Source of the DNA: Acetobacter peroxydans
GTDB taxonomy: Bacteria > Pseudomonadota > Alphaproteobacteria > Acetobacterales > Acetobacteraceae
Direction: 5' to 3'
DNA length: 64,000 nt
Assembly: GCF_006539345.1 (NCBI RefSeq)
Contig: NZ_BJMV01000001.1
Location: forward strand, 372,001-436,000
In this document: in pieces, positions 1-64,000 of the stretch
How the letters are laid out: every line of letters begins with the position of its first letter
How positions within the stretch are numbered: position 1 is the stretch's first letter
Notes under the pieces: generated by a model
Told to the model about the DNA's origin: nothing
The model's input: the letters and a program-made list of their open reading frames with translations, nothing else
Databases searched by the model: none
Translations under genes and position numbers: made by a program

Positions 1-514
1 TTATCAGCCCTACAGGCGGTGTGCGTGGCGCCATGACCACAGGCCGACCACTGTCGAACAGTACAGCGTGCAACGTTTCGGAAGAGGAAACCTCGCGACC
101 TGAATCCGGGTGCGGCACCAGCGTAAAGTCCGAGAGGCGGGCGTGTGCGGGAATGATCTCGCTTTCAACGCCGCGCAGCACGGTAAAGCTGACGCTGGGG
201 AAGGGCAGTCCATTGGCCGCATGGCGCGAAACCAGCGGCACGTCCGGGTTTGCAGCCGCAAAACGCTCGAAAAGCTTGTGCACGTCATGGGCATGGCGCG
301 AGCTTTCGTGTTCGGCCGAGCGCATCAGTTCTTCGACCATCGCTCCGGACAGGCCTTCTCCCGCAAGGGGGGCAATGTCGCGCCCGTCGGTTCTGACATG
401 CAGGATGGCCAGATGCGCGCCGAAACGTCGTGCGAAATTGTAACCTCGTGTCAGAGCCGCCTCTCCATTGGAGATACTGGGCATGGGCAGCAGGATTTTT
501 CGCACTTCTTTCAT
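1..514 (-). CDS. Universal stress protein (UspA-like), 3' end cut by window edge
   Basis: The reading frame starts MKEVRKILLPMPSIS and runs off the left edge of the window, so the C-terminus is missing. The N-terminal strand (KILLPM), the following helix and the AILHVRTDG strand fit the alpha/beta fold of universal stress proteins, which are small cytosolic proteins often binding ATP and linked to stress survival. The ATG at 514 is preceded by AAGGA at good spacing; an in-frame ATG lies 15 bases further upstream (529). The visible part is about 171 residues, longer than a single Usp domain, so it may be a tandem Usp protein. The family call is by fold pattern only and the ATP-binding glycine motif is not visible here. 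Confidence 0.6.
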   Translation of the reverse strand, partial: MKEVRKILLPMPSISNGEAALTRGYNFARRFGAHLAILHVRTDGRDIAPLAGEGLSGAMVEELMRSAEHESSRHAHDVHKLFERFAAANPDVPLVSRHAANGLPFPSVSFTVLRGVESEIIPAHARLSDFTLVPHPDSGREVSSSETLHAVLFDSGRPVVMAPRTPPVGLI

Positions 515-590
515 GGTGGCTTCCTTCATTCGGGCCTTGCACTACACCATAATACGCCTGACGCTCATCGACGTTGCGCTGGATCAATGG

Positions 591-615
591 CCAGCCGGGT
601 TCGCGTCCCGGCTGG
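591..615. repeat. GC-rich perfect hairpin downstream of pdxH
   Basis: Nine-base arms CCAGCCGGG and CCCGGCTGG flank a 7-base loop. It sits about 30 bases past the pdxH stop on the minus strand and about 80 bases upstream of the usp start. There is no T-tract on either strand, so it is either an mRNA 3'-end stabiliser or a U-tract-less terminator. The function is inferred from position only. Confidence 0.5.
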
Positions 616-643
616 GGCCGTCATGGAGGGTGAGAATGTTGGA

Positions 644-1282
644 TCAGGGGTACAGGCGCGTGACCTGCCACCCTGCGTCAGAGCGTTCCCAGATGGCGCG
701 GTCATGCAGCCTGAACCGGCGTTCCTGCCAGAACTCGAAATGCTGCGGGCTGACACGGTAGCCAGACCAGTTGGCCGGGCGCGGAATCGGGCCTTCGCCG
801 TAACGGGACTCGGCGTCATGCAGGCGGTCTTCAAACACGCTGCGCGAACTCAGCGGGCGGGACTGGTCAGATGCAATGGCTCCCAGACGCGAGACGCGGC
901 TACGACTCGCAAAATACGCATCGGCCTCTTCCACACTGACGGGGCTGATACCGCCTTCGATTCGGATCTGCCGACGCAGGCCTTTCCAGTGGAAGAGCAG
1001 GGCGACATGCGGGTTGGCTGCCAGTTCCTCACCCTTGCGGCTTTCAAGGTTGGTGTAGAACACGAAACCCCGCCGGTCCGCTCCCTTGAGCAGGACGATA
1101 CGGGCAGAGGGGCGGCCATCCGGGGTGGACGTGGCCAGTACCATGGCGTTCGGATCGTTGATTTCGGTTTTTTCCGCCTCCGCCATCCAGCTTTCGAAGA
1201 GCGTGAAAGGGTCTGCCTGCAGGTCGATCAGCGGCAGGTCATCGCACGGGGGAGCGGAAAGAGGCGAGGAAGTGTTCGTCAT
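644..1282 (-). CDS. pdxH: Pyridoxine/pyridoxamine 5'-phosphate oxidase
   Basis: Predicted FMN enzyme that oxidises pyridoxine 5'-phosphate or pyridoxamine 5'-phosphate to pyridoxal 5'-phosphate, the last step of vitamin B6 synthesis and salvage. The product is 212 residues, the usual size. Visible family motifs are RPSARIVLLKG (residues 57-67) and FYTNLESRKG (75-84) for FMN phosphate binding, and WQERRFRLHDR with the terminal RLYP for substrate binding. I chose the ATG giving MTNTSSPL; an in-frame frame continues upstream but has no family match. It is divergent from fabI, with about 160 bases of shared promoter space. Confidence 0.93.
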   Translation of the reverse strand: MTNTSSPLSAPPCDDLPLIDLQADPFTLFESWMAEAEKTEINDPNAMVLATSTPDGRPSARIVLLKGADRRGFVFYTNLESRKGEELAANPHVALLFHWKGLRRQIRIEGGISPVSVEEADAYFASRSRVSRLGAIASDQSRPLSSRSVFEDRLHDAESRYGEGPIPRPANWSGYRVSPQHFEFWQERRFRLHDRAIWERSDAGWQVTRLYP

Positions 1283-1445
1283 GACGTGTACTCGTCTGCT
1301 GCGGTTTGTGTCTCTTTCATACTCCCGTGAACGGTGGGTTTGAAGTATGGGTGTTGTCTTCGGGCTTGTTTCACCGTGCCGGGTGTGCGACCAACCACGG
1401 CATAATGTCTCACTGGTTTTCACTCGTACAGGCTGAGGTTATCGC

Positions 1446-2285
1446 ATGTCTTCTTCCCACACCGTATCGCCTGCGCAGGGCACTCTGATGAAGGGCAAGA
1501 GGGGCCTGGTGATGGGCGTCGCCAATGATAAGTCCATTGCCTGGGCTATTGCGGCCGCAGTGGCGGCTCAGGGTGGAGAACTGGCGTTTACTTATCAGGG
1601 CGAAGCGTTGGGCAAGCGCGTGCAGCCGCTGGCGGACAGCATCGGGGCGAAACTGGTTCTGCCTTGCGATGTAACGGACGACGCGGCAGTGGATGCCACA
1701 TTCGATATCCTTGAAAAGGAATGGGGCGGACTTGATTTCGTGGTGCACGCCATTGGCTGGGCTGACAAGCAGTACCTGCGTGGTCGCTATGTTGATACCC
1801 CGCGTGATGCGTTCCTGACCGCTATGGATATTTCCTGCTTCTCCTTCACGGCAGTGGCGCAGCGCGCGGCCCGGCTGATGAAGAATGGTGGCTCTCTGCT
1901 TACGCTGACTTATCTCGGTGCCGAGCGCGTTATGCCGCATTACAATGTGATGGGTGTAGCGAAGGCCGCTCTTGAAGCGTCCGTGCGTTATATGGCAGCG
2001 GATCTGGGGCGCGACGGCATTCGGGTCAATGCGATTTCCGCCGGGCCGATCAAGACTCTTGCCGCCAGCGGCATTGGCGATTTCCGCTATATTCTCAAGT
2101 GGAACCAGTATAACGCGCCGCTTGAGCGCAATGTGACGCTGGAGGAAGTGGGCGGGGCAGGGCTGTATATGCTTTCCGACCTGTCTTCTGGTGTGACGGG
2201 CGAAGTGCATCATGTCGACTGCGGATACCATATGGTCGGCATGAAGAACCCTTCAGCGCCTGATCTTTCTGTCGCCGCGGACTGA
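1446..2285 (+). CDS. fabI: Enoyl-[acyl-carrier-protein] reductase (NADH)
   Basis: Short-chain dehydrogenase that reduces the enoyl-ACP double bond in each fatty acid elongation cycle; target of triclosan-type inhibitors. The 279-residue product has the FabI-specific cofactor loop [10 protein letters not shown] (near residue 25) and the catalytic set Y156 (TYLG), Y166 and K173 in the Y-x6-K arrangement, which separates FabI from ordinary Y-x3-K reductases. GAGG precedes the ATG at 1446. A second in-frame ATG (1488, MKGKRG) matches the usual FabI N-terminus, so the first 14 residues may be an extension. aroC follows after 8 bases, suggesting co-transcription. Confidence 0.95.
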
Positions 2286-2293
2286 GGTTCGCC

Positions 2294-3367
2294 GTGTCTT
2301 ACAATACGTTCGGTCATCTGTTCCGTGTCACCACCTGGGGCGAAAGCCACGGGCCGGCAATTGGCTGTGTCATTGACGGCTGTCCGCCACGTATTCCCCT
2401 GAGTGAGGCGGATATCCAGCCGTTTCTGGATCGTCGCAAGCCGGGTCAGTCGGCGTTCACCACGCAGCGGCGCGAAGCGGATGAGGTGCGGATCCTGTCG
2501 GGTGTCTTTGAAGGACAAACGACCGGAACCCCTATCTCCCTTCTGATTGAAAATACCGATCAGCGTTCCCGTGATTACGGGGAGATTGCCCAGACCTACA
2601 GGCCGGGTCACGCGGACCTGACCTATGATCTGAAATACGGTATCCGCGATTACCGCGGCGGCGGTCGTTCTTCCGCGCGTGAAACCGCCTGCCGGGTCGC
2701 GGCGGGGGCCGTGGCGCGTAAGGTGCTGGGCGCGGGAGTGCAGATCCGGGCTGCTCTCGTTCAGCTTGGCCCGCATGATATTGACCGCACACGCTGGGAC
2801 TGGGCCGAAGTCGAACGCAACCCGTTCTTCTCGCCTGATGCAGGGGTTGTCTCCTCGTGGGAGGCGTATCTGCATGATATCCGCAAGGCGGGGTCATCAA
2901 TCGGTGCTGTGATCGAGGTTGTGGCCGAAGGTGTGCCAGCCGGTCTGGGGGCGCCAATTTATGGCAAGCTGGATGCGGACATCGCCGCGGCTCTGATGAG
3001 CATCAACGCTGTCAAAGGCGTGGAAATTGGCGATGGCTTTGCAGCGGCGGCTCTGACCGGGCCGGAAAATGCCGATGCACTGTATAGTCGGGATGGCCAG
3101 ATCGTTTTCGGGGCCAATCATGCAGGCGGTATTCTGGGGGGTATCTCCAGCGGGCAGCCCGTCGTGGCACGCTTTGCGGTCAAGCCCACAAGTTCAATGC
3201 TGACCCCTGTGGATTCCATTACCCGTTCCGGGCAGGAAACGCAGGTGATTACCAAGGGCCGACACGATCCGTGCGTCGGGATCAGGGCCGTGCCTGTTGG
3301 GGAGGCCATGATGGCCTGTGTACTGGCAGACCATCTGCTGCGGCATCGGGGGCAGACTGGGGGTTAA
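2294..3367 (+). CDS. aroC: Chorismate synthase
   Basis: Catalyses the last shikimate step, anti-1,4-elimination of phosphate from EPSP to chorismate, using reduced FMN. The 357 residues are family length. Signature motifs are the N-terminal [11 protein letters not shown], the DRRKPGQS segment, [15 protein letters not shown] in the middle and the KPTSS segment near the C-terminus. Translation starts at GTG (fMet-SYNTFG), the only start matching the conserved N-terminus. It lies directly downstream of fabI and is convergent with osmC with one base between the stops. Confidence 0.97.
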
Positions 3368-3368
3368 C

Positions 3369-3800
3369 CTAACCCTCCAGCTCCGCCCTGAGCGTGATAT
3401 TGGCGCGGAACAGCTTGGAAACGGGACAGCCTGCCTTGGCTTTCTCGGCAAGAGCCAGAAACTGTTCCGCTGTCGCGCCAGGCACATCGGCCTTGAGGGT
3501 CAGATCAACCTGAGTGATGCCAAACCCCGTATCTGTTTTGTCCAGGTGTACGGCGGCTTCTGTGTGGATGGACTGGGCAGTCAGTCCCGCTTCCCCCAGA
3601 ATCAGAGAGAGCGCCATGGAAAAGCACGCGGCGTGGGCTGCCGCTAGCAGCTCCTCCGGGTTGGAGCCAGGCTTGCCTTCAAAACGGGTGGCGAAGCCAT
3701 AGGGCACAGCCTGTAGCGTGCCGCTTTCAGTAGAGATCGTACCGTGGCCTTCGCGGATAGAGCCTTTCCAGTGTGCGCTGCCATGTTTGGTGATTGTCAT
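3369..3800 (-). CDS. osmC: OsmC-family organic hydroperoxide reductase
   Basis: Cytosolic thiol peroxidase of the OsmC/Ohr superfamily, expected to reduce organic hydroperoxides. The two redox cysteines are visible: C59 in AHAACFS and C125 in AGCPVSK. The conserved Arg (R39) and Glu (E50, NPEELLAAAH) that hold the peroxide are also present. The 143 residues and the VPYGFATRF segment fit OsmC better than Ohr. It is divergent from mqo. Its upstream region holds a nested inverted repeat (3835-3881) that could be an operator. Confidence 0.9.
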   Translation of the reverse strand: MTITKHGSAHWKGSIREGHGTISTESGTLQAVPYGFATRFEGKPGSNPEELLAAAHAACFSMALSLILGEAGLTAQSIHTEAAVHLDKTDTGFGITQVDLTLKADVPGATAEQFLALAEKAKAGCPVSKLFRANITLRAELEG

Positions 3801-3834
3801 ACTGCGCTTTCCGTATTTCTCTTACGAGCAGGTA

Positions 3835-3881
3835 ACCCGCCGTCTCATGCAGGTTGCATTGAACCTGCGCGGGAGGCGGGT
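3835..3881. promoter_or_regulatory. Nested inverted repeat upstream of osmC, between osmC and mqo
   Basis: An inner dyad GCAGGTT-N6-AACCTGC (3849-3868) is nested in an outer dyad ACCCGCC / GGCGGGT (3835-3841 and 3875-3881), sharing the same centre to within half a base. It begins 35 bases upstream of the osmC start. Such symmetry fits a repressor or activator operator or a structured leader. It does not match the known OhrR box, so the binding protein is unknown. Confidence 0.45.
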
Positions 3882-4039
3882 CAGATCGTATGATAACGTG
3901 CGTGAAGTGGGAGGGGTTTCAACAAACGCTGTACTCTCGTTAAGGTGAGCAGGCGCTTGATGGATATAAGCCTATACTGCGCGCAGTAATGCAGCTAGCA
4001 ATGAGCCGCCGGTCCCTGTGGCTGCAAGAGCAGGAACCC

Positions 4040-5608
4040 GTGGCGAAAAATAAAAGCCGCCAGTCCGCTGAAAGTATCCTTGCGGGGCTGAGTGGTAATG
4101 CGGAGACCATGATGAGTTCCAACTCGACCGATATTGCCTCTTCCGTTGATGTTGTCCTGATTGGCGGTGGCGTCATGAGCGCCACACTCGGGACCATGCT
4201 TCGTCAGCTTCAGCCTGACTGGAAAATAAGCATTTACGAGCGCCTCGATAGCGTCGCGGAAGAAAGTTCAAACGCATGGAATAATGCGGGGACGGGGCAT
4301 TCGGCCCTGTGTGAACTCAACTACACGCCCCAGGGTGCCGACGGTAAGGTCGATATTTCCAAGGCCGTTGCGGTGAACGAGCAGTTTCAGGTCTCGCGGC
4401 AGTTCTGGGCCTATCTGGTTGAAAACGGCGTTATTCCTCACGCGGGGGAGTTTCTGACCGCCGTGCCGCATATGAGCTTCGTGTGGGGCGAAGAGAACGT
4501 TGCTTTCCTGCGTGCGCGGCACGAGGCCCTGTCCGCGCACCCGCTGTTCTCCGGTATGGATTATTCGGAAGACCGTCAGCAAATTGCGCAGTGGGCGCCG
4601 CTGATTATGCAGAACAGGCCCAAGGGTGAGCGGATTGCCGTCACCCGTAGCCTGATGGGTACCGATGTCAATTTTGGTGCGCTCACCCGCCTGCTGTTCA
4701 GCTACCTGTCCGGTACAAAAGGCTGCGTGCTGCACACCAAGCACGATGTGCAGGATATCCGGCGTGATGAAGACGGTCAGTGGCAGATGAAAGTGCGCGA
4801 CCTGCGCGAAAACACGGATCGTATCGTACGTTCGCGCTTTGTCTTTATCGGGGCCGGCGGTGCGGCCCTGACCCTGCTGCAGAAGACAGGTATTCCTCAG
4901 GCGCAGGGCGTCGGGGGCTTTCCGGTCAGCGGGCAGTTCCTGCGGTGCACCAACAAGGCGCTGATCGCCCGGCATCGTGCCAAGGTCTATGGCAAGGCTT
5001 CGGTCGGTGCGCCGCCCATGTCTGTGCCGCATCTTGATACCCGTATGATTGATGGCAAACACGCGCTGCTGTTTGGGCCGTATGCCGGATTTTCGACCCG
5101 CTTTCTCAAGCAGGGCTCGCTCATGGATCTGCCGCTGTCCGTGCGGCCGGGCAATATCGGGCCGATGATGGCCGTGGCACGTGATAACTGGCCGCTGACA
5201 AAATATCTGATCCAGCAGGTGCTCCAGTCGCAGGAAGACCGGATCAACGCTTTGCGTGACTTTATTCCTGATGCCAAGGCCGAGGACTGGGAACTCGTCG
5301 TGGCAGGTCAACGCGTGCAGATTATCAAGCAGGACCCGCAGAAGGGGGGCGTACTTCAGTTCGGCACGGAAGTGATCGCCAGTGATGATGGTTCTGTGGC
5401 GGCGCTGCTGGGTGCATCACCAGGCGCCTCCACGGCTGCGCCGATCATGCTCAACGTCCTGCAGAAATGCTTTCCCAACAAAATGCCGGAATGGACGGAC
5501 AGGCTCAAAGCCATGGTGCCTTCTTTCGGGCAGAAGCTGGCCAACAACCCGGCCCTGTGTCAGCAGCAGTTTGACCGGACGACGAAAATTCTGGGGCTTA
5601 CGCTCTAG
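4040..5608 (+). CDS. mqo: Malate:quinone oxidoreductase (FAD, membrane-associated)
   Basis: Oxidises malate to oxaloacetate and passes electrons straight to the quinone pool, replacing or supplementing NAD malate dehydrogenase; common in acetic acid bacteria. The FAD-binding glycine motif is in DVVLIGGGVMSATLG, followed by the Mqo-specific ESSNAWNNAGTGHSALCE segment and LFGPYAGFSTRFLK. I chose GTG at 4040 (VAKNKSRQSAES) because AGGAA precedes it. ATG at 4109 or 4112 (MSSNSTD) would match the family N-terminus closely, and ATGs further upstream (3989, 4001) are also open. A strong terminator follows the stop. Confidence 0.93.
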   Translation: MAKNKSRQSAESILAGLSGNAETMMSSNSTDIASSVDVVLIGGGVMSATLGTMLRQLQPDWKISIYERLDSVAEESSNAWNNAGTGHSALCELNYTPQGADGKVDISKAVAVNEQFQVSRQFWAYLVENGVIPHAGEFLTAVPHMSFVWGEENVAFLRARHEALSAHPLFSGMDYSEDRQQIAQWAPLIMQNRPKGERIAVTRSLMGTDVNFGALTRLLFSYLSGTKGCVLHTKHDVQDIRRDEDGQWQMKVRDLRENTDRIVRSRFVFIGAGGAALTLLQKTGIPQAQGVGGFPVSGQFLRCTNKALIARHRAKVYGKASVGAPPMSVPHLDTRMIDGKHALLFGPYAGFSTRFLKQGSLMDLPLSVRPGNIGPMMAVARDNWPLTKYLIQQVLQSQEDRINALRDFIPDAKAEDWELVVAGQRVQIIKQDPQKGGVLQFGTEVIASDDGSVAALLGASPGASTAAPIMLNVLQKCFPNKMPEWTDRLKAMVPSFGQKLANNPALCQQQFDRTTKILGLTL

Positions 5609-5619
5609 CGTTGGCGGGA

Positions 5620-5650
5620 AGGCGGGCTCCTTGAAGGAGCCCGCCTTTTT
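5620..5650 (+). terminator. Rho-independent terminator of mqo
   Basis: A perfect 11-bp stem (GGCGGGCTCCT / AGGAGCCCGCC) with a 3-base loop is followed directly by TTTTT, 12 bases after the mqo stop. The T-run is only on the plus strand, so it does not serve the facing queD. Confidence 0.93.
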
Positions 5651-5677
5651 CATTGGGTGAGCCTGAAATCCAGACTT

Positions 5678-6208
5678 TCAGGGCAGGTCTGAAATACTCA
5701 TATCGGCCCGTTTCCACCACGGGGTATGAGTAGATGCTGTCCGGGGAATGAAGTCTTCAGGATCACCGGAAAAGCAGACGGTGTTGGTGGGCGTTTCCTG
5801 CAACGAGAGTTCCGTGCAGTGCAGGATGCCGCCCTCATTCTTCAGAAACGCGTTGATTTTGGCCATGAGCAGGCAGGCCATCAGCTCAGTTGTCGGGTCG
5901 CCGGGAGTCACGACAATGCGGCGCGCCCGCGCGGGTTCATGCGTAAGAAACCAGTCCAGCAGAGGGTCATCGTCAGCCAGTTGAAGGGCGTGGTCGAGCT
6001 TTTCATCCACAAAGCGGTGCCATGTCCCTTTGGCCTGCTGAAACGAAATAGCCATGTTGCCTTGTCCGTCGAGACGGGCAGGGGTTGTTGCTGTCAGTCG
6101 TACGGTTACAAGTTCGTTGTGGCCATGGGGCACGGCGCAGCTTTCTGATGCCCCATGGATCAGCCGATGGCCCATGGAAAAGCGGCGGGTGAAGACAAGT
6201 TCAGGCAT
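5678..6208 (-). CDS. queD: 6-carboxy-5,6,7,8-tetrahydropterin synthase
   Basis: Converts dihydroneopterin triphosphate to 6-carboxytetrahydropterin, the first dedicated step to preQ0 and queuosine. In the N-terminus the zinc histidines H14, H28 and H30 and the catalytic C24 lie in CAVPHGHNE, the T-fold family signature. At 176 residues it is longer than E. coli QueD (about 120), with an extended C-terminal tail after the conserved [12 protein letters not shown] segment. It overlaps the end of queC by 8 bases, so translation is probably coupled. Confidence 0.92.
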
Positions 6209-6932
6209 GGTCTGCTTTCTTGGCCTGATAGGCTTCCCACCCGGTTTGCCGCAGGTGGCAGGCAGGGCAGGTGCCGCAACCGTAGCCCCAGGGGTGCAAA
6301 ACCTCGCGCTGGCCTGTGTAGCAGGTGTGGCTTTCCCGGTTGATCAGGGAGACAAGCGCCTGACCGCCGAGTTCTTCCGCCAGAAGCCAGGTTTCTGCCT
6401 TGCTTAGCCACATGAGTGGCGTGTGAATGACGTATCGGCGTTCCATGCCCAGATTGAGCGAAACCTGAAGCGACTTGATCGTGTCATCACGGCAGTCCGG
6501 GTAGCCTGAATAGTCGGTTTCGCACACACCGGTAATCAGATGCCGGATTGTGCGCCGTGCAGCCAGAGCCGCCGCGAAAGTTAGAAAAAGCAGGTTGCGG
6601 CCGGGCACGAACGTGTTGGGCAACCCGTTTTCCGTGATGGTAATTTCGGCCTCGCGGGTTAGCGCCGTCTCGGAGACCATATGCAGTGCATCAAGTGGCA
6701 GCGTATGGTCTGCCCCCAAGCGTTCACGCCAGAGCGGGTTACAGGCTGCCATACCTTCACGCAGAACGGTGCGGCATTCCAGTTCCACCGCGTGCCGCTG
6801 GCCGTAATCGAATCCCAGCGTTTCAACACGGTTGAAACGAGCGAGTGCCCACGCCAGACAGGTCGCTGAGTCCTGTCCACCGGAAAACAGGACAAGGGCA
6901 GACTCGTGTTGGTCTCTTTCTGCAAGCGGCAT
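6201..6932 (-). CDS. queC: 7-cyano-7-deazaguanine (preQ0) synthase
   Basis: ATP-dependent enzyme turning 7-carboxy-7-deazaguanine and ammonia into preQ0. The PP-loop SGGQDS is at residues 17-22, and the C-terminal zinc-binding cysteine cluster (GCGTCPACH) is intact. The 243 residues match the family. It is third in the bioB-queE-queC-queD operon, starting 2 bases after the queE stop. Confidence 0.96.
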
Positions 6933-6934
6933 GA

Positions 6935-7576
6935 CTAGGGAATTCCGGTCAGTTTATGAGTCTGCAAGGACAGGCCCCATTGCGGGTGTTCCAGACAGTA
7001 CCCGATGGCGGCCTTAAGGTTCTCGGCCTGATGCGCGCCATCCATAGGTTGCAGCCAGAACAGGCGGAAATCAAGTTGTGCGAGATCCGCCGGGTTCAGC
7101 CCCGGTTGTGGATAGACCAGTTTGAGTTCCGTCCCCTGCGTCTGGCGCAGCGGGGCACCGGCCTTCGGGCTGATGCAGAGCCAGTCGATGCCCGCAGGCG
7201 CAGACACGGTCCCATTGCTTTCAACAGCGATGTCAAAATCCAGCACGTGCATGGCCTCAATCAGAGGGGTATCAAGCTGGAGCAGGGGCTCGCCACCGGT
7301 AAACACTACCAGTTTTCGGCCATTATCTTCTGAAGGCGCGGGCCAGAAACTGTCGATCTTGCCCGCCAGTTCAGCGGCGGTTTCAAACCGTCCACCGTTA
7401 ACGCCGTCGGTGCCGACAAAATCAGTATCGCAAAAGCGGCACTGGGCACTTTCACGATCCTGCTCACGGCCAGACCACAGATTGCAGCCGGTAAACCGGC
7501 AGAACACCGCAACGCGGCCTGCCTGTCCTCCTTCACCCTGAAGGGTGAGGAAGATTTCCTTAACAGTATAACTCAT
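6935..7576 (-). CDS. queE: 7-carboxy-7-deazaguanine synthase (radical SAM)
   Basis: Radical SAM enzyme that contracts 6-carboxytetrahydropterin to 7-carboxy-7-deazaguanine. The 4Fe-4S cysteines are C31, C46 and C49, giving the long C-x14-C-x2-C spacing known for one QueE clade rather than plain C-x3-C-x2-C. The N-terminal [12 protein letters not shown] and [10 protein letters not shown] are also QueE-specific. It starts 15 bases after the bioB stop, so it is read from the bioB transcript, and there is no room for a preQ1 riboswitch in front of it. Confidence 0.95.
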
Positions 7577-7591
7577 TCTGTCCGGGGCGGG

Positions 7592-8587
7592 TTACAGGCC
7601 GATACCGGTCGTGTGCATGCCCAGATTTTGGAGCAGGGCGCGGTCGCGCTGAGCCTGCGGGTTGGGCGTGGTCAGCAGGCGTTCGCCATAGAAAATGGAG
7701 TTCGCGCCAGCCAGAAAGCACAGGGTTTGCGTTTCGTCCGTCATGTTTTCACGTCCGGCGGCCAATCGTACGCGGCTTTTGGGCATCGTGATGCGCGCAG
7801 CGGCGATCATCCGCACGAAATCAAGAGGACTGACCTCATCTGCTTTGGCCAGCGGCGTGCCTTCAACGCGCACAAGCAGATTGATCGGCACGCTTTCGGG
7901 GTGGGCCGGCAGGTTGGCGAGCGACGCGATCAACCCGGCGCGGTCGGTCTCACCTTCTCCCATACCGACGATGCCGCCGCAGCACACATTGATGCCGGCG
8001 TCACGCACGCTGGCAAGCGTATCGAGCCGATCCTGATAGGTGCGGGTGGAAATGATCTCGCCATAATATTCGGGAGAGGTGTCAAGGTTATGGTTATAGA
8101 AATCCAACCCCGCGTCTTTGAGACGCATGGCCTGACTGTCATCCAGCATACCGAGAGTTACACAGGTTTCGAGCCCCAGTTCCTTAACACCCTCAATCAT
8201 GGCGCACACGGTTTCGAGGTCGCGTTCCTTGGGGGAGCGCCAAGCTGCCCCCATGCAGAAACGGCCAGCCCCGGCAGCCTTGGCCTTGCGTGCTTCTTCC
8301 AGAACCTTCTCGACCGCCATCAGCTTTTCGGCCTTCACGCTGTCTTCGTGCACGACGCTCTGGGGGCAGTAGGCGCAGTCTTCCGGGCATCCGCCGGTCT
8401 TGATCGACAGGAGCGTGGAAATCTGGATTTCTGTCGGGTCGAACGTTGCGCGGTGGGTAGCCTGCGCGCGGAACATCAGTTCAGGAAAGGGGAGGTTCAA
8501 CAGGGACTGAATTTCCGCCACACTCCAGTCGTGGCGCAGGGGCGCGGGAGCAGGGGAGTGAGCAAGGGAGGATGAACCATCAGCCAT
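7592..8587 (-). CDS. bioB: Biotin synthase (radical SAM)
   Basis: Inserts sulfur into dethiobiotin to make biotin. The radical SAM cysteines C67, C71 and C74 lie in [12 protein letters not shown]. Further BioB landmarks are [14 protein letters not shown], the [12 protein letters not shown] segment and AGRENMTDE. The 331 residues are normal. It leads a four-gene minus-strand operon with the queuosine genes, and no other bio gene is in the window. Its promoter must lie in the gap shared with cysH. Confidence 0.97.
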
Positions 8588-8948
8588 AACAGCAAACCGA
8601 ACCAGAATATGAAGAAGGAACGCGAATATAGCCCGGCTGTGTGGGCAGCACCAGCATGTAATGCTGCCATGGGGTGCTGCCGGGGTCGGAATGGTGTGCG
8701 ATCAACACGGTGAGCGTGCCCGCACCGGTCGATCCTGCGGCCGTTGAAAACGCGGCTAATTAGCGCATAAGATATATTATGCCAACAAAAATAGACTGAC
8801 TCGGCGGTATAAACAACTTTTTAGCAGCGTTGATTTTTTGATGAAAACTCGGGTGCGATGGTGAAAATAAGAGTTGTTGAGTGATAAATATATCTGTATG
8901 GAGAGTTTAATTATTTTCATTCAATCGTTCGGAAGCGGTGTATAGGGC
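8588..8948. promoter_or_regulatory. 361-bp A/T-rich divergent promoter region, bioB / cysH
   Basis: No gene is supported here. The right-hand two thirds are much richer in A+T than the flanks. Visible symmetry elements are the perfect palindrome GCTAATTAGC (8755-8764), directly followed by GCATAA-N6-TTATGC (8765-8782). The octamer GATATATT occurs at 8771-8778 and, inverted, at 8887-8894. These are candidate operators for the sulfur genes or for bioB. I could not assign a known regulator, and the sequence does not match the alphaproteobacterial BioR box. Confidence 0.55.
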
Positions 8949-9665
8949 GTGGCCACGGTTTTTGAAAGAGACGATCAACTGCGTGCGCTTGAAGCGGTGC
9001 AGGACAACCCAGTGGCGTTGCTGCGGGCCGCGCAGGCTCAGTTTGGCGATCGACTGGCGGTTTTGTCCTCGTTTGGTGCGGAATCTGCGCTGCTGCTGGC
9101 TCTGGTAGCTGAGGCAGAGCCGTCCATGCGTGTGCTGTTCCTGAATACAGGTCGGCATTTTCACGAAACGCTGACTTACCGACGTGATCTGGCGGCCTTT
9201 CTTGGTCTGAAAAATGTGGTCGATCTCGATCCCGATCCTGAACGTGTTGCCCAGAATGATCCGACTGGTGAACTCTGGGCGTTCGATCCTGATGCGTGCT
9301 GCGCGTTGCGCAAGGTCGAGCCCTTGCGTCTGGCTTCTTTGGCTTATGATGTTATGGTAACGGGCCGCAAACGCGCTCAGGCCTCCACCCGTTCGCAGAT
9401 GGACGTTGTGGAGCGCCGGGATGATGGCCAGATCAGAATCAACCCTCTGGCCTACTGGAGTGCTGAGCAGATCCAGGACGAAATGGCGCGCCGTGGCCTG
9501 CCCCCTCACCCGCTTGTCCGTGAGGGGTACCTGTCCATCGGATGTGCGCCCTGCACGACGCCAGTCGGTGGCGGGGAGGATGCCCGGGGTGGTCGCTGGG
9601 CAGGGTTGAACAAGACCGAGTGCGGTATTCATGTCAGTCAGTCTTCTGGCGGGCAGAATACCTGA
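8949..9665 (+). CDS. cysH: Assimilatory adenylyl-sulfate (APS) reductase, CysH family
   Basis: Reduces activated sulfate to sulfite with thioredoxin or glutathione. The 238-residue protein has both cysteine pairs typical of 4Fe-4S APS reductases: C117-C118 in DACCALRK and C199/C202 in IGCAPCT, plus the catalytic C225 in ECGIH. Classical PAPS reductases lack the two pairs, so APS is the expected substrate. It starts at GTG after AGGG. The gene opens the cysH-cysD-cysNC operon. Confidence 0.92.
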   Translation: MATVFERDDQLRALEAVQDNPVALLRAAQAQFGDRLAVLSSFGAESALLLALVAEAEPSMRVLFLNTGRHFHETLTYRRDLAAFLGLKNVVDLDPDPERVAQNDPTGELWAFDPDACCALRKVEPLRLASLAYDVMVTGRKRAQASTRSQMDVVERRDDGQIRINPLAYWSAEQIQDEMARRGLPPHPLVREGYLSIGCAPCTTPVGGGEDARGGRWAGLNKTECGIHVSQSSGGQNT

Positions 9666-9722
9666 GTGCCCAGCGCACGTTTTTATTCTTCATGCAGCCC
9701 GAGAACGGGGTTACGGATAACT

Positions 9723-10517
9723 ATGGATCATCTCGATCAATTGGAAGCTCAGAGCGTCTTTATTCTGAGAGAAGCCTATCGCAAGCTCAAGCCGTTGGCC
9801 ATGCTGTGGTCCCTTGGCAAGGATTCGAACGTCATGGTCTGGCTGGCCAAGAAGGCGTTCCTTGGCAGGGTGCCCTTCCCCGTCATGCACGTGGATACCG
9901 GCAAGAAATTCCCTGAAATGTACGATTTCCGGGATGAATACGCCAAAAAGTGGGAGCTTGAACTGCTGCTGGGCGACTGCCCCCCGGTTGAAGAGATGGA
10001 CCCCTCCCTTCCGCCCGCAGCGCGCTCGGCGGCCCGTAAAACGGCCGGTCTCGCAGCCATGATCGAGAACCACAAGCTGCAGGGCGTGATCGCCGGTATC
10101 CGTCGTGACGAGCAGGGTACGCGTGCCAAGGAACGCGTGTTCAGCCCCCGTGGCGCCAGCCACAAGTGGGATATCCGCAACCAGCCGCCCGAATTCTGGG
10201 ACCAGTATGCGACCCCGCACGAGGAAGGCATGCATATCCGTGTTCATCCGCTGCTGGCGTGGCGTGAAATTGATATCTGGCGTTATATCGAGCGCGAAGG
10301 TATTCCGCTGGTTGACCTTTATTTCTCCAAAAACGGCAAGCGTTATCGTTCGCTGGGTGATTCCGACATTACCTTCCCGGTCGAGAGCAACGCTTCCACC
10401 GTGGCCGAAGTGATCACGGAACTGGAAACGACCAAAACATCTGAACGTGCGGGCCGCGCCATGGATCATGAGTCCGAGGATGCCTTCGAACGCCTGCGTG
10501 TGGCGGGCTATCTCTGA
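9723..10517 (+). CDS. cysD: Sulfate adenylyltransferase subunit 2
   Basis: Catalytic subunit of ATP sulfurylase, forming APS from sulfate and ATP together with the GTPase CysN. The PP-loop SLGKDSNV is at residues 30-37. [30 protein letters not shown] and the C-terminal [14 protein letters not shown] are CysD hallmarks. The ATG giving [10 protein letters not shown] matches the family N-terminus; the frame is open upstream but unconserved. It lies 57 bases after cysH and 28 bases before cysNC. Confidence 0.96.
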
Positions 10518-10545
10518 TTACGTGCCGACCGGGATTGAAGCGAAT

Positions 10546-12426
10546 ATGACCAAGAACACCACCACCAGCCTGGATGCGGCAACGCCTATCGTTATCGTAG
10601 GGCATGTCGATCATGGCAAATCCACCCTGATCGGGCGCCTGCTGCATGACACGGACAACCTGCAGGAAGGCAAGGTTGCGCAGATCATTGAATCGTCCAA
10701 AAAGCGTGGTCTGAAGATCGAGTGGAGCTTTCTGCTCGACTCTCTGCAGATCGAACGCGACCAGGGCGTAACCGTTGATTCCACCCGCATCCCCTTCAAT
10801 CTGGCCGGGCGTGAATACGTTATCGTGGATGCGCCGGGACACCGGCAGTTCCTGCGCAATATGATTACCGGCGCTGCCGATGCCGAAGCCGCCGTGCTGG
10901 TGGTGGATGCCTCGGAAGGCGCGCGTGAGCAGACCCGCCGCCACGCCATGCTGCTGCACCTGATTGGTATTCGCCACATCATCGTGCTGCTCAACAAGGT
11001 TGACCTGCTCGATTTCGATCAGGCCAAGATCGAAGCTGTGCAGCACGATGTAACGGACCTGCTGACCCGCCTCGACCTGAAGGCGGCGGTATTTGTGCCC
11101 GCTTCCGCCCGAGATGGCGACAACATTGCCGCCCGCTCCGAGCGTATGCCTTGGTACACTGGCCCGACCCTGACCGAAGCTCTGGTGGCTGTGCCCTCTC
11201 CCGCCTCCCGTGCGGAACTGGCTCTACGCCTGCCGGTGCAGGATGTGTACCGCTTTGGTGACAAGCGCTACGTGGCGGGCCGTATCGAGCGCGGCCGCGT
11301 CCGTGTTGGCGATACAGTGGTGATCGGCACGCAGAAAACCCCTGCCCGTATCGCGTCCATTGAAGGCTGGCATACAGCCCCGCAGGTTTCGGCTTATGCA
11401 GGACAGTCTGTTGCAGTCACGCTTGAGCCGGATGTGATCCCTGATCGCGGTGATCTGCTGCATCATCGGGAAACTGCGCCGGTTGAGGCCTCACGCGTGC
11501 GCACGCGCCTGTTCTGGCTGCGTCAGGAGCCCCTGCGCGTTGGGGAGAGCTTCCGCCTTCGTCTGGCAACGGCCGAACATGCCGTGACCGTGACCGCCAT
11601 TGAATCCGTGGTGAATCTGGATGATCTGACGGAAAATCCCGGTGAGGAAGTGCCGCCCGAAGGTTTCGCGCAGATCATTCTCTCCGCATCGGAAAACATT
11701 CAGTTCGACCCCTTCACGCCCGGCACAACCGACGGTCGTGGCGTGCTGGTGGATCGGCAGCAGCGTATTGTCGGCGGCGCGCCGCTGGTCGGTGCGGCCG
11801 AGATTGCACCGGGTGAAAAGGTCATTCACCCCAGCGCAAGCCATGTGAGCGTGCAGGATCGTGAGCAGGTCAAAGGTCACAAGGGGGCTGTCTTCTGGCT
11901 GACCGGGCTTTCTGGCGCTGGCAAGACTACGCTGGCTCGCGCGGCTGAAAACCGCCTCTTCGCTGCCGGTGTGGATGTGACGGTGCTGGACGGTGACACG
12001 CTGCGTGCCGGACTGTGCAGCGATCTGGGCTTTAGCGAAGCGGACCGTACAGAAAATGTACGCCGTGCCGCCGAGGTTGCGCGTATCCTGCGTGATGCCG
12101 GGCAGGTCGTTCTGGTAACGCTGATTTCGCCCCTGAAGTCCGACAGGGAACTGGCGGCACGGATCATCGGTGAAGGCTTTGCCGAAATTTTTGTCGATGC
12201 CGGACTTGATGTCTGCGAGCAGCGTGACCCCAAGGGGCTGTACGCGGCAGCGCGTGCAGGCAAGATCAGCAGCTTTACCGGCATAGATGCGCCGTATGAG
12301 GCGCCGCAGTCTCCCGCACTGCGGGTGGAAACTGGCGCGCAGGCTGTCGATGCGGCGGCGGGTGAGTTGGTTTCCTTTGTGGAAGCTGCGGTCCGTGCGG
12401 ATGCAGGGCAGCGCAAGCGGGGCTGA
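10546..12426 (+). CDS. cysNC: Fused sulfate adenylyltransferase subunit 1 / APS kinase
   Basis: A two-domain protein of 626 residues. Residues 1 to about 430 are the CysN GTPase, with GHVDHGKS (19-26), DAPGH near 97 and NKVD near 148, followed by the EF-Tu-like barrels. From about residue 450 there is an APS kinase with its own P-loop GLSGAGKTT and the motif [18 protein letters not shown]. CysN drives APS synthesis by GTP hydrolysis, and CysC phosphorylates APS to PAPS. Fusions of this kind are known (NodQ type). Its pairing with an APS-type CysH is discussed as a finding. Confidence 0.95.
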
Positions 12427-12452
12427 AGCATTCCGGTTCTGGCACTGACGGG

Positions 12453-12490
12453 CGCGCCCGGTTCTTACGGATCGGGCGCGTTGCGTTCTT
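12453..12490 (+). terminator. Candidate terminator between cysNC and cysT
   Basis: An 8-bp stem CGCGCCCG / CGGGCGCG with a 12-base loop is followed by the T-rich run TTGCGTTCTT. The U-tract is imperfect, so it may be partial attenuation rather than full termination. Confidence 0.45.
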
Positions 12491-12553
12491 GTTGCCGAAC
12501 CTGATGGCTGGCTATCATCTATCAAGGGAAAGCCGGAACGAGCGCGCCGTATC

Positions 12554-13402
12554 ATGAAACAGTTTTTTCTTGCATTGCTACGCTCGAACCGGGCGTTGCC
12601 GGGATATCGGCTGTCCCTGATCACAACCTTGCTGTGGGCCGGGTTGCTGATCGTTCTGCCGCTTTCCACTCTGCTGGTACGGCCCTGGCAGGACGGTGTC
12701 AGTGCCATGCTGACAGCCCTGCGGGACGGGCGCATGTTCGCAGCGCTATGGACCAGCTTTTCCTGCGCCGCGACCGCTGCTGCCTGCAACCTGCCTTTCG
12801 GGCTGATGCTGGCCTGGGCACTGGTGCGCGGGCACCTGCCGGGGCGGCATGTAGCAAACGCCCTGATAGATCTGCCACTGGCTCTGCCCACGGCGGTTTC
12901 GGGCATTACGCTGGCAACCCTGTATAGCCCGCATGGCTGGCTGGGGGAGCCATTGTCGCGGCTGGGGATTTTCGTTTCATACAACCGGCTGGGTATCGTG
13001 GTGGCGCTTATGTTCGTGGGGCTGCCATTCATGGTGCGTGCCATTGAGCCCGTGTTGCGTGATCTACCCCATGAGCTTGAAGAAGCCGCTCAGTTGCTGG
13101 GGGCCAGACCGTGGCAGGTCTTTACGCGGGTGATCGTTGCTCCGCTCCTGCCGGCGCTTGTTACGGGGTTCGGTCTGGCGTTCGCGCGCGGGATTGGCGA
13201 ATATGGCTCGGTTATTTTTATCGCTGGCAATCAGCCGTTCCGGAGTGAGATCGCGCCGCTGCTGATCGTGGTGCGCCTGCAGGAGTTTGATTACGCCGGT
13301 GCTACGGCCATTGCCCTTGTGCTGCTTGTGGCATCGCTGCTGGTGCTGCTGCTCGTGGGCATGATGCGCAAGCGCCTTGCCTTGTGGAGTGAGCCGGCAT
13401 GA
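12554..13402 (+). CDS. cysT: Sulfate/thiosulfate ABC transporter permease
   Basis: Inner-membrane permease with about six hydrophobic segments and the EAAxxLG-like coupling motif (EEAAQLLGARPWQ) that contacts the ATPase. The N-terminal Arg/Leu-rich start, LPLALPTAVSGITLATLY and EYGSVIFIAGN are typical of CysT (CysU) rather than molybdate ModB. It is followed by a second permease (4-base overlap) and an ATPase, so the heterodimeric CysTW-CysA2 complex is complete except for a periplasmic binding protein, which is not in this window. Confidence 0.92.
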   Translation: MKQFFLALLRSNRALPGYRLSLITTLLWAGLLIVLPLSTLLVRPWQDGVSAMLTALRDGRMFAALWTSFSCAATAAACNLPFGLMLAWALVRGHLPGRHVANALIDLPLALPTAVSGITLATLYSPHGWLGEPLSRLGIFVSYNRLGIVVALMFVGLPFMVRAIEPVLRDLPHELEEAAQLLGARPWQVFTRVIVAPLLPALVTGFGLAFARGIGEYGSVIFIAGNQPFRSEIAPLLIVVRLQEFDYAGATAIALVLLVASLLVLLLVGMMRKRLALWSEPA

Positions 13403-14202
13403 TGCGCTACGGGCTGTGGGTCGCAACCTGGCTGTTCATTCTGGTTGTGCTGGTGGCACCACCCGCCATGGTGCTGAGTGAGGCGCTCAAGGATGGGCTG
13501 GGCGCTGCGCTGGCTACTTTGTCAGACCCGGATGGCCAGTCCGCCATCTGGCTTACCCTGCGCGTTACGGTTGTTTCTGTGGCCATCAACACGCTGTTCG
13601 GCGTGCTGGCGGCATGGTTGCTGGCCTGTTTCCGGTTTCGCGGGCGGCAGGCGCTTCTGGTATTGCTGGAACTGCCGCTGAGCATTTCACCCGTGGTATC
13701 GGGGCTTGTGTGGCTGCTGCTGTTCGGTGCGCAGGGGTGGTTTGGCCCTCTGCTGGAGCGGTGGAATATTCATATCGCTTTTGCCGTGCCGGGTATCATT
13801 CTGGCTACGCTGTTCGTTACCCTGCCCTATGTCGTGCGTACGCTGCTGCCAGTCATGGAATTGCAGGGACGCCACGCGGAAGAAGCTGCAGTGCTGGCCG
13901 GGGCCAATTTCTGGCAGGTTCTGTGGCATGTGACCCTGCCCGGCGTAAGGGGGGCGCTGCTGTCTGGCGTGCTGCTGACAACCGCGCGTTCCTTGGGCGA
14001 GTTCGGTGCTGTTTCAGTCGTGTCCGGCCATATTCCGGGCGAGACCGAGACAATGCCGCTGCATATCGAGAATTTGTACAATGGCTATCAGTCGGTTGCT
14101 GCCTTCACCATGGCGGCCCTGCTGGGAGTCATGGCCATGGGGGCCGTGCTGCTGCGTTCAGCCCCGGAATGGATCGCGCGCCTGCGGGAGAAAAAGGCAT
14201 GA
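13399..14202 (+). CDS. cysW: Sulfate/thiosulfate ABC transporter permease
   Basis: Second membrane subunit of the sulfate importer, 267 residues with six predicted membrane spans. The coupling motif [13 protein letters not shown] and the stretch [22 protein letters not shown] are CysW signatures. Its start overlaps the cysT stop by 4 bases and its stop overlaps the cysA start by 4, indicating tight translational coupling within cysTWA. Confidence 0.93.
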
Positions 14203-15263
14203 GTATTGAAGTCAGCGCCCTTGAGCGTTTTGCTCCGGGCAGGGGCAAGGCGCTGCTGAGGAAAGTTTCGCTCGATGTGCCGGATTCCGCTTTTGTCGCC
14301 CTTGTAGGGCCTTCGGGTGCGGGCAAGACGACCCTGCTCAGGGCGATTGCCGGGCTTGATCCGTATCAGGCGGGCACGGTCAGCCTTGATGGGCAGGTTA
14401 TGGAGGACGTCAGCGCGCGTGCAGGGCAGGTCGGGTTTGTTTTCCAGAACTATGCCCTGTTCCCGCATATGACGGCTGCGCGCAATATTGCGTTCGGTCT
14501 GGATGTGTTGCCCGCTGCCCGCCGCCCTACCCGCGCCCGGATTAATGAGCGGGTCAGGGAATTACTGGAACTGATGCAGATTCCTGATTTGGGGGGCGCC
14601 TACCCTGCCCGCCTGTCCGGTGGACAGCGGCAGCGTGTTGCTCTGGCGCGGGCGCTGGCAACCGGCCCTCGTGTTCTCCTGCTTGACGAGCCTTTCGGAG
14701 CGCTTGACCCGATTGTTCGCCGTTCCATACGCTCATGGCTGCGGGAACTGCATGACCGGCTGGGGCTGACGACCATCCTTGTAACCCACGATCAGGAAGA
14801 GGCTCTTGATGTGGCCGACAGGATCGTGGTCATGCAGGATGGGCAGATCGTGCAGGATGCGTCTCCCGTAGATCTGGACAGCAGTCCCGCGACTGAATTT
14901 GTCATGGAGTTTCTGGGCGAAGCCGTGTCTTTTCCCGGTATTGTCGGCGCTGGGCGCATGGTGCTGGATGACCCGCTCGTTCTGCCGTTTTCGGTACCGG
15001 ACTCTGTTGCGGATGGCCCGGCAGTCGCCATGATCCGTCCTTACGAAATACAGCTTGTTCCTGCTCAACCGGGACAGAATGCTCCCTTGCGGGCCGTGCC
15101 GCGCGGTGCGCGTAATGGCTACCGCCACTATGTGCTGAACTGTGCTGGCCACGACGGTATTCCATTCTTTCTGCCGCAGGACGGTGCGGATCATGCGCTT
15201 GAGGGCGCTGCGCTGGATATCAGCCGGGCGCGCCTGTTCCGCAATGGTCTGGCCTGCCTGTAG
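14199..15263 (+). CDS. cysA: Sulfate/thiosulfate ABC transporter ATPase
   Basis: Cytoplasmic ATPase energising sulfate uptake. It shows Walker [10 protein letters not shown] (residues 37-45), the signature [15 protein letters not shown], Walker [12 protein letters not shown] and the switch His in [14 protein letters not shown]. The 354 residues include a C-terminal regulatory extension of roughly 110 residues after the ATPase core. The start overlaps cysW by 4 bases. The next gene (DUF2849) begins 76 bases later, after an A/T-rich dyad. Confidence 0.94.
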
Positions 15264-15292
15264 GGCAAGCGCCATGTTACGTTTTTTGTGCG

Positions 15293-15311
15293 TGATATAT
15301 TGATAATATCA
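15293..15311. promoter_or_regulatory. Dyad TGATAT-N7-ATATCA before the DUF2849-cysI genes
   Basis: A 6-bp inverted repeat lies in the short A/T-rich gap after cysA. It contains GATATATT (15294-15301), the same octamer seen twice in the cysH promoter region. A run of T follows (15314-15320), so a weak terminator is an alternative reading; the stem is A/T-rich and would be unstable. Operator function is inference. Confidence 0.35.
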
Positions 15312-15339
15312 TCTGTTTTTTGTATTTTCTTCGGCAGGA

Positions 15340-15705
15340 ATGGACCAGAAAGGGACGGAAGTGGATCGTAGAAACAATCGCCGCGACGAGGACGGGTTGA
15401 GTGTTGTCACGGCAAACCGGCTGCTGGACGGGCGGATTGTCTGGCTTGACCCGCAGGGCGCGTGGCAGTTGAGCATCAGGAATGCCGCGACGTTTCCTAA
15501 TGACAGTATGCCCGAACGGCTGGCGACCCAGACTGCGCGGGCCGCGGCTGATGAAGTCGTTGGGGTTTACGGCGTGCAGGTCGTGCTCTCTTCTTCCGGC
15601 CCGGAACCGTTGACAACCCGTGAACGTATCCGGGCGTTTGGCCCCAGCGTGCATGAAGCTTTCACCCCGGCCTGGCAGCCCCCCGCGCAGTCGGGGCGAG
15701 CCTGA
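15340..15705 (+). CDS. DUF2849 domain protein, sulfite reductase-associated
   Basis: A 121-residue cytosolic protein without signal peptide or membrane segment. LSVVTANRLLDGRIVWL and the end of the domain fit DUF2849, a small alphaproteobacterial family usually encoded just upstream of nitrite/sulfite reductase. Here it sits 25 bases before cysI, the same arrangement. Its biochemical role is unknown; a part in siroheme enzyme assembly or electron delivery is only a guess from context. The start is an ATG with AGGA five bases upstream. Confidence 0.8.
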   Translation: MDQKGTEVDRRNNRRDEDGLSVVTANRLLDGRIVWLDPQGAWQLSIRNAATFPNDSMPERLATQTARAAADEVVGVYGVQVVLSSSGPEPLTTRERIRAFGPSVHEAFTPAWQPPAQSGRA

Positions 15706-15730
15706 AAACCGTCAGCAGGACAAGAATACC

Positions 15731-17422
15731 ATGCCTAAGTTCCTTCAGTCCAAGCTTCCGGTCGGGCGCTATGCCTATGACGAGGTGGACCGTGCTTTTC
15801 TGGCCCAGCGCGTTGAGCAGTTTCGTGATCAGGTGGCCCGCCGCCTGTCCGGGGCGCTGAGCGAGGACGAGTTCAAGCCCCTACGGCTAATGAACGGCCT
15901 TTATCTGCAGCTTCATGCTTATATGCTGCGTGTTGCCATTCCTTATGGCACGCTCAGCGCGGAGCAGATGCGCGCGCTGGCGCATGTCGCGCGGCGTTAT
16001 GACCGTGGTTACGGCCATTTTACGACGCGTCAGAATATCCAGTTCAACTGGATCAAGCTGGAAGATACCCCCGCAATTCTGGACGTGCTGGCCGATGCCC
16101 AGATGCACGCCATCCAGACCAGCGGTAACTGCATCCGTAATGTGACATCCGACCAGTTTGCGGGAGCCGCGCAGGACGAGGTGCTGGACCCCCGTGTTCA
16201 TGCGGAAATCCTGCGTCAGTGGTCCACCCTGCATCCTGAATTCACCTTCCTGCCGCGGAAGTTCAAGATCGCAATTTCCGGCAGCGCACAGGACCGCGTG
16301 GCCGCCCGCTTCCACGATATCGGGCTGATTGCCCGGATGGGCGGTAAAGGGCGTCCCGTATTCGAGGTGATCGTGGGGGGCGGGCTCGGGCGGACGCCTA
16401 TTGTGGGTGTCAGCCTGCGTGATGATCTACCTGAAGAAGACCTGATCGCCTATCTTGAAGCGGTGCTGCGTGTTTATAACGAGTTCGGCCGCCGCGATAA
16501 CATGTACAAGGCCCGTATCAAGATTCTTGTGCAGGCCCTTGGTCGTGAAGCATTTCTCGAAAAGGTCAATGCCGAGTTTGCGGCGATGGACCGCAGCCGC
16601 TATCGTCTGCCGCCCGAGGTTGTCGAAGCCATTCGCGCCCGTTTCGGCGCGCCGGCTTTTGAAACGTTGCCCGATGGTGCCGAGGCGCTGGCCGCCCAGT
16701 GCCGTGCGGATCGTGCATTTGCGGCCTGGGTTGGCACCAACACCCACCCGCACAAGCAGCCCGGCTATTGCAGCCTGACCGTTTCCTGCAAGCCTGCGGG
16801 TGGTATTCCGGGTGATGCGACGGCGGAGCAAATGGACCTGCTGGCTGATCTGGCGGATCAGTACAGCTTTGGCGAACTGCGGATCACCCACATGCAGAAT
16901 GTTGTGCTGGGGCATGTCCGGCAGGATCGTCTGTTTGAGGTCTGGCAGATGCTGCGGGCTAACGGGCTGGGTACAGCCAATGTTGGGCTTCTGACGGATA
17001 TCATCGCCTGCCCCGGTCTGGATTATTGCTCGCTGGCCAATGCGCGTTCCATTCCCATCGCGCAGAAACTGAGCGCGCGTTTTGCGGACACCACGCTCCA
17101 GCAGGAAATCGGCCAACTCCGGTTGAATATTTCCGGCTGCATCAATGCGTGCGGGCATCACCATGCCGGGAATATCGGCATCCTCGGGGTGGACAAACGG
17201 GGCGAGGAAGCGTTCCAGATCACATTGGGCGGCAGTTCAGGGGATAACGCGTCCGTCGGGCAGATTCTGGGCTCCGCCATGTCCGAAGACGAGACAGTGG
17301 ACGCCATTGCCCGTATAATCGACGTCTATCTTGTCCGGCGCACTCCGGGTGAGCGTTTTATCGAGACCTATCGCCGTCTTGGCGCGGCGCCATTCAAGGA
17401 CGCAGCCTATGCCACTGTTTGA
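15731..17422 (+). CDS. cysI: Sulfite reductase, siroheme/4Fe-4S hemoprotein
   Basis: Six-electron reduction of sulfite to sulfide. The siroheme-linked 4Fe-4S cysteines are seen as C-x5-C (CPGLDYC, near residue 427) and C-x3-C (CINAC, near 470). The substrate- and heme-binding stretches GHFTTRQNIQFNWIKLED and SGNCIRNVTSDQ are intact. At 563 residues it is of the nitrite/sulfite reductase type found in alphaproteobacteria. No CysJ flavoprotein is adjacent, so the electron donor (ferredoxin or another reductase) is unknown. I chose MPKFLQSKLP; the frame is open further upstream, inside DUF2849. Confidence 0.95.
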   Translation: MPKFLQSKLPVGRYAYDEVDRAFLAQRVEQFRDQVARRLSGALSEDEFKPLRLMNGLYLQLHAYMLRVAIPYGTLSAEQMRALAHVARRYDRGYGHFTTRQNIQFNWIKLEDTPAILDVLADAQMHAIQTSGNCIRNVTSDQFAGAAQDEVLDPRVHAEILRQWSTLHPEFTFLPRKFKIAISGSAQDRVAARFHDIGLIARMGGKGRPVFEVIVGGGLGRTPIVGVSLRDDLPEEDLIAYLEAVLRVYNEFGRRDNMYKARIKILVQALGREAFLEKVNAEFAAMDRSRYRLPPEVVEAIRARFGAPAFETLPDGAEALAAQCRADRAFAAWVGTNTHPHKQPGYCSLTVSCKPAGGIPGDATAEQMDLLADLADQYSFGELRITHMQNVVLGHVRQDRLFEVWQMLRANGLGTANVGLLTDIIACPGLDYCSLANARSIPIAQKLSARFADTTLQQEIGQLRLNISGCINACGHHHAGNIGILGVDKRGEEAFQITLGGSSGDNASVGQILGSAMSEDETVDAIARIIDVYLVRRTPGERFIETYRRLGAAPFKDAAYATV

Positions 17423-17900
17423 GAACGGCCAGATTACGGAAAACGGCTGGCAGCTTGCGCAGGAGGGCGTTGCCCTGCCGGAAGGTGACGTGCTGGTGCC
17501 GCTGTCCCGGCTGGCTGAAGGACTGGGGCGGAATGGCGCAGGCCGTCTTGGCGTGGTGCTTGAACCGGCTGATCGGGTTGAGAGCCTGCGTGAAGCCCTG
17601 CCCCGTCTGGCGCTCGTCTGTGTAACCTTTGGTTCTTTTCGCGATGGTCGGGCTTTCAGTCAGGCTCGCGCCCTGCGTGAGCATCTGGGCTATGCGGGCA
17701 CGGTAAGGGCTGCCGGGCATATTCTGCCTGACCAGTATGAGTTTCTGCTCCGTTGCGGGGTTTCGCAGGTTGAAATCCCGCAAGGGAGTGACCCGGCTGT
17801 ATGGCAGGCGGCTCATACGCGCTTTACCATAGCGTACCAGCCATCCGTTCTGGATGAAAAGCCCGAAGGAATGGGCCTCAGGAGATGGCTGCGTTCCTGA
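17409..17900 (+). CDS. DUF934 domain protein, sulfite reductase-associated
   Basis: A 163-residue protein overlapping the end of cysI by 14 bases, so almost certainly coupled to it. VLVPLSRLAEGL, FGSFRDGRAFSQARALR and the RRWLRS tail match DUF934, an uncharacterised family that travels with CysI in proteobacteria. SFRDGRAFSQA is the most conserved block. There is no signal peptide or membrane span. A supporting role in sulfite reduction is inferred from neighbourhood alone. Confidence 0.85.
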   Translation: MPLFENGQITENGWQLAQEGVALPEGDVLVPLSRLAEGLGRNGAGRLGVVLEPADRVESLREALPRLALVCVTFGSFRDGRAFSQARALREHLGYAGTVRAAGHILPDQYEFLLRCGVSQVEIPQGSDPAVWQAAHTRFTIAYQPSVLDEKPEGMGLRRWLRS

Positions 17901-17904
17901 TCTG

Positions 17905-19914
17905 ATGCGGCAGGCCCGCGTCATGTCCGGCCCAGTTCGTTCAGCCCTGCGCGCCGTTATGGTGGCAGGGCTGCGTGCCTATCTGGGTTTTGCCTTGCGG
18001 ACAACGCGCTGGACGATCGCACTCTCCCCCAGGTCACAGGACTGGCTGACCGGACAGGAAGGCCGTGTGGCTGTGGTGGCGTTCTGGCATGAAATGCTGC
18101 CGCTTTCGCCTGCCTTGTGGTGGTGGGCGGAGCCGCATAATCCTGCCCTCAGGCTTCGGGTGCTGATTAGTCGTAATCAGGACGGCCGGTTGATTGCCGA
18201 TGTGGTCGCCCCCTGGCGGATATGGTCCATTGCGGGTTCGAGCGATGCACGCGGTAAGAACAAGGGGGGAGCCAACGCCCTGCGCCAGATGCGCCGCAGC
18301 TTGCGGCATGGCTGCCTCGTTGCCATCACGCCTGACGGCCCGAATGGGCCGAGGCGCAAAGTCCAGCAGGGTGTGCTGGCTTTGGCGCGTCTGGCGGACG
18401 CGCCGGTGGTGCCTATTGGTGCGGTCTGTCGTGGCATTACCCTTAAGACATGGGATCGCATGACGCTGCCGCTGCCATTCGGTCGAGGCGTCCTGACCAG
18501 TGCCGATCCGCTGTTTCTTGAAGCCCTGTCGGATCAAGCAGACCCGGCGCTTGTGCTCGAACAGGCTCTTAATCAGGCTATGGAGCGCGCGGCGTCTCAC
18601 CGGAACGCGCCCTCGGATCATGACGCCAGTTTCAAGACCCTTGCCCCGCTTGATCTTACCCCTTCGCGGGCATGGTCGGTCGCGGGCACGCTGCTGACGC
18701 CGTTTCTTCCCCTGTTCCTGCGCTGGCGACTGGCACGCGGTAAGGAACTGCCTGAGCGTGTGCGCGAAAAAATGGGCTATGCTTCCCGTTCCCGCCCCGA
18801 TGGTGCGTTGGTGTGGTTTCATGCCGCCAGCGTGGGAGAGGTTATTTCCCTGCTGCCTCTTGTCCAGAAATGTCTGGTCCTGCGCTCTGATCTGCACGTG
18901 CTGTTGACGACTGGCACTGTCACAGCGGCTCAGACGGTTGCGCAGAGACTGCCGGATGCTCGGGTTATCCATCAGTTCATGCCGCTTGATGTGCCGCGTT
19001 GGGGGCGTCGTTTCCTGCGGCACTGGCGACCACAGGCTGCCGTTTTTACCGAAAGTGAACTTTGGCCGACCATGATTGGCCTGTGCCACGCGCGCAGTAT
19101 TCCCGTGGCGCTGGTCAACGGCCGCATGTCGGACAGGAGCTTCAAACGCTGGCAGCGTATGCCGGTGGTAGCGCGCGCCATGCTGGAACGCTTTGCATGG
19201 GTCTGTCCCAGAAGCCCGGAGGATGCTGAGCGCCTGTCTGCTCTTGGAGCAGCCACCACCCTGCCCGTTGGTGATCTCAAGCGTGCGGCTGCTCCGTTGC
19301 CGGTGGATGAGGCGGAGCTTGCCCGTTTGCAGGCATGTCTGGCCGGGCGGCCGGTCTGGCTGGCGGCCTCTACGCATATGGGAGAAGAGGTGGCGATTAT
19401 CGACGTGGCGCGAACGCTGTCGCATGAGATGCCTGACCTGCTGACAATTATCGTGCCCCGCCATCCTGAACGGGGTGCGGATGTTGCCGCACTGGCCGGT
19501 GGCGCTCCCCGGCGTCAGCTTGGGCAGATTCCCCAAAAGCGGGATCATGTCTGGGTGGCGGATACGCTGGGTGAACTCGGACTGTTCTTCAGGCTGGCGA
19601 CATGCGTTTTCATGGGGAACAGCCTGCCAGGGTGTAAAGGTGGGGGGCATAACCCGTATGAACCAGCCCGGCTTGGCTGTGCGGTTGCTACCGGGCCGCT
19701 GACCGGCAATTTTACCGAAGCCTATGAGCATTTTGGTGCAGCTATAACGACCGTGGCCGATGAACGGGCTCTGGCGGCGTGGGTGCGGCGTGTCGTGAGC
19801 AATCCGGCCGTAAGGGAAAATCTGGGCGACGCCGCGCGGGCGGTTGCTCTGGCGGATCAGTCTCTGGTGGATCGTCTGGCCGAGCGGATTTTGGCGCTGT
19901 CATGGTCATGCTGA
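17905..19914 (+). CDS. waaA: Fusion protein: DUF374 acyltransferase-like domain + Kdo transferase (WaaA/KdtA)
   Basis: One uninterrupted frame of about 669 residues with two domains. Residues 1 to about 225 are DUF374, a lysophospholipid-acyltransferase-like family, with VVAFWHEMLPLS (the block usually holding the catalytic His), SRNQDGRLIADV and AITPDGPNGPRR. From about residue 252 it is Kdo transferase, with the catalytic Glu in FHAASVGEV, FTESELWPTMI and the C-terminal GGHNPYEPARLG. WaaA adds Kdo to lipid IVA at the inner membrane. DUF374 is normally a separate neighbouring gene. ATG 17905 is my choice; ATG 17923 is equally possible. lpxK overlaps the end. Confidence 0.9.
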   Translation: MRQARVMSGPVRSALRAVMVAGLRAYLGFALRTTRWTIALSPRSQDWLTGQEGRVAVVAFWHEMLPLSPALWWWAEPHNPALRLRVLISRNQDGRLIADVVAPWRIWSIAGSSDARGKNKGGANALRQMRRSLRHGCLVAITPDGPNGPRRKVQQGVLALARLADAPVVPIGAVCRGITLKTWDRMTLPLPFGRGVLTSADPLFLEALSDQADPALVLEQALNQAMERAASHRNAPSDHDASFKTLAPLDLTPSRAWSVAGTLLTPFLPLFLRWRLARGKELPERVREKMGYASRSRPDGALVWFHAASVGEVISLLPLVQKCLVLRSDLHVLLTTGTVTAAQTVAQRLPDARVIHQFMPLDVPRWGRRFLRHWRPQAAVFTESELWPTMIGLCHARSIPVALVNGRMSDRSFKRWQRMPVVARAMLERFAWVCPRSPEDAERLSALGAATTLPVGDLKRAAAPLPVDEAELARLQACLAGRPVWLAASTHMGEEVAIIDVARTLSHEMPDLLTIIVPRHPERGADVAALAGGAPRRQLGQIPQKRDHVWVADTLGELGLFFRLATCVFMGNSLPGCKGGGHNPYEPARLGCAVATGPLTGNFTEAYEHFGAAITTVADERALAAWVRRVVSNPAVRENLGDAARAVALADQSLVDRLAERILALSWSC

Positions 19915-20912
19915 AGCCGCCTGCCTTTTGGAGAAACCCCGTAGGGCGTGTCTTGCCTGCTCTGCTCGCGCCAGTAGAAAAGCTGGTGATCCGTGCGGCC
20001 CGGCGACGCCAGGAAAAGCCGGGATGGTGCGCGCCTGTTCCGGTCTTGTGTTGTGGGAATGTGAGTGTAGGTGGAACGGGTAAGACGCCTGTTGTCATGG
20101 ATCTGGCGCAAAGGCTGATCCGGCGCGGTAGAAAGCCGCATATTCTTTCACGCGGGTATGGCGGGCGCGTTCCTGACGGCACGCAGGTTGATCCGAGCAG
20201 GCACAAAGCACGCGATGTGGGCGATGAGCCCCTGCTGCTGGCCGGTATATGTCCGGTCTGGGTCGGGGGGGATCGGGCGCTGGGGGCGCAGAGAGCGATA
20301 GAATCTGGGGCGGACTGTCTACTGATGGACGACGGGTTTCAGAACCCGGGACTAGCCAAGACCGTATCCCTGCTCGTCGTCGATGGTGGCGCCGGGATAG
20401 GCAACGGGCATGTGCTGCCGGCGGGGCCGCTGCGCGAACCATTGAACGACGCGCTGGCCCGGAGTACGGCCGTGCTTGTGACAGGCGCGGATGTAACGGG
20501 CGTTCTGTCCGCGTTGCACGTGTACGGAAAGCCGGTTTTGCAGGCCTCTTTTGCGCAGTCAGCCGAAGTCGCGGCATTGATGGGGCAGCCATGTGTTGCG
20601 TTTGCGGGTATCGGGCGACCGGAGAAGTTTTTCGACACCTTGCGCGCGGCGGGCGTAACGTTAGTGGAGACGAGGGTTTTTCCGGATCATTATCCCTATA
20701 CGGCGTCCGATCTTGCGCGGCTGGAGGCCGAGGCGCAGGCGCACGCTGCTGTACTGGTAACCACCCCCAAGGATCATGTGCGCCTGCCCCCGGCATTTCA
20801 GCCTCGGGTTATCGGCGTCGGTGTGGATTTGATCTGGCGGGACGAGGCCGATCCCGAATGGATTCTGGATCGGCTTCTTGAAGGAGAGCAGCATGGCGGC
20901 GTGGTTTCGTAA
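19908..20912 (+). CDS. lpxK: Tetraacyldisaccharide 4'-kinase
   Basis: Phosphorylates the 4' position of the lipid A disaccharide to give lipid IVA, the acceptor for WaaA encoded just upstream. The P-loop SVGGTGKTP is at residues 53-61, and SRGYGGR, GDEPLLLA, DDGFQNPG and the PDHYPY block are all LpxK markers. The 334 residues are family length. The start overlaps the waaA stop by 7 bases (ATG 19908; ATG 19902 is in frame), so translation is coupled. It ends inside the ribosome-binding region of the next gene. Confidence 0.95.
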   Translation: MLKPPAFWRNPVGRVLPALLAPVEKLVIRAARRRQEKPGWCAPVPVLCCGNVSVGGTGKTPVVMDLAQRLIRRGRKPHILSRGYGGRVPDGTQVDPSRHKARDVGDEPLLLAGICPVWVGGDRALGAQRAIESGADCLLMDDGFQNPGLAKTVSLLVVDGGAGIGNGHVLPAGPLREPLNDALARSTAVLVTGADVTGVLSALHVYGKPVLQASFAQSAEVAALMGQPCVAFAGIGRPEKFFDTLRAAGVTLVETRVFPDHYPYTASDLARLEAEAQAHAAVLVTTPKDHVRLPPAFQPRVIGVGVDLIWRDEADPEWILDRLLEGEQHGGVVS

Positions 20913-21807
20913 GGCAGGGCAGTGGCTTGAAGCCTGCGTCGCGCAAGGATTGCTGGCATTTCTGGGGCGAATGAAACCTGAAACGGCTTCGACCTTTGCT
21001 GGCGCGCTGGCGCGCGGTATTGGCCCCTGGCTGCCTGTCTCCCATGTGGCGGAGCGTAATCTTGAACTCGCCATGCCGGAACTGACGCCGCGCGCGCGGC
21101 GTACTATTATCTGCGGCGTATGGGAAAATCTTGGCCGCACGGTGGGGGAATTGCCCCACATTGCCAGCCTGCAGGAAAATACCCGGTCCGGTCCGGGCTT
21201 TGAAGTGCAAGGGGCGGATTATCTGCACGAGCAGGCCCAGCGAGGCGGGCCTGTGCTGCTGGTATCCGGGCATATTGGAAACTGGGAAATGCTGCCGCCA
21301 GCGGTGGCGCGGCATGGGCTGCCGTTTGCATCGTTCTACAGGGCTGCGGCGAACCCGCGGGTCGATGCGTTGATCAGAACCCTGCGGGATGAGGCCATGG
21401 GGGAAGAAAAGGTGCCGCTTTTTGCAAAAGGAGCGAAAGGCGCGCGGGAAGCATTGGCCTACGTTGCCAGGGGTGGTCGCCTTGGCATGCTGGTGGACCA
21501 GAAAATGAATGACGGTCTGGAGGTCACGTTCTTCGGGAAACCTGCCATGACGGCCCCTGCCCTTGCGGCCATGGCCTTGCGGTATCGTTGTCCGGTCATT
21601 CCGGGTTACGTGGTGCGTTTGGGGCCTGCCCGCCTGCGTGTTGTGGTGGAAGCACCGCTGCCTCTGCCAGACACAGGAGACAGGCAGGAGGATACCCGCC
21701 TGCTGACACAGGCAATCAATGACCGCCTTGAAAGCAGGATACGCCAGAGACCACAGAGCTGGCTATGGCTGCACAGGCGGTGGCCCAAATCCTGCTATCG
21801 GGTCTGA
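20893..21807 (+). CDS. Lipid A biosynthesis acyltransferase (LpxL/HtrB-type)
   Basis: Inner-membrane acyltransferase expected to add a secondary acyl chain to Kdo-lipid A. The catalytic H-x4-E motif is H127-E132 in SGHIGNWE. The second block FYRAAANPRVD and the third GMLVDQKMNDGLEVTFFGKP follow in order. The N-terminus carries a hydrophobic anchor region. The ATG giving MAAWFRKAG has GGAG just upstream and overlaps the lpxK end by 20 bases. LpxL and LpxM cannot be separated by eye, so no symbol is given. Confidence 0.9.
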   Translation: MAAWFRKAGQWLEACVAQGLLAFLGRMKPETASTFAGALARGIGPWLPVSHVAERNLELAMPELTPRARRTIICGVWENLGRTVGELPHIASLQENTRSGPGFEVQGADYLHEQAQRGGPVLLVSGHIGNWEMLPPAVARHGLPFASFYRAAANPRVDALIRTLRDEAMGEEKVPLFAKGAKGAREALAYVARGGRLGMLVDQKMNDGLEVTFFGKPAMTAPALAAMALRYRCPVIPGYVVRLGPARLRVVVEAPLPLPDTGDRQEDTRLLTQAINDRLESRIRQRPQSWLWLHRRWPKSCYRV

Positions 21808-21892
21808 GTGACATTCCTGCGGCAGGGCTTTCATAATACTGGTTTCCCGCTATCGTGCCCCGGCTGAACCAAGCCGCAGGAGATTTTGCATC

Positions 21893-22690
21893 ATGAAAAC
21901 CCCGAGCCCCGCCCTTGCCTGCCGACTGGAAGCCGCTCGATCCGTTGTGCGGGATGCCGCGCGTATGGCCATGGCCATGCGACCGCAACCGGGTGGCCCA
22001 CAAGGGGAACTGAAAGCCGCACAGGACTGGCTGACTGAAACCGATGGCGCGGTTGAGGCCTTTATTGCCGGGCGTATGAAAGCTCTTTTTCCCGATGACG
22101 GATTTGAGGGCGAGGAAGGTGGCGTAACCCGGACAGGCAGCCTGCGTTGGGTTGTGGACCCGATTGATGGCACATCCAATTATGCGCGCGGCCGTAGCCG
22201 CTGGTGCGTGTCCCTTGGGCTGCTGGAGGGGGATGAGCCCATGGCAGGAGTGATTGAAGCGCCCGCTTTGCAGGAGGTTTATACGTCCTTGCGCGGTTAT
22301 GGAGCGTTTTTGAACGGCAAGCCCATTCAGGCCTCCCGCGTAGCGGAACCGTCCCGCGCCATGATTGAAATGGGCTGGAGCGGGCGGGTGCCTAAGCCGG
22401 TTTTTATGGAAAAAATCGACGCTATCATGGAACTGGGGGCCATGCCCCGCTCAGGCGGCTGTGGCGCGCTGGCGCTTGCCGATGTGGCGAGCGGACGACT
22501 GGACGGGTATATAGAAATTGTCATCAACCTGTGGGATGTGGCCGGCGCCCTGCCCTTGCTGGCCGAAGCGGGCGCCAGGGTCTCTCCCTTTCTGCGCGAT
22601 GGCGGGCTGACAGGTGGGGCAGTTATCATGGCGGCTAACCCCCATATTGCCCAGACCTTGTCCGATGCCGTGCGTATTCCGCTCGAATAA
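21893..22690 (+). CDS. Inositol monophosphatase-family protein
   Basis: Mg-dependent phosphatase of the IMPase/CysQ/HisN superfamily, 265 residues. The metal-binding motifs are GEEGG (73-77), WVVDPIDGTSNYARG (from residue 86) and NLWDVAGALPLLAEAGA near the C-terminus. The likely substrate is a sugar or inositol phosphate, or 3'-phosphoadenosine 5'-phosphate (PAP). A CysQ-like PAP phosphatase would fit a strain with APS kinase, but the motifs do not decide. A second family member lies at 39883-40674 and is closer to HisN. Confidence 0.88.
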   Translation: MKTPSPALACRLEAARSVVRDAARMAMAMRPQPGGPQGELKAAQDWLTETDGAVEAFIAGRMKALFPDDGFEGEEGGVTRTGSLRWVVDPIDGTSNYARGRSRWCVSLGLLEGDEPMAGVIEAPALQEVYTSLRGYGAFLNGKPIQASRVAEPSRAMIEMGWSGRVPKPVFMEKIDAIMELGAMPRSGGCGALALADVASGRLDGYIEIVINLWDVAGALPLLAEAGARVSPFLRDGGLTGGAVIMAANPHIAQTLSDAVRIPLE

Positions 22691-22782
22691 GAGGAAAAAC
22701 GCGGGAGGGCCTTTCTGCCGCCATAAAACCATGCTCTTTTCACAGGCAACAAAGATGCCGGTTAACATGGAGAAAAACGGCC

Positions 22783-23622
22783 ATGAAACAGTTTCCCCGC
22801 TTGTCCGTTGTGTTGGCGCTTGCCGGTGCGACAACGCTGGTTGCCGGAGCGCAGGGTCAGGCTTGGGCATCGGATACACCGCAGGCGACGGTTGATCGCG
22901 CGGCGCTGAGCGTTGAGGATATTTTCGGGAACAGCAGCCAGCGTGCCGTACTGGGCGCCAACCTGAACAAGGCGCGTGCGGTCATGGTGTGCCCTGCCAT
23001 GTTCAGGGTTTCCATTGGGTTCGGGGGCGCGCATGGAAGTTGCGTTCTGCTGGCGCGCGATGCACGTGGTTCCTGGTCAGACCCGGCGTTCTACAAGCTG
23101 AGCACGGCCTCCATGGGGGTTCAGTTTGGCGTGCAGAGCTCGCAGATCCTGTTCTTTATCATGACGGACAGGGGGCTGCAGGCGCTGTTGGACAGTCAGT
23201 TGCAGCTTGGTTCCAATGCGGGGGCCTCTTTCGCCAATATGAGCACGGCCGTAGCCAGCGCCAATGCTGGCGCAAGTAACACGGATATTCTCGTGGCCCA
23301 GCGCTCCCAGGGGGTATTTGCTGGAGCCGCGCTTGGCGGGAGCAAGCTGACAGTCAATAGCGATGTGAATCGCGAATATTACGGACAGACGGTCGGGCCG
23401 GAAGACATTGTCGTGACCATGCGGGTGAATAATCCGGGGGCTGATCCTCTGCGCCGGATATTGATGCGCTATTCCACAGCGGCCGCGGCCGATGCTTCGG
23501 CTTCTGGGGGCGGCCGCCGCGCTGCTGCGGATGACAGTTTTGATGATGCGGTTGAACCCGGCTCAGCCGGAAGTGGCATTCGTCAGGAAAGTCTTAAGCC
23601 GACCACTTCGAGCCGTCGTTAG
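22783..23622 (+). CDS. Secreted SYLF (YSC84/DUF500) domain protein
   Basis: A 279-residue protein with a clear signal peptide (cleavage near AQGQAWAS) and a SYLF-type domain, marked by KARAVMVCPAMF, GFGGAHGSCVLLAR, YKLSTASMGVQFGVQSSQI and GAALGGSKLTVN. SYLF domains bind phospholipids or phosphoinositides in eukaryotes; bacterial members are periplasmic with unknown role. The last 45 residues are Ala/Ser/Gly-rich low complexity. It is convergent with mltG and shares a terminator with it. Confidence 0.88.
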   Translation: MKQFPRLSVVLALAGATTLVAGAQGQAWASDTPQATVDRAALSVEDIFGNSSQRAVLGANLNKARAVMVCPAMFRVSIGFGGAHGSCVLLARDARGSWSDPAFYKLSTASMGVQFGVQSSQILFFIMTDRGLQALLDSQLQLGSNAGASFANMSTAVASANAGASNTDILVAQRSQGVFAGAALGGSKLTVNSDVNREYYGQTVGPEDIVVTMRVNNPGADPLRRILMRYSTAAAADASASGGGRRAAADDSFDDAVEPGSAGSGIRQESLKPTTSSRR

Positions 23623-23638
23623 TCAGACCGATTGTGAG

Positions 23639-23663
23639 AAAAGGCGCTGTCTCAGCGCTTTTT
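23639..23663. terminator. Bidirectional terminator between SYLF gene and mltG
   Basis: The stem AAAAGGCGCTG / CAGCGCTTTTT with a 3-base loop has a T-run on the plus strand and CCTTTT on the minus strand. It overlaps the last codons of mltG and stands 17 bases after the SYLF stop, so it can serve both convergent genes. Confidence 0.85.
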
Positions 23664-24683
23664 CCTGAATTCGGCAACATTCTGATTATGCCCGGACAGG
23701 GTGGAGGCAAAGCTGTGCCCCCCTGTTCCATTTGCCACGAAATACAATGCGTCTGATTGTGCGGGGTGAGCCGCGGCCTCCAGAGCCTGCGCACCCGGTG
23801 CGCAGATGGGGCCGGGAGGCAGGCCGGGATTGAGGTACGTATTGTAAGGGCTGGGAGTCTGAAGGTCACTTCGGGTCAGCGGGCGACCAAGAGGCGGCTG
23901 GCCGTCGGTGATAGCGTAAATAACGGTCGGATCGGTTTGGAGCCTCATACCCTTGGCAAGCCTGTTGAGGAACACTCGCGCGATCAGGGGACGTTCCTCT
24001 GGAACCGCCGTTTCTTTTTCGATGAGTGAGGCAAGAATAACCAGTTCTTCCGGTGTCTGCATTGTCTGCTCGTCGGGGTTACGGGCCTGCCATATCTTTT
24101 GCAGGGCAATACGCAAGCTGAGTTGCATCTGGGCTACAAGCGCCTGCCGTGAACTGTCACGCAGGTAACTGTACGTTTGCGGAAGAATGGTGCCTTCCCG
24201 CAAGGGCGGCATAGTGCCCGTCAGGAATGGTGCCTCGGCGATCAGGGCGCTGATCTGGCTGGCGGTCAGTCCTTCAGGAATGGTCAAACGATGTAGAACG
24301 GGCTTTGCGTGCCGCAAAATCCACAAGGTTTCTTGCACGGAAACACCCGCAGGAAAGTGGAGTTCCGCTGCATGGATCTGGCCGTTTCTACGCGTGAGAA
24401 CAATGCTGAGATGGAAGAGGGTTGCTTGCCACCAGCCATCCCGTAGAACGCCGGCTTTTTGCAAGGCCGAGGCGGTGGAAGCATAACCACCATGAGGCAC
24501 GACAACGTCCTGCCCCACCGATAAGGGGCCTGGGCGCGTATATTCATGCCAACCTAGCCCGATGGTGGTGCCTCCCGTGCAGAGGAGCAAGGTCGCACCT
24601 AATAGAATCCCCCAGCGCAGAAGGAAGGACTTCGTTTTGCGCTGGGGGGATGACTTTGGTTTTTTCGTGCGTTTAGACGCCAC
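23652..24683 (-). CDS. mltG: Endolytic murein transglycosylase
   Basis: Membrane-anchored YceG-family enzyme cutting nascent glycan strands and so setting their length. A Lys/Arg-rich N-terminus and one membrane span (about residues 22-44) are followed by the periplasmic domain. The catalytic Glu is in LASLIEKETAVP, with RLQTDPTVIYA and the LPPGPICAPG end motif. The 343 residues are normal. The start overlaps the end of fabF by 11 bases, so it is the distal gene of the fab operon, as in many proteobacteria. Confidence 0.95.
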   Translation of the reverse strand: MASKRTKKPKSSPQRKTKSFLLRWGILLGATLLLCTGGTTIGLGWHEYTRPGPLSVGQDVVVPHGGYASTASALQKAGVLRDGWWQATLFHLSIVLTRRNGQIHAAELHFPAGVSVQETLWILRHAKPVLHRLTIPEGLTASQISALIAEAPFLTGTMPPLREGTILPQTYSYLRDSSRQALVAQMQLSLRIALQKIWQARNPDEQTMQTPEELVILASLIEKETAVPEERPLIARVFLNRLAKGMRLQTDPTVIYAITDGQPPLGRPLTRSDLQTPSPYNTYLNPGLPPGPICAPGAQALEAAAHPAQSDALYFVANGTGGHSFASTLSGHNQNVAEFRKKR

Positions 24684-25989
24684 GCACGATCAGGCTGGCA
24701 TTGGTGCCGCCAAAACCGAAGCTATTGGACAGAGCCACATTGATCTGACGCTGCTGGGCAGTATGAGCCACCCGGTCGATCACGCTCTCGCGTGAAGGAT
24801 TGTCGAGATTCAGCGTCGGCGGTGCCACGTTGTCACGGATAGCCAGAATGGAGAAAATGGCCTCAACAGCACCGGCAGCACCCAGCAGATGGCCCGTGGC
24901 AGATTTGGTCGAAGACATTGCGACCGTGCGGGCGTCATCCCCAAACAGGCGTTCGACCGCTTCCAGTTCCATGTCGTCGGCCATGGTGGAGGTGCCATGG
25001 GCATTGACATACTGGATGTCAGCAGGCGTCAGACCCGCGCTCTGGATTGCAGCGCGCATGGCACGGTAAGCGCCGTAATGTCCTTCCGCCGGGGCGGTGA
25101 TGTGATAGGCGTCGCCTGACATACCGTAACCGATGATTTCGCCATAGATTTTGGCGCCACGGGCCTTAGCGTGCTCGTATTCTTCCAGAACGACTACGCC
25201 CGATCCCTCACCCATGACAAAACCATCACGATCCTTGTCCCAAGGGCGGGAAGCGGCCTGCGGCGTTTCGTTAAACCCGGTCGAAAGAGCGCGAGCTGAA
25301 CAGAAGCCAGCAATACCCAAGGGGCATACGGTCGCTTCCGCGCCACCTGCGACCATGACATCGGCATCGCCGAACATGATCAGGCGTGCGGCATCGCCAA
25401 TCGCGTGAACACCCGACGCACAGGCTGTCACAACTGAATGGTTGGGGCCCTGGAAACCGTATTTGATCGAAACATGGCCAGAAACCAGATTGATCAGGGC
25501 AGAAGGAATAAAGAACGGCGAAAGACGCCGTGCCCGGCCTTCATGCACGGTAATAGACGCATCATAGATGGTCTGCAGACCGCCGATACCCGAACCGATC
25601 ATAACGCCGGTACGGCACTTGTCTTCCTCGGACTGGGGTTTCCAACCGGAATCCTCCACAGCCTCGGTCGCGGCGACCAGCCCCATGTGAATGAAGCGAT
25701 CCATCTTGCGCTGGTCTTTGACAGGCACCCATTCTTCAAGGGTAAGTTTACCCTCGCTGGTTGGCCCCTGCGGCACCTCACCTGCAATCTGCGCAGGCAG
25801 ATCACTCGGGTCGAACTGCGTGATCCGTCCGATCCCGCTTTCTCCCGCCGTGAGGCGCGACCATACATTTTCGACACCGAGGCCGAGCGGCCCGACGATG
25901 CCCATGCCGGTGACGACAACGCGTCTCCGCTCCGAATTCAATCCGGCCGACAGCAACAAACCAGCCCGCTCCCTGTTCGACACATTCAT
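24673..25989 (-). CDS. fabF: 3-oxoacyl-[ACP] synthase II
   Basis: Condensing enzyme for fatty acid elongation with malonyl-ACP. The catalytic triad is C190 (VVTACASG), the His of NAHGTST and the His of GHLLGAAG, and the FGFGGTNASL end is typical. There are 438 residues with the ATG at 25989. The first 20 residues (MNVSNRERAGLLLSAGLNSE) precede the conserved RRRVVVTGMG, so a later TTG start is conceivable. The chosen start and its G-rich Shine-Dalgarno lie in a perfect hairpin (25988-26014) after acpP. Confidence 0.95.
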   Translation of the reverse strand: MNVSNRERAGLLLSAGLNSERRRVVVTGMGIVGPLGLGVENVWSRLTAGESGIGRITQFDPSDLPAQIAGEVPQGPTSEGKLTLEEWVPVKDQRKMDRFIHMGLVAATEAVEDSGWKPQSEEDKCRTGVMIGSGIGGLQTIYDASITVHEGRARRLSPFFIPSALINLVSGHVSIKYGFQGPNHSVVTACASGVHAIGDAARLIMFGDADVMVAGGAEATVCPLGIAGFCSARALSTGFNETPQAASRPWDKDRDGFVMGEGSGVVVLEEYEHAKARGAKIYGEIIGYGMSGDAYHITAPAEGHYGAYRAMRAAIQSAGLTPADIQYVNAHGTSTMADDMELEAVERLFGDDARTVAMSSTKSATGHLLGAAGAVEAIFSILAIRDNVAPPTLNLDNPSRESVIDRVAHTAQQRQINVALSNSFGFGGTNASLIVRGV

Positions 25990-26014
25990 GGCCCCCTGAC
26001 ACTCAGGGGGCCAT
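25988..26014. promoter_or_regulatory. Perfect 12-bp hairpin covering the fabF ribosome-binding site
   Basis: The arms ATGGCCCCCTGA and TCAGGGGGCCAT are separated by 3 bases. On the minus strand it lies between acpP and fabF. The 3' arm contains the G-rich Shine-Dalgarno and reaches into the fabF ATG. There is no U-tract after it, so translational control of fabF or mRNA processing is more likely than intrinsic termination. Confidence 0.7.
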
Positions 26015-26043
26015 ATTCCAACTTAATGACAGAGACGGCCGAA

Positions 26044-26283
26044 TCAGGCCACCTTCTGCTTTTCGATATAATCAATGGCGTCTTTGACAGTGGTGATCTT
26101 TTCAGCCGCGTCTTCGGGGATTTCGACATTGAAGGCTTCTTCAAACGCCATCACCAGCTCGACGGTATCGAGGCTGTCCGCACCCAGATCATCGATGAAC
26201 GATGCTTCAGGAGTGACCTTGCTTTCCTCGACGCCGAGATGCTCGACCACGATTTTCTTAACCTTATCAGCGATTTCGCTCAT
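26044..26283 (-). CDS. acpP: Acyl carrier protein
   Basis: A 79-residue acidic carrier of fatty acyl chains. The phosphopantetheine attachment Ser37 is in [16 protein letters not shown]. The ATG giving [10 protein letters not shown] is the conserved start; the frame is open a little upstream. It is in the fabD-fabG-acpP-fabF order. A 291-base gap separates it from fabG upstream, which leaves room for its own strong promoter, as expected for this abundant protein. Confidence 0.98.
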
Positions 26284-26574
26284 CTGTCTTTCTATCCCAT
26301 ATGCCTGACCGCGGAGCGGCAAGGTTGTTCAGGTGCTTGAGTAGCCCTCAGTCTTCCGTGCGTGGCGAAAGGGCCAATGACTTTGGCCATCTTTCTGCCT
26401 TAGCAGCGGGAGTTGCGGGCGCTTAGCACGTTTTCCCATGTTACGCCAAGGCAAACCGAATGGATTGCGTTCTCTTGTATTTGGCGTAGCGCTATTTGCG
26501 CTGTCTGTCTGCCACATCTGAAAGATTTTTGCACGTCCTCTCGCATCTGGAACGTACATCACCGTCCGGCTGTG

Positions 26575-27318
26575 TCAGATCATGGCCATCCCGCCGTTTA
26601 CATGCAAGGTGCAGCCAGTGATCCAGGCGGCTTCGTCCGAGGCAAGATAGAGCACGGCGGAGGCGACATCAGAAGGCTGCCCCAGGCGACCGAGCGGAAT
26701 GGAGGCCTGGAGTTTTTCGCGCTGTGCATCCGGCAGGGCGTCTGTCATGGGGGTAACAATAAAGCCGGGCGCCACCACGTTTACCGTCACACCACGCGAG
26801 CCGACTTCCTGTGCCAGAGATTTGCTCATGCCGATCATCCCGGCCTTGGCCGCTGCGTAGTTGGCCTGTCCGGCATTGCCGGTTGCACCGATGATGGACG
26901 CAATATTGACAATACGGCCCGCACGACGGCGCAGCATACCCTTGAGCGTCGCGCGGCACAGGCGGAAAGGTGCTGCGAGATCAACATCCAGCACCTGATT
27001 CCAGTCCTCGTCCTTCATGCGCAATGCGAGCGTGTCGCGCGTCAGGCCCGCATTGTTGACCAGAATATCCAGAGGCGCGCCGGCAATTTCTTCAGCCTTG
27101 GCAACGAGTGCATCGGCTGCGCCTGCATCACCAAGGTTGGCGGCGGCAGCAAAGGCCCTGCCCTCGCCCAGCTTGTCAGCCTGCTGCTGGATTACGGATT
27201 CCCGCGTGCCGGAAAGAACCACGCGCGCGCCCTGAGCGTGCAGGATACCAGCAATGGCGCTACCAATCCCGCCTGATGCGCCCGTGACCAGCGCGGTCTT
27301 GCCATCCAGTCTGAACAT
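26575..27318 (-). CDS. fabG: 3-oxoacyl-[ACP] reductase
   Basis: NADPH-dependent reductase of the fatty acid elongation cycle. It has the Rossmann motif TGASGGIG (12-19), the NNAG motif, a catalytic Ser in the NIASIIG block and Y-x3-K in NYAAAKAGM. C-terminal GCTLHVNGGMAMI is typical FabG. There are 247 residues from the ATG at 27318; a TTG three codons earlier is in frame. It starts 17 bases after the fabD stop. Confidence 0.96.
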   Translation of the reverse strand: MFRLDGKTALVTGASGGIGSAIAGILHAQGARVVLSGTRESVIQQQADKLGEGRAFAAAANLGDAGAADALVAKAEEIAGAPLDILVNNAGLTRDTLALRMKDEDWNQVLDVDLAAPFRLCRATLKGMLRRRAGRIVNIASIIGATGNAGQANYAAAKAGMIGMSKSLAQEVGSRGVTVNVVAPGFIVTPMTDALPDAQREKLQASIPLGRLGQPSDVASAVLYLASDEAAWITGCTLHVNGGMAMI

Positions 27319-27335
27319 GTTTTCCAACCCGTTTT

Positions 27336-28280
27336 TTACAATGATTTGAGAAAGGATTCGATTTCATCCGGTGTGCCGACGGATGTTGTCGTGACGTCCG
27401 GTGTGATACGACGAACCAGGCCGGCCAGAACCTTGCCCGCTCCGATTTCAACAAAGCTGTCCACGCCCATTTCCACCATGGCGCGCACGCTTTCTTCCCA
27501 CCGCACGCGGCCAGTTACCTGCTGGACAAGATTTTTACGAATCGTGTCGGCATCGGTTTCGCGCTGGGCGGTGACATTGGCGATAACCGGCACGATCGGA
27601 GCGGCAATGGAAGCCTGCTCCAGCGCTTCGGCCATGATGGCTTCAGCCGGTTTCATCAGCGAGGAATGGAAGGGCGCTGAAACAGGCAGCTTGACCGCGC
27701 GCTTGATTTTCATTTCCTTGGCGAGTGCGATAGCGGCATCAATGCCCGCCATCTTGCCTGACAGAACGATCTGCCCGCCGCCGTTGTCGTTGGCGATTTC
27801 CACCAGCGCTGTCTTGCTCGCCTGAGCGCAGATTTCTTCTGCCTGTTCCAGTGTCGCGCCGATCAGGGCGGCCATGCCACCTTCGCCAGCGGGTACGGCT
27901 TTCTGCATGGCCTGTCCGCGCAGGCGCAGCAGTTTTGCCGTCTGGGCGATGCCCAGAGAGCGGGCTGCGGCAAGAGCGGCGTATTCCCCCAGAGAATGCC
28001 CGGCGAGAAGGGTGGCAGTTGATGCCAGATCAAGACCGCCTTCGGTTTCCAGAACGCGCAGCACGGCCATGGAGACAGCCATCAGGGCGGGCTGGGCATT
28101 CTCCGTGCTGGTCAGGGTGTCCGCCGGGCCTTCAAAAATGATTTTCGACAGGTTTTCGCCCAGAGCATCATCCACCTCTTCGAAAACGGCGCGGGCGGAG
28201 GAAAAAGCCTGGGCCAGATCCTGTCCCATGCCAACGGACTGGCTACCCTGTCCGGGGAATACAAATGCGTAAACGGCCAT
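27336..28280 (-). CDS. fabD: Malonyl-CoA:ACP transacylase
   Basis: Loads malonyl units onto ACP. The catalytic Ser96 is in GHSLGEYAALAA and the partner His is in PVSAPFHSSLM. The N-terminal FVFPGQGSQSVGMG is the family start. The 314 residues are normal. It is the first gene of the minus-strand fab cluster, and its promoter should lie in the 140-base gap before the methyltransferase gene. Confidence 0.97.
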   Translation of the reverse strand: MAVYAFVFPGQGSQSVGMGQDLAQAFSSARAVFEEVDDALGENLSKIIFEGPADTLTSTENAQPALMAVSMAVLRVLETEGGLDLASTATLLAGHSLGEYAALAAARSLGIAQTAKLLRLRGQAMQKAVPAGEGGMAALIGATLEQAEEICAQASKTALVEIANDNGGGQIVLSGKMAGIDAAIALAKEMKIKRAVKLPVSAPFHSSLMKPAEAIMAEALEQASIAAPIVPVIANVTAQRETDADTIRKNLVQQVTGRVRWEESVRAMVEMGVDSFVEIGAGKVLAGLVRRITPDVTTTSVGTPDEIESFLKSL

Positions 28281-28420
28281 GCTGTCTCACTGTGTCCTTT
28301 GAGCGGATGAAGCGCCAAGGGCTTGCCGTCAAGGAACGGTCAGCGGCTCCGGCGCTTTGAGGTGACGCACGATACGGCCTGTGCCCGTGTGGCACAATAT
28401 GCGCGCACCGGGCGTTACAG

Positions 28421-29674
28421 TCAGGCGGGTGAGCGGAGCAGAACCCGGTTCAGGCTTTCGAGCGTATCGAAACTCTCGCGCCAGACCTGCCGGAATTTTT
28501 CTGCGCTTACCCCGCGCGTTTCGAGCGCGCGCGCCAGATCGCCCACCGTGTGCTCGCCGTCAATCAGCGGCAGAAGGCCACGTGTCTGGGGCGGCAGCGC
28601 TATGGGCACCAGGAGCGTGCCAAAGGCGAAGGGCAGCGTGTTGTCCGCCCGCATCTGCTTGGCCAGTTCCACGCCCGGTATTTCACGCATGATGGGAATA
28701 CTGTCGTAATCGAGCGGGTCAGGCCGTGTGGGAGCGGCACCCTTGCGAACCACATAGGCAACGTGTGTTGCCATGTTGCCGGTCAGTTCCTCGGCTATAG
28801 CGGCCTGTTCCAGCGGCGGTAGTTCGGCCAGTTTTGCCCGCAGTTTCGGGTCAGGCAGGAACAGGGCTGGATTGTAGCGGGCGGGCTCCATCAGGCAGGT
28901 GGGCTCAAGCCCGGCGCGGTTCAGCAGCGCCATGAAAGCCGTGATGGTGTAGGAACGGTCACGCGGGTTGAGCAGTAGATCGTACAGCCCCGCGTCTCCG
29001 CCGGAAAGATGGTCGCCAAAATTGCCATTCTGACGCAGCCATGCGGTGGCAGGCAGAGTCCGCATAATGCGGCGGGCCATGTCCAGTCGTGTTTCCGGCG
29101 CGTCCGTTACAGGCGCGAGGCTGCCAAGGGCGTCCTGCACCATATAAACGCCTGTGCGGCCATAGGGAGCATAGACCATCAGCCCCATCCCCCCACCCGG
29201 CGCGAGCATGGCTTCAAGAGCAGCCAGCGAGGCATCTGGGTCGGGTAGATGGTGCAGGACACCGCAGCAGTCGATGTAATCGAACAGGCCAAGATCAAGC
29301 GCGGGCAGATCCAGCAGCGATCCTTCGATAAACCGGATGTTGGAGAGTAGACGTACATCCGCCCGTGCCTGAGCAATCGCCAGCGCGGCCTTTGAGCGGT
29401 CAAGGCAGATGACCTCTCCGGGGCGTTGCGCGCGGGCCAGATGGGTGGCCAGCATGATGGCGCCATCTCCCGTGCCGCATCCAGCTACGAGAGCCCGCAG
29501 GGGCATGCTGGTGGGGCGTCTGGCGCCGAACACCCAGTAGTCGATTTCCTTCAGATGGCTCGGGCTGCCGATCAGCAGCCGTTTGCTCTCATCTTTTGCC
29601 GAGCGTTCCGGGTAGGGGTAGGATTCGTACTGGGCTGTAAGGCTGGAATCGAGCAGGTCATCGGGCGTGGTCAT
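28421..29674 (-). CDS. SAM-dependent methyltransferase with C-terminal helical domain
   Basis: A 417-residue cytosolic protein. Residues about 55-210 are a class I methyltransferase: motif I ALVAGCGTGDGA (61-72), an acidic residue after strand 2 (ICLDRSKAAL) and FDYIDCCGVLHHLPDP as motifs II/III. The start YPYPERS resembles a group of such enzymes of unknown substrate. The last 60 residues (LLPLIDGEHTVGDLARAL onward) look like a small winged-helix module of the PqqD/radical-SAM-partner kind, which is a tentative reading. It lies 16 bases after the betaine-binding-like gene, so the two form an operon. The substrate is unknown. Confidence 0.75.
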   Translation of the reverse strand: MTTPDDLLDSSLTAQYESYPYPERSAKDESKRLLIGSPSHLKEIDYWVFGARRPTSMPLRALVAGCGTGDGAIMLATHLARAQRPGEVICLDRSKAALAIAQARADVRLLSNIRFIEGSLLDLPALDLGLFDYIDCCGVLHHLPDPDASLAALEAMLAPGGGMGLMVYAPYGRTGVYMVQDALGSLAPVTDAPETRLDMARRIMRTLPATAWLRQNGNFGDHLSGGDAGLYDLLLNPRDRSYTITAFMALLNRAGLEPTCLMEPARYNPALFLPDPKLRAKLAELPPLEQAAIAEELTGNMATHVAYVVRKGAAPTRPDPLDYDSIPIMREIPGVELAKQMRADNTLPFAFGTLLVPIALPPQTRGLLPLIDGEHTVGDLARALETRGVSAEKFRQVWRESFDTLESLNRVLLRSPA

Positions 29675-29690
29675 GGTATCGCTCTTTCTC

Positions 29691-30440
29691 TCAGCGCGGG
29701 AGGAGCCTGCCGCGCTGCCAGGCTTCGGCGGCTTCATCCGCGCTCATACCTTCAACGTGCATGGCGTAATCCATGGCGCTGATGATTTTCGCGCTCAGCA
29801 TCAGTTCATCCAGTTCGTCGACCAGATCCTGCTCCAGTTCATCGCGCAGGCCCTGACGGAGCAGCAGCCGCGCTGTCTGTTCGTTGCCCAGAGCTTTTTT
29901 GGGGTCTGTCAGGATGCGGAAGCCACCCACATGGAACAGGAAACAGGGCTGATACAGGGGCATGATGGCAAGTTCGCCGCGTGTCAGCACGGTGTTCAGG
30001 GCGGCAATGGCCTCGGCATCCGGGCTAGGGGCCAGCGTGAAGCCCGCAGCCGCCAGACCGTAGGCGTCCAGAACCTTCTCCATATGCGGGAGCAGCGATG
30101 CGGGGGTGATGATCGTGCGCGAGAGTTCCGGCCCGGCCTGTGCGATATCCGCCAAAGAGGTATAGGCGCCCTCTTCGCCGGGGATACAGCAGCAGATTTC
30201 AGGGTGAAAAAGTGTGCCCAGCGGAGTGACGCCCGGCGTCAGGAGGGCAGCATCCTCATCGGGCAACCAGGCTGAAACATACAGGTCGATCTCCTGATTT
30301 TTCAGCATCGTAGCCAGAATGGATTTCGGCCCGGTGACGACTTCTGGTTCGATGTCGTTTGCTTCCAGCACACGGATGATGGCCGCCGCGGTCGCCTCAT
30401 GAACGGTGGATTCGGGATAGGCGAGCGTCAAGGTGGTCAT
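29691..30440 (-). CDS. Glycine-betaine-binding-like (OpuAC) domain protein without signal peptide
   Basis: The 249-residue product resembles the OpuAC/ProX ligand-binding domain: a start TLTLAYPESTVHEA, then VVTGPKSILATMLKNQEIDLYVSAWLPDED, the hinge region LYQPCFLFHVGGFRIL, and a C-terminal MSADEAAEAWQRG. There is no signal peptide, lipobox or membrane span with the well-supported start (AAAGGAA before ATG 30440), so it appears cytosolic. No permease or ATPase is adjacent. A ligand sensor or enzyme-partner role with the downstream methyltransferase is inference; a transporter remnant is the alternative. Confidence 0.7.
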   Translation of the reverse strand: MTTLTLAYPESTVHEATAAAIIRVLEANDIEPEVVTGPKSILATMLKNQEIDLYVSAWLPDEDAALLTPGVTPLGTLFHPEICCCIPGEEGAYTSLADIAQAGPELSRTIITPASLLPHMEKVLDAYGLAAAGFTLAPSPDAEAIAALNTVLTRGELAIMPLYQPCFLFHVGGFRILTDPKKALGNEQTARLLLRQGLRDELEQDLVDELDELMLSAKIISAMDYAMHVEGMSADEAAEAWQRGRLLPR

Positions 30441-30582
30441 CACAGGTTCCTTTGCGTCTGTTTGAACCTGACCCCGTGTTAGAGCAGGCTGCGTTGCTGT
30501 TGCAGCAGGAGATGCCGCCTCAGGCAATCCCCGAATTGAAAATACCTGCATTCCCCATGGCCGCGGTTGCCGCTGTCACGAA

Positions 30583-30620
30583 AAGAAAAACGCCCTTTCC
30601 CCGGTCAGGGAAAGGGCGTT
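30583..30620 (-). terminator. Rho-independent terminator of the 30654-31010 gene
   Basis: Arms of 13 bases (AACGCCCTTTCCC / GGGAAAGGGCGTT) surround a 6-base loop, with a T-rich run (TTTTTCTTTT) following on the minus strand. It separates the small unknown gene from the betaine-binding-like gene. Confidence 0.9.
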
Positions 30621-30653
30621 GCAAAGTGGTCGGTACGTCTGGGGGAGAGACGA

Positions 30654-31010
30654 TCAGGCAGCCACAATCCCTTTTTCACGCGGCAGAACGGGACGGATCA
30701 TGTTCAGGGCATCCGCGAAGCCGGCAAAGCTGCCCAGGATGTTGTCCCTGACCGCATCCATGACAATCCAGCGGTTGCCGCGAGAGTAAATCTTGTAGGC
30801 GGGGTCGGCTGTTTCGCGAACCCAAATAACGACATAAGCGGAAGATGTGCCGGCCTGCTTTTCTTCGGTGGTGAAGATATCAGCATTGCAGATGCCCATG
30901 GGCATACTGGCATCCAGCCAGCGGGACAGATAGTCCGTGTGCCGGGAGAGGATTTCCATCTGGAACGGAATGATCTGACAGGTGCGAGACGCTTCAGAAC
31001 TATACAGCAT
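30654..31010 (-). CDS. Hypothetical protein, 118 aa
   Basis: I do not recognise a family. The product is soluble-looking, without signal peptide or membrane span, with a mixed alpha/beta composition (AYVVIWVRETADPAYKIYS, then RWIVMDAVRDNILGSF). It has its own terminator downstream and an A/T-rich 209-base gap upstream, so it is a single-gene unit. GGGGGA lies about 10 bases before the ATG. The coding case rests on the Shine-Dalgarno, the clean terminator and a lack of competing frames. Confidence 0.7.
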   Translation of the reverse strand: MLYSSEASRTCQIIPFQMEILSRHTDYLSRWLDASMPMGICNADIFTTEEKQAGTSSAYVVIWVRETADPAYKIYSRGNRWIVMDAVRDNILGSFAGFADALNMIRPVLPREKGIVAA

Positions 31011-31219
31011 GGCTTTTCATTCCCCCAGAAGATCAGGTCAATCTCTCGATGTTTCTGAGCTTAGAGGGGGGTTTTGCGTCATGCCACTTCAAAGAACGCG
31101 CCAACGCCTTTCAGATAGGCAGGTTTGAATGGCAGTGACGCAAAAACCACAAAATGGGCACCGAAATGCTAAATCTTTGGTTTCATTTTAAGCAAATGAA
31201 CATTTTTTGTGCACAAAAA

Positions 31220-32293
31220 TCAGAACTTGGTCGAAACCATTAGCGAGCCATAGTTGAAAAGGCCACTTCTCGCGCCTTCGAACTGCTGAGTCTGCCAGGT
31301 CTGGCTGAAGGAAATCCGCAGGCCGCGGAACATGACGGCCGCCCCCGCATGGATTTCGCCCACATCCCAGTTCTTGTTCACATGCAGGGAGTTGGACCGC
31401 ATCGTGTTGCCCTGCAACGAAGCATCGTAGGCGACGGCTTGTCCCGAGACCCCGCCGAACAGATACCATGAAACGGGGCGGCGGGATTTGTAGGCGTCTC
31501 CCCCGTCCGTTACGGAGGACTGGATGGTTGGCGTGCCGAAATCGCTATCCAGTCCCTGCCCTATGCGGAAAATATCCCCCAGGCGTCCATAGATCTGGTA
31601 GTCGCCAATGGCGGCCGAGGCCGATGGGAGCGTATCGAATTCGACCCCGCCCAGTTGCGCCAGCGGGAGCCGCCAGGTGCGGCCGCCCTGAACCTGAAAG
31701 ATGACCTGGTTCTGCAACTGGTGCGACCAGCCCTGATTGGCCGTGTCGCCAATCAGGTCGTGAAAGCCATTCTGCAGCTGGCGCCCCTGAGCTGCCGGCC
31801 CCATGACGCCGAACTGGATGCCAAATACGCTGCGGGTGCGGTCGGTATCGCTGATCAGGTTGATCGTGCCTAGCAACAGGCTGCTGTAAGGACGGTCGCG
31901 GAGAAGGCTGTTATGGGGCTGACCGGCCGCCCAGGGGCTGCTGGCCTGTGTATCGCTGGGAGTGAAAATCATCTGCTGCACGCCGATGCTGATTCGCTGC
32001 ACGCCTTCTCCCCAGATGGCCTTGTTGATGGCGGCGATAGGCGCGGGCAGCGTGTCAGTGCCAGAAGTCCAGTTCAAACGCAGGCCGCTAGTATAGTACT
32101 GGTCGGATGTTCCCTTGAGCGTGCTGACGGCGTCATTCTCGCCCTGAAGGGTCCATGTGCCGCGCTTGTCCTGTGCGGGCGTTGCGTTGGCGGATGAGGC
32201 CAGAAAAGACGCGGCAGTCGTGCCGCATACCAGAGAAAGGCAGGCCGCGGCCATGTGCGTGATGCGGGGCGATGTCTTAATTCTGGCAGGCAT
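31220..32293 (-). CDS. LpxR-family outer-membrane lipid A 3'-O-deacylase
   Basis: A 357-residue protein with signal peptide (cleavage near SSANA-TPAQ) and a beta-barrel-like alternation ending in SLMVSTKF with a terminal Phe, typical of outer-membrane proteins. The LpxR/DUF2219 signatures are visible: GENDAVS near the start of the mature chain (Asn-Asp pair), TSDQYYTSGLRLNW, and FHDLIGDTANQGW with the candidate catalytic His. LpxR removes the 3'-acyloxyacyl group of lipid A, remodelling the surface. A 16-bp palindrome (31204-31219) abuts the stop. Confidence 0.87.
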   Translation of the reverse strand: MPARIKTSPRITHMAAACLSLVCGTTAASFLASSANATPAQDKRGTWTLQGENDAVSTLKGTSDQYYTSGLRLNWTSGTDTLPAPIAAINKAIWGEGVQRISIGVQQMIFTPSDTQASSPWAAGQPHNSLLRDRPYSSLLLGTINLISDTDRTRSVFGIQFGVMGPAAQGRQLQNGFHDLIGDTANQGWSHQLQNQVIFQVQGGRTWRLPLAQLGGVEFDTLPSASAAIGDYQIYGRLGDIFRIGQGLDSDFGTPTIQSSVTDGGDAYKSRRPVSWYLFGGVSGQAVAYDASLQGNTMRSNSLHVNKNWDVGEIHAGAAVMFRGLRISFSQTWQTQQFEGARSGLFNYGSLMVSTKF

Positions 32294-32686
32294 GAGGCGC
32301 TTCTCCTGATCTTTTTTGGTATGAGGGACAGCCTTGTGGGGTGACAGTTTCTTTAGGGGAGTGCGCTATGCTAAGGAAGCTTTTTCCTGATGCCGCTGCC
32401 AGGCGGCCGGTGCGCCGTACGTGCGGGGGCCGAAAAAGGCGCTGAGCCCAGAATCACAAAAATGTGAGCATTAGAAAAGTTGCGTGAAGCCGTACGCGAT
32501 TTCATGCTTTCCTATAGCGGCTCTCTGATGGCTGTGCTACGCAGAGAGAGGGCATGTTGCAGCTTTGAGGAGCGGCTGGCGGGGTTTTTGGCGTATATTG
32601 GTCAAACCTGTCAACCCGTCCCGGTAACTTGCTCGTTTTTCAATTTCGCGAGAACGTTGTTTCTCCGCACTCCAGGATCTAGACCC
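32294..32686. promoter_or_regulatory. 393-bp divergent region: lpxR-like promoter and cold-shock leader
   Basis: No gene is supported. It must hold the promoters of the lpxR-like gene (minus) and the cold-shock gene (plus). Short dyads are visible, for example AGGAA-GCTTT-TTCCT near 32374 and GAGAA-N6-TTCTC at 32650-32665 just before the start, which fits a structured cold-shock mRNA leader. I could not place a convincing -35/-10 pair. Confidence 0.45.
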
Positions 32687-33367
32687 TTGAAAAGTAACAG
32701 GACCGACCGCAGCCCCCGTTCTCCTCGCCGCGGCGGATTTGACGACGATTACATGTCCATGCCGTCCTTCGGTGAACGCCCGTCCTTTGGTGATCGCGGA
32801 GGATTTGCGCCGCGCCGTACCGGTGGTGGCGCTGGTGGCCCGCAGGTTGTCGCTTCCGGTCCGGAAGTTGGCGCTACCGTAAAGTGGTTCAACAGCGAAA
32901 AGGGTTTCGGTTTCGTTGAACTGGCTGACGGCTCTGGTGACGTGTTCCTGCACGCTAACGCGCTTTCTCAGGCTGGTGTCCAGGGTGTGAACCCCGGCGC
33001 GACTCTGGTTGTCCGCGTTGGTCAGGGCCCCAAGGGCCGTCAGGTTGCTGAAGTCATCTCCGTTGATGAAAGCACGGCTCAGCCGGAACGCCCCCGTGCG
33101 GCCCGTCCTGGGTTTGGCGCTCGTCCCGCCGCCCGTCCGGCTCCGGATCTGTCTTCTGCGGAAGAGACCCGTGGTACCGTCAAGTGGTACAATGCCGTCA
33201 AGGGCTTTGGTTTCATCACCCCGGAAGGCGGCGGCAAGGACATCTTCATCCACGCTTCCGCGCTGGAACGTTCGGGCCTGAGCGGGCTGAACGAAGGTCA
33301 GGGCGTGAACGTCAAGGTTGTTCAGGGTCAGAAAGGCCCGGAAGCCGCTGAAGTTTCCGGCGACTAA
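32687..33367 (+). CDS. Cold-shock protein with two CSD domains
   Basis: A nucleic-acid chaperone with two cold-shock domains, each with both RNA-binding motifs. Domain 1 has VKWFNSEKGFGFVE and DVFLHAN; domain 2 has VKWYNAVKGFGFIT and DIFIHAS. The linker and N-terminus are Arg/Pro/Gly-rich and probably disordered. Two-domain CSPs are typical of alphaproteobacteria. I chose TTG 32687 (KSNRTDRSPRSPRRGG), preceded by AGGA, because the basic stretch looks coding; ATG 32753 (MSMPSFGERPSF) is the alternative. A strong terminator follows. Confidence 0.9.
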   Translation: MKSNRTDRSPRSPRRGGFDDDYMSMPSFGERPSFGDRGGFAPRRTGGGAGGPQVVASGPEVGATVKWFNSEKGFGFVELADGSGDVFLHANALSQAGVQGVNPGATLVVRVGQGPKGRQVAEVISVDESTAQPERPRAARPGFGARPAARPAPDLSSAEETRGTVKWYNAVKGFGFITPEGGGKDIFIHASALERSGLSGLNEGQGVNVKVVQGQKGPEAAEVSGD

Positions 33368-33390
33368 TTCAACCCATCGTGGTTGTCAGG

Positions 33391-33423
33391 AAAAAGCCCC
33401 GGCTTAGGTCGGGGCTTTTTTTA
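33391..33423. terminator. Bidirectional terminator, cold-shock gene / nikR
   Basis: The stem GCCCCG / CGGGGC is flanked by AAAAA and TTTTTTT, with an 8-base loop. It is strong for the plus-strand cold-shock gene and also carries a T-run on the minus strand for nikR, whose stop lies 17 bases away. Confidence 0.93.
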
Positions 33424-33439
33424 TGCTCGGCAGGCGAGC

Positions 33440-33880
33440 CTATGCCTTGGTGGAATGGTCGTGCGGATGTGTGTGCGTATGCGACTCTGTCGGAATGATG
33501 TGCAAGCTGGCGTGCGAGACCCCTCTCTGGGTGCTGACGACGTCTGACAGTTTTTGCAGAGCCGGAGCAGGGCCGCGCAGGATCGCGGTTTCCAGACAGC
33601 GATCATGATCGAGATGGACATGCATCGTGGCGACAGACAGGTCATGGTGCGTATGCAACTCATGGGTCAGTCGTTGCGCCAGCGCGCGCGTCTCGTGATC
33701 GTAGACGTAATCCAGCACCGCTACGCACTCACCCGCCTGGGACAGAATGTTTTCACGTGCCGCCCCATCGCGGATCAGATCGCGGATGGCTTCGGAGCGG
33801 CTCGTATAACCACGCCGGTTCATAACCCCATCCACAGTGGCGAGCAGGTCTTCGTCAATTGTAATGGTGATGCGTTCCAT
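33440..33880 (-). CDS. nikR: Nickel-responsive transcriptional regulator
   Basis: A 146-residue ribbon-helix-helix repressor. The N-terminal RITITIDEDLLATVD and RSEAIRDLIRDG form the DNA-binding fold. The square-planar nickel ligands known from E. coli NikR are all present at the same numbers: H76, H87, H89 and C95. The C-terminus is an unusual His-rich tail (SHTHTHPHDHS) that could store or sense nickel. It is divergent from a TonB-dependent receptor with NikR-like half sites in between. Confidence 0.96.
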   Translation of the reverse strand: MERITITIDEDLLATVDGVMNRRGYTSRSEAIRDLIRDGAARENILSQAGECVAVLDYVYDHETRALAQRLTHELHTHHDLSVATMHVHLDHDRCLETAILRGPAPALQKLSDVVSTQRGVSHASLHIIPTESHTHTHPHDHSTKA

Positions 33881-33919
33881 GGCGGCCAGCCCTTTTGCGG
33901 AAGGTTGCTCTTACAAAAA

Positions 33920-33946
33920 GTATGAACTATTCATAAAAAGGTATGA
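33920..33946. promoter_or_regulatory. Putative NikR operator (repeated GTATGA half sites)
   Basis: Two direct GTATGA half sites start 21 bases apart (33920 and 33941), and an inverted TCATA (33931-33935) forms TATGA-N5-TCATA with the first. GTATGA is the half site of the E. coli NikR operator, whose published layout is an inverted repeat with 16-base spacing; the layout here differs. The position, between nikR and the receptor gene, supports control of one or both. Confidence 0.55.
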
Positions 33947-34010
33947 TTCTGGATGGGGCGGAGCGTGGGGTTGTATTGCGCGCGCGATCCGCGATGGAGT
34001 TAGGTTTTTC

Positions 34011-36158
34011 ATGCGGTGTATGCGTCCGGTTCTGGCGGTGGCCCTTGCTCAGATTCTTATGGCATCATCCGTTCTTGGAGCCCAAGAGCATTCTCCCGCC
34101 AAAAGCACGCCACAGAAGACAGAAAAAAGCCGGGCGGCCGAGACCATTACCGTAACCGCTTCACGTCTGGACCTTTTGGGAAGAGCCATTTCCGCCGGAC
34201 AAGGTACGATTACGCAGAGTGAACTCAGGCTCCGGCCCGCCTATCGCGTGGGAGAACTGCTGGAATCCGTGCCCGGCCTCGTCGTGACTGTTCATTCAGG
34301 GGAAGGCAAGGCCAACCAGTTTCTTATGCGCGGCTTCAACCTTGATCATGGAACTGATCTGGCGACCTTTGTTGATGACATGCCGGTCAATGAGGTTACG
34401 CACGCCCATGGTCAGGGTTATACGGATCTCAATTTTCTGATTCCTGAAATGATGGGTGCGATCGACTACACCAAAGGGCCGTTCAATGCCGCGACGGGTG
34501 ATTTTGGTGTGGCGGGCTCTGACCGTATCCGGCTGGTACGCGATCTGCCGACCATGATCAGCGGTAGCGGCGATACTTTTGGCAATGAGCGGTTGGTGAC
34601 GGGGGGCACGGCGCATTTCCAGAACGGAGACAAATTGCTGGGCGCTTTTGAAACGGATCACGCCGATGGCCCGTGGCAGTACCCGGATAATTTTCGAGCC
34701 ATTAAAACCATGGCCCGTTATCTGCACGGCACGGCAACAAACGGGTTTGACCTGACGGGCATGTATTACCGGGGGCAGTGGCGGGCGACCAACGATCAGC
34801 CGCTTGAGGCCATTCAGAAAGGGCTTATTGGCCGTTTTGGTTCACTCAACCCGACCGACGGAGGATTTTCCGAACGCTACAGTCTGTCGGGCCACTACCA
34901 GCGGGGAGATGAGCGTGAAAAATGGCAGGCCAGTTTTTATGCGACGCATGACCGCCTGACATTATGGAACGACTTTACCCATTATCTGGTGGATCCGGTC
35001 AATGGTGATCAGTTCCAGCAGGATGAAACGCGTACCAAAGTCGGGGGTACTCTCAGTTATACCCGTCAGGATACGCTGTTCCATCATATCCCAACGCAGA
35101 CTGTCTTTGGCATCGACGGCCGTTACGACACTGTTTTCATTGACCGGCGTCATACGCGCCAGCGCGTTGTGCTGGCGACCTGCCCCGATAGTCCCTATGG
35201 CGGCGGGCTGTACGTCTGTAATGCGGATTCCGTGCAGGAAGGGCGTGTTGCTGGTTATGTGCAGAACACAACCCATTGGCTTCCCTGGATGCGGACTGTG
35301 GTGGGCTTGCGTGAGGAGTATTATCAGGGATCAGACCTCAGCCTGGTCACAGGTGCTTCCGGTCATGTTGGCCAGGCGCTTTTCCAGCCGAAAGGGAGTC
35401 TGATTTTTGGGCCTTGGAATAAAACAGAGCTTTATCTGAGTGCGGGACGGGGTTTTCATTCCAACGATCTGCGGGGCGTGGTGGGCACGTTTTCAGGGGA
35501 TCGTTTTACCGCGGGCTCCGTGCAGACTCCGTTGATGACCAAGGCCTTTTCAGAGGAAGTGGGTATCCGCTCCACGCCCTTGCGCCATCTCAACACGCAG
35601 CTTTCTTTCTGGCGGATCGATTTTGATTCAGAACTGATCTACGACCCGGACGAAGGTGTAAACGAGGCCGGGCCGCCAAGCCGTCGTCAGGGCGTGGAGT
35701 TTTCAGCCCAGTACAATCCCCTGCCCTGGCTCGAACTGAATACCGATATTGCTTATACACACGCTCGCTATCGTACCAACAATCCCGGTTATTACGGCAT
35801 TGATGGTCTTTATATAGCGAACGCCCCTGACATCATCTGGTCATTCGGGGTGCTGGTTGACACCAAGGGGCCATGGTTCGGCGGTGTCCAGCTACGCTGG
35901 CTGGGCAGCTACCCGTTGTTGGAAGATAACAGCCTACGGTCCAAGGGGTATCAGGAGGTTAATCTTGATGTCGGGTATCGCTTCAACAAGCATCTGACGC
36001 TGACGGTCTCGCTATTCAACCTGACCAATTCTCATGATAACGCTATTGAATACGGTTACGAATACCGTATCACGCCGACGGCCCAGCCCATTACGGGGGC
36101 TACCGTGCACCCGCTGGAGCCGGTTTCCGCCCGTTTTGCCCTGACCCTGACGCTGTAG
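34011..36158 (+). CDS. TonB-dependent outer-membrane receptor, probably NikR-controlled
   Basis: A 715-residue receptor with signal peptide (cleavage near SSVLGA-QE), a TonB-box-like AETITVTASR, a plug domain (VGELLESVPGLVVTV, NQFLMRGFNLDHGTD, GAIDYTKGPFNAATGDFGVAGSDRI) and a 22-strand-type barrel ending in SARFALTLTL. A loop with two Cys (LATCPDSPYGGGLYVC) may form a disulfide. Being divergent from nikR suggests uptake of nickel or a nickel chelate, as reported for receptors in some other proteobacteria. ATG 34011 follows AGG; ATG 34020 is in frame. Confidence 0.9.
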   Translation: MRCMRPVLAVALAQILMASSVLGAQEHSPAKSTPQKTEKSRAAETITVTASRLDLLGRAISAGQGTITQSELRLRPAYRVGELLESVPGLVVTVHSGEGKANQFLMRGFNLDHGTDLATFVDDMPVNEVTHAHGQGYTDLNFLIPEMMGAIDYTKGPFNAATGDFGVAGSDRIRLVRDLPTMISGSGDTFGNERLVTGGTAHFQNGDKLLGAFETDHADGPWQYPDNFRAIKTMARYLHGTATNGFDLTGMYYRGQWRATNDQPLEAIQKGLIGRFGSLNPTDGGFSERYSLSGHYQRGDEREKWQASFYATHDRLTLWNDFTHYLVDPVNGDQFQQDETRTKVGGTLSYTRQDTLFHHIPTQTVFGIDGRYDTVFIDRRHTRQRVVLATCPDSPYGGGLYVCNADSVQEGRVAGYVQNTTHWLPWMRTVVGLREEYYQGSDLSLVTGASGHVGQALFQPKGSLIFGPWNKTELYLSAGRGFHSNDLRGVVGTFSGDRFTAGSVQTPLMTKAFSEEVGIRSTPLRHLNTQLSFWRIDFDSELIYDPDEGVNEAGPPSRRQGVEFSAQYNPLPWLELNTDIAYTHARYRTNNPGYYGIDGLYIANAPDIIWSFGVLVDTKGPWFGGVQLRWLGSYPLLEDNSLRSKGYQEVNLDVGYRFNKHLTLTVSLFNLTNSHDNAIEYGYEYRITPTAQPITGATVHPLEPVSARFALTLTL

Positions 36159-36187
36159 GGCCGAACAACCGCAGGTTAGGTGGGAGC

Positions 36188-36694
36188 TTAGTAGTCTCCC
36201 TTACCCTTGTTGCGGATCAGCCGCGCCTTGTCCCGCTGCCAGTCGCGGTCGGCTATGGCGTGGCGCTTGTCCACACTTTTCTTGCCAACGCCCAGACCAA
36301 GCGTAACCTTGGCTACCCCACGGGGGTTGAAGTGGATGTCGAGCGGCACAAGGGTAGCGCCCTGCTTGGCGATCGCCCCCATGTATTTCCGCACTTCCTT
36401 GCGGTGCATCAATAGCTTGCGTGGGGCGCGGGTGTCGAAGCGTGAGAGCACGCCCCCCTGATATTCAGGGATATAGCTGTTGAACAGCCACAGTTCCCCA
36501 TCGCGCTCACCGGCAAAGGCTTCGTTGATGGTGGCGCGGCCAAGGCGCAGGCTTTTGACTTCCGGGCCTTTAAGAACAAGCCCGGCCTCTATGGTTTCCT
36601 GAATGGCGTAGTTGAACCGTGCCTTGCGGTTCTGGGCAACCATTCCGTGGGAAATCATGGTGCTTTTGGCGGATTTTCCTGCTTTTTGCGACAT
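36188..36694 (-). CDS. smpB: SsrA (tmRNA)-binding protein
   Basis: RNA-binding partner of tmRNA in ribosome rescue. NRKARFNYAIQETIEAGLVLKGPEVKSLR is followed by the family's ELWLFNSYIPEY and by PRKLLMHRKEV, and the basic C-terminal tail (RDWQRDKARLIRNKGKGDY) inserts into the empty mRNA channel. There are 168 residues, about 8 more than E. coli at the N-terminus. It begins 2 bases after the dapA stop and is the last gene of the kdsB-pheA-dapA-smpB operon. Confidence 0.97.
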   Translation of the reverse strand: MSQKAGKSAKSTMISHGMVAQNRKARFNYAIQETIEAGLVLKGPEVKSLRLGRATINEAFAGERDGELWLFNSYIPEYQGGVLSRFDTRAPRKLLMHRKEVRKYMGAIAKQGATLVPLDIHFNPRGVAKVTLGLGVGKKSVDKRHAIADRDWQRDKARLIRNKGKGDY

Positions 36695-36696
36695 GA

Positions 36697-37587
36697 TCAG
36701 TCAAGCAGGCCCGTAGCGACAAGGGCAGCGCGTACTTTTTCGCGTGAGGGCTCCGTGAGCGGTGCCAGCGGCAGGCGGCAGGTTTCCCCCGCAAGGCCCA
36801 GCAGGCTGGCTGCGTATTTGACTGGAGCAGGATTGCTTTCGCAGAACATGGCATCATGCAGGGGCAGCAGGCGGTCCTGAATGGCCATGGCGTCCTGTAC
36901 GCGGCCTTCCTTCCATGCGCTCTGCACATTGGCGCAGAGTGCGGGCGCGACATTGGATGTCACGCTGATGCAGCCATCACCGCCCGAGGCCAGAAATGCG
37001 ACGGCCGTGCCGTCTTCACCTGAAAGTTGGTTGAAGGGACGATCCAGCGCATGACGGAGTTGGAGAGGGCGCAGCAGGTTGGCAGTGGCATCCTTGACCC
37101 CGATGATATTCGCATGTTTGGCAAGACGCGCCATGGTTTCCACGCTGATATCCACCACCGAGCGGCCGGGAATATTGTACAGGATAACCGGAATGGAAAT
37201 GGCATCCGCAATGGTCATGAAGTGGCGGTAAAGCCCTTCCTGCGTGGGCTTGTTATAATACGGCGCGACAACCAGCACCGCCGCCGCCCCGGCGTTTTGC
37301 GCATGGCGCGCCAGATCAGTCGCTTCCGCCGTGCTGTTGGAGCCTGCTCCGGCAATGACCGGCACGCGCCCGGCGGCAACCTTGATGGCCCGTTCGACAA
37401 CGGCATGATGTTCGGTATGGCTCAGGGTCGGGCTTTCGCCAGTCGTCCCCACGGCGCACAGAGCGGACGTTCCTTCCCGGATCTGCCAGTCCACCAGATT
37501 TTCAAAGGAAGGAAAGTCAAGGCTGCCATCCCGGTTCATCGGGGTAATGAGGGCGGTAATGGAGCCGGAAAAGAACGTGTCAGACAT
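36697..37587 (-). CDS. dapA: 4-hydroxy-tetrahydrodipicolinate synthase
   Basis: Condenses pyruvate and aspartate semialdehyde in the diaminopimelate/lysine pathway. The Schiff-base Lys is in IIGVKDATANL and the catalytic Tyr is in VILYNIPGRSVVDI. GTTGESPTLSHTEH and VVAPYYNKPTQEGLYRHF are also conserved. The 296 residues match the family. ATG 37587 (MSDTFFSGSI) overlaps the pheA end by 8 bases; the open frame upstream is not conserved. Confidence 0.96.
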   Translation of the reverse strand: MSDTFFSGSITALITPMNRDGSLDFPSFENLVDWQIREGTSALCAVGTTGESPTLSHTEHHAVVERAIKVAAGRVPVIAGAGSNSTAEATDLARHAQNAGAAAVLVVAPYYNKPTQEGLYRHFMTIADAISIPVILYNIPGRSVVDISVETMARLAKHANIIGVKDATANLLRPLQLRHALDRPFNQLSGEDGTAVAFLASGGDGCISVTSNVAPALCANVQSAWKEGRVQDAMAIQDRLLPLHDAMFCESNPAPVKYAASLLGLAGETCRLPLAPLTEPSREKVRAALVATGLLD

Positions 37588-38494
37588 GGGCTGTAATCGA
37601 TCCTGAAGTGGCATCCTCCGGTGAGGAACGCGGCATGTCCTGTCCTTCGGGTGATGTGGAGTGACGGAAGGGCGATTGTTCATAAACACCCAGAATTGTG
37701 GCGCTTTTGGTGAAAAATTCAAGCTCGGCCAGCGCCTTGCCCAGACGGTCGTCATCTGGGTGGCCTTCCACGTCCATCAGGAAGCGCGTGGCGGCGAAGG
37801 TTTCGCCGGTCATGTAGCTTTCCAGACGGGTCATGTTCACCCCGTTCGTGGCGAAGCCGCCCAATACTTTGTAAAGTGCGCCTGGTATGTTGCGGACGCT
37901 GAAAATCAGCGTTGTCATCACATGGGGCGTGTGCACGGGGGGGCGACTGGGCTGACGCGAAGCAATATAGAAGCGGGTCGTGTTGTGGGCCGCGTCTTCC
38001 ACATTGCGCTTGAGAATTTCAAGCCCGTAAAGCTCGGCAGCCAGCGCCGAGGCCACAGCGGCCTCTTCGGGCTTTTTCCACAGCGCCACCAGTTCGGCGG
38101 CTCCGGCCGTGTCGAATTCGGGCACCGGGGTCAGGTTGTAATCGCGCAGCAGCACGCGGATCTGATCCATGGCCACAGGGTGAGTATGGATACGGCGCAC
38201 CTGCTCCATACGTGTTCCCGGCACAACCAGCAGGCAATGCTCAACGCGCTGGAAGTGCTCCCCTACGATATGCAGGCCTGATGCGGGCAGCAGTGAGTGA
38301 ATGTCGGGCACGCGCCCTGCCAGACTGTTTTCGCAGGCCAGCATAGCCTGCTCCGCCCGACCTTCATGCACGGCGGCCATGGCCTCGGCAAAGCTGCGGC
38401 ACGGCAGGGTGCGCCAGCCGGGCCGTGCATTGCGGCACGCCAGGTCTGAATAGGCTCCAGGTGTCCCCTGAAAGGCTATGACCTGCTGTGTCAT
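37580..38494 (-). CDS. pheA: Prephenate dehydratase (monofunctional)
   Basis: Converts prephenate to phenylpyruvate for phenylalanine. The catalytic NTTRFYIAS motif and the N-terminal FQGTPGAYSDLA are present. A C-terminal ACT domain (LIFSVRNIPGALYKVLGGFATNGVNMTRLES) provides feedback sensing; the usual ESRP is ESYM here, a variant seen in alphaproteobacteria. There is no chorismate mutase domain. The 304 residues end in a 20-residue tail with no family match. It overlaps kdsB by 4 bases and dapA by 8. Confidence 0.95.
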   Translation of the reverse strand: MTQQVIAFQGTPGAYSDLACRNARPGWRTLPCRSFAEAMAAVHEGRAEQAMLACENSLAGRVPDIHSLLPASGLHIVGEHFQRVEHCLLVVPGTRMEQVRRIHTHPVAMDQIRVLLRDYNLTPVPEFDTAGAAELVALWKKPEEAAVASALAAELYGLEILKRNVEDAAHNTTRFYIASRQPSRPPVHTPHVMTTLIFSVRNIPGALYKVLGGFATNGVNMTRLESYMTGETFAATRFLMDVEGHPDDDRLGKALAELEFFTKSATILGVYEQSPFRHSTSPEGQDMPRSSPEDATSGSITAHV

Positions 38495-39237
38495 GACTTC
38501 CGTGCTCCGATCATGCGGCGCGCCCGCTCCAGGTCTGCTGGTGTGTCCACTCCGAAGGGAGCGGTGTCCATGCGGGTGCAGCCAATCCGCATACCCGCTT
38601 CCAAAGCTCTTAACTGTTCGAGATTCTCACGCATTTCAAGCCCGGAAGGTGGCAGACTGACAAAACGGGACAGCGCCGTGCGCCGCCAGGCATAGACCCC
38701 GACATGATGCCACAATGGCCCTGCCCCCCAAGGAATGGGCTGGCGAGAAAAATACAGGGCTGGCGCGCACGCTTGTTCACCCTCGAACGAACAGGCCACT
38801 TTTACAACCGATGCCGCGTCGCGTTCCTCGTCCGATGTAATGGGCGCTACCAGCGTGCCGAGGTCGAACGCTGGATTGTCCATTACATCCAGCACGGCAC
38901 GCAAGGCCGTTGCCGGAAACGTGGGCAGGTCGCCCTGCAGGTTGATGATAATATCGTGCCGCCCTTCGGGATCTGCAAGGCAGGCGGCCTGCCATGCCCT
39001 GTCGGAGCCTGAAGGCAGAGCCGGGTCTGTCAGGATGGCGGTGCCGCCTGCCTTTGTGACGGCCTCACAGATTTCCGCCTCCGCCGCCGCGACAATTACC
39101 GGGCCGATCTGAGCATTCAGGGCGACCTCCAGTACGTGCGCGATCATGGGGCGACCCGCAATGTCCGCCAGTGGTTTTCCCGGCAAGCGGGTGGAGGCCA
39201 GTCTTGCGGGAATGATGGTCAGCGGTGGGGATGACAT
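38491..39237 (-). CDS. kdsB: CMP-Kdo synthetase (3-deoxy-manno-octulosonate cytidylyltransferase)
   Basis: Activates Kdo with CTP for transfer by WaaA, which is encoded about 20 kb away in this window. The nucleotidyltransferase start IIPARLASTRLPGKPL, VNLQGD-like IINLQGDLPTFP, HVGVYAWRR and the end TPADLERAR are all KdsB features. There are 248 residues from ATG 39237 (MSSPPLTIIPAR). It leads a four-gene operon (kdsB-pheA-dapA-smpB) with overlapping or abutting reading frames. Confidence 0.95.
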   Translation of the reverse strand: MSSPPLTIIPARLASTRLPGKPLADIAGRPMIAHVLEVALNAQIGPVIVAAAEAEICEAVTKAGGTAILTDPALPSGSDRAWQAACLADPEGRHDIIINLQGDLPTFPATALRAVLDVMDNPAFDLGTLVAPITSDEERDAASVVKVACSFEGEQACAPALYFSRQPIPWGAGPLWHHVGVYAWRRTALSRFVSLPPSGLEMRENLEQLRALEAGMRIGCTRMDTAPFGVDTPADLERARRMIGARKS

Positions 39238-39346
39238 CGGCTTGCTCCAGAGCGTGGCGCGGCTTATAGCCGAAGCCAAGGCGGGCAGCACTCTAGAAAA
39301 GCTGTATGGCAAACGCAACGGGTGAACAGAGGGGCGTTTTACAAAC

Positions 39347-39844
39347 ATGGACGGCAGGGGGCTGAACAGGAGCGCGGTCGCGGTGTTGCTGAGTATCGGC
39401 GTTATGGTTGGGGCTTATGGCGTGGCCCGTTGCCTGGTGCCGGATACCACTCCTGCTCGTCTGGCTTTGATGTTGCCCGGCCACGGGGCCGTCGCCATTG
39501 GGCCGTACCTTCAGCGGGCAGACGCGGGCCATGGCGCGCGGATGGTGGAGCAGATCTGCGGCGGCTGTCATGCTTTTCGGGCGGGGGCCGACGATGTTGC
39601 GGGACCAAACCTCTTTGGTGTGGTTGGCAGGCCTGTGGCATCCGTTTCGGGCTATGCGTATTCTGATGCACTGCACCATGCCGGTAGTGGCCGGGTATGG
39701 ACCGAGCAGGCGCTTTCCGACTGGCTGAGCGGGCCTGACCGTTTTGCGCCCGGCACGCGCATGTCTCTGAACGGGCTGAGTGACCCTGCCCTGCGGGCCG
39801 ACATTATTGTGTATTTGCGAACACTCCGCCAACCGCAGGACTGA
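39347..39844 (+). CDS. Membrane-anchored class I cytochrome c
   Basis: A 165-residue protein with an N-terminal hydrophobic segment (about residues 9-28) that could be an uncleaved anchor. It has the heme site CGGCH (C71, C74, H75), GPNLFGVVGRPVAS typical of CycM/cytochrome c552-like proteins, and a distal Met in GTRMSLNGLSD. It probably carries electrons in the periplasm to an oxidase. It is divergent from kdsB, and hisN follows after 38 bases. Confidence 0.92.
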   Translation: MDGRGLNRSAVAVLLSIGVMVGAYGVARCLVPDTTPARLALMLPGHGAVAIGPYLQRADAGHGARMVEQICGGCHAFRAGADDVAGPNLFGVVGRPVASVSGYAYSDALHHAGSGRVWTEQALSDWLSGPDRFAPGTRMSLNGLSDPALRADIIVYLRTLRQPQD

Positions 39845-39882
39845 GGCGGCGCGTCCTTCTTACCCTTTCAGGAAATCAAAGC

Positions 39883-40674
39883 ATGACCACCAGGGAAATC
39901 GATCTCTACGTCGAAGTGGCCAACGCTCTGGCCGATACGGTGCGCTGCGTGGTGCGGCCGTGGTTCCGCCGGGGTATTGCGGTGGAAAGCAAGGGGGATG
40001 AAAGCCCCGTGACCGTGGCAGACCGTAGTGCCGAGCGGGTCATGCGCGCCCTTCTGGCTGAACGCCTGCCGTATCACGGTGTATTCGGAGAGGAGTTCGG
40101 GCAGGAAAACCCGGAGGCTCCGTATCAGTGGTTGCTCGACCCGGTTGACGGCACGCGCGCTTTCGTAACGGGGCGGCCAAGTTTCGGCACGCTGATAGCC
40201 CTGTTCCATGAAGGCAGGCCGCTGCTGGGGGTGCTGGATCAGCCCATACTGGAAGAGCGCTGGCTGGGCGTGAGCGGCAGGGAAACGGTCTTTTCGTCAT
40301 CGCTGGGGGGGCGCATCGGCACGCGTGCTGTCAGTCTTGGAGAAGCGGAAATGTCCTGCACCTCGCCGGAAATGCTGGAGGCCGCGCCGCATGATGGCTG
40401 GAAAACGCTGAAATCCCGCGCCCGTCGCATGACGTGGGGTGGAGACTGCTATGCCTACGGCCTGCTCGCCCTCGGCCAGATCGACCTGATTGCCGAATGC
40501 GATATGAAGCCGTGGGACTGGGGGGCGTTGGTGCCCATCGTGCAAGGGGCTGGCGGTGTCATGACCCGCTGGGACGGCTCCGCCCTGCGGATGGAGGGGG
40601 ATGGAACGGTTCTGGCAGCCGCCAGCCCTGCCCTGCACGCGGCTGCCTGTGAGGCGCTCTGTTCTGGCCAGTAA
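39883..40674 (+). CDS. hisN: Histidinol-phosphatase, IMPase type
   Basis: A 263-residue inositol-monophosphatase-fold enzyme. The metal motifs are GEEFG, WLLDPVDGTRAFVTGRPSFGTLIAL and WDWGALVPIVQGAGG. The DGTRAFVTGRPSFGTLI form and CDMKPWDW are characteristic of the HisN histidinol-phosphatase group, which replaces HisB phosphatase in actinobacteria and alphaproteobacteria. It sits in an amino-acid setting, with serA next. Substrate by similarity only; a general sugar phosphatase remains possible. Confidence 0.88.
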   Translation: MTTREIDLYVEVANALADTVRCVVRPWFRRGIAVESKGDESPVTVADRSAERVMRALLAERLPYHGVFGEEFGQENPEAPYQWLLDPVDGTRAFVTGRPSFGTLIALFHEGRPLLGVLDQPILEERWLGVSGRETVFSSSLGGRIGTRAVSLGEAEMSCTSPEMLEAAPHDGWKTLKSRARRMTWGGDCYAYGLLALGQIDLIAECDMKPWDWGALVPIVQGAGGVMTRWDGSALRMEGDGTVLAAASPALHAAACEALCSGQ

Positions 40675-40803
40675 GTCCCTCGTGCCCGGTGGGAGGGGCG
40701 GTATTCTGGCGGATATTTCGCCATTCCGACATGGCCCCCTCTGTTCATGCGCCGTGATTTGCGATAGGCCTGCGCTTTGACACAACAGCTATGGTCATTC
40801 CAG

Positions 40804-42063
40804 ATGAGCACCAGCACGCACCTGTCTCTCCCCAAGGACAAGATCCGTATTCTCCTGCTCGAGGGCGTGCATGACAGCGCGGTTGCGCTGCTCAAGGCCT
40901 GCGGGTACGACAATGTCGTGCGGCTGAAAGGTGCTCTGGAAGGCGAGGCCCTGCGTGAGGCGCTGGAGGGCGTCCATATCGTCGGCATCCGCTCCCGGAC
41001 CCAGCTGACGAAGGAAGTCATTGAATCGGCGGATCGTCTCATGGCTATCGGGTGTTTCTGCATTGGCACCAATCAGGTTGATCTTGATGCCGCAAGGCTG
41101 AGCGGCGTGCCGGTGTTCAACGCGCCGTACAGCAATACCCGTTCGGTGGCGGAACTGGTCATGGGCGAGATTGTCATGCTCATGCGCCGTATTTTCCCGC
41201 GTTCGGTTGAATGCCATGTCGGGGAATGGAACAAGTCCGCCGTCAATAGCTGGGAAGTCCGCGGCAAGACGCTCGGTATCGTCGGCTACGGCTCCATCGG
41301 CTCGCAGCTTTCCGTTCTGGCGGAAGCCTTCGGGATGCGGGTTCTGTATTACGATGTAGTGGACAAGCTGGTGCATGGTAACGCCCAGCCGGTGGACACG
41401 CTGGAAGACCTTCTGGGCCAGAGTGATGTAGTCAGCCTGCACGTGCCGCAGCTCCCCACCACGGCCAATCTGATGGGGGCGGCCCAGATCCGCGCCATGA
41501 AGAAAGGCGCGTTCCTGATCAACAACGCCCGTGGCAATGTCGTTGATCTTGAAGCACTGGCCGAAGCCCTCAAAAGCGGTGACCTGCTGGGCGCGGCCAT
41601 TGATGTGTTCCCCAAGGAGCCCAAGGGCGCTGGCGAGTTGCTGTCCACCCCCATCATGGGGCTGGAAAACGTCATTCTCACCCCGCATATCGGCGGTTCC
41701 ACGGTGGAAGCGCAGGAGCGCATCGGCGTGGAAGTGGCCCGCAAACTGGTCGAATACTCCGATGTTGGCTCGACGTTCGGAGCGGTCAACTTCCCCGGCG
41801 TGCAGTTGCCTGCCAGCCCGCGCGGCGCGCGCTTCATGCATGTGCACCACAGCGTGCCGGGCATGATGATGAAGCTGAACGAGGTTTTCCTGCGGGCGGG
41901 CTGCAACGTTACGGCGCAGTTCCTGCAGACCGACAGCGAAATTGGTTACGTCGTGATTGAGGCGGATACCGCCGGCGACACGGAGCTGGATGACCGCCTG
42001 CTCCATTCCCTGCGCGAGATAGAGGGCACGATCCGCGCCCGTCTGATCTACAAGGGCAAGTAA
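40804..42063 (+). CDS. serA: D-3-phosphoglycerate dehydrogenase with ACT domain
   Basis: First step of serine synthesis, 3-phosphoglycerate to 3-phosphohydroxypyruvate. The NAD motif is in GIVGYGSIGSQLSVLAEAFG, the catalytic Arg in INNARGNVVD and the His in LTPHIGGSTVEAQ. CIGTNQVDL and the C-terminal ACT domain (from about residue 340) place it with the E. coli-type, serine-inhibited 410-residue enzymes. There are 419 residues from ATG 40804; a TTG 27 bases upstream is in frame. Serine feeds cysteine synthesis, so it complements the sulfur genes. Confidence 0.96.
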   Translation: MSTSTHLSLPKDKIRILLLEGVHDSAVALLKACGYDNVVRLKGALEGEALREALEGVHIVGIRSRTQLTKEVIESADRLMAIGCFCIGTNQVDLDAARLSGVPVFNAPYSNTRSVAELVMGEIVMLMRRIFPRSVECHVGEWNKSAVNSWEVRGKTLGIVGYGSIGSQLSVLAEAFGMRVLYYDVVDKLVHGNAQPVDTLEDLLGQSDVVSLHVPQLPTTANLMGAAQIRAMKKGAFLINNARGNVVDLEALAEALKSGDLLGAAIDVFPKEPKGAGELLSTPIMGLENVILTPHIGGSTVEAQERIGVEVARKLVEYSDVGSTFGAVNFPGVQLPASPRGARFMHVHHSVPGMMMKLNEVFLRAGCNVTAQFLQTDSEIGYVVIEADTAGDTELDDRLLHSLREIEGTIRARLIYKGK

Positions 42064-42066
42064 GGT

Positions 42067-43578
42067 ATGAACGCGGGTGCGGGACTTATTAACGCCCGTA
42101 TTCGCAGCTTTGCTTTTTCAGGGATAGAAGCCCGGCCTGTCTGGGTTGAAGTGCAGGTCGCCAGTGGCCTGCCTGCCTTTCTTGTGGTGGGCCTGCCCGA
42201 CAAGGCTGTGGGCGAGGCGCGTGAACGTGTTCGCGCCGCCCTCACCTCCATCGGGCTGGCTCTGCCAGCCAAGCGTATTCTGATCAATCTCGTTCCAGCA
42301 GACCTTCCTAAGGAAGGCTCGCATTTTGACGTGCCCATCGCGTTGGCGTTGTTGGCGGCCATGGGGGTCGTGCCCGCAGAGGAAGCCGGGCGCTATGCGG
42401 CTATGGGCGAACTGTCGCTCGATGGGCGGATTAACTCGGTGTCCGGCGTGCTCTCGGCGGCGCTTGAGGCGGCCTCTCTCGGTCTTGGGCTGGTGTGCCC
42501 TGCCCAGCAGGGCGAGGAAGCCCTGTGTGGTGGCGATATCGCCATTCTGGCTGCGCCGACCCTGCTGGCCTTGATCAACCATTTCAATGGTATGCAGCCA
42601 TTGGCCCCGCCCGTTTTTACACCGCAGTTACCGACGCCTGAGCAGACCGTTCCTGATCTGGCGGATGTGCGCGGTATGGAAACCGGACGGCGGGCGCTGG
42701 AAATTGCTGCGGCCGGTGGCCATTCGCTTTTGCTGTCTGGCCCGCCGGGGGCTGGCAAGTCCATGCTTGCATCGCGGCTTGTCGGGCTGCTGCCTGACCT
42801 GACGCCTCGTGAAAGTCTTGAAGTATCGCGTATATACAGTGCGGCGGGGCTGCTTACGGAAGGGCGTCCGCTCCTGCGTCCTCCCTATCGCGACCCGCAT
42901 CACTCCGCGAGCCTGCCTGCGTTGGTCGGGGGCGGTTCGCGTGCCCGGCCAGGGGAAATCAGTCTGGCGGATCAGGGCGTACTCTTTCTGGACGAACTGC
43001 CTGAGTTTTCCCGAGCCGCCCTTGAAGCCCTGCGTCAGCCGCTGGAGACTGGGCGCGTGACGATTGCGCGGGCTGCGGTTCATGTCGCGTATCCGGCCCG
43101 TTTCCAGCTTGTGGCGGCTATGAATCCCTGCCGTTGCGGCTATCTGGGCGATGCCACGCGTGAGTGTAACAAGGCTCCGCGTTGCGGGCAGGATTATGCG
43201 GCGCGCCTGTCCGGGCCGCTGCTTGATCGTATCGACCTGCATGTGGGTATGCAGCCTTATGAGCCACTAGGGTATATGCGCGATGCAGTGGGTGAGACGA
43301 CCGCGCAGGTACGCCAGCGCGTGACTGCCGCCCGTGCCCTGCAGAGCCAGAGGCAGGATGGGCGGAAAAACGCTGAAATTTCGATTGAGCAGACCGGTCT
43401 GAACGGTGCGGCTGCACAGATGGCGCAGTCAATCGCCGAAAAATTCCGCTTCTCAGCACGGGGCTACACGCGTCTGGCTCGCGTGGCCCGCACGGTCGCC
43501 GATCTGGCCGAGAGTGCGGAGATAAGGCCAGAACATGTGGCTGAAGCCGCCACCTTCCGGGTGCGGCTTCAGGGCTGA
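42067..43578 (+). CDS. comM: YifB/ComM-family Mg-chelatase-like AAA+ ATPase
   Basis: A hexameric helicase family shown in Vibrio and Acinetobacter to promote branch migration during natural transformation. It has an N-terminal Lon-protease-like fold (residues 1-170), Walker A GPPGAGKS, Walker B LFLDELPEFS and a zinc-like cluster CRCGYLGDATRECNKAPRCG, followed by the C-terminal lid. The 503 residues are full length. It starts 3 bases after the serA stop. The presence of comM alone does not show competence. Confidence 0.94.
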   Translation: MNAGAGLINARIRSFAFSGIEARPVWVEVQVASGLPAFLVVGLPDKAVGEARERVRAALTSIGLALPAKRILINLVPADLPKEGSHFDVPIALALLAAMGVVPAEEAGRYAAMGELSLDGRINSVSGVLSAALEAASLGLGLVCPAQQGEEALCGGDIAILAAPTLLALINHFNGMQPLAPPVFTPQLPTPEQTVPDLADVRGMETGRRALEIAAAGGHSLLLSGPPGAGKSMLASRLVGLLPDLTPRESLEVSRIYSAAGLLTEGRPLLRPPYRDPHHSASLPALVGGGSRARPGEISLADQGVLFLDELPEFSRAALEALRQPLETGRVTIARAAVHVAYPARFQLVAAMNPCRCGYLGDATRECNKAPRCGQDYAARLSGPLLDRIDLHVGMQPYEPLGYMRDAVGETTAQVRQRVTAARALQSQRQDGRKNAEISIEQTGLNGAAAQMAQSIAEKFRFSARGYTRLARVARTVADLAESAEIRPEHVAEAATFRVRLQG

Positions 43579-43588
43579 GCACCAGTAT

Positions 43589-44797
43589 TCAGGCGGTCTG
43601 GAGCTGCGTAAAGGCCTGTTTTAGATCGCTCATGAGATCTGCGGTCTGCTCAAGCCCGACCTGAAGCCTGAAGGCGCAGGCCTGCCCCATGGGGGATGGA
43701 AAGGCACGCTGGATACCCCCGGTTGTTGGCAGCACGAGGCTTTCATACCCGCCCCATGAGGCACCGATCCCGAACAGGCGGAGGCTGTTGATCATGCGCT
43801 CCATATCCTGCCCGGTATAGCGAGGCGCGAGCACAACTCCGAACAGGCAGCCCGCCCCCGTAAAGTCACGCGCCCATACGGCGTGGCCGGGACAGTCCGG
43901 CAAGGCCGGGTGCAGGACGCGGGCAACCTCGGGCTGCTGTTGCAACCACGTTGCCAGATCAAGGGCAGAACGGGCTTGCTGTGCCAGCCTGACCCCCATG
44001 GTCCGCAGCCCGCGCAGAGTTAGCCAGCAGTCATCCGGCCCCGCCACCTGCCCTGTCTGAATAGCCGTATCGCGCAGTTGCTCCCACGTCTTACGGTCGG
44101 CCACGGTGATAGCGCCCGCGATGACATCGGAATGGCCCGCCGGATATTTGGTCAGGGCCTGAATGGAAAGATCGGCCCCATGGGCAAAGGGCGCAAAAAT
44201 GCCAAAGCCCCACGTATTGTCTATGAACAGTTTAGCTCCGTTGCGGTGCGCAATCTGAGCCAGCATTGGAATATCCTGCACCTCGAACGTATGGCTGCCT
44301 GGGCTTTCTGTAAAAATCACCCTGGTTCTGGGGGTGATGAAAGCTTCCAGCTCTTCTTCTTCGGCCATGGGGGGGAAGTAGGACACTTCTACCCCGAAAC
44401 GGCGCAGCACGGTTTCAGCAAAGCGGCGTGTTGGGCCGTAGACACTATCCGAAAACAGGCAGTGATCGCCCGCACTCAGAAAAGCCAGAAGCGGCAGGGT
44501 ACATGCGGCAAGACCTGAACTGACGATCTGGCAATCCGTGCCGCCCTCTATCGTGGCGATTGCCTTTTCCAGTTCATGCTGGATGGGGGAACCCATGGCG
44601 CCATAAATGCTCTCGTGGTCGTAGCGAGCATTCCCCTGCCGTTGCATGGCCTCTAGCGAGGGAAAGACAACAGTGGAACCACGTGTGACAGGCGGGTTAA
44701 CGTAGCAGCCATGGTCATCAGGTGTCAGCCGCGCCGTATGAGACAGGGCTGTACCCAGTTTGAGCCAGCCTTCGGCCACCCTGTTCTGATCAGTCAT
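43589..44797 (-). CDS. metC: Cystathionine beta-lyase (PLP)
   Basis: A Cys/Met-metabolism PLP enzyme of 402 residues. The PLP Lys is in ALTKYPAGHSDVIAGAI, and SSGLAACTLPLLAFLSAGDH and NPPVTRGSTVVFPSL fit the MetC branch, with ARYDHESIYGAMGSPIQHELE as the substrate-facing loop. It releases homocysteine, pyruvate and ammonia. ATG 44797 (MTDQNRVAEG) lies 28 bases after the sseA stop, giving an sseA-metC sulfur operon. It is convergent with comM. Confidence 0.93.
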   Translation of the reverse strand: MTDQNRVAEGWLKLGTALSHTARLTPDDHGCYVNPPVTRGSTVVFPSLEAMQRQGNARYDHESIYGAMGSPIQHELEKAIATIEGGTDCQIVSSGLAACTLPLLAFLSAGDHCLFSDSVYGPTRRFAETVLRRFGVEVSYFPPMAEEEELEAFITPRTRVIFTESPGSHTFEVQDIPMLAQIAHRNGAKLFIDNTWGFGIFAPFAHGADLSIQALTKYPAGHSDVIAGAITVADRKTWEQLRDTAIQTGQVAGPDDCWLTLRGLRTMGVRLAQQARSALDLATWLQQQPEVARVLHPALPDCPGHAVWARDFTGAGCLFGVVLAPRYTGQDMERMINSLRLFGIGASWGGYESLVLPTTGGIQRAFPSPMGQACAFRLQVGLEQTADLMSDLKQAFTQLQTA

Positions 44798-44825
44798 GCG
44801 TCGTGCTCCGTTTCTGCCGTGGCTT

Positions 44826-45683
44826 TTACTGGTTGAGTGTGCGCTCGGTGGTGACCGGCAGGTCTGGGATGCTCCCCCATTCTGCCCATGAGCCATCATA
44901 AAGAGCACAGTCCTTCATGCCGGCAAGGTGAAGGGCTACGGTCAGAACCGAGGCCGTCATGCCGGACCCGCAGGTGGTTATGGCTTTATCCTGCGGCTGC
45001 ACGCCAATCTGGCTAAAAACCGCTTGCAGTGCCTGTGGAGACAGGAAATGGCCCTGCCCGTCCAGAACCGTCTTGTAAGGCAGGCAATGCGCGCCCGGCA
45101 TATGTCCGGAACGGACGCCGGGCCGGGGTTCTGGAGCCGTGCCGTAAAAACGGGCTTCGCTCCGGGCATCCAGAATAGGGCGGTTGCCAGCGGCTACGAT
45201 GGCGCACATGTCCCCCAGCCCGGCTATGCGGCTATAATGCGTATACGCATGGTAGAGGGCCGCGGGGCGTACCGGGGTCAGGCTATCTGAAGTGGGCAAT
45301 CCGGCCCGGCGCCAGGCAGGCAACCCGCCGTCGAGTATGCGCGCATTGTCATGCCCGAACAGAGAGGCCAGCCACCACGCCCGACAGGACGAGGCAGTGT
45401 TCCCCTGATCGTAGAAGACCACTGCATCAGTCCGGCTTACGCCCAGAGCGCCCATCAGACTGGCGAAGCGTGCCGCTGAGGGTACGGTATGCGGGAACAC
45501 GGCCTGCGGGTCCGAAAAGACGTCGATATCGAAGTACAGGCTCCCGGCAATGTGCTCACGCAGGAAACGCTCCGCGGGGTTACCGCTTTCTCCGGGCAGG
45601 AGGGCGGTTGCATCAAACACGACCGGGGGCGTGGATGAGCGGAGCAGGGTTGCGAGTTCATCCGCCTGAACGAGAAGGGACAT
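44826..45683 (-). CDS. sseA: 3-mercaptopyruvate sulfurtransferase
   Basis: A two-domain rhodanese, 285 residues. The active loop is CGSGMTAS near residue 236, the CG[S/T]G[V/M]T form of mercaptopyruvate sulfurtransferases rather than thiosulfate rhodaneses. The first domain has LRREHIAGS-like LREHIAGSLYFDID and VFYDQGNTASSCRAWW without catalytic Cys. It moves sulfur from mercaptopyruvate, a cysteine catabolite, to thiol acceptors. It is upstream of metC on the same strand. Confidence 0.93.
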   Translation of the reverse strand: MSLLVQADELATLLRSSTPPVVFDATALLPGESGNPAERFLREHIAGSLYFDIDVFSDPQAVFPHTVPSAARFASLMGALGVSRTDAVVFYDQGNTASSCRAWWLASLFGHDNARILDGGLPAWRRAGLPTSDSLTPVRPAALYHAYTHYSRIAGLGDMCAIVAAGNRPILDARSEARFYGTAPEPRPGVRSGHMPGAHCLPYKTVLDGQGHFLSPQALQAVFSQIGVQPQDKAITTCGSGMTASVLTVALHLAGMKDCALYDGSWAEWGSIPDLPVTTERTLNQ

Positions 45684-45803
45684 GACCAGCCTGTAACCGT
45701 TTTCCTGTTTCGGATGCTCGCACCATAAGGTGATCCAGGCCAGGCGTGAACCGGCTTTCTTGCCATGCTGGCAGTCTTTGAGGCGTCGTGCTTTAGTAAG
45801 TCC

Positions 45804-46892
45804 ATGGCGAATGAACGGATCATAACAACAGAATACGTCCTGCGATTCCTGTTGCTGGGGGCCATCGCGTATGGCTGTGTCCTTGTTCTGGCCCCTTTTT
45901 CTTCCGCTCTGCTATGGGCCGGGGTGCTGACCTACACGACATGGCCACTGTTTCAGCATCTGCGCAGGCGGATGGGGGCCAGCGCTGCCAGTCTGGTCAT
46001 GACCTGTCTGTGCGCCGTGGGGGTTGTTATCCCGCTGGCGGCGCTCGCTTCGGCCAGTCTTTCCACCGGGCCACGGCTGGCAACCCAGTTGATGGCGCTG
46101 GTCGGGGAAATCAACCATCTGCCACCCCTGCCCCGCTGGCTTGCGACCATGCCGGTCTTCGGTGCTGAAATCAGCCATCGCTGGGCTTTGTGGGAGCAGA
46201 ACGTCAATGCCTTTGCCGAGGAATTTCGCCCTTATGCGGGAAGTATCATCCAGTCCCTTCTGGGCGTGCTGATGCAGTTCGCCAATGGCGCGATGCATCT
46301 CGTCATGGCGTTATTCATCTCATTTTTTTTCTGGATTGGCGGCTCCTCGCTGTGGGACACGCTTCAGGCTGTCATCCTGCGCATAGCAGGGCCACAGGCA
46401 GGGCGTTACCTGCATATCGTGGGCAGTACGGTGCGGGGCACAGTGTATGGCATTCTGGGAACGGCCATTATTCAAGGGATACTGACCTGCATAGGATTGT
46501 GGATGACAGGCGTGGGAGAGCCGGTAGTATTGGGTATTCTCGCCGCGTTTCTTGCTGTTTTCCCGGTGGGCGCGCCGTTGGTGTGGGGGCCTGCGGCCAT
46601 CTGGCTGCTGGCAGCGCATCATCCAGTGCATGGTATTCTGCTGCTGTTTTACGGCATTGTGTTCGTGTCCGGCGCGGATCATGTTATCCGGCCGCTCTTT
46701 ATCGTACGGGGGTCTAAGCTGCCTTATCTGTTGACTGTTCTGGGCGTGATTGGGGGCATTCTGGCTTTTGGCGGTGTGGGCATTTTTCTTGGCCCCATTC
46801 TGCTTGCCATTGGCTTTTCCGTTACAATGGAATTTGCTGCTGGGGACACGTTACTGCTGTCGGCTGACGGCAGGAGGAATATCGCCCCATGA
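45804..46892 (+). CDS. AI-2E family transporter (YdiK-like)
   Basis: A 362-residue polytopic inner-membrane protein with about seven to eight hydrophobic segments. The order is two N-terminal spans, a soluble stretch of about 80 residues, then the paired spans FISFFFWIGGSS and GTVYGILGTAIIQGILTCIGLW, then LAVFPVGAPLVWGPAAIWLL and GGVGIFLGPILLA; these are AI-2E family landmarks. Members export various small molecules or ions, and the substrate is unknown. ATG 45804 follows a weak upstream region. The end overlaps the next gene by 4 bases. Confidence 0.88.
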   Translation: MANERIITTEYVLRFLLLGAIAYGCVLVLAPFSSALLWAGVLTYTTWPLFQHLRRRMGASAASLVMTCLCAVGVVIPLAALASASLSTGPRLATQLMALVGEINHLPPLPRWLATMPVFGAEISHRWALWEQNVNAFAEEFRPYAGSIIQSLLGVLMQFANGAMHLVMALFISFFFWIGGSSLWDTLQAVILRIAGPQAGRYLHIVGSTVRGTVYGILGTAIIQGILTCIGLWMTGVGEPVVLGILAAFLAVFPVGAPLVWGPAAIWLLAAHHPVHGILLLFYGIVFVSGADHVIRPLFIVRGSKLPYLLTVLGVIGGILAFGGVGIFLGPILLAIGFSVTMEFAAGDTLLLSADGRRNIAP

Positions 46893-47599
46893 AACGTCGG
46901 CTCGTAAACCTTGTGGAATGGGCGCAGCGTCGTCGTGTGCGCCAGGTGCCGAGGCATGAAGGGGCAGCCCTCAAGATCATAAGCTGGAATCTGTTGCGCA
47001 GGGTCGGGGCTACGGTTCATGACGTTGCCGCTCTGATCATGCGTGAGAACCCCGATATCCTGCTTATGCAGGAGGCGACTGTCGAGATCGACGCGCTGCC
47101 CGATCTGGTTGGGGGACACTACAGCCGCGCTCCCCTACCCGGTCGTATCCATGGTCTGGCGTGCTGGAGCCGTCAGCCTTTCAGCCGTCCGCCGCGGGCG
47201 TGTACCATTCCTTCCGGGGTTATGGTCAAGCGTCATGCGCAGATTATTGAATACAGGCGTTTTTCCCTCGCAAACGTGCATCTCTCCCACGGGCAGGTAC
47301 TCAACCGGCGGCAGTTACGCAGGGTGGCGTCTTTGCTGACCGCTCCATGCGCCATTCTGGGAGATTTCAATCTGGTGGGGCCTACGCTGGTTCCGGGGTT
47401 TCGCGACGTGGGGCCTAAAGCCCCGACTCATCACATGGCCGAAGTGCTGCCGATCCGGATCGACCGCTGCTTGACGGAAGGCATGGTCTGCCTTGCTGCA
47501 CGGGTTCTGCCGGTTTTTGCCTCGGACCATCGGCCTATTGCCGTCATGCTTCAGCCTGCGCTGGCGGAAGGGGCGGCCCGTATTACAGATAGGGCATGA
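46889..47599 (+). CDS. Endonuclease/exonuclease/phosphatase (EEP) family protein
   Basis: A 236-residue protein with the five EEP blocks: ISWNLLRR, ILLMQEA (catalytic Glu), HLSHGQ, ILGDFN and ASDHRPI. The family includes DNA repair nucleases and lipid or sugar phosphatases. No signal peptide is evident. It is coupled to the AI-2E gene (ATGA overlap) and convergent with cls, the two stops overlapping by 17 bases. The pairing with membrane genes suggests a lipid-phosphate role, but that is inference. Confidence 0.88.
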   Translation: MKRRLVNLVEWAQRRRVRQVPRHEGAALKIISWNLLRRVGATVHDVAALIMRENPDILLMQEATVEIDALPDLVGGHYSRAPLPGRIHGLACWSRQPFSRPPRACTIPSGVMVKRHAQIIEYRRFSLANVHLSHGQVLNRRQLRRVASLLTAPCAILGDFNLVGPTLVPGFRDVGPKAPTHHMAEVLPIRIDRCLTEGMVCLAARVLPVFASDHRPIAVMLQPALAEGAARITDRA

Positions 47600-49010
47600 A
47601 CAGGCGCGCGAAGGCATCGCGGATTTTTGCCAGCCTGTAGCGGTTGTCCAGATCGTAATGGGTTAGCCTGCGGTTCTGATGACTGCTGATAAAGGTGTCC
47701 AGACTGTCTGCCAAAGACGTGTCGTAGGCTTCCATATTGATTTCGAAGTTCAGCCGCAGGCTGCGGATATCAAGGTTGGAACTGCCGAAAAAAGACCACG
47801 CCTTGTCCACCACCATCAGCTTTGAATGGTTGAAAGGGGCCGCCGCCAGCCAGATGCGCGCGCCTGAAGGCAACAGAGGTGCAATATTGGCGGCACAGGC
47901 CCAGTCAAGTGCCCGGTGATTGCTGCGTTCCGGAATGACGATATCCACCTGCACGCCCCGTAGCGCCGCCAGTTCCAGTTCGGAAAGAAAGCGTTCGCCC
48001 GCCAGAAAATAGGGGGTCATCAGGCGTACGCTGCGGCGCGCCAGAGTAATGGCTTGCAGCATGGTGTATTCTATTTTCTCAAGGTCCGTATCTGGGCCTG
48101 CGGTAACAATGCGAGCCAGTGTTTCTCCCGTCTCGCTGGGCGCTTCGCTGAACAGATCGCTGTCGAGTGTTTCATGCGTGGTGAAATACCAGTCCCAGGC
48201 GGCTGTTTCGGCCAACTGACGTACCGCAGGGCCTTCGATCATGAAATGCGTGTCGGACACAGGGTGCCGTGGCTTGCGGGATACGCGGTTTTCATCCGCG
48301 ATGTTCAGCCCGCCCATGAAACCAACGCGGCCATCTACAACGAGAATTTTGCGGTGGTTGCGTAGGTTGAGAAAGGGCATCCGCCATGGCCATATGGAAT
48401 GCATGAAACGCGCGCAGGGCACCCCTGCCCGTCTCAGGCGATGGTAGATGGGGGAGAGGAAATAGCCGCTGCCAATACCGTCCACCAGAACCCGGACGCA
48501 TACGCCACGTGCGTGCGCATCGGTCAGGGCTTTGGCGAACACCTGACCTATCTGGTCATCGCGAAAGATATAAGAACATAACACGACGCTTTTACGGGCC
48601 GTTTCAATGGCACGGATCATTGGCGGGTACGCGCCGTCGCCGTCATGCAGGCAGGTGATGGTGTTGCCGCAGACAAGCGGGCGGGTCGTGAGCTTGCCGA
48701 CCATAAGGGCTAGCGGCGCAAACTGTCCTTCCAACTCACGGTTCCACGAGGAAAGCCGGGAAATACTTGGGCGGCCGGCTGAGTGCGTGCCCACTAGTTT
48801 GCGTGCCAGACGGGTTACACGGTTGATTCCGAACATGACGTACAGCACCGACCCGAGAAAAGGCATGAGAATGCAGACGCCCATCCAACCGATAGCCGAG
48901 GCTGTATCACGCTTGCGCAGCAGGATGTGCAGAACAACGCTTGTGACAAGTCCAAGCTGGAGTATCATCAAAAAAATAAGCAGCATCGGCTGGGAGAAAA
49001 CGGACAGCAT
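47583..49010 (-). CDS. cls: Cardiolipin synthase
   Basis: A membrane phospholipase-D-family enzyme joining two phosphatidylglycerols. Two N-terminal membrane spans (about residues 5-60) are followed by two HKD motifs, NHRKILVVDGRVGFMGG and NHSKLMVVDKAWSFFGSS, and by the terminal FMPYL typical of bacterial Cls. There are 475 residues from ATG 49010; an upstream ATG at 49058 is in frame. pgpA, which makes phosphatidylglycerol, lies elsewhere in the window. Confidence 0.94.
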   Translation of the reverse strand: MLSVFSQPMLLIFLMILQLGLVTSVVLHILLRKRDTASAIGWMGVCILMPFLGSVLYVMFGINRVTRLARKLVGTHSAGRPSISRLSSWNRELEGQFAPLALMVGKLTTRPLVCGNTITCLHDGDGAYPPMIRAIETARKSVVLCSYIFRDDQIGQVFAKALTDAHARGVCVRVLVDGIGSGYFLSPIYHRLRRAGVPCARFMHSIWPWRMPFLNLRNHRKILVVDGRVGFMGGLNIADENRVSRKPRHPVSDTHFMIEGPAVRQLAETAAWDWYFTTHETLDSDLFSEAPSETGETLARIVTAGPDTDLEKIEYTMLQAITLARRSVRLMTPYFLAGERFLSELELAALRGVQVDIVIPERSNHRALDWACAANIAPLLPSGARIWLAAAPFNHSKLMVVDKAWSFFGSSNLDIRSLRLNFEINMEAYDTSLADSLDTFISSHQNRRLTHYDLDNRYRLAKIRDAFARLFMPYL

Positions 49011-49056
49011 GGCGTTTGATCGGAACTTCCGCACGACAGAAAAAGCTGCAAACACC

Positions 49057-49461
49057 ATGTATCAAGTGAAGGGCCAACGCAAAGCGGTTTCGCCGGCCCG
49101 ACGCGCGCGTGGCTTTCAGGCCCAGCACGACGGCTTCGAGGCCGAAAGTCAGGCCTGTGTCATGCTCGAAGCCCAAGGTTGGCGCATTTTGCAGCGTCGC
49201 GCCCGGACACCCCGAGGAGAAGTCGATATTGTGGCGGGCCGCTCGGGTGTATTGATATTTGTCGAGGTGAAGAAACGCCAGACCCTAGAGGAGGCCATTG
49301 CCTGCTTATCTGCCACGCAGTCCAGGCGGCTCTACAGGGCGGCTGAATGTCTGCTTCAGAGAAATGCCGCGTGGCGCTACGAAACACTCAGGTTTGACCT
49401 GATTGCCATGGATGGCGCCGGCTCTATGGAATGGATCGAGGACATTCTGCGACAGATGTAA
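49057..49461 (+). CDS. UPF0102 (YraN) family nuclease-like protein
   Basis: A 134-residue protein with the YraN core: GFEAESQACVMLEAQGW, RRARTPRGEVDIVAG, LIFVEVKKRQTLEEA and the RRLYRAAECLL helix. The E...D-x...E-V-K spacing is that of a PD-(D/E)xK nuclease fold. Its role is unproven. It is divergent from cls, with the two 5' ends overlapping if the upstream starts are used (ATG 49009 is in frame here). In many bacteria yraN lies near lipoprotein and lysine-methylation genes, which is not seen here. Confidence 0.88.
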   Translation: MYQVKGQRKAVSPARRARGFQAQHDGFEAESQACVMLEAQGWRILQRRARTPRGEVDIVAGRSGVLIFVEVKKRQTLEEAIACLSATQSRRLYRAAECLLQRNAAWRYETLRFDLIAMDGAGSMEWIEDILRQM

Positions 49462-49506
49462 TCAGGCGCAGCGGAATGGCAGGCGTATCACGTAACCTGT
49501 CTGCGA

Positions 49507-49815
49507 TCAGGTACGATGATGCGCCTTTTTGCCGTGTACAGCGTGTTTGGGGGCATGGTAGCTGACGAGGTGCACCATGCTATGCGCTTTGCCCGCGTGC
49601 GCGACGCTTACCACGTGCGCTGTTGAGCTGTGATGCGCTACCCGGATATGGTGATGGATAACGGGTGGCGGAGCCGTCAGCGCCGCAAATGTCAGCTTGC
49701 TGGCTTCGAGGTCAGAAATAACTCTCTGTGCGTGTGCTACAGGCAGAAAGCCTAAACCTGCTACAGCCATACCACAGAACATCAGTGATACACGCCCGAA
49801 AATAAACCGTGCCAT
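49507..49815 (-). CDS. Small His-rich secreted protein
   Basis: A 102-residue protein with signal peptide (cleavage after LPVAHA). After a short Asp/Glu/Lys segment the mature half contains 14 His in about 50 residues, including HHH and HH pairs, and ends in KKAHHRT. No domain is recognised. The composition suggests metal or proton binding in the periplasm. It stands alone between yraN and grxD. Confidence 0.75.
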   Translation of the reverse strand: MARFIFGRVSLMFCGMAVAGLGFLPVAHAQRVISDLEASKLTFAALTAPPPVIHHHIRVAHHSSTAHVVSVAHAGKAHSMVHLVSYHAPKHAVHGKKAHHRT

Positions 49816-49888
49816 TACTCCGGCCTTATCCCGTTTCCACGATCTCTAGGAAACTATACAGGCCGGAGTGTGCATGACAACCTGAAAA

Positions 49889-50227
49889 TCAGGCAGACGC
49901 GCCACACGCGATGTTTTTTTCTGCCAGAAGGGTCTGGAGTTCGCCGCTCTGGAACATTTCCGTCACGATATCGCAGCCGCCGACGAACTCGCCCATGACA
50001 TAAAGCTGCGGAATGGTCGGCCAGTTGGAGTAGTCCTTGATGCCCTGACGGATTGCCGGATCAGCCAGAACATTTTCGGTCTTGAAGGGCACGCCCAAGT
50101 GATTGAGAATTTGTACAACGCGAGCCGAAAAACCGCACTGCGGGAAATCGGCATCGCCTTTCATGAACAGCATAACCGGGTTGCTGTCGATATCCTGCTG
50201 GATTTTCTGCGTGGCGGAAGCAGTCAT
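49889..50227 (-). CDS. grxD: Monothiol glutaredoxin (Grx4 type)
   Basis: A 112-residue CGFS glutaredoxin (CGFS at residues 31-34) that carries 2Fe-2S clusters with glutathione. [37 protein letters not shown] and the C-terminal helix are all canonical. It follows bolA by 34 bases in the same direction; CGFS glutaredoxins and BolA proteins form a known complex, so the pair is functional as well as positional. Confidence 0.97.
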
Positions 50228-50261
50228 TATTCATATCCTTGAAAGGGAGGAACCCGAGGGG

Positions 50262-50492
50262 TCAGGGAGTGGCGGTCTTGAGTGCCAGGGCGTGGAGCTT
50301 GTCGCCCATATGGCCCTGTAAGGAATCATAAACGAGCTGATGCTGCCGCACCCGGGGCAAGCCCCGGAATGCCTCGCTGACAATACTGCACGCGTAGTGA
50401 TCCCCATCACCTGCCAGATCATCAATCTTGACCTGAGCATCCGGGAATGCCGCGCGGATATATGTTTCCAGCTCCGTGGCGCTCATCGCCAT
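50262..50492 (-). CDS. bolA: BolA-family protein
   Basis: A 76-residue protein of the BolA/IbaG fold. It has the conserved VKIDDLAGDGDHYACSIVS block, the helix-turn region RGLPRVRQHQLVYDSL and the invariant late His in GDKLHALALKT. The DGDHYAC form is closer to IbaG/BolA2 than to E. coli BolA. It lies between purL and grxD, 30 bases after the purL stop. It likely acts with grxD in iron-sulfur trafficking. Confidence 0.93.
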   Translation of the reverse strand: MAMSATELETYIRAAFPDAQVKIDDLAGDGDHYACSIVSEAFRGLPRVRQHQLVYDSLQGHMGDKLHALALKTATP

Positions 50493-50522
50493 GCTGCCTC
50501 TCCCCTTTCTGTTTTTCCTGCC

Positions 50523-52730
50523 TTAACGGGCGTCCATCAGGGCAGGAAAAAATGTTTCATGTGCGTTTTTAAGTCGTGCGATGGATATGGTGACGCCGCT
50601 CGGCAAAATCAAATCCCTGCCGCCGGAACGGGCGATGATCCGCGCCGGCACGCCAGCCGCTGCTGCACGGGCGCACAGGGCCGCACCATCCTCCACACAG
50701 GCCAGATAGCGGGCCTGGTCTTCACCGAACCAGAAGGCTTCGGGGCGGATGCCAGAGTCCGGGCTGTCGAGTTCACAGCCGACATCACCGGCCATGACCA
50801 TTTCCGCAATGCCGACCAGAATGCCGCCATCCGCGAGATCATGGCAGGCAGTAATGGCACCGGACAGGATTTCCGTGCGGACAAAGTCACCATTGCGACG
50901 TTCAGCCGCCAGATCGACCTGCGGCGGCGGGCCGTCTTCGCGGCCAAGGATCTCACGTAGCCAGATTGACTGACCAAGCGCACCCTGCGTGGCGCCAACC
51001 AGCACAACGTCCTTGCCGTCCTGCATACCAAGTCCGATTGCCTGCGCCGCATTCTCCAGCACGCCCAGCCCGCCAATAGCCGGTGTCGGCAGAATGGCGG
51101 TGGTGGAGCCATCGGGGTTGCGCGTCTCGTTATACAGCGAGACATTGCCGCTCACGACCGGGAAATCCAGCACCGTGCAGGCTTCCGCCATGCCTTCGAT
51201 CGCGGCGATGAACTGCCCCATGATCTCGGGCTTTTCCGGATTGGCAAAGTTCAGGTTGTCCGTCACGGCCAGCGGGCGGGCACCTGTAGCGGTAATGTTA
51301 CGCCAGGCTTCGGCAACGGCTTGCGCGCCACCCGTTTTCGGGTCTGCCTGACAGTAGCGGGGCGTGCAGTCCGTGGTGACTGCCAGAGCGATGTCCGTTT
51401 CGTCCACCCGGACAATGGCGGCATCGGCTGCTCCGGGGCGGCGTACGGTTTGCCCACCCACGGTGCTGTCATACTGGTTCCATACCCAGGAGCGTGAGCA
51501 CAGGTCGGGAGACGCAACAAGCTGAATCAGCATGGCATCCAGAGACAGCGGCGCGTGCACGGGTTCCAGCGGCGCGGGCGGTACGGGCGGCGTGGAGGGA
51601 CGATCGTATATCGGCGCCTGATCTGCCAGCGGAGCCAGCGGGATATCGGCTTCAACCTGTCCATTGTGGCGCACCACAATGTGACCGGTTTCGGTCAGAT
51701 GGCCAATGATGGCGAAGTCGAGTTCCCATTTTTCAAAGATGCGCCGGGCTACGTCCGTGCGGTCCGGGCGCAGCACCATCAGCATCCGTTCCTGGCTTTC
51801 CGACAGCATCATTTCATAAGCTGTCATGCCGGGTTCGCGCTGAGGTACGGCATCGAGATCGAGATCGATACCGACGCCGCCCTTGCCCGCCATTTCGACG
51901 GAAGAGGAGGTCAGACCGGCGGCGCCCATGTCCTGAATGGCAACGATGGCATCTGTGGCCATCAGTTCCAGGCAGGCTTCAATCAGCAGTTTCTCAATGA
52001 AGGGGTCGCCCACCTGCACGGTGGGGCGCTTGGAAAGCGCATCCTCATCGAATTCCGCGGAAGACATGGTTGCGCCATGAATGCCATCACGGCCCGTGCG
52101 CGAGCCGACATAGACGACAGGATTGCCAACACCCGCCGCGGCGGAGAGGAAAATCTTGTCCGTGCGCGCGATGCCCACCGTCATGGCGTTCACAAGCGGA
52201 TTGCCATCGTAAGCCGGATGGAAGTTGATTTCTCCGCCGACTGTCGGCACGCCCACGCAGTTGCCGTAGCCACCAATGCCGCGCACAACGCCATCAATAA
52301 TCCGGCGGGTTACGGGGTTTTCAGGGCTGCCGAAACGCAGGGCATTCAGGTTCGCGACAGGGCGGGCGCCCATGGTGAACACATCGCGCAGGATGCCCCC
52401 AACGCCCGTGGCCGCGCCCTGATAGGGCTCGATAAACGACGGGTGGTTATGGCTTTCCATCTTGAAGATGGCGGCATAGCCCTGACCGATATCGACAACA
52501 CCCGCGTTTTCGCCCGGTCCATGGATAACCCACGGCGCGGTTGTCGGCAGGTTGCGCAGCCATTTGCGGGACGATTTGTAGGAGCAGTGTTCGGACCACA
52601 TGACCGAGAACACGCCCAGTTCCGTCAGCGTGGGGGTGCGGCCCATGATTGCGAGCACACGCCCGTATTCCTCGGCGGTCAGACCGAATTCACGGGCAAG
52701 GGCGACATCAACGGTTGCGGGTTTATTCAC
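50523..52730 (-). CDS. purL: Phosphoribosylformylglycinamidine synthase, subunit II
   Basis: A 735-residue small-type PurL that needs PurS and PurQ, both present upstream. It makes FGAM from FGAR with ATP and ammonia. Visible family blocks are [77 protein letters not shown] and CHDLADGG. The start overlaps the purQ stop by 4 bases. Confidence 0.98.
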
Positions 52731-53428
52731 CGGACTACGGCCTCCACCAGACCTTCAAACAGAGGCAGACCATCCTCACCGCCCATGAGCGGATCGACCA
52801 GATCCTCCGGGTGGGGCATCATGCCGCAGATACGATTGTTTTCACTCAGCACACCGGCAATGCTGTTGAGGCTGCCGTTGGGGTTGCTGTCCACATCATC
52901 GGCCTGCACCTGCCCGGCTGCGCTGGCGTAGCGGAACGCAACACGGCCTTCGCCTTCCAGACGCTCAAGCGTTGCAGGGTCGGCCGTATAGTTGCCATCG
53001 CCATGGGCGAGCGGCGTACGGAACACGTCGCCTTTTGCCCAGCGCCGGGTAAAGGGCGTTTGTGCATTTTCAACGCGCAGGTAGCAGTCCTGTGACAGGA
53101 AGCGCAGAGCGGCATTCCGCAGGAGCGCGCCCGGAAGCAGCCCTGATTCGGTCAGGATCTGAAAGCCATTGCACACACCAAGAATATGTCCGCCTTTGGC
53201 GGCAAAAGCCCGCACGGCCCCCATGACAGGTGAATGGGCCGCCATGGCACCACAGCGCAGGTAATCACCATAGCTGAAGCCGCCGGGCAGAACCACCAGA
53301 TCAAGCCCTGTCAGGTCGGTCTCATGATGCCAGATCATCCGGGGGGCAACGCCCGTCACGCGCTTGAGCGCAAGGGCCATATCCCGTTCCCGATTGGTGC
53401 CTGGGAAGACGACGATTGCTGCTTTCAT
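52727..53428 (-). CDS. purQ: Phosphoribosylformylglycinamidine synthase, glutaminase subunit I
   Basis: A class I glutamine amidotransferase supplying ammonia to PurL. The nucleophile Cys86 is in [11 protein letters not shown], and the His and Glu partners are in [18 protein letters not shown] and [14 protein letters not shown] are PurQ-specific. There are 233 residues from ATG 53428. Its start overlaps by 4 bases the stop of a Rap1a-like gene placed between purS and purQ. Confidence 0.97.
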
Positions 53429-53820
53429 GGTTTTGCCCCGCACGGATAGGTGTCATGCAGAGCCTTGAAAATGCTCTCGCCCACAGGGTGGGATAGGGCA
53501 TCTGTATGGGCCTTCAGCCAGATCAGAACCTTATCCCGGATGGATGCAGTGGTTTCCGATACGGGAACGCAAAACGCGGCAACCGCACCGGTATCGCCCG
53601 CAGCATTGCTGTTGAGTTTCGAAAGCGTTGCGCCATCAGCCAGTCCGCTCAGATAGGCATCGCAAAGGCTGTGCCCGGTCGGACGCGAGCAGATGCGCGC
53701 GAAGCTGTCCGTCTGCATGGGGGTTATACGCTGGGCCCTGGCCTGCTCATGGAACAGGGTCGGGTCCGCCAGTGGGCTGGCGAGGGCGCCTGTCAGGCAG
53801 AACAGGGCAAGCCGCTTCAT
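53425..53820 (-). CDS. Rap1a/Tai-like small secreted protein inside the pur operon
   Basis: A 131-residue protein with a signal-like N-terminus ([16 protein letters not shown], perhaps cleaved before QARAQR). The mature part has the cysteine and fold pattern of Rap1a/Tai-type proteins: [46 protein letters not shown] and a final DTYPCG. Some relatives are immunity proteins against type VI effectors, but many alphaproteobacterial members are uncharacterised, and no effector gene is near. It overlaps purS and purQ by 4 bases each, so it is co-translated with purine genes. Confidence 0.72.
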
Positions 53821-54059
53821 GCGGGCACCTCAATGGCGTAGTCTTCGATAACCAGATTGGCCAGCAGATTCTTGGCCATGTCTTCCGCCGTCTTGCGGGC
53901 TTCTTCCGCAGTGCAGTCCTGCAGGTCGAGCTCAATCACCTTGCCTACGCGCACATCCCTGGCGTTGCCAAACCCAAGGGTATGCAGGGCATGGCCAATG
54001 GCCTTTCCCTGCGGATCCAGAACACCGTCTTTCAGCATGACGGTCACACGTACCTTCAT
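53817..54059 (-). CDS. purS: Phosphoribosylformylglycinamidine synthase, PurS subunit
   Basis: An 80-residue structural subunit that bridges PurL and PurQ. It has the typical MKVRVTVMLKDGVLDPQGKAI start, the LGFGNARDVRVGKVIELDL strand and the AEDMAKNLLANLVIEDYAIE end. The ATG at 54059 is preceded by GGGAGC. It starts 28 bases after purC. Confidence 0.97.
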   Translation of the reverse strand: MKVRVTVMLKDGVLDPQGKAIGHALHTLGFGNARDVRVGKVIELDLQDCTAEEARKTAEDMAKNLLANLVIEDYAIEVPA

Positions 54060-54087
54060 TCTCAGCTCCCGTTGCCGCACGCGGCTT

Positions 54088-54855
54088 TTACTGTACCGTT
54101 TCCGGGCCTCTCATGTCGCCCCCTGCCCCGTTTTCGGGCAGAATTCCCATGCGGCGCGCTACTTCCTGATACGCTTCCTTGACATTGCCAAGGTCACGGC
54201 GGAAGCGGTCCTTATCCAGTTTTTCGTTTGTCTGGGTGTCCCACAGGCGGCAATTATCGGGCGAAATTTCGTCCGCCAGCACAATCCGCATTTCTTCGCC
54301 TTCCCAGCAGCGGCCGAACTCCAGCTTGAAATCGACAAGCTGGATGCCAATACCGCTGAACAGGCCGCACAGGAAGTCGTTCACGCGCATGGCCATGCCT
54401 GTGATGTCTTCCATGTCATGCGCACAGGCCCAGCCGAAGGCGATGATGTGGTCTTCCGATACCAGCGGGTCGCCCAGTTCATCGTTCTTGTAATAGAATT
54501 CAACAATAGGGCGCGGCAGACGCTGCCCTTCGGGAATGCCGAACCGCTTGGAGATGCTGCCCGCCGCGATATTGCGCACCACTACTTCCAGCGGAATGAT
54601 TTCGACTTCCTTGACCAACTGCTCGCGCATGTTGATACGCCGGATGAAGTGCGTGGGAATGCCGATTTCCTGCAACCGCAGCATCAGGTGTTCGCTGATG
54701 CGGTTGTTCAGTACGCCCTTGCCGGTAATGATGCCGGTTTTCGCGCCGTTTCCAGCCGTGGCATCATCCTTGAAATACTGTACGAGCGTGCCCGGTTCGG
54801 GGCCTTCAAAAAGGATTTTTGCTTTACCTTCATAAAGCTGCCTACGGCGGGCCAT
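54088..54855 (-). CDS. purC: SAICAR synthase
   Basis: Joins aspartate to CAIR in purine synthesis. The 255 residues show the family's [27 protein letters not shown] start, [18 protein letters not shown] and [14 protein letters not shown]. The N-terminal [12 protein letters not shown] is typical. It is the first gene after a 150-base gap following purB; the gap holds a hairpin and a weak terminator-like element, so purC may have its own promoter. Confidence 0.97.
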
Positions 54856-54911
54856 GATGATCCTTACCTATCGTGTCAGACCAGACCGGCTGATAGCCGA
54901 CTGGAAGATAT

Positions 54912-54931
54912 GAAAAACCCGCCGTGGCGGT
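54912..54931 (-). terminator. Weak terminator-like element between purB and purC
   Basis: On the minus strand a short CCGCC/GGCGG stem with a very small loop is followed by TTTTT. The stem is short, so it is a candidate for partial termination or attenuation only. Confidence 0.4.
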
Positions 54932-54966
54932 ACGCTGGAAGCACGTCCGGCTTTCATAGCAGGATT

Positions 54967-54992
54967 ACCGCGCGTGCGATACGCCGCGCGGT
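54967..54992. repeat. GC-rich 8-bp hairpin just downstream of purB
   Basis: The arms ACCGCGCG and CGCGCGGT flank a 10-base loop, 14 bases past the purB stop. No T-tract follows directly. It may protect the purB 3' end or mark a processing site before the purC part. Confidence 0.5.
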
Positions 54993-55005
54993 TCCTGTGC
55001 CGTGT

Positions 55006-56355
55006 TTAGTGCTGCGGCCCGGTTTCACCAAAGATTTTTTCGTACTGCGTGTCGATCGCACGCAGGTGCTGGCGGCTGTCCATGGCGGCGTCGAGCACAT
55101 CGGCGCTGACACGGCCAGAAATCTCGGGGTCAGCATCCAGGTTCTGGCGGAAAGTTTTGCCATCCGGGGTGCCGAGCTTCGTCCAGGTTTCCATGGCGTT
55201 GCGCTGCACGATCCGATAGGCATCCTCGCGGGAAAGACCGGCTTTGGCCAGCGCCAGGAGCACTTCACCGGAATGGACAACCCCGCCCAGGCTTTCAATG
55301 TTGGCGGCCATACGTTCGGGGTACACCACCAGCTTGGACATCATGCCCGACAGGCGTGCCAGCGCGAAATCCAGCCCGATGGTGGCGTCGGGGCAGATGT
55401 TGCGTTCGACCGAGGAGTGGCTGATGTCGCGCTCATGCCATAGAGCTACGTTTTCCAGCGCGGGAACGACAGCCGAGCGCACGAGGCGGGCAAGGCCGGT
55501 CAGGTTTTCCGTCAGCACCGGGTTGCGCTTGTGGGGCATGGCCGAAGAGCCCTTTTGCCCCGGATGGAAAAATTCCTCGGCTTCACGCACTTCGGAGCGC
55601 TGGAGGTGCCGCACTTCCGTTGCCAGACGTTCAATGCCGCTGGCGATAACGGCCAGCGCACAGAAGAAAGCGGCATGACGGTCACGCGGGATAACCTGGG
55701 TCGAAACAGTCTCGGCCTGCAGGCCCAGCCGTTCGGCCACAAAGGATTCCACGCGAGGGTCGAGATGGGCGTAGGTGCCCACCGCGCCGGAAATGGCGCA
55801 GGTAGCGATTTCAGCGCGCGCGGTTTCAAGCCGCTGGCGGTTGCGGGCAAACTCGGCATAGTGCCCGGCCAGCTTCAGGCCGAAGGAAGTGGGCTCGGCA
55901 TGAATGCCATGGCTGCGCCCGATGGTGAGCGTGTGCTTGTGTTCGAATGCACGGGCCTTCAGTGCGGCCAGAACGTCGTCCAGATCCTTGAGCAGCAGGT
56001 CTGTAGCCTGCACAAGCTGAACGGACAGGCACGTATCAAGCACGTCGGACGAGGTCATGCCCAGATGCACGAAACGGCTTTCCGGGCCAACCTTTTCGGC
56101 CAGCCAGGTCAGGAAGGCGATGACATCATGACGGGTTTCGGCCTCGATCTCGTCAATACGGGCAAGATCGGCTTCGGAAAAGGCGGCCATGGCGGCGTTG
56201 CCCTTCTCGCGCACAACCTTGGCGGCATCCTTGGGAACCGTGCCGTATTCCGCCATGGCTTCGCAGGCGAGCGCCTCGATCTCAAACCAGATGCGGTAAC
56301 GGTTTTCGGGTGACCAGATGGCGGCCATGACGGGGCGGGTATAGCGCGGCACCAT
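55006..56355 (-). CDS. purB: Adenylosuccinate lyase
   Basis: Cleaves SAICAR to AICAR (after PurC) and adenylosuccinate to AMP. The fumarase/lyase signature is [17 protein letters not shown], with the catalytic Ser in the flexible loop; [14 protein letters not shown] and the [12 protein letters not shown] block are also present. There are 449 residues from ATG 56355 ([15 protein letters not shown]), the conserved PurB start. It is the first gene of the minus-strand purine series. Confidence 0.97.
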
Positions 56356-56532
56356 AACGCGGGTTTCCTTACTAATCAGAACATGAAGGTCCAAACGGTG
56401 GCGTCTCTCTAGCGGATTTCCGCGCGGGCGTCTGCCATCAAAGCGGAAAACTTTGACTTTTTCACCGGCTTACCGGATTTCTCTGGGCTCGGAGCATAAG
56501 TTTGCGCCGGAAACTCAGGAATTGGAGCTGTC

Positions 56533-57144
56533 GTGTCAGGTTTTTTGCAATCTGTTAGCCTGCCCGCCGCTGTCGCTTTCCTGCAGGTTGTCATGATCGA
56601 TGTGACTCTTGCCGGAGATAACGCGGTTGTTATCGGCATGGCGGTGCGTAACCTTGCCCGGCATGAACGGCAGAGGGCCATTTTCATCGGGGTGGGGTTT
56701 GCCGCTGTCATCCGTATTCTGCTGGCGCTGGTAGCTGTCAGGTTATTGGCCATTATCGGACTGACACTGGCGGGCGGACTTCTGCTTCTGTGGGTGTGCT
56801 GGCGGATGTACCGCGAAATGCATGAGGGCGACGGGGGGCCTGAGGCGGGAGCACCGTCGCCCGGCGGACTTGGGAAGGCGATTGTGCGGATCGTGATTGC
56901 CGATCTGTCCATGAGCCTGGACAATGTGTTGGCCGTTGCGGGGGCTGCGCGCGAGCATCCCGGGATTATGGTTATGGGGCTGGCGCTGTCCGTGCTGCTG
57001 ATGGGACTTGCCGCATCGCTGATCGCCCGCCTGCTTGAGCGTTATAAATGGATTGCCTGGGTAGGCCTGCTGATTGTTCTGGCTGTTGCGCTGGAACTGA
57101 TTTTCAAAGGCGGGGGTGAAATCTGGGGCCACATCGACCACTGA
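56533..57144 (+). CDS. TerC/YjbE-family integral membrane protein
   Basis: A 203-residue inner-membrane protein with six to seven predicted spans. The paired metal-site motifs of the TerC family are visible in VMIDVTLAGDNAVVIGMA and IADLSMSLDNVLAVAG (acidic residues plus Asn within membrane segments). Family members export manganese or other metals. It starts at GTG after GGAG. I looked for a yybP-ykoY manganese riboswitch in the 177 bases before it and saw no convincing match. Confidence 0.88.
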   Translation: MSGFLQSVSLPAAVAFLQVVMIDVTLAGDNAVVIGMAVRNLARHERQRAIFIGVGFAAVIRILLALVAVRLLAIIGLTLAGGLLLLWVCWRMYREMHEGDGGPEAGAPSPGGLGKAIVRIVIADLSMSLDNVLAVAGAAREHPGIMVMGLALSVLLMGLAASLIARLLERYKWIAWVGLLIVLAVALELIFKGGGEIWGHIDH

Positions 57145-57201
57145 CACAGGCCGGGCCGCAAGGGGCTTGCGCCAGAACAGGAAACAGGGTGACGTCTGAG
57201 C

Positions 57202-59175
57202 ATGACACGTTTGCACGCCGCACGCTGGCGGGGTTGGGCCGCTATGGCCCTGACCATCGCTCTTCTGGGAGGCCCTGCATCAGTCTTTGCTGCGGATGAG
57301 CCTGCCTCGCCCGCTGATGGGGACGACCTTTATACAGCGCCCGACCTCGATCTGTCCGTGCCGACTGCCCGTGCCGCGAATGGCAGTCTGGCTGATCGGC
57401 TACATTTCTGGCTCAGGCTGGTAGGGCCGGAGCGCGCTTCCGTACAGGATTACGCAGATTTTCTGGCCAACGGCCCAGCATGGCCGCGCCGGTCGCTGAT
57501 CACTGCGCGCATGGAGCAGGCCCTGCTGACGGAAACCGACCCGGCCGTTGTCAGTGAGGTCTGCCGCACGCAACCGCTGGCTACGGCGGCAGCACTGGCA
57601 TATTGCGCGCAACAGGCCCCAGGTCTGGCAACCCGTTTGGCGGATGAGGCCGGGCGAGCGTGGCAGAATGGCAATGACGCCGCGCCCCCTGCCCGTCTGC
57701 TTGCCGAGCAGTTTCCTTCCGCTATAACGCCCGCTGCATCCTGGGCACGTTTTGACCGTGAGGAACGTGCAGGTCTTACGGAAGCAGCCCGCCGGACACT
57801 GCCGTATCTGGAGGCAGACAAGCAGGCTCTGGCTCGTGCCCGGCTGGCTTTCCGCACCGGTGAGGCTGATGCGCAGACACAGGCGGATGCGCTGCCTGCG
57901 TCGGTCAGATCAGACAGTTTTCTGGTGCTTGATCATGCGCGCTGGCTGCGGCAGCAGCAGCGTTACGATGAAGCTGTGGCCCTGTGGGCGGCAGCAGGCA
58001 ATGCCGCTGAGCAAGCCGCCCCGCCCGCGCTATTCTGGCGTGAGCGCGAAACTCTGGCTCGCGAGCTTTTGCAGACGGGCCGCGCAACAGATGCCCTGAG
58101 TGTTGCCGATGATCCGGTGATAGGTGGCAGCGGGCGGCTGGATTCCCGTTTTCTGTGCGGGTGGATTGCCCTGCGGTTCGGGCATGACGCGGCGCGGGCA
58201 GCAGATTTTTTTATGCCGCTTTCGCAGTCCTCGTCCCTGATCAGCAAAAGCCGAGGTTTGTACTGGCTGGCTCGTGCATACGCTCAGGCCGGAAACGACG
58301 ACGAATACCATGCCACCCTCAAAAGGGCTGCTGCATTCCCGACCACATTCTATGGCCAATTGGCGGGAGCCCTGCTTGAAGGACAGGATCAGGCTCTGCT
58401 CAAGCCCTCTTACGTGGCAGATATAACCCGGCGTGGCCTGCGTGGGATACCTTCGTCTGACGAGAGTGTGGATGAGGCATTGGATGCCAAAGAGTTGGCT
58501 CAGGCAGCAGCTTTGCTGGTCTCATGGGGCGACAGGCCCCATGCGCGTGATTTTCTGCAAATGCTGGCGGACCAGACCTCAGGAGCTGTGGCTTTGCGTG
58601 GATTGTCGGCTCTGGCGCAACGGCTTGATCTGCCTGACATCGCCGTAACCGCTGCGCGTAAGGCCGGGCGCGATGGCGTTCTGCTGCGTTCGGGCTGGCC
58701 GGTCCCCTATTCCATCCCTGAGAATGCTCTGCCCACAGGGCTGGTTCCGGGCCTTATTCGGCAGGAAAGCAGCTTCAACCCCGATGCCGTCAGCATCTCC
58801 AATGCCATCGGGTTGATGCAGCTCAAGCCGTCCACCGCGGCGGATATGACCCGGCGGGCCGGGCTTGCCCCCTCTGCCGCCAGCGTGACAGGGCTGCACG
58901 ACCCAATGAACAACATTCGGCTGGGTGTTGCGTATCTTGAGCATATTCAGGAACGTTTCGGGCCTGTCGTGCCTTATCTTGCTGCGGCCTATAACGGCGG
59001 GCCGGGGCGGCTGGGGCGCTGGCTGGATGCAATGGGAGATCCCGCGCGGGAGGGCGCCAAGGATGATGTCATGCTCGATTGGATCGAAAGCATTCCTGTG
59101 GCGGAAACCCGGAATTACGTTCAGCGTGTTTGGGAAAACATGATCATTTACAGGGTTACAGGAGAGAGACGATGA
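57202..59175 (+). CDS. slt: Soluble lytic murein transglycosylase (Slt70-like)
   Basis: A periplasmic muramidase, 657 residues, with signal peptide (cleavage near ASVFA-ADEP). A long alpha-helical superhelical domain fills residues 40 to about 500. The C-terminal transglycosylase domain has the catalytic Glu in GLIRQESSFNPDAVS, GLMQLKPSTA and AAYNGGPGRLGRW. It starts 57 bases after the terC-like gene, and its stop overlaps the pgpA start by 4 bases. Confidence 0.94.
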   Translation: MTRLHAARWRGWAAMALTIALLGGPASVFAADEPASPADGDDLYTAPDLDLSVPTARAANGSLADRLHFWLRLVGPERASVQDYADFLANGPAWPRRSLITARMEQALLTETDPAVVSEVCRTQPLATAAALAYCAQQAPGLATRLADEAGRAWQNGNDAAPPARLLAEQFPSAITPAASWARFDREERAGLTEAARRTLPYLEADKQALARARLAFRTGEADAQTQADALPASVRSDSFLVLDHARWLRQQQRYDEAVALWAAAGNAAEQAAPPALFWRERETLARELLQTGRATDALSVADDPVIGGSGRLDSRFLCGWIALRFGHDAARAADFFMPLSQSSSLISKSRGLYWLARAYAQAGNDDEYHATLKRAAAFPTTFYGQLAGALLEGQDQALLKPSYVADITRRGLRGIPSSDESVDEALDAKELAQAAALLVSWGDRPHARDFLQMLADQTSGAVALRGLSALAQRLDLPDIAVTAARKAGRDGVLLRSGWPVPYSIPENALPTGLVPGLIRQESSFNPDAVSISNAIGLMQLKPSTAADMTRRAGLAPSAASVTGLHDPMNNIRLGVAYLEHIQERFGPVVPYLAAAYNGGPGRLGRWLDAMGDPAREGAKDDVMLDWIESIPVAETRNYVQRVWENMIIYRVTGERR

Positions 59176-59699
59176 CACTGGCGCGCTTTGTTGCCACGTT
59201 CGGCGGCTGCGGGCTGTCGCCTCGCGCTCCCGGTACGGTTGGATCTTTCGCCGCACTTGTTCTGGGCGTGCCCATGCTCAAGCGGCCGCGCCTGCTGGTG
59301 TCTTCCGCTATCGCGGCCAGTCTGGTGGGCTGGTGGGCGGCCAATCGCGCCGGGGATGGCGAGGATCATGGCTGGATCGTCATTGATGAGGTGGCGGGCA
59401 TGTGGCTGGCCCTGCTTGGCTGTCTTCCCGCAGGGGAAAATAACTCCTCTCCGTCGTCTGAGGCTCTGTCGGACACGAAGGAGGCACTTCCGGTATCCCG
59501 CAGGCCCTGGCTGCTGCCTCTGTTGGCTTTCGGGTTGTTCCGCCTGTTTGATATTACCAAGCCGGGCCCGGTGGGCAGGCTGGACAAGCGGCATGATGCT
59601 GTGGGGATCATGGGGGATGATATCGTTGCCGGGCTGATGGCGGCGGCCTGCGTAAAGGCTATCAGGGCTCTTCCGTGCCTGCGGGCCGCGCGTCAATAA
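59172..59699 (+). CDS. pgpA: Phosphatidylglycerophosphatase A
   Basis: Dephosphorylates phosphatidylglycerol phosphate to phosphatidylglycerol at the inner membrane. GCGLSPRAPGTVGSFAAL, IDEVAGMWLALLG, FRLFDITKPGPVGRLDKR and GIMGDDIVAGLMAA are the family blocks with the metal-binding acidic residues. A hydrophilic insertion of about 25 residues (AGENNSSPSSEALSDTKEAL) interrupts the middle, unlike E. coli PgpA. There are 175 residues from ATG 59172. Its product is the substrate of Cls. Confidence 0.93.
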   Translation: MTLARFVATFGGCGLSPRAPGTVGSFAALVLGVPMLKRPRLLVSSAIAASLVGWWAANRAGDGEDHGWIVIDEVAGMWLALLGCLPAGENNSSPSSEALSDTKEALPVSRRPWLLPLLAFGLFRLFDITKPGPVGRLDKRHDAVGIMGDDIVAGLMAAACVKAIRALPCLRAARQ

Positions 59700-60244
59700 T
59701 GCGCGACATGCAGCCGTCCCCCCTTCTTTCTGATGAGGCCACGCTTCATGCCGCGATGCTGCGCGAGGCTGAACGGGTGCTTGGGCTGCTGCAAGCGGCT
59801 TCGGCGCGGGTGGTGACAGCGGAAAGCTGCACCGGCGGGCTGGTTGCCTCGGCCCTTACACACTTTCCCGGATCTTCGGATATGACGGAAGGCGGGTTGG
59901 TGACGTATTCCAATACTATGAAAAAAAACCTGCTGGGCGTGCCGAACGAAATACTGGCGCAGCATGGTGCGGTGAGCGAGCCGACCGTTCTGGCCATGGC
60001 GCGCGGCGCTTTGTCTGTCGCATCTCTGGCGCGGCTGAGCGTGGCAATTTCGGGTATTGCCGGGCCGGGCGGCGGCAGTGCCGCAAAGCCCGTTGGGCTG
60101 GTCTGGTTTGTTGTGGCCGATAGGCTCAGTGGTGTGGCAAGGGCAGAAAAACAGGTGTTCTCTGGCACGCGGGAGCAAATCCGCCTTCAGGCGGCGCAAC
60201 ACGCCCTGACAATGGTGGCCGCCAGCCTTTCAGCGCCGGTCTGA
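59699..60244 (+). CDS. pncC: CinA C-terminal-type nicotinamide-nucleotide amidohydrolase
   Basis: Stand-alone CinA C-terminal domain, 181 residues, which deamidates NMN to nicotinic acid mononucleotide in NAD recycling. TAESCTGGLVASALT, GGLVTYSNTMKKNLLGVP, GAVSEPTVLAMARGAL and AISGIAGPGGGSAAKPVGLVW are the family motifs. The first 20 residues are unconserved; ATG 59708 is the alternative start. It begins at the pgpA stop. Confidence 0.9.
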   Translation: MRDMQPSPLLSDEATLHAAMLREAERVLGLLQAASARVVTAESCTGGLVASALTHFPGSSDMTEGGLVTYSNTMKKNLLGVPNEILAQHGAVSEPTVLAMARGALSVASLARLSVAISGIAGPGGGSAAKPVGLVWFVVADRLSGVARAEKQVFSGTREQIRLQAAQHALTMVAASLSAPV

Positions 60245-60559
60245 GCCCTTGTACCAGCGCCCTGATGAAGCTGGCGGTTGCGGCGTGGCGATACTCTCGG
60301 GAGCTGTCATGCCCGTGCCAGCAGCAATAACGCCTTCTTGCGGCGCTTGCGCCTGTGCGGCTGCCGCCTGACTGGCCTGAATACGGTCGAGGCTCTGACA
60401 GTTTAGCGCATCGGTTTCGTTGCGGCCTCGTTCTGCCATATCACACGGGGTATTCGACTGCGCGGCAGGGTATAGGCCGATATCGGGTGCAGCTTTGGCG
60501 GGGACTGCATAGACCAGCAGCCCCAGGAGAATGGGCGTGGCGGCTGATGCAATGCGCAT
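60230..60559 (-). CDS. Small secreted hypothetical protein
   Basis: A 109-residue protein with a good signal peptide (cleavage near VPAKA-APD). Two Cys in the mature part (PCDMAERG and ALNCQSL) could pair. The remainder is Ala/Gln/Pro-rich low complexity. No family is recognised. It overlaps the pncC end by 15 bases on the opposite strand. Confidence 0.65.
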   Translation of the reverse strand: MRIASAATPILLGLLVYAVPAKAAPDIGLYPAAQSNTPCDMAERGRNETDALNCQSLDRIQASQAAAAQAQAPQEGVIAAGTGMTAPESIATPQPPASSGRWYKGSDRR

Positions 60560-60579
60560 GATAGCTTCCCTTTGCGGTT

Positions 60580-61065
60580 TCAGAGCGCGGGTTTGCTGTC
60601 CGGCATCGGCGCGCCCATCATTGTTGCTCCCTGCGGTGGGCCATAGACATCACGAGCCCGCTTGATGAAGGCAGAGACCATCAGGCGTGTGGCTTCCGTG
60701 AAAACGACGCCAATCGCCATTTGCAGGATACGGGAGCTGAATTCGAAATCGACAAAAAATTCGACAAGACACCCCTGCGGGTCAGGGCTGAAACTCCAGA
60801 CATTGCGCAGGTAGCGAAACGGCCCCTTTTCGTACTGCACCGTAATTGTGCCGGGGCGTTCCAGCGATACGCGAGACGTAAAGCTTTCACGAAACGGGCC
60901 GAACCCGATGGTCAGGTCGGCCACCAGTTCGGAAGCTGTCTGCGTCCGCACCCTGGCGGCCGCGCACCAGGGCAGAAATTCAGGGTAACGGCCCACGTCG
61001 GCTACCAGATCGAAAATCTGCTCTGGCTGGTAAGGCAGAACACGCTTTTCTGCGTGTTTGGGCAT
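60580..61065 (-). CDS. RatA/COQ10-type START-like protein
   Basis: A 161-residue single-domain lipid-binding fold of the polyketide-cyclase/COQ10 family. FDLVADVGRYPEFLPWC, FGPFRESFTSRVSLERP, VQYEKGPFRYLRNVWSF and VEFFVDFEFSSRILQMA are the family blocks. In alphaproteobacteria it is usually placed downstream of lipA, as here (2 bases). Mitochondrial COQ10 binds ubiquinone, and E. coli RatA was described as a ribosome-association toxin. The ubiquinone role is the more likely for this group. Confidence 0.88.
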   Translation of the reverse strand: MPKHAEKRVLPYQPEQIFDLVADVGRYPEFLPWCAAARVRTQTASELVADLTIGFGPFRESFTSRVSLERPGTITVQYEKGPFRYLRNVWSFSPDPQGCLVEFFVDFEFSSRILQMAIGVVFTEATRLMVSAFIKRARDVYGPPQGATMMGAPMPDSKPAL

Positions 61066-61067
61066 TA

Positions 61068-62039
61068 TTACATCTCCTTCAGGCGTGCGGCGCGCGCCTC
61101 ACGCAGGGCGGCGAAGTCACTGTCAGCATGGTATGAAGAGCGGGTGAGCGGACTGGCACTGACCTGCAGGAACCCCTTTACCCGTGCCATACCGCCATAG
61201 TCCTCAAATTCCTCCGGCGTGACAAACCGCGCGACCGGCGCATGTTTGACCGTTGGTTGCAGATACTGACCCATGGTGATGAAGTCTACATCCGCCACGC
61301 GCAGATCGTCCATGACCTGCGCGAGTTCCATTTTTTCTTCTCCCAGCCCCAGCATCAAGCCGGATTTGGTGAAAATGGAAGGGTCAAGCTGCTTTACACG
61401 GTCGAGAAGCCTGAGAGACTGATAGTAACGCGCGCCGGGCCTGATCGTAGGGTAAAGCCGTGGAACGGTTTCCAGATTATGGTTGAAAACATCGGGCCGC
61501 GCTTCAACAACAACTTCCAAAGCATTGTTTTTACGCAAAAAATCCGGCGTCAGAATTTCTATGGTGGTCTGGGGAGCGACCGTGCGGATGGCTTTGATGA
61601 CCGCAGCAAAATGTGCGGCACCGCCGTCAGCCAGATCGTCCCGATCCACCGAGGTGATCACGACATGGCGCAGGCCCAGCCGTGCTACAGCCTCTGCCAC
61701 ACGCTCCGGCTCACCTGTATCCAGAGGCAGAGGCATACCCGTGCTGACATTGCAGAACGCGCAGGCACGTGTGCAGATTTCCCCCATGATCATCATGGTG
61801 GCGTGCCGTTGTGACCAGCATTCGCCAATATTGGGGCAGGCCGCTTCCTCGCACACCGTGACAAGCTTGTTGTCACGCATCAGGCTGCGGGTCTCGTGAT
61901 AAGTCGGGTGATTGGGCGCCTTGACGCGGATCCACTCTGGCTTGCGGGCAATCGGATTATCAGGCCGATGTGCTTTTTCCGGGTGGCGCAGTTTGGCTGC
62001 GTCTTTCTTGCGATGATCGATTACAACGCGCGTTGGCAT
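61068..62039 (-). CDS. lipA: Lipoyl synthase (radical SAM)
   Basis: Inserts two sulfurs into octanoyl-E2 to make lipoate. The auxiliary cluster cysteines are C63, C68 and C74 ([13 protein letters not shown]), and the radical SAM cysteines are C89, C93 and C96 (CTRACAFC). [10 protein letters not shown] near the end holds the Ser ligand. There are 323 residues. It follows lpd and the E2 gene, whose lipoyl domain is its substrate, on the same strand after a 136-base gap with two strong hairpins. Confidence 0.97.
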
Positions 62040-62102
62040 GGTCCTGCCCAATCTTTAACAATAGCCCTACAGAACTGGAACGCTCCGCCCGCCCCGTCAA
62101 GA

Positions 62103-62159
62103 CGGCAGAGCCCGGAGCCGGGGTCTGCCGCCATCACAGGCGCGGGAGATGCGCCTGTG
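62103..62159. repeat. Two back-to-back strong hairpins between lpd and lipA
   Basis: Hairpin 1 (62103-62130) pairs CGGCAGA / TCTGCCG with an inner CCCGG / CCGGG stem. Hairpin 2 (62135-62159) pairs CACAGGCGC / GCGCCTGTG around a 7-base loop. Neither has a T-tract. They could stop 3' exonucleases on the pdh-lpd message or mark an RNA processing site before lipA. Confidence 0.7.
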
Positions 62160-62175
62160 CGGGTATGGCGTGAGC

Positions 62176-63588
62176 CTAAAAGTGCAGCGCGCCACCATAG
62201 GCAGCGAGCACGGCCTCGTGCATGGATTCAGAAATGGTCGGATGAGGGAAAATCGTTTCCGACAGTTCAGCTTCCGTCAGTTCCCCTGTCCGGGCGATGA
62301 CATAGCCTTGAATCATTTCCGTTACTTCCGCACCAATCATATGCGCCCCCAGCAGCTCGCCTGTCGCGTCATCAAAGACGGTTTTGATCAAGCCCGCAGG
62401 TTCGCCCATGGCCAGAGCCTTGCCGTTGGCCAGTAGCGGGAATTTGCCAACGCGAACCTTGTAGCCAGCTTCTTTGGCCCGGGCTTCCGTATAGCCAACC
62501 GATGCAATCTGCGGGCGGCAGTAGGTGCAGCCCGGAATTTTCGTAACATCAATGGGATGCACATGTTTCCCGGCGATTGCCTCGACACACATGACGGCTT
62601 CATGGCTGGCCTTGTGTGCCAGCCAGGGTGCCCCGGCGAGGTCACCAATGGCATAAACTCCGGCCTCACCCGTGCGGCAGAGTTCATCGGTTACGACATG
62701 GGTCCGGTCAACCTTGATCTTGGTGCCTTCCAGGCCGATGTTTTCGACATTCCCGACAATCCCAACGGCGGAAATGATCTTGTCCACCGTGATGGTTTCG
62801 GTCTTGCCGCCCGCTTCCACCGTAATGCTGACGCTGTCGGCGCCTTTCTTGGGCGTTCCGATCTTGGCGTTGGTGAATATTTTAATGCCCTGTTTTTCAA
62901 ACTCTTTATGGGCAATCGCGCTGATCTCCTCATCCTCCACGGGCAGGATTCGTGGCGCGACTTCCACCAAGGTTACTGCGGCCCCCATATTGCGGTAGAA
63001 CGAGGCAAATTCTGTGCCAATGGCCCCCGAGCCGATAACAAGCAGGCTCTTGGGCATTTCTTCGGGCACAAGGGCCTCGCGGTAGGACCAGATAAACTGC
63101 CCATCCGGCTCGAGCCCCGGCAGGATGCGCGCTCTGGCCCCTGTTGCCAGAATGACGTTCTTGGCGGTCAGGGTCTGTGGAGTGCCGCTTTTTTTGCTGA
63201 CCAGCACCTTGCGCCTGCCATTGGCGGCTACGCCGTCCAGCTTACCAAATCCCTCAAAAACAGGGACTTTGGCTTTTTTGAGAAGGTGCGAAACGCCTGA
63301 TGAAAGCTGCTTTGAGACAGCGCGGGAGCGGGCAACTATTTTTTTAAAATCAAAGCTTACCGCGTCAGCCTTGAAGCCATAGCCATCAAGGTCATGTAAA
63401 AGGTGATTGATTTCCGAGGCGCGTAGCAGCGCCTTGGTAGGAATACAGCCCCAGTTCAGGCAGATGCCCCCAAGGTGGGTGGCTTCGACCACCGCGGTGG
63501 ACAGACCCAGCTGGGCGGCGCGCAGCGCCGCCACATAACCGCCGGGGCCACCACCGATAACAACCAGGTCAAAATCGGTCTGGCTCAT
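62176..63588 (-). CDS. lpd: Dihydrolipoyl dehydrogenase (E3)
   Basis: The FAD enzyme reoxidising dihydrolipoyl groups of 2-oxoacid dehydrogenase complexes. The FAD motif GGGPGG is at residues 12-17, the redox disulfide is C43/C48 in GGICLNWGCIPTKALL, the NAD motif is VIGSGAIGTEFASF and the catalytic His-Glu pair is in HPTISESMHEA. There are 470 residues. It lies 27 bases after the E2 gene, so it is probably the E3 of pyruvate dehydrogenase. Confidence 0.97.
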   Translation of the reverse strand: MSQTDFDLVVIGGGPGGYVAALRAAQLGLSTAVVEATHLGGICLNWGCIPTKALLRASEINHLLHDLDGYGFKADAVSFDFKKIVARSRAVSKQLSSGVSHLLKKAKVPVFEGFGKLDGVAANGRRKVLVSKKSGTPQTLTAKNVILATGARARILPGLEPDGQFIWSYREALVPEEMPKSLLVIGSGAIGTEFASFYRNMGAAVTLVEVAPRILPVEDEEISAIAHKEFEKQGIKIFTNAKIGTPKKGADSVSITVEAGGKTETITVDKIISAVGIVGNVENIGLEGTKIKVDRTHVVTDELCRTGEAGVYAIGDLAGAPWLAHKASHEAVMCVEAIAGKHVHPIDVTKIPGCTYCRPQIASVGYTEARAKEAGYKVRVGKFPLLANGKALAMGEPAGLIKTVFDDATGELLGAHMIGAEVTEMIQGYVIARTGELTEAELSETIFPHPTISESMHEAVLAAYGGALHF

Positions 63589-63615
63589 GATATGAGATTC
63601 TCCGCTAGGCGCTGA

Positions 63616-64000
63616 CTACAGCACAAGAGACAGGGGGGACTGCACGGCTGTGCGGAACGCATTCAGCCATTGTGCGGCGGTCGCGCCATCAACAGCACGG
63701 TGATCGACCGACAGGGTTACAGTCATGACCGTAGCAATCTTGATCTCGTTACCTGATACAACAGGCTGCTTGCGGCCTGCGGCAATGGCAAGGATCGCCG
63801 CCTGTGGCGGGTTGACGATAGCGGCAAAATCCTTGACGCCGTACATGCCCATGTTCGAAACCGAGAACGTGCCGCCCTGAAATTCCTCGGGCTTGAGCTT
63901 GCCGGAGCGGGCTCGGCTGATCAGCGACTTGGCCTCCAGGCTGATCTCGCGCAGGCTCTTGCTGTCAGCCTTGCGGATAATAGGGGTAATCAGCCCTTCA
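63616..64000 (-). CDS. pdhC: Pyruvate dehydrogenase E2 (dihydrolipoamide acetyltransferase), C-terminal part
   Basis: The frame is open to the right edge of the window, so the 5' part with lipoyl and E1/E3-binding domains is missing. The visible 127 residues are the end of the catalytic domain: LITPIIRKADSKSLREIS, LKPEEFQGGTFSVSNMGMYG, VNPPQAAILAIAAGR and the active-site DHRAVDGATAA. Linkage to lpd and lipA supports pyruvate dehydrogenase rather than 2-oxoglutarate dehydrogenase. The gene is called pdhC or aceF in different species. Confidence 0.93.
   Translation of the reverse strand, partial: EGLITPIIRKADSKSLREISLEAKSLISRARSGKLKPEEFQGGTFSVSNMGMYGVKDFAAIVNPPQAAILAIAAGRKQPVVSGNEIKIATVMTVTLSVDHRAVDGATAAQWLNAFRTAVQSPLSLVL

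Follow-up and report, generated by a model that had tools for sequence, protein, structure and literature searches.

A DUF374 (LpxJ-family) domain fused to the Kdo transferase WaaA in Acetobacter peroxydans: a probable bifunctional enzyme of late lipid A synthesis

Introduction

Proteins of the DUF374 family have been named LpxJ and have a published activity as 3' secondary lipid A acyltransferases (PMC6148475, PMC6286764). The activity is documented for epsilonproteobacteria and Rickettsia in PMC6148475, which reports that LpxJ of Rickettsia typhi carries out 3' secondary acylation when placed in E. coli. According to the same report, each of the changes W60A, H61A, D86A, D132A, W172A and D173A abolishes activity while H84 is dispensable, and H61 is proposed to be the catalytic base with D132 as its partner in the dyad (PMC6148475). 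Three epsilonproteobacterial LpxJ enzymes are reported not to require Kdo in the assays of PMC6286764, where those of Campylobacter jejuni and Wolinella succinogenes worked solely before LpxL and where WaaA is described as taking substrates that bear anything from three to six acyl chains. The LpxJ proteins of Helicobacter, Campylobacter, Wolinella and Rickettsia are, as far as these accounts go, described as separate proteins.

A fusion between neighbouring genes, one of which belongs to the lipid A pathway, is known in the case of LpxC/FabZ (as reported in PMC3087551). The locus analysed here likewise joins two neighbouring genes, one of them from the lipid A pathway; the enzymes and the lineages differ. 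In Acetobacter peroxydans, a DUF374 domain precedes WaaA in one and the same reading frame. We describe this gene, its distribution among relatives and the readings that may account for it.

Results

A single open frame for two domains

The gene lies within a 64,000-nucleotide stretch of the A. peroxydans genome (the window; Table 1). On the forward strand, the segment from 17854 to 19914 is an open frame with no stop up to the TGA at 19912-19914, and Pfam places both DUF374 (PF04028, E 4e-19) and the Kdo transferase family (PF04413, E 1.8e-58) in it. This bears out the sequence-only reading, which had a DUF374 domain and a complete WaaA joined in one stop-free frame between 17905 and 19914. 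The ATG at 17905 is positioned roughly as the starts of close relatives are; a second in-frame ATG, at 17854, lies within the upstream DUF934 gene and is less likely to be the start.

The fused gene is preceded by a sulfite reductase-like gene and the DUF934 gene, and is followed by lpxK, an LpxL-like gene and a gene of the inositol-monophosphatase family. An overlap with lpxK, also proposed from the sequence, amounts to 13 or 7 bases depending on which of two ATG codons (19902 or 19908) starts lpxK. Among 66 Acetobacteraceae loci laid out, lpxK adjoins waaA in all 60 that are sufficiently long, and an lpxL-like gene is also present in 52 of these. The genome to which the window belongs contains a single match each to DUF374 and PF03279. 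Scans of the 64-kb window for tRNAs and Rfam families gave no matches.

Table 1. Positions in the window of the fused gene, its domains and residues, and the two genes downstream.
Feature	Position	Strand	Details
Fused gene, LpxJ-like (DUF374) + WaaA	17905..19914	+	669 aa; open frame, Pfam, start compared with relatives
N-terminal LPLAT-fold acyltransferase domain	17905..18606	+	residues 1-234; AlphaFold of 1-238, fold matches
W61-H62	18085..18090	+	counterpart of R. typhi LpxJ W60-H61; invariant 80/80 (alignment A3)
Pfam DUF374 (PF04028) core	18145..18354	+	68.4 bits, cut-off 26.8
D93	18181..18183	+	counterpart of R. typhi D86; D in 79/80 (A3)
D144	18334..18336	+	counterpart of R. typhi LpxJ D132; invariant 80/80 (A3)
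W183-D184	18451..18456	+	counterpart of R. typhi W172-D173; W 80/80, D 69/80 (A3)
Linker	18607..18657	+	about residues 235-251, flexible; lowest model confidence, coding-type substitution
WaaA N-terminal helix	18658..18735	+	residues 252-277; model helix, same segment in WaaA-only relatives
WaaA GT-B glycosyltransferase	18736..19911	+	residues 278-669; PF04413, match to 2xci
lpxK	19902..20912	+	start ATG 19902 or 19908; PF02606 E 3.6e-89
LpxL-like late acyltransferase	20878..21807	+	PF03279 E 6.9e-44; sole PF03279 match in own genome

The N-terminal half resembles LpxJ

All six residues essential in R. typhi LpxJ have counterparts in the DUF374 half (W61, H62, D93, D144, W183 and D184); these were located with the help of the published residue numbers (PMC6148475), the motifs and their spacing rather than by sequence alignment with a characterised LpxJ. 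The six are invariant in 33 of 33 aligned Acetobacteraceae fusions, one of them from the doubtful genome G216 discussed below. As in LpxJ, the HX4D/E motif is absent: H62 is followed by E-M-L-P-L, so that the fifth residue is a leucine. PF03279, the family of LpxM, is not among the five Pfam families matched by the fused protein at E values up to 0.1.

The exceptions at D184 come from one type of fusion. In 11 of the 80 sequences of alignment A3, all of them Hyphomicrobiaceae-type fusions, the counterpart of D173 is S (10 sequences) or C (one), and in this they depart from the described LpxJ enzymes; given the replacement of an essential Asp, their activity may differ. The loci concerned are L066-L068, L070-L072, L076, L077, L115, L117 and L063. 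In the same type of fusion, the TPDGP motif reads T-A-D-(V/I/M)-P.

An AlphaFold model of residues 1-238 alone is of high confidence (pLDDT 94.0, pTM 0.90). A Foldseek search with it returned 11 matches at E <=0.001, namely PlsC, plant or algal GPAT and PatA (E 2e-7 to 4e-4). With VIA-align, the best agreement was with GPAT (Z 13.2, rmsd 4.1, 217 residues aligned), PatA (Z 12.6, rmsd 3.9, 178 aligned) and PlsC (Z 12.3, rmsd 3.9, 185 aligned), followed by LpxM (5knk; Z 10.3, rmsd 6.2, 186 aligned). A complex I assembly subunit (7zkq_T) also scored Z 10.3, and unrelated structures below LpxM fall to a Z of about 6. By sequence, the PDB held no relative of the DUF374 half at E values up to 10.

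Thus, the DUF374 half shares with LpxJ the Pfam family, the six essential positions, the lack of HX4D/E, a predicted LPLAT fold and a lipid A setting, and it differs in being fused to WaaA. With LpxM it likely has the 3' site of action in common, and the overall fold is similar; the family is another one, as seen from the missing PF03279 match and HX4D/E motif. The view that DUF374 has no proven function, taken in the sequence-only reading, is outdated by the published work on LpxJ. The same reading suggested that DUF374 may act on the lipid A-Kdo intermediate. Action on a lipid A precursor is very likely; the Kdo-bearing form is only a possible substrate, the three epsilonproteobacterial enzymes being reported not to need Kdo.

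The C-terminal half is WaaA and keeps its own helix

A model of the whole fusion (pLDDT 93.6, pTM 0.83) was used in a fold search in which the rows returned all fell on the WaaA half; the DUF374 half was therefore folded separately. Residues 278-668 superimpose on Aquifex aeolicus WaaA (2xci) with a Z of 32.9 and an rmsd of 4.3 over 347 aligned residues. In the alignment, residues E31, E98, K162, R212, N273 and E276 of the A. aeolicus enzyme, taken from the list of functional residues in PMC6286764, correspond to E312, E383, K459, R519, N583 and E586; 8 of the 44 fused sequences have D in place of E383. Five NCBIfam models (PRK05749) match the fused protein, none of them to its cut-off (best E 9.2e-114, 380.6 bits against 617), a shortfall that concerns the lineage-specific subtype and not the identity of the enzyme. 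This half thus shares with known WaaA/KdtA proteins (PF04413; A. aeolicus 2xci, Acinetobacter baumannii 4bfc) the GT-B fold, counterparts of the catalytic and CMP-binding residues and the N-terminal helix, and the protein differs from them by its extra N-terminal acyltransferase domain.

The helix bears on whether DUF374 might be a mere membrane tether or scaffold for WaaA, an alternative raised in the sequence-only reading together with the suggestion that the domain replaces the usual N-terminal anchor. In the model, residues 252-277 form a helix (block means 79, 96 and 97), and a segment matching it opens the WaaA of relatives that have no DUF374. Since WaaA retains its own helix, and WaaA-only relatives carry the same segment, DUF374 is no substitute for the anchor. 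A fairly hydrophobic helix at residues 10-33 would suit a tether; the conservation of all six LpxJ-essential residues argues against one, as does the retained WaaA helix, and we regard this alternative as most improbable.

The linker behaves as coding sequence and is flexible

Confidence in the model is lowest at the linker, with block means of 77, 57 and 79 over residues 231-260. Across eight species pairs, two of which share a genome, differences in the linker fall at codon positions 1, 2 and 3 in the numbers 65, 42 and 122 over 245 codons; with this excess at third positions, the linker behaves as coding sequence.

We considered whether an internal start before WaaA could yield two proteins from one gene. 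Some fused genes do have an ATG or GTG in frame in the linker region, including that of the window, which has one of each, neither with a Shine-Dalgarno match. No conserved internal start or Shine-Dalgarno sequence was seen before WaaA in the fused genes, and five of them (L032, L034, L261, L263 and L264) have no ATG, GTG or TTG across the 60-codon stretch examined, which makes two products from one gene very unlikely.

Distribution of fused, separate and WaaA-only arrangements

The sequence-only reading had proposed mapping the two domains across the Acetobacteraceae. In 67 hand-picked genomes of the family, a single stop-free match over both halves was found in 28, including the window's own, and WaaA without a full DUF374 in 12. 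The arrangement is separate or broken in 26 (for example, one stop parts the halves in G001, and the linker of G247 has a frameshift), and neither half was matched in one (G065). The presence of stop-free fusions in other genomes rules out a sequencing error hiding a stop in the window, and a concealed stop or frameshift near 18650 is thereby excluded for the lineage, even with G216 counted as a doubtful member of the 28.

Three cases call for comment. G216 (locus L040) carries single-base differences near the end of DUF374, and also in lpxK, relative to the 95% identical G124; we rejected it as a recent natural fusion, and a frameshift or assembly fault is probably responsible. G215 (L037) is fused and G247 (L038) split because their linkers differ in length by one base, in sequences 99.4% identical over 8.3 kb. 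G247 is presumably the RioGene sequence of Gluconacetobacter diazotrophicus PAl 5. A comparison of two PAl 5 sequences lists a role termed 'Protein of unknown function DUF374' as unique to the RioGene one (as reported in PMC3035290), and for the split in G247 this difference would fit a difference in sequencing. Finally, G065, a genome 96% complete, gave no WaaA match and a weak PF03279 match; it possibly lacks a Kdo-type LPS or has an assembly gap.

Named records extend the picture beyond the family. Among the best 80 of 583 confirmed candidate loci, a sample biased to good matches whose fractions are not frequencies, 23 are cleanly fused, 46 carry two separate genes and 10 carry WaaA alone; the remaining locus, L069 (Asaia astilbis), is fused with its frame broken inside DUF374. 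The two genes are thus adjacent yet separate in many alphaproteobacteria, as the sequence-only reading had held. Eleven of the clean fusions are from Acetobacteraceae (Acetobacter, Gluconacetobacter, Gluconobacter, Asaia and one metagenome genome) and 12 from elsewhere, with 10 of the latter labelled Hyphomicrobium, Filomicrobium or Methyloligella. Among the matches listed for 385 genomes across the class, one span is free of stops (the window's own) and 16 contain one to three in-frame stops.

WaaA-only loci take several forms. In L065 (Komagataeibacter europaeus), L230 (G073) and L233 (G060), DUF374 is absent, 154-229 bases lie between the end of the DUF934 match and the WaaA match, and the N-terminal segment of WaaA is kept. 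A clade with genomes of 1.9-2.2 Mb (L244-L250, from G101, G032, G070, G061, G029, G116 and G066) has WaaA, LpxK and one LpxL-like protein without DUF374. L251, from a 1.7-Mb genome of the window's genus (G210), also lacks DUF374, and its WaaA match extends over two frames, which suggests decay or a sequencing error. A search for DUF374 relics in the 13 WaaA-only loci gave nothing convincing, the best tblastn hit having an E of 0.022 (L244).

Origins and losses of the fusion

In a tree of WaaA plus LpxK (107 rows, short search), the fused label changes 11 times, counting the doubtful cases G216 and G247, and 9 of the changes are forced by well-supported branches. Two large fused groups, the acetic acid bacteria and the Hyphomicrobiaceae, stand apart, and isolated fusions occur beside unfused relatives (G071; G043 with its copy L061). 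A single fused clade was rejected on 46 of the 107 rows (p-AU 4e-6), and again on 43 rows with the isolated G216, G071 and G043 left out (lnL difference 167.9, p-AU 1.2e-5, two changes). Both subsets were chosen after the larger tree had been seen, and neither includes the 13 WaaA-only rows or the unfused rows that fall within the fused acetic acid bacteria (G247, G040, G246, G173 and G122). Given this choice of rows, we hold it firm that the fusion arose at least twice independently, and further origins as likely only.

The most likely route is loss of the stop between adjacent genes in the same frame, which is the simplest one since many relatives have both genes in the same frame, parted by a stop. 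In the opposite direction, the occurrence of WaaA alone beside fused relatives in the Komagataeibacter-like genomes and the small-genome clade suggests that the DUF374 half was lost there.

At least two origins suggest that the fusion is easily tolerated, perhaps favoured. At one end, the fusion could be near-neutral, two independent enzymes having been tied together by loss of a stop codon with neither channelling nor coupling; this concerns the benefit of the fusion and is compatible with a bifunctional protein. The 16 gene pairs listed as parted by just one to three stops, the isolated fusions amid unfused relatives, the 12 of 67 genomes that do without DUF374 and a flexible linker of variable length all favour it. 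Retention of the fusion across Acetobacter, Gluconacetobacter, Gluconobacter, Asaia and the Hyphomicrobiaceae rows, in two groups of separate origin, pulls the other way, and we see this reading as evenly poised. At the other end, the protein could be a coupling enzyme that makes 3' acylation and Kdo transfer take place on one precursor molecule through proximity or handover. The two halves would have a substrate in common; LpxJ enzymes acted independently of Kdo in assays, and those of C. jejuni and W. succinogenes only before LpxL, as reported in PMC6286764; and retention followed independent origins in two large groups. Against coupling stand the flexible linker and the several losses of DUF374 with WaaA kept, which argue against any strict need for the fusion partner; we consider it possible, on the unlikely side.

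Gene content and the number of acyl chains

One DUF374 and one PF03279 gene, as in the window's own genome, are enough for two secondary chains. Lipid A of two Acetobacter pasteurianus strains is reported to be hexa-acylated (PMC8036547). G242, a genome of the window's genus whose WaaA and LpxK are identical to those of A. pasteurianus LMG 1262, has one PF03279 gene, and by analogy the six chains would match, as expected, four primary chains plus one added by each of LpxL and LpxJ. Simple gene counting fails in places, since the number of PF03279 matches is one in 19 of the 28 fused genomes and two or three in the other 9. For the 12 WaaA-only genomes, each with a single PF03279 match, penta-acyl lipid A is predicted, the small-genome clade (L244-L250) included.

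Granulibacter bethesdensis may not follow this rule. Its lipid A is reported to be penta-acylated, in a paper that puts the secondary chain at N-2' in its abstract, gives N-3 in its results and states that the amide positions could not be assigned precisely. A candidate for Granulibacter (the genus with handle g100) has both DUF374 and PF03279 genes; if it is indeed Granulibacter, gene content does not predict acyl number there. On a separate point, KdsC (TIGR01670) had no match in the window's own genome (G000) and none above cut-off in the nine Acetobacteraceae genomes searched; this is in line with the reported lack of KdsC in Granulibacter.

Discussion

The window presents one frame with both folds predicted and both sets of catalytic residues intact, in a genome with one LpxL-type and one DUF374 gene. 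The explanation that we consider probable is a bifunctional LpxJ-WaaA enzyme acting late in lipid A synthesis. Its N-terminal LPLAT-fold domain would use acyl-ACP as the donor of a fatty acid and attach this to the hydroxyl on the 3'-linked acyl chain of the tetra-acyl product of LpxK. Its C-terminal GT-B domain would use CMP-Kdo as donor and place Kdo at position 6' of that precursor molecule, and both domains presumably work on the cytoplasmic side of the inner membrane. The neighbouring LpxL would then add the 2' secondary chain, for a total of six. By analogy with characterised relatives, we infer for the fusion these reactions, the position acylated and the independence from Kdo. The Kdo-independence of LpxJ and the breadth of substrates taken by WaaA mean that both halves could use the LpxK product, in either order.

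A more specific proposal would have the separate, long-kept fusions of acetic acid bacteria and Hyphomicrobiaceae be coupling enzymes, pairing Kdo-independent 3' acylation with Kdo transfer in a late assembly with LpxK and LpxL, and would have the LpxJ-less lineages (Komagataeibacter and the small-genome relatives) make penta-acyl lipid A. Taken as a whole, this proposal is doubtful.

Both enzymes are known already. In the open-licence literature searched, we found no description of an LpxJ-WaaA fusion and no activity measurement of one. The acyltransferase half can be hidden by annotation, as the five matching NCBIfam models name just the Kdo transferase.

The fusion places LpxJ at a defined step, with a defined substrate, in a group in which Rickettsia is the one case where we have seen LpxJ tested. 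Relatives with fused, separate and LpxJ-less arrangements form a natural comparison set, and the number of acyl chains expected from gene content is a testable prediction in the acetic acid bacteria, organisms of vinegar and of insect guts.
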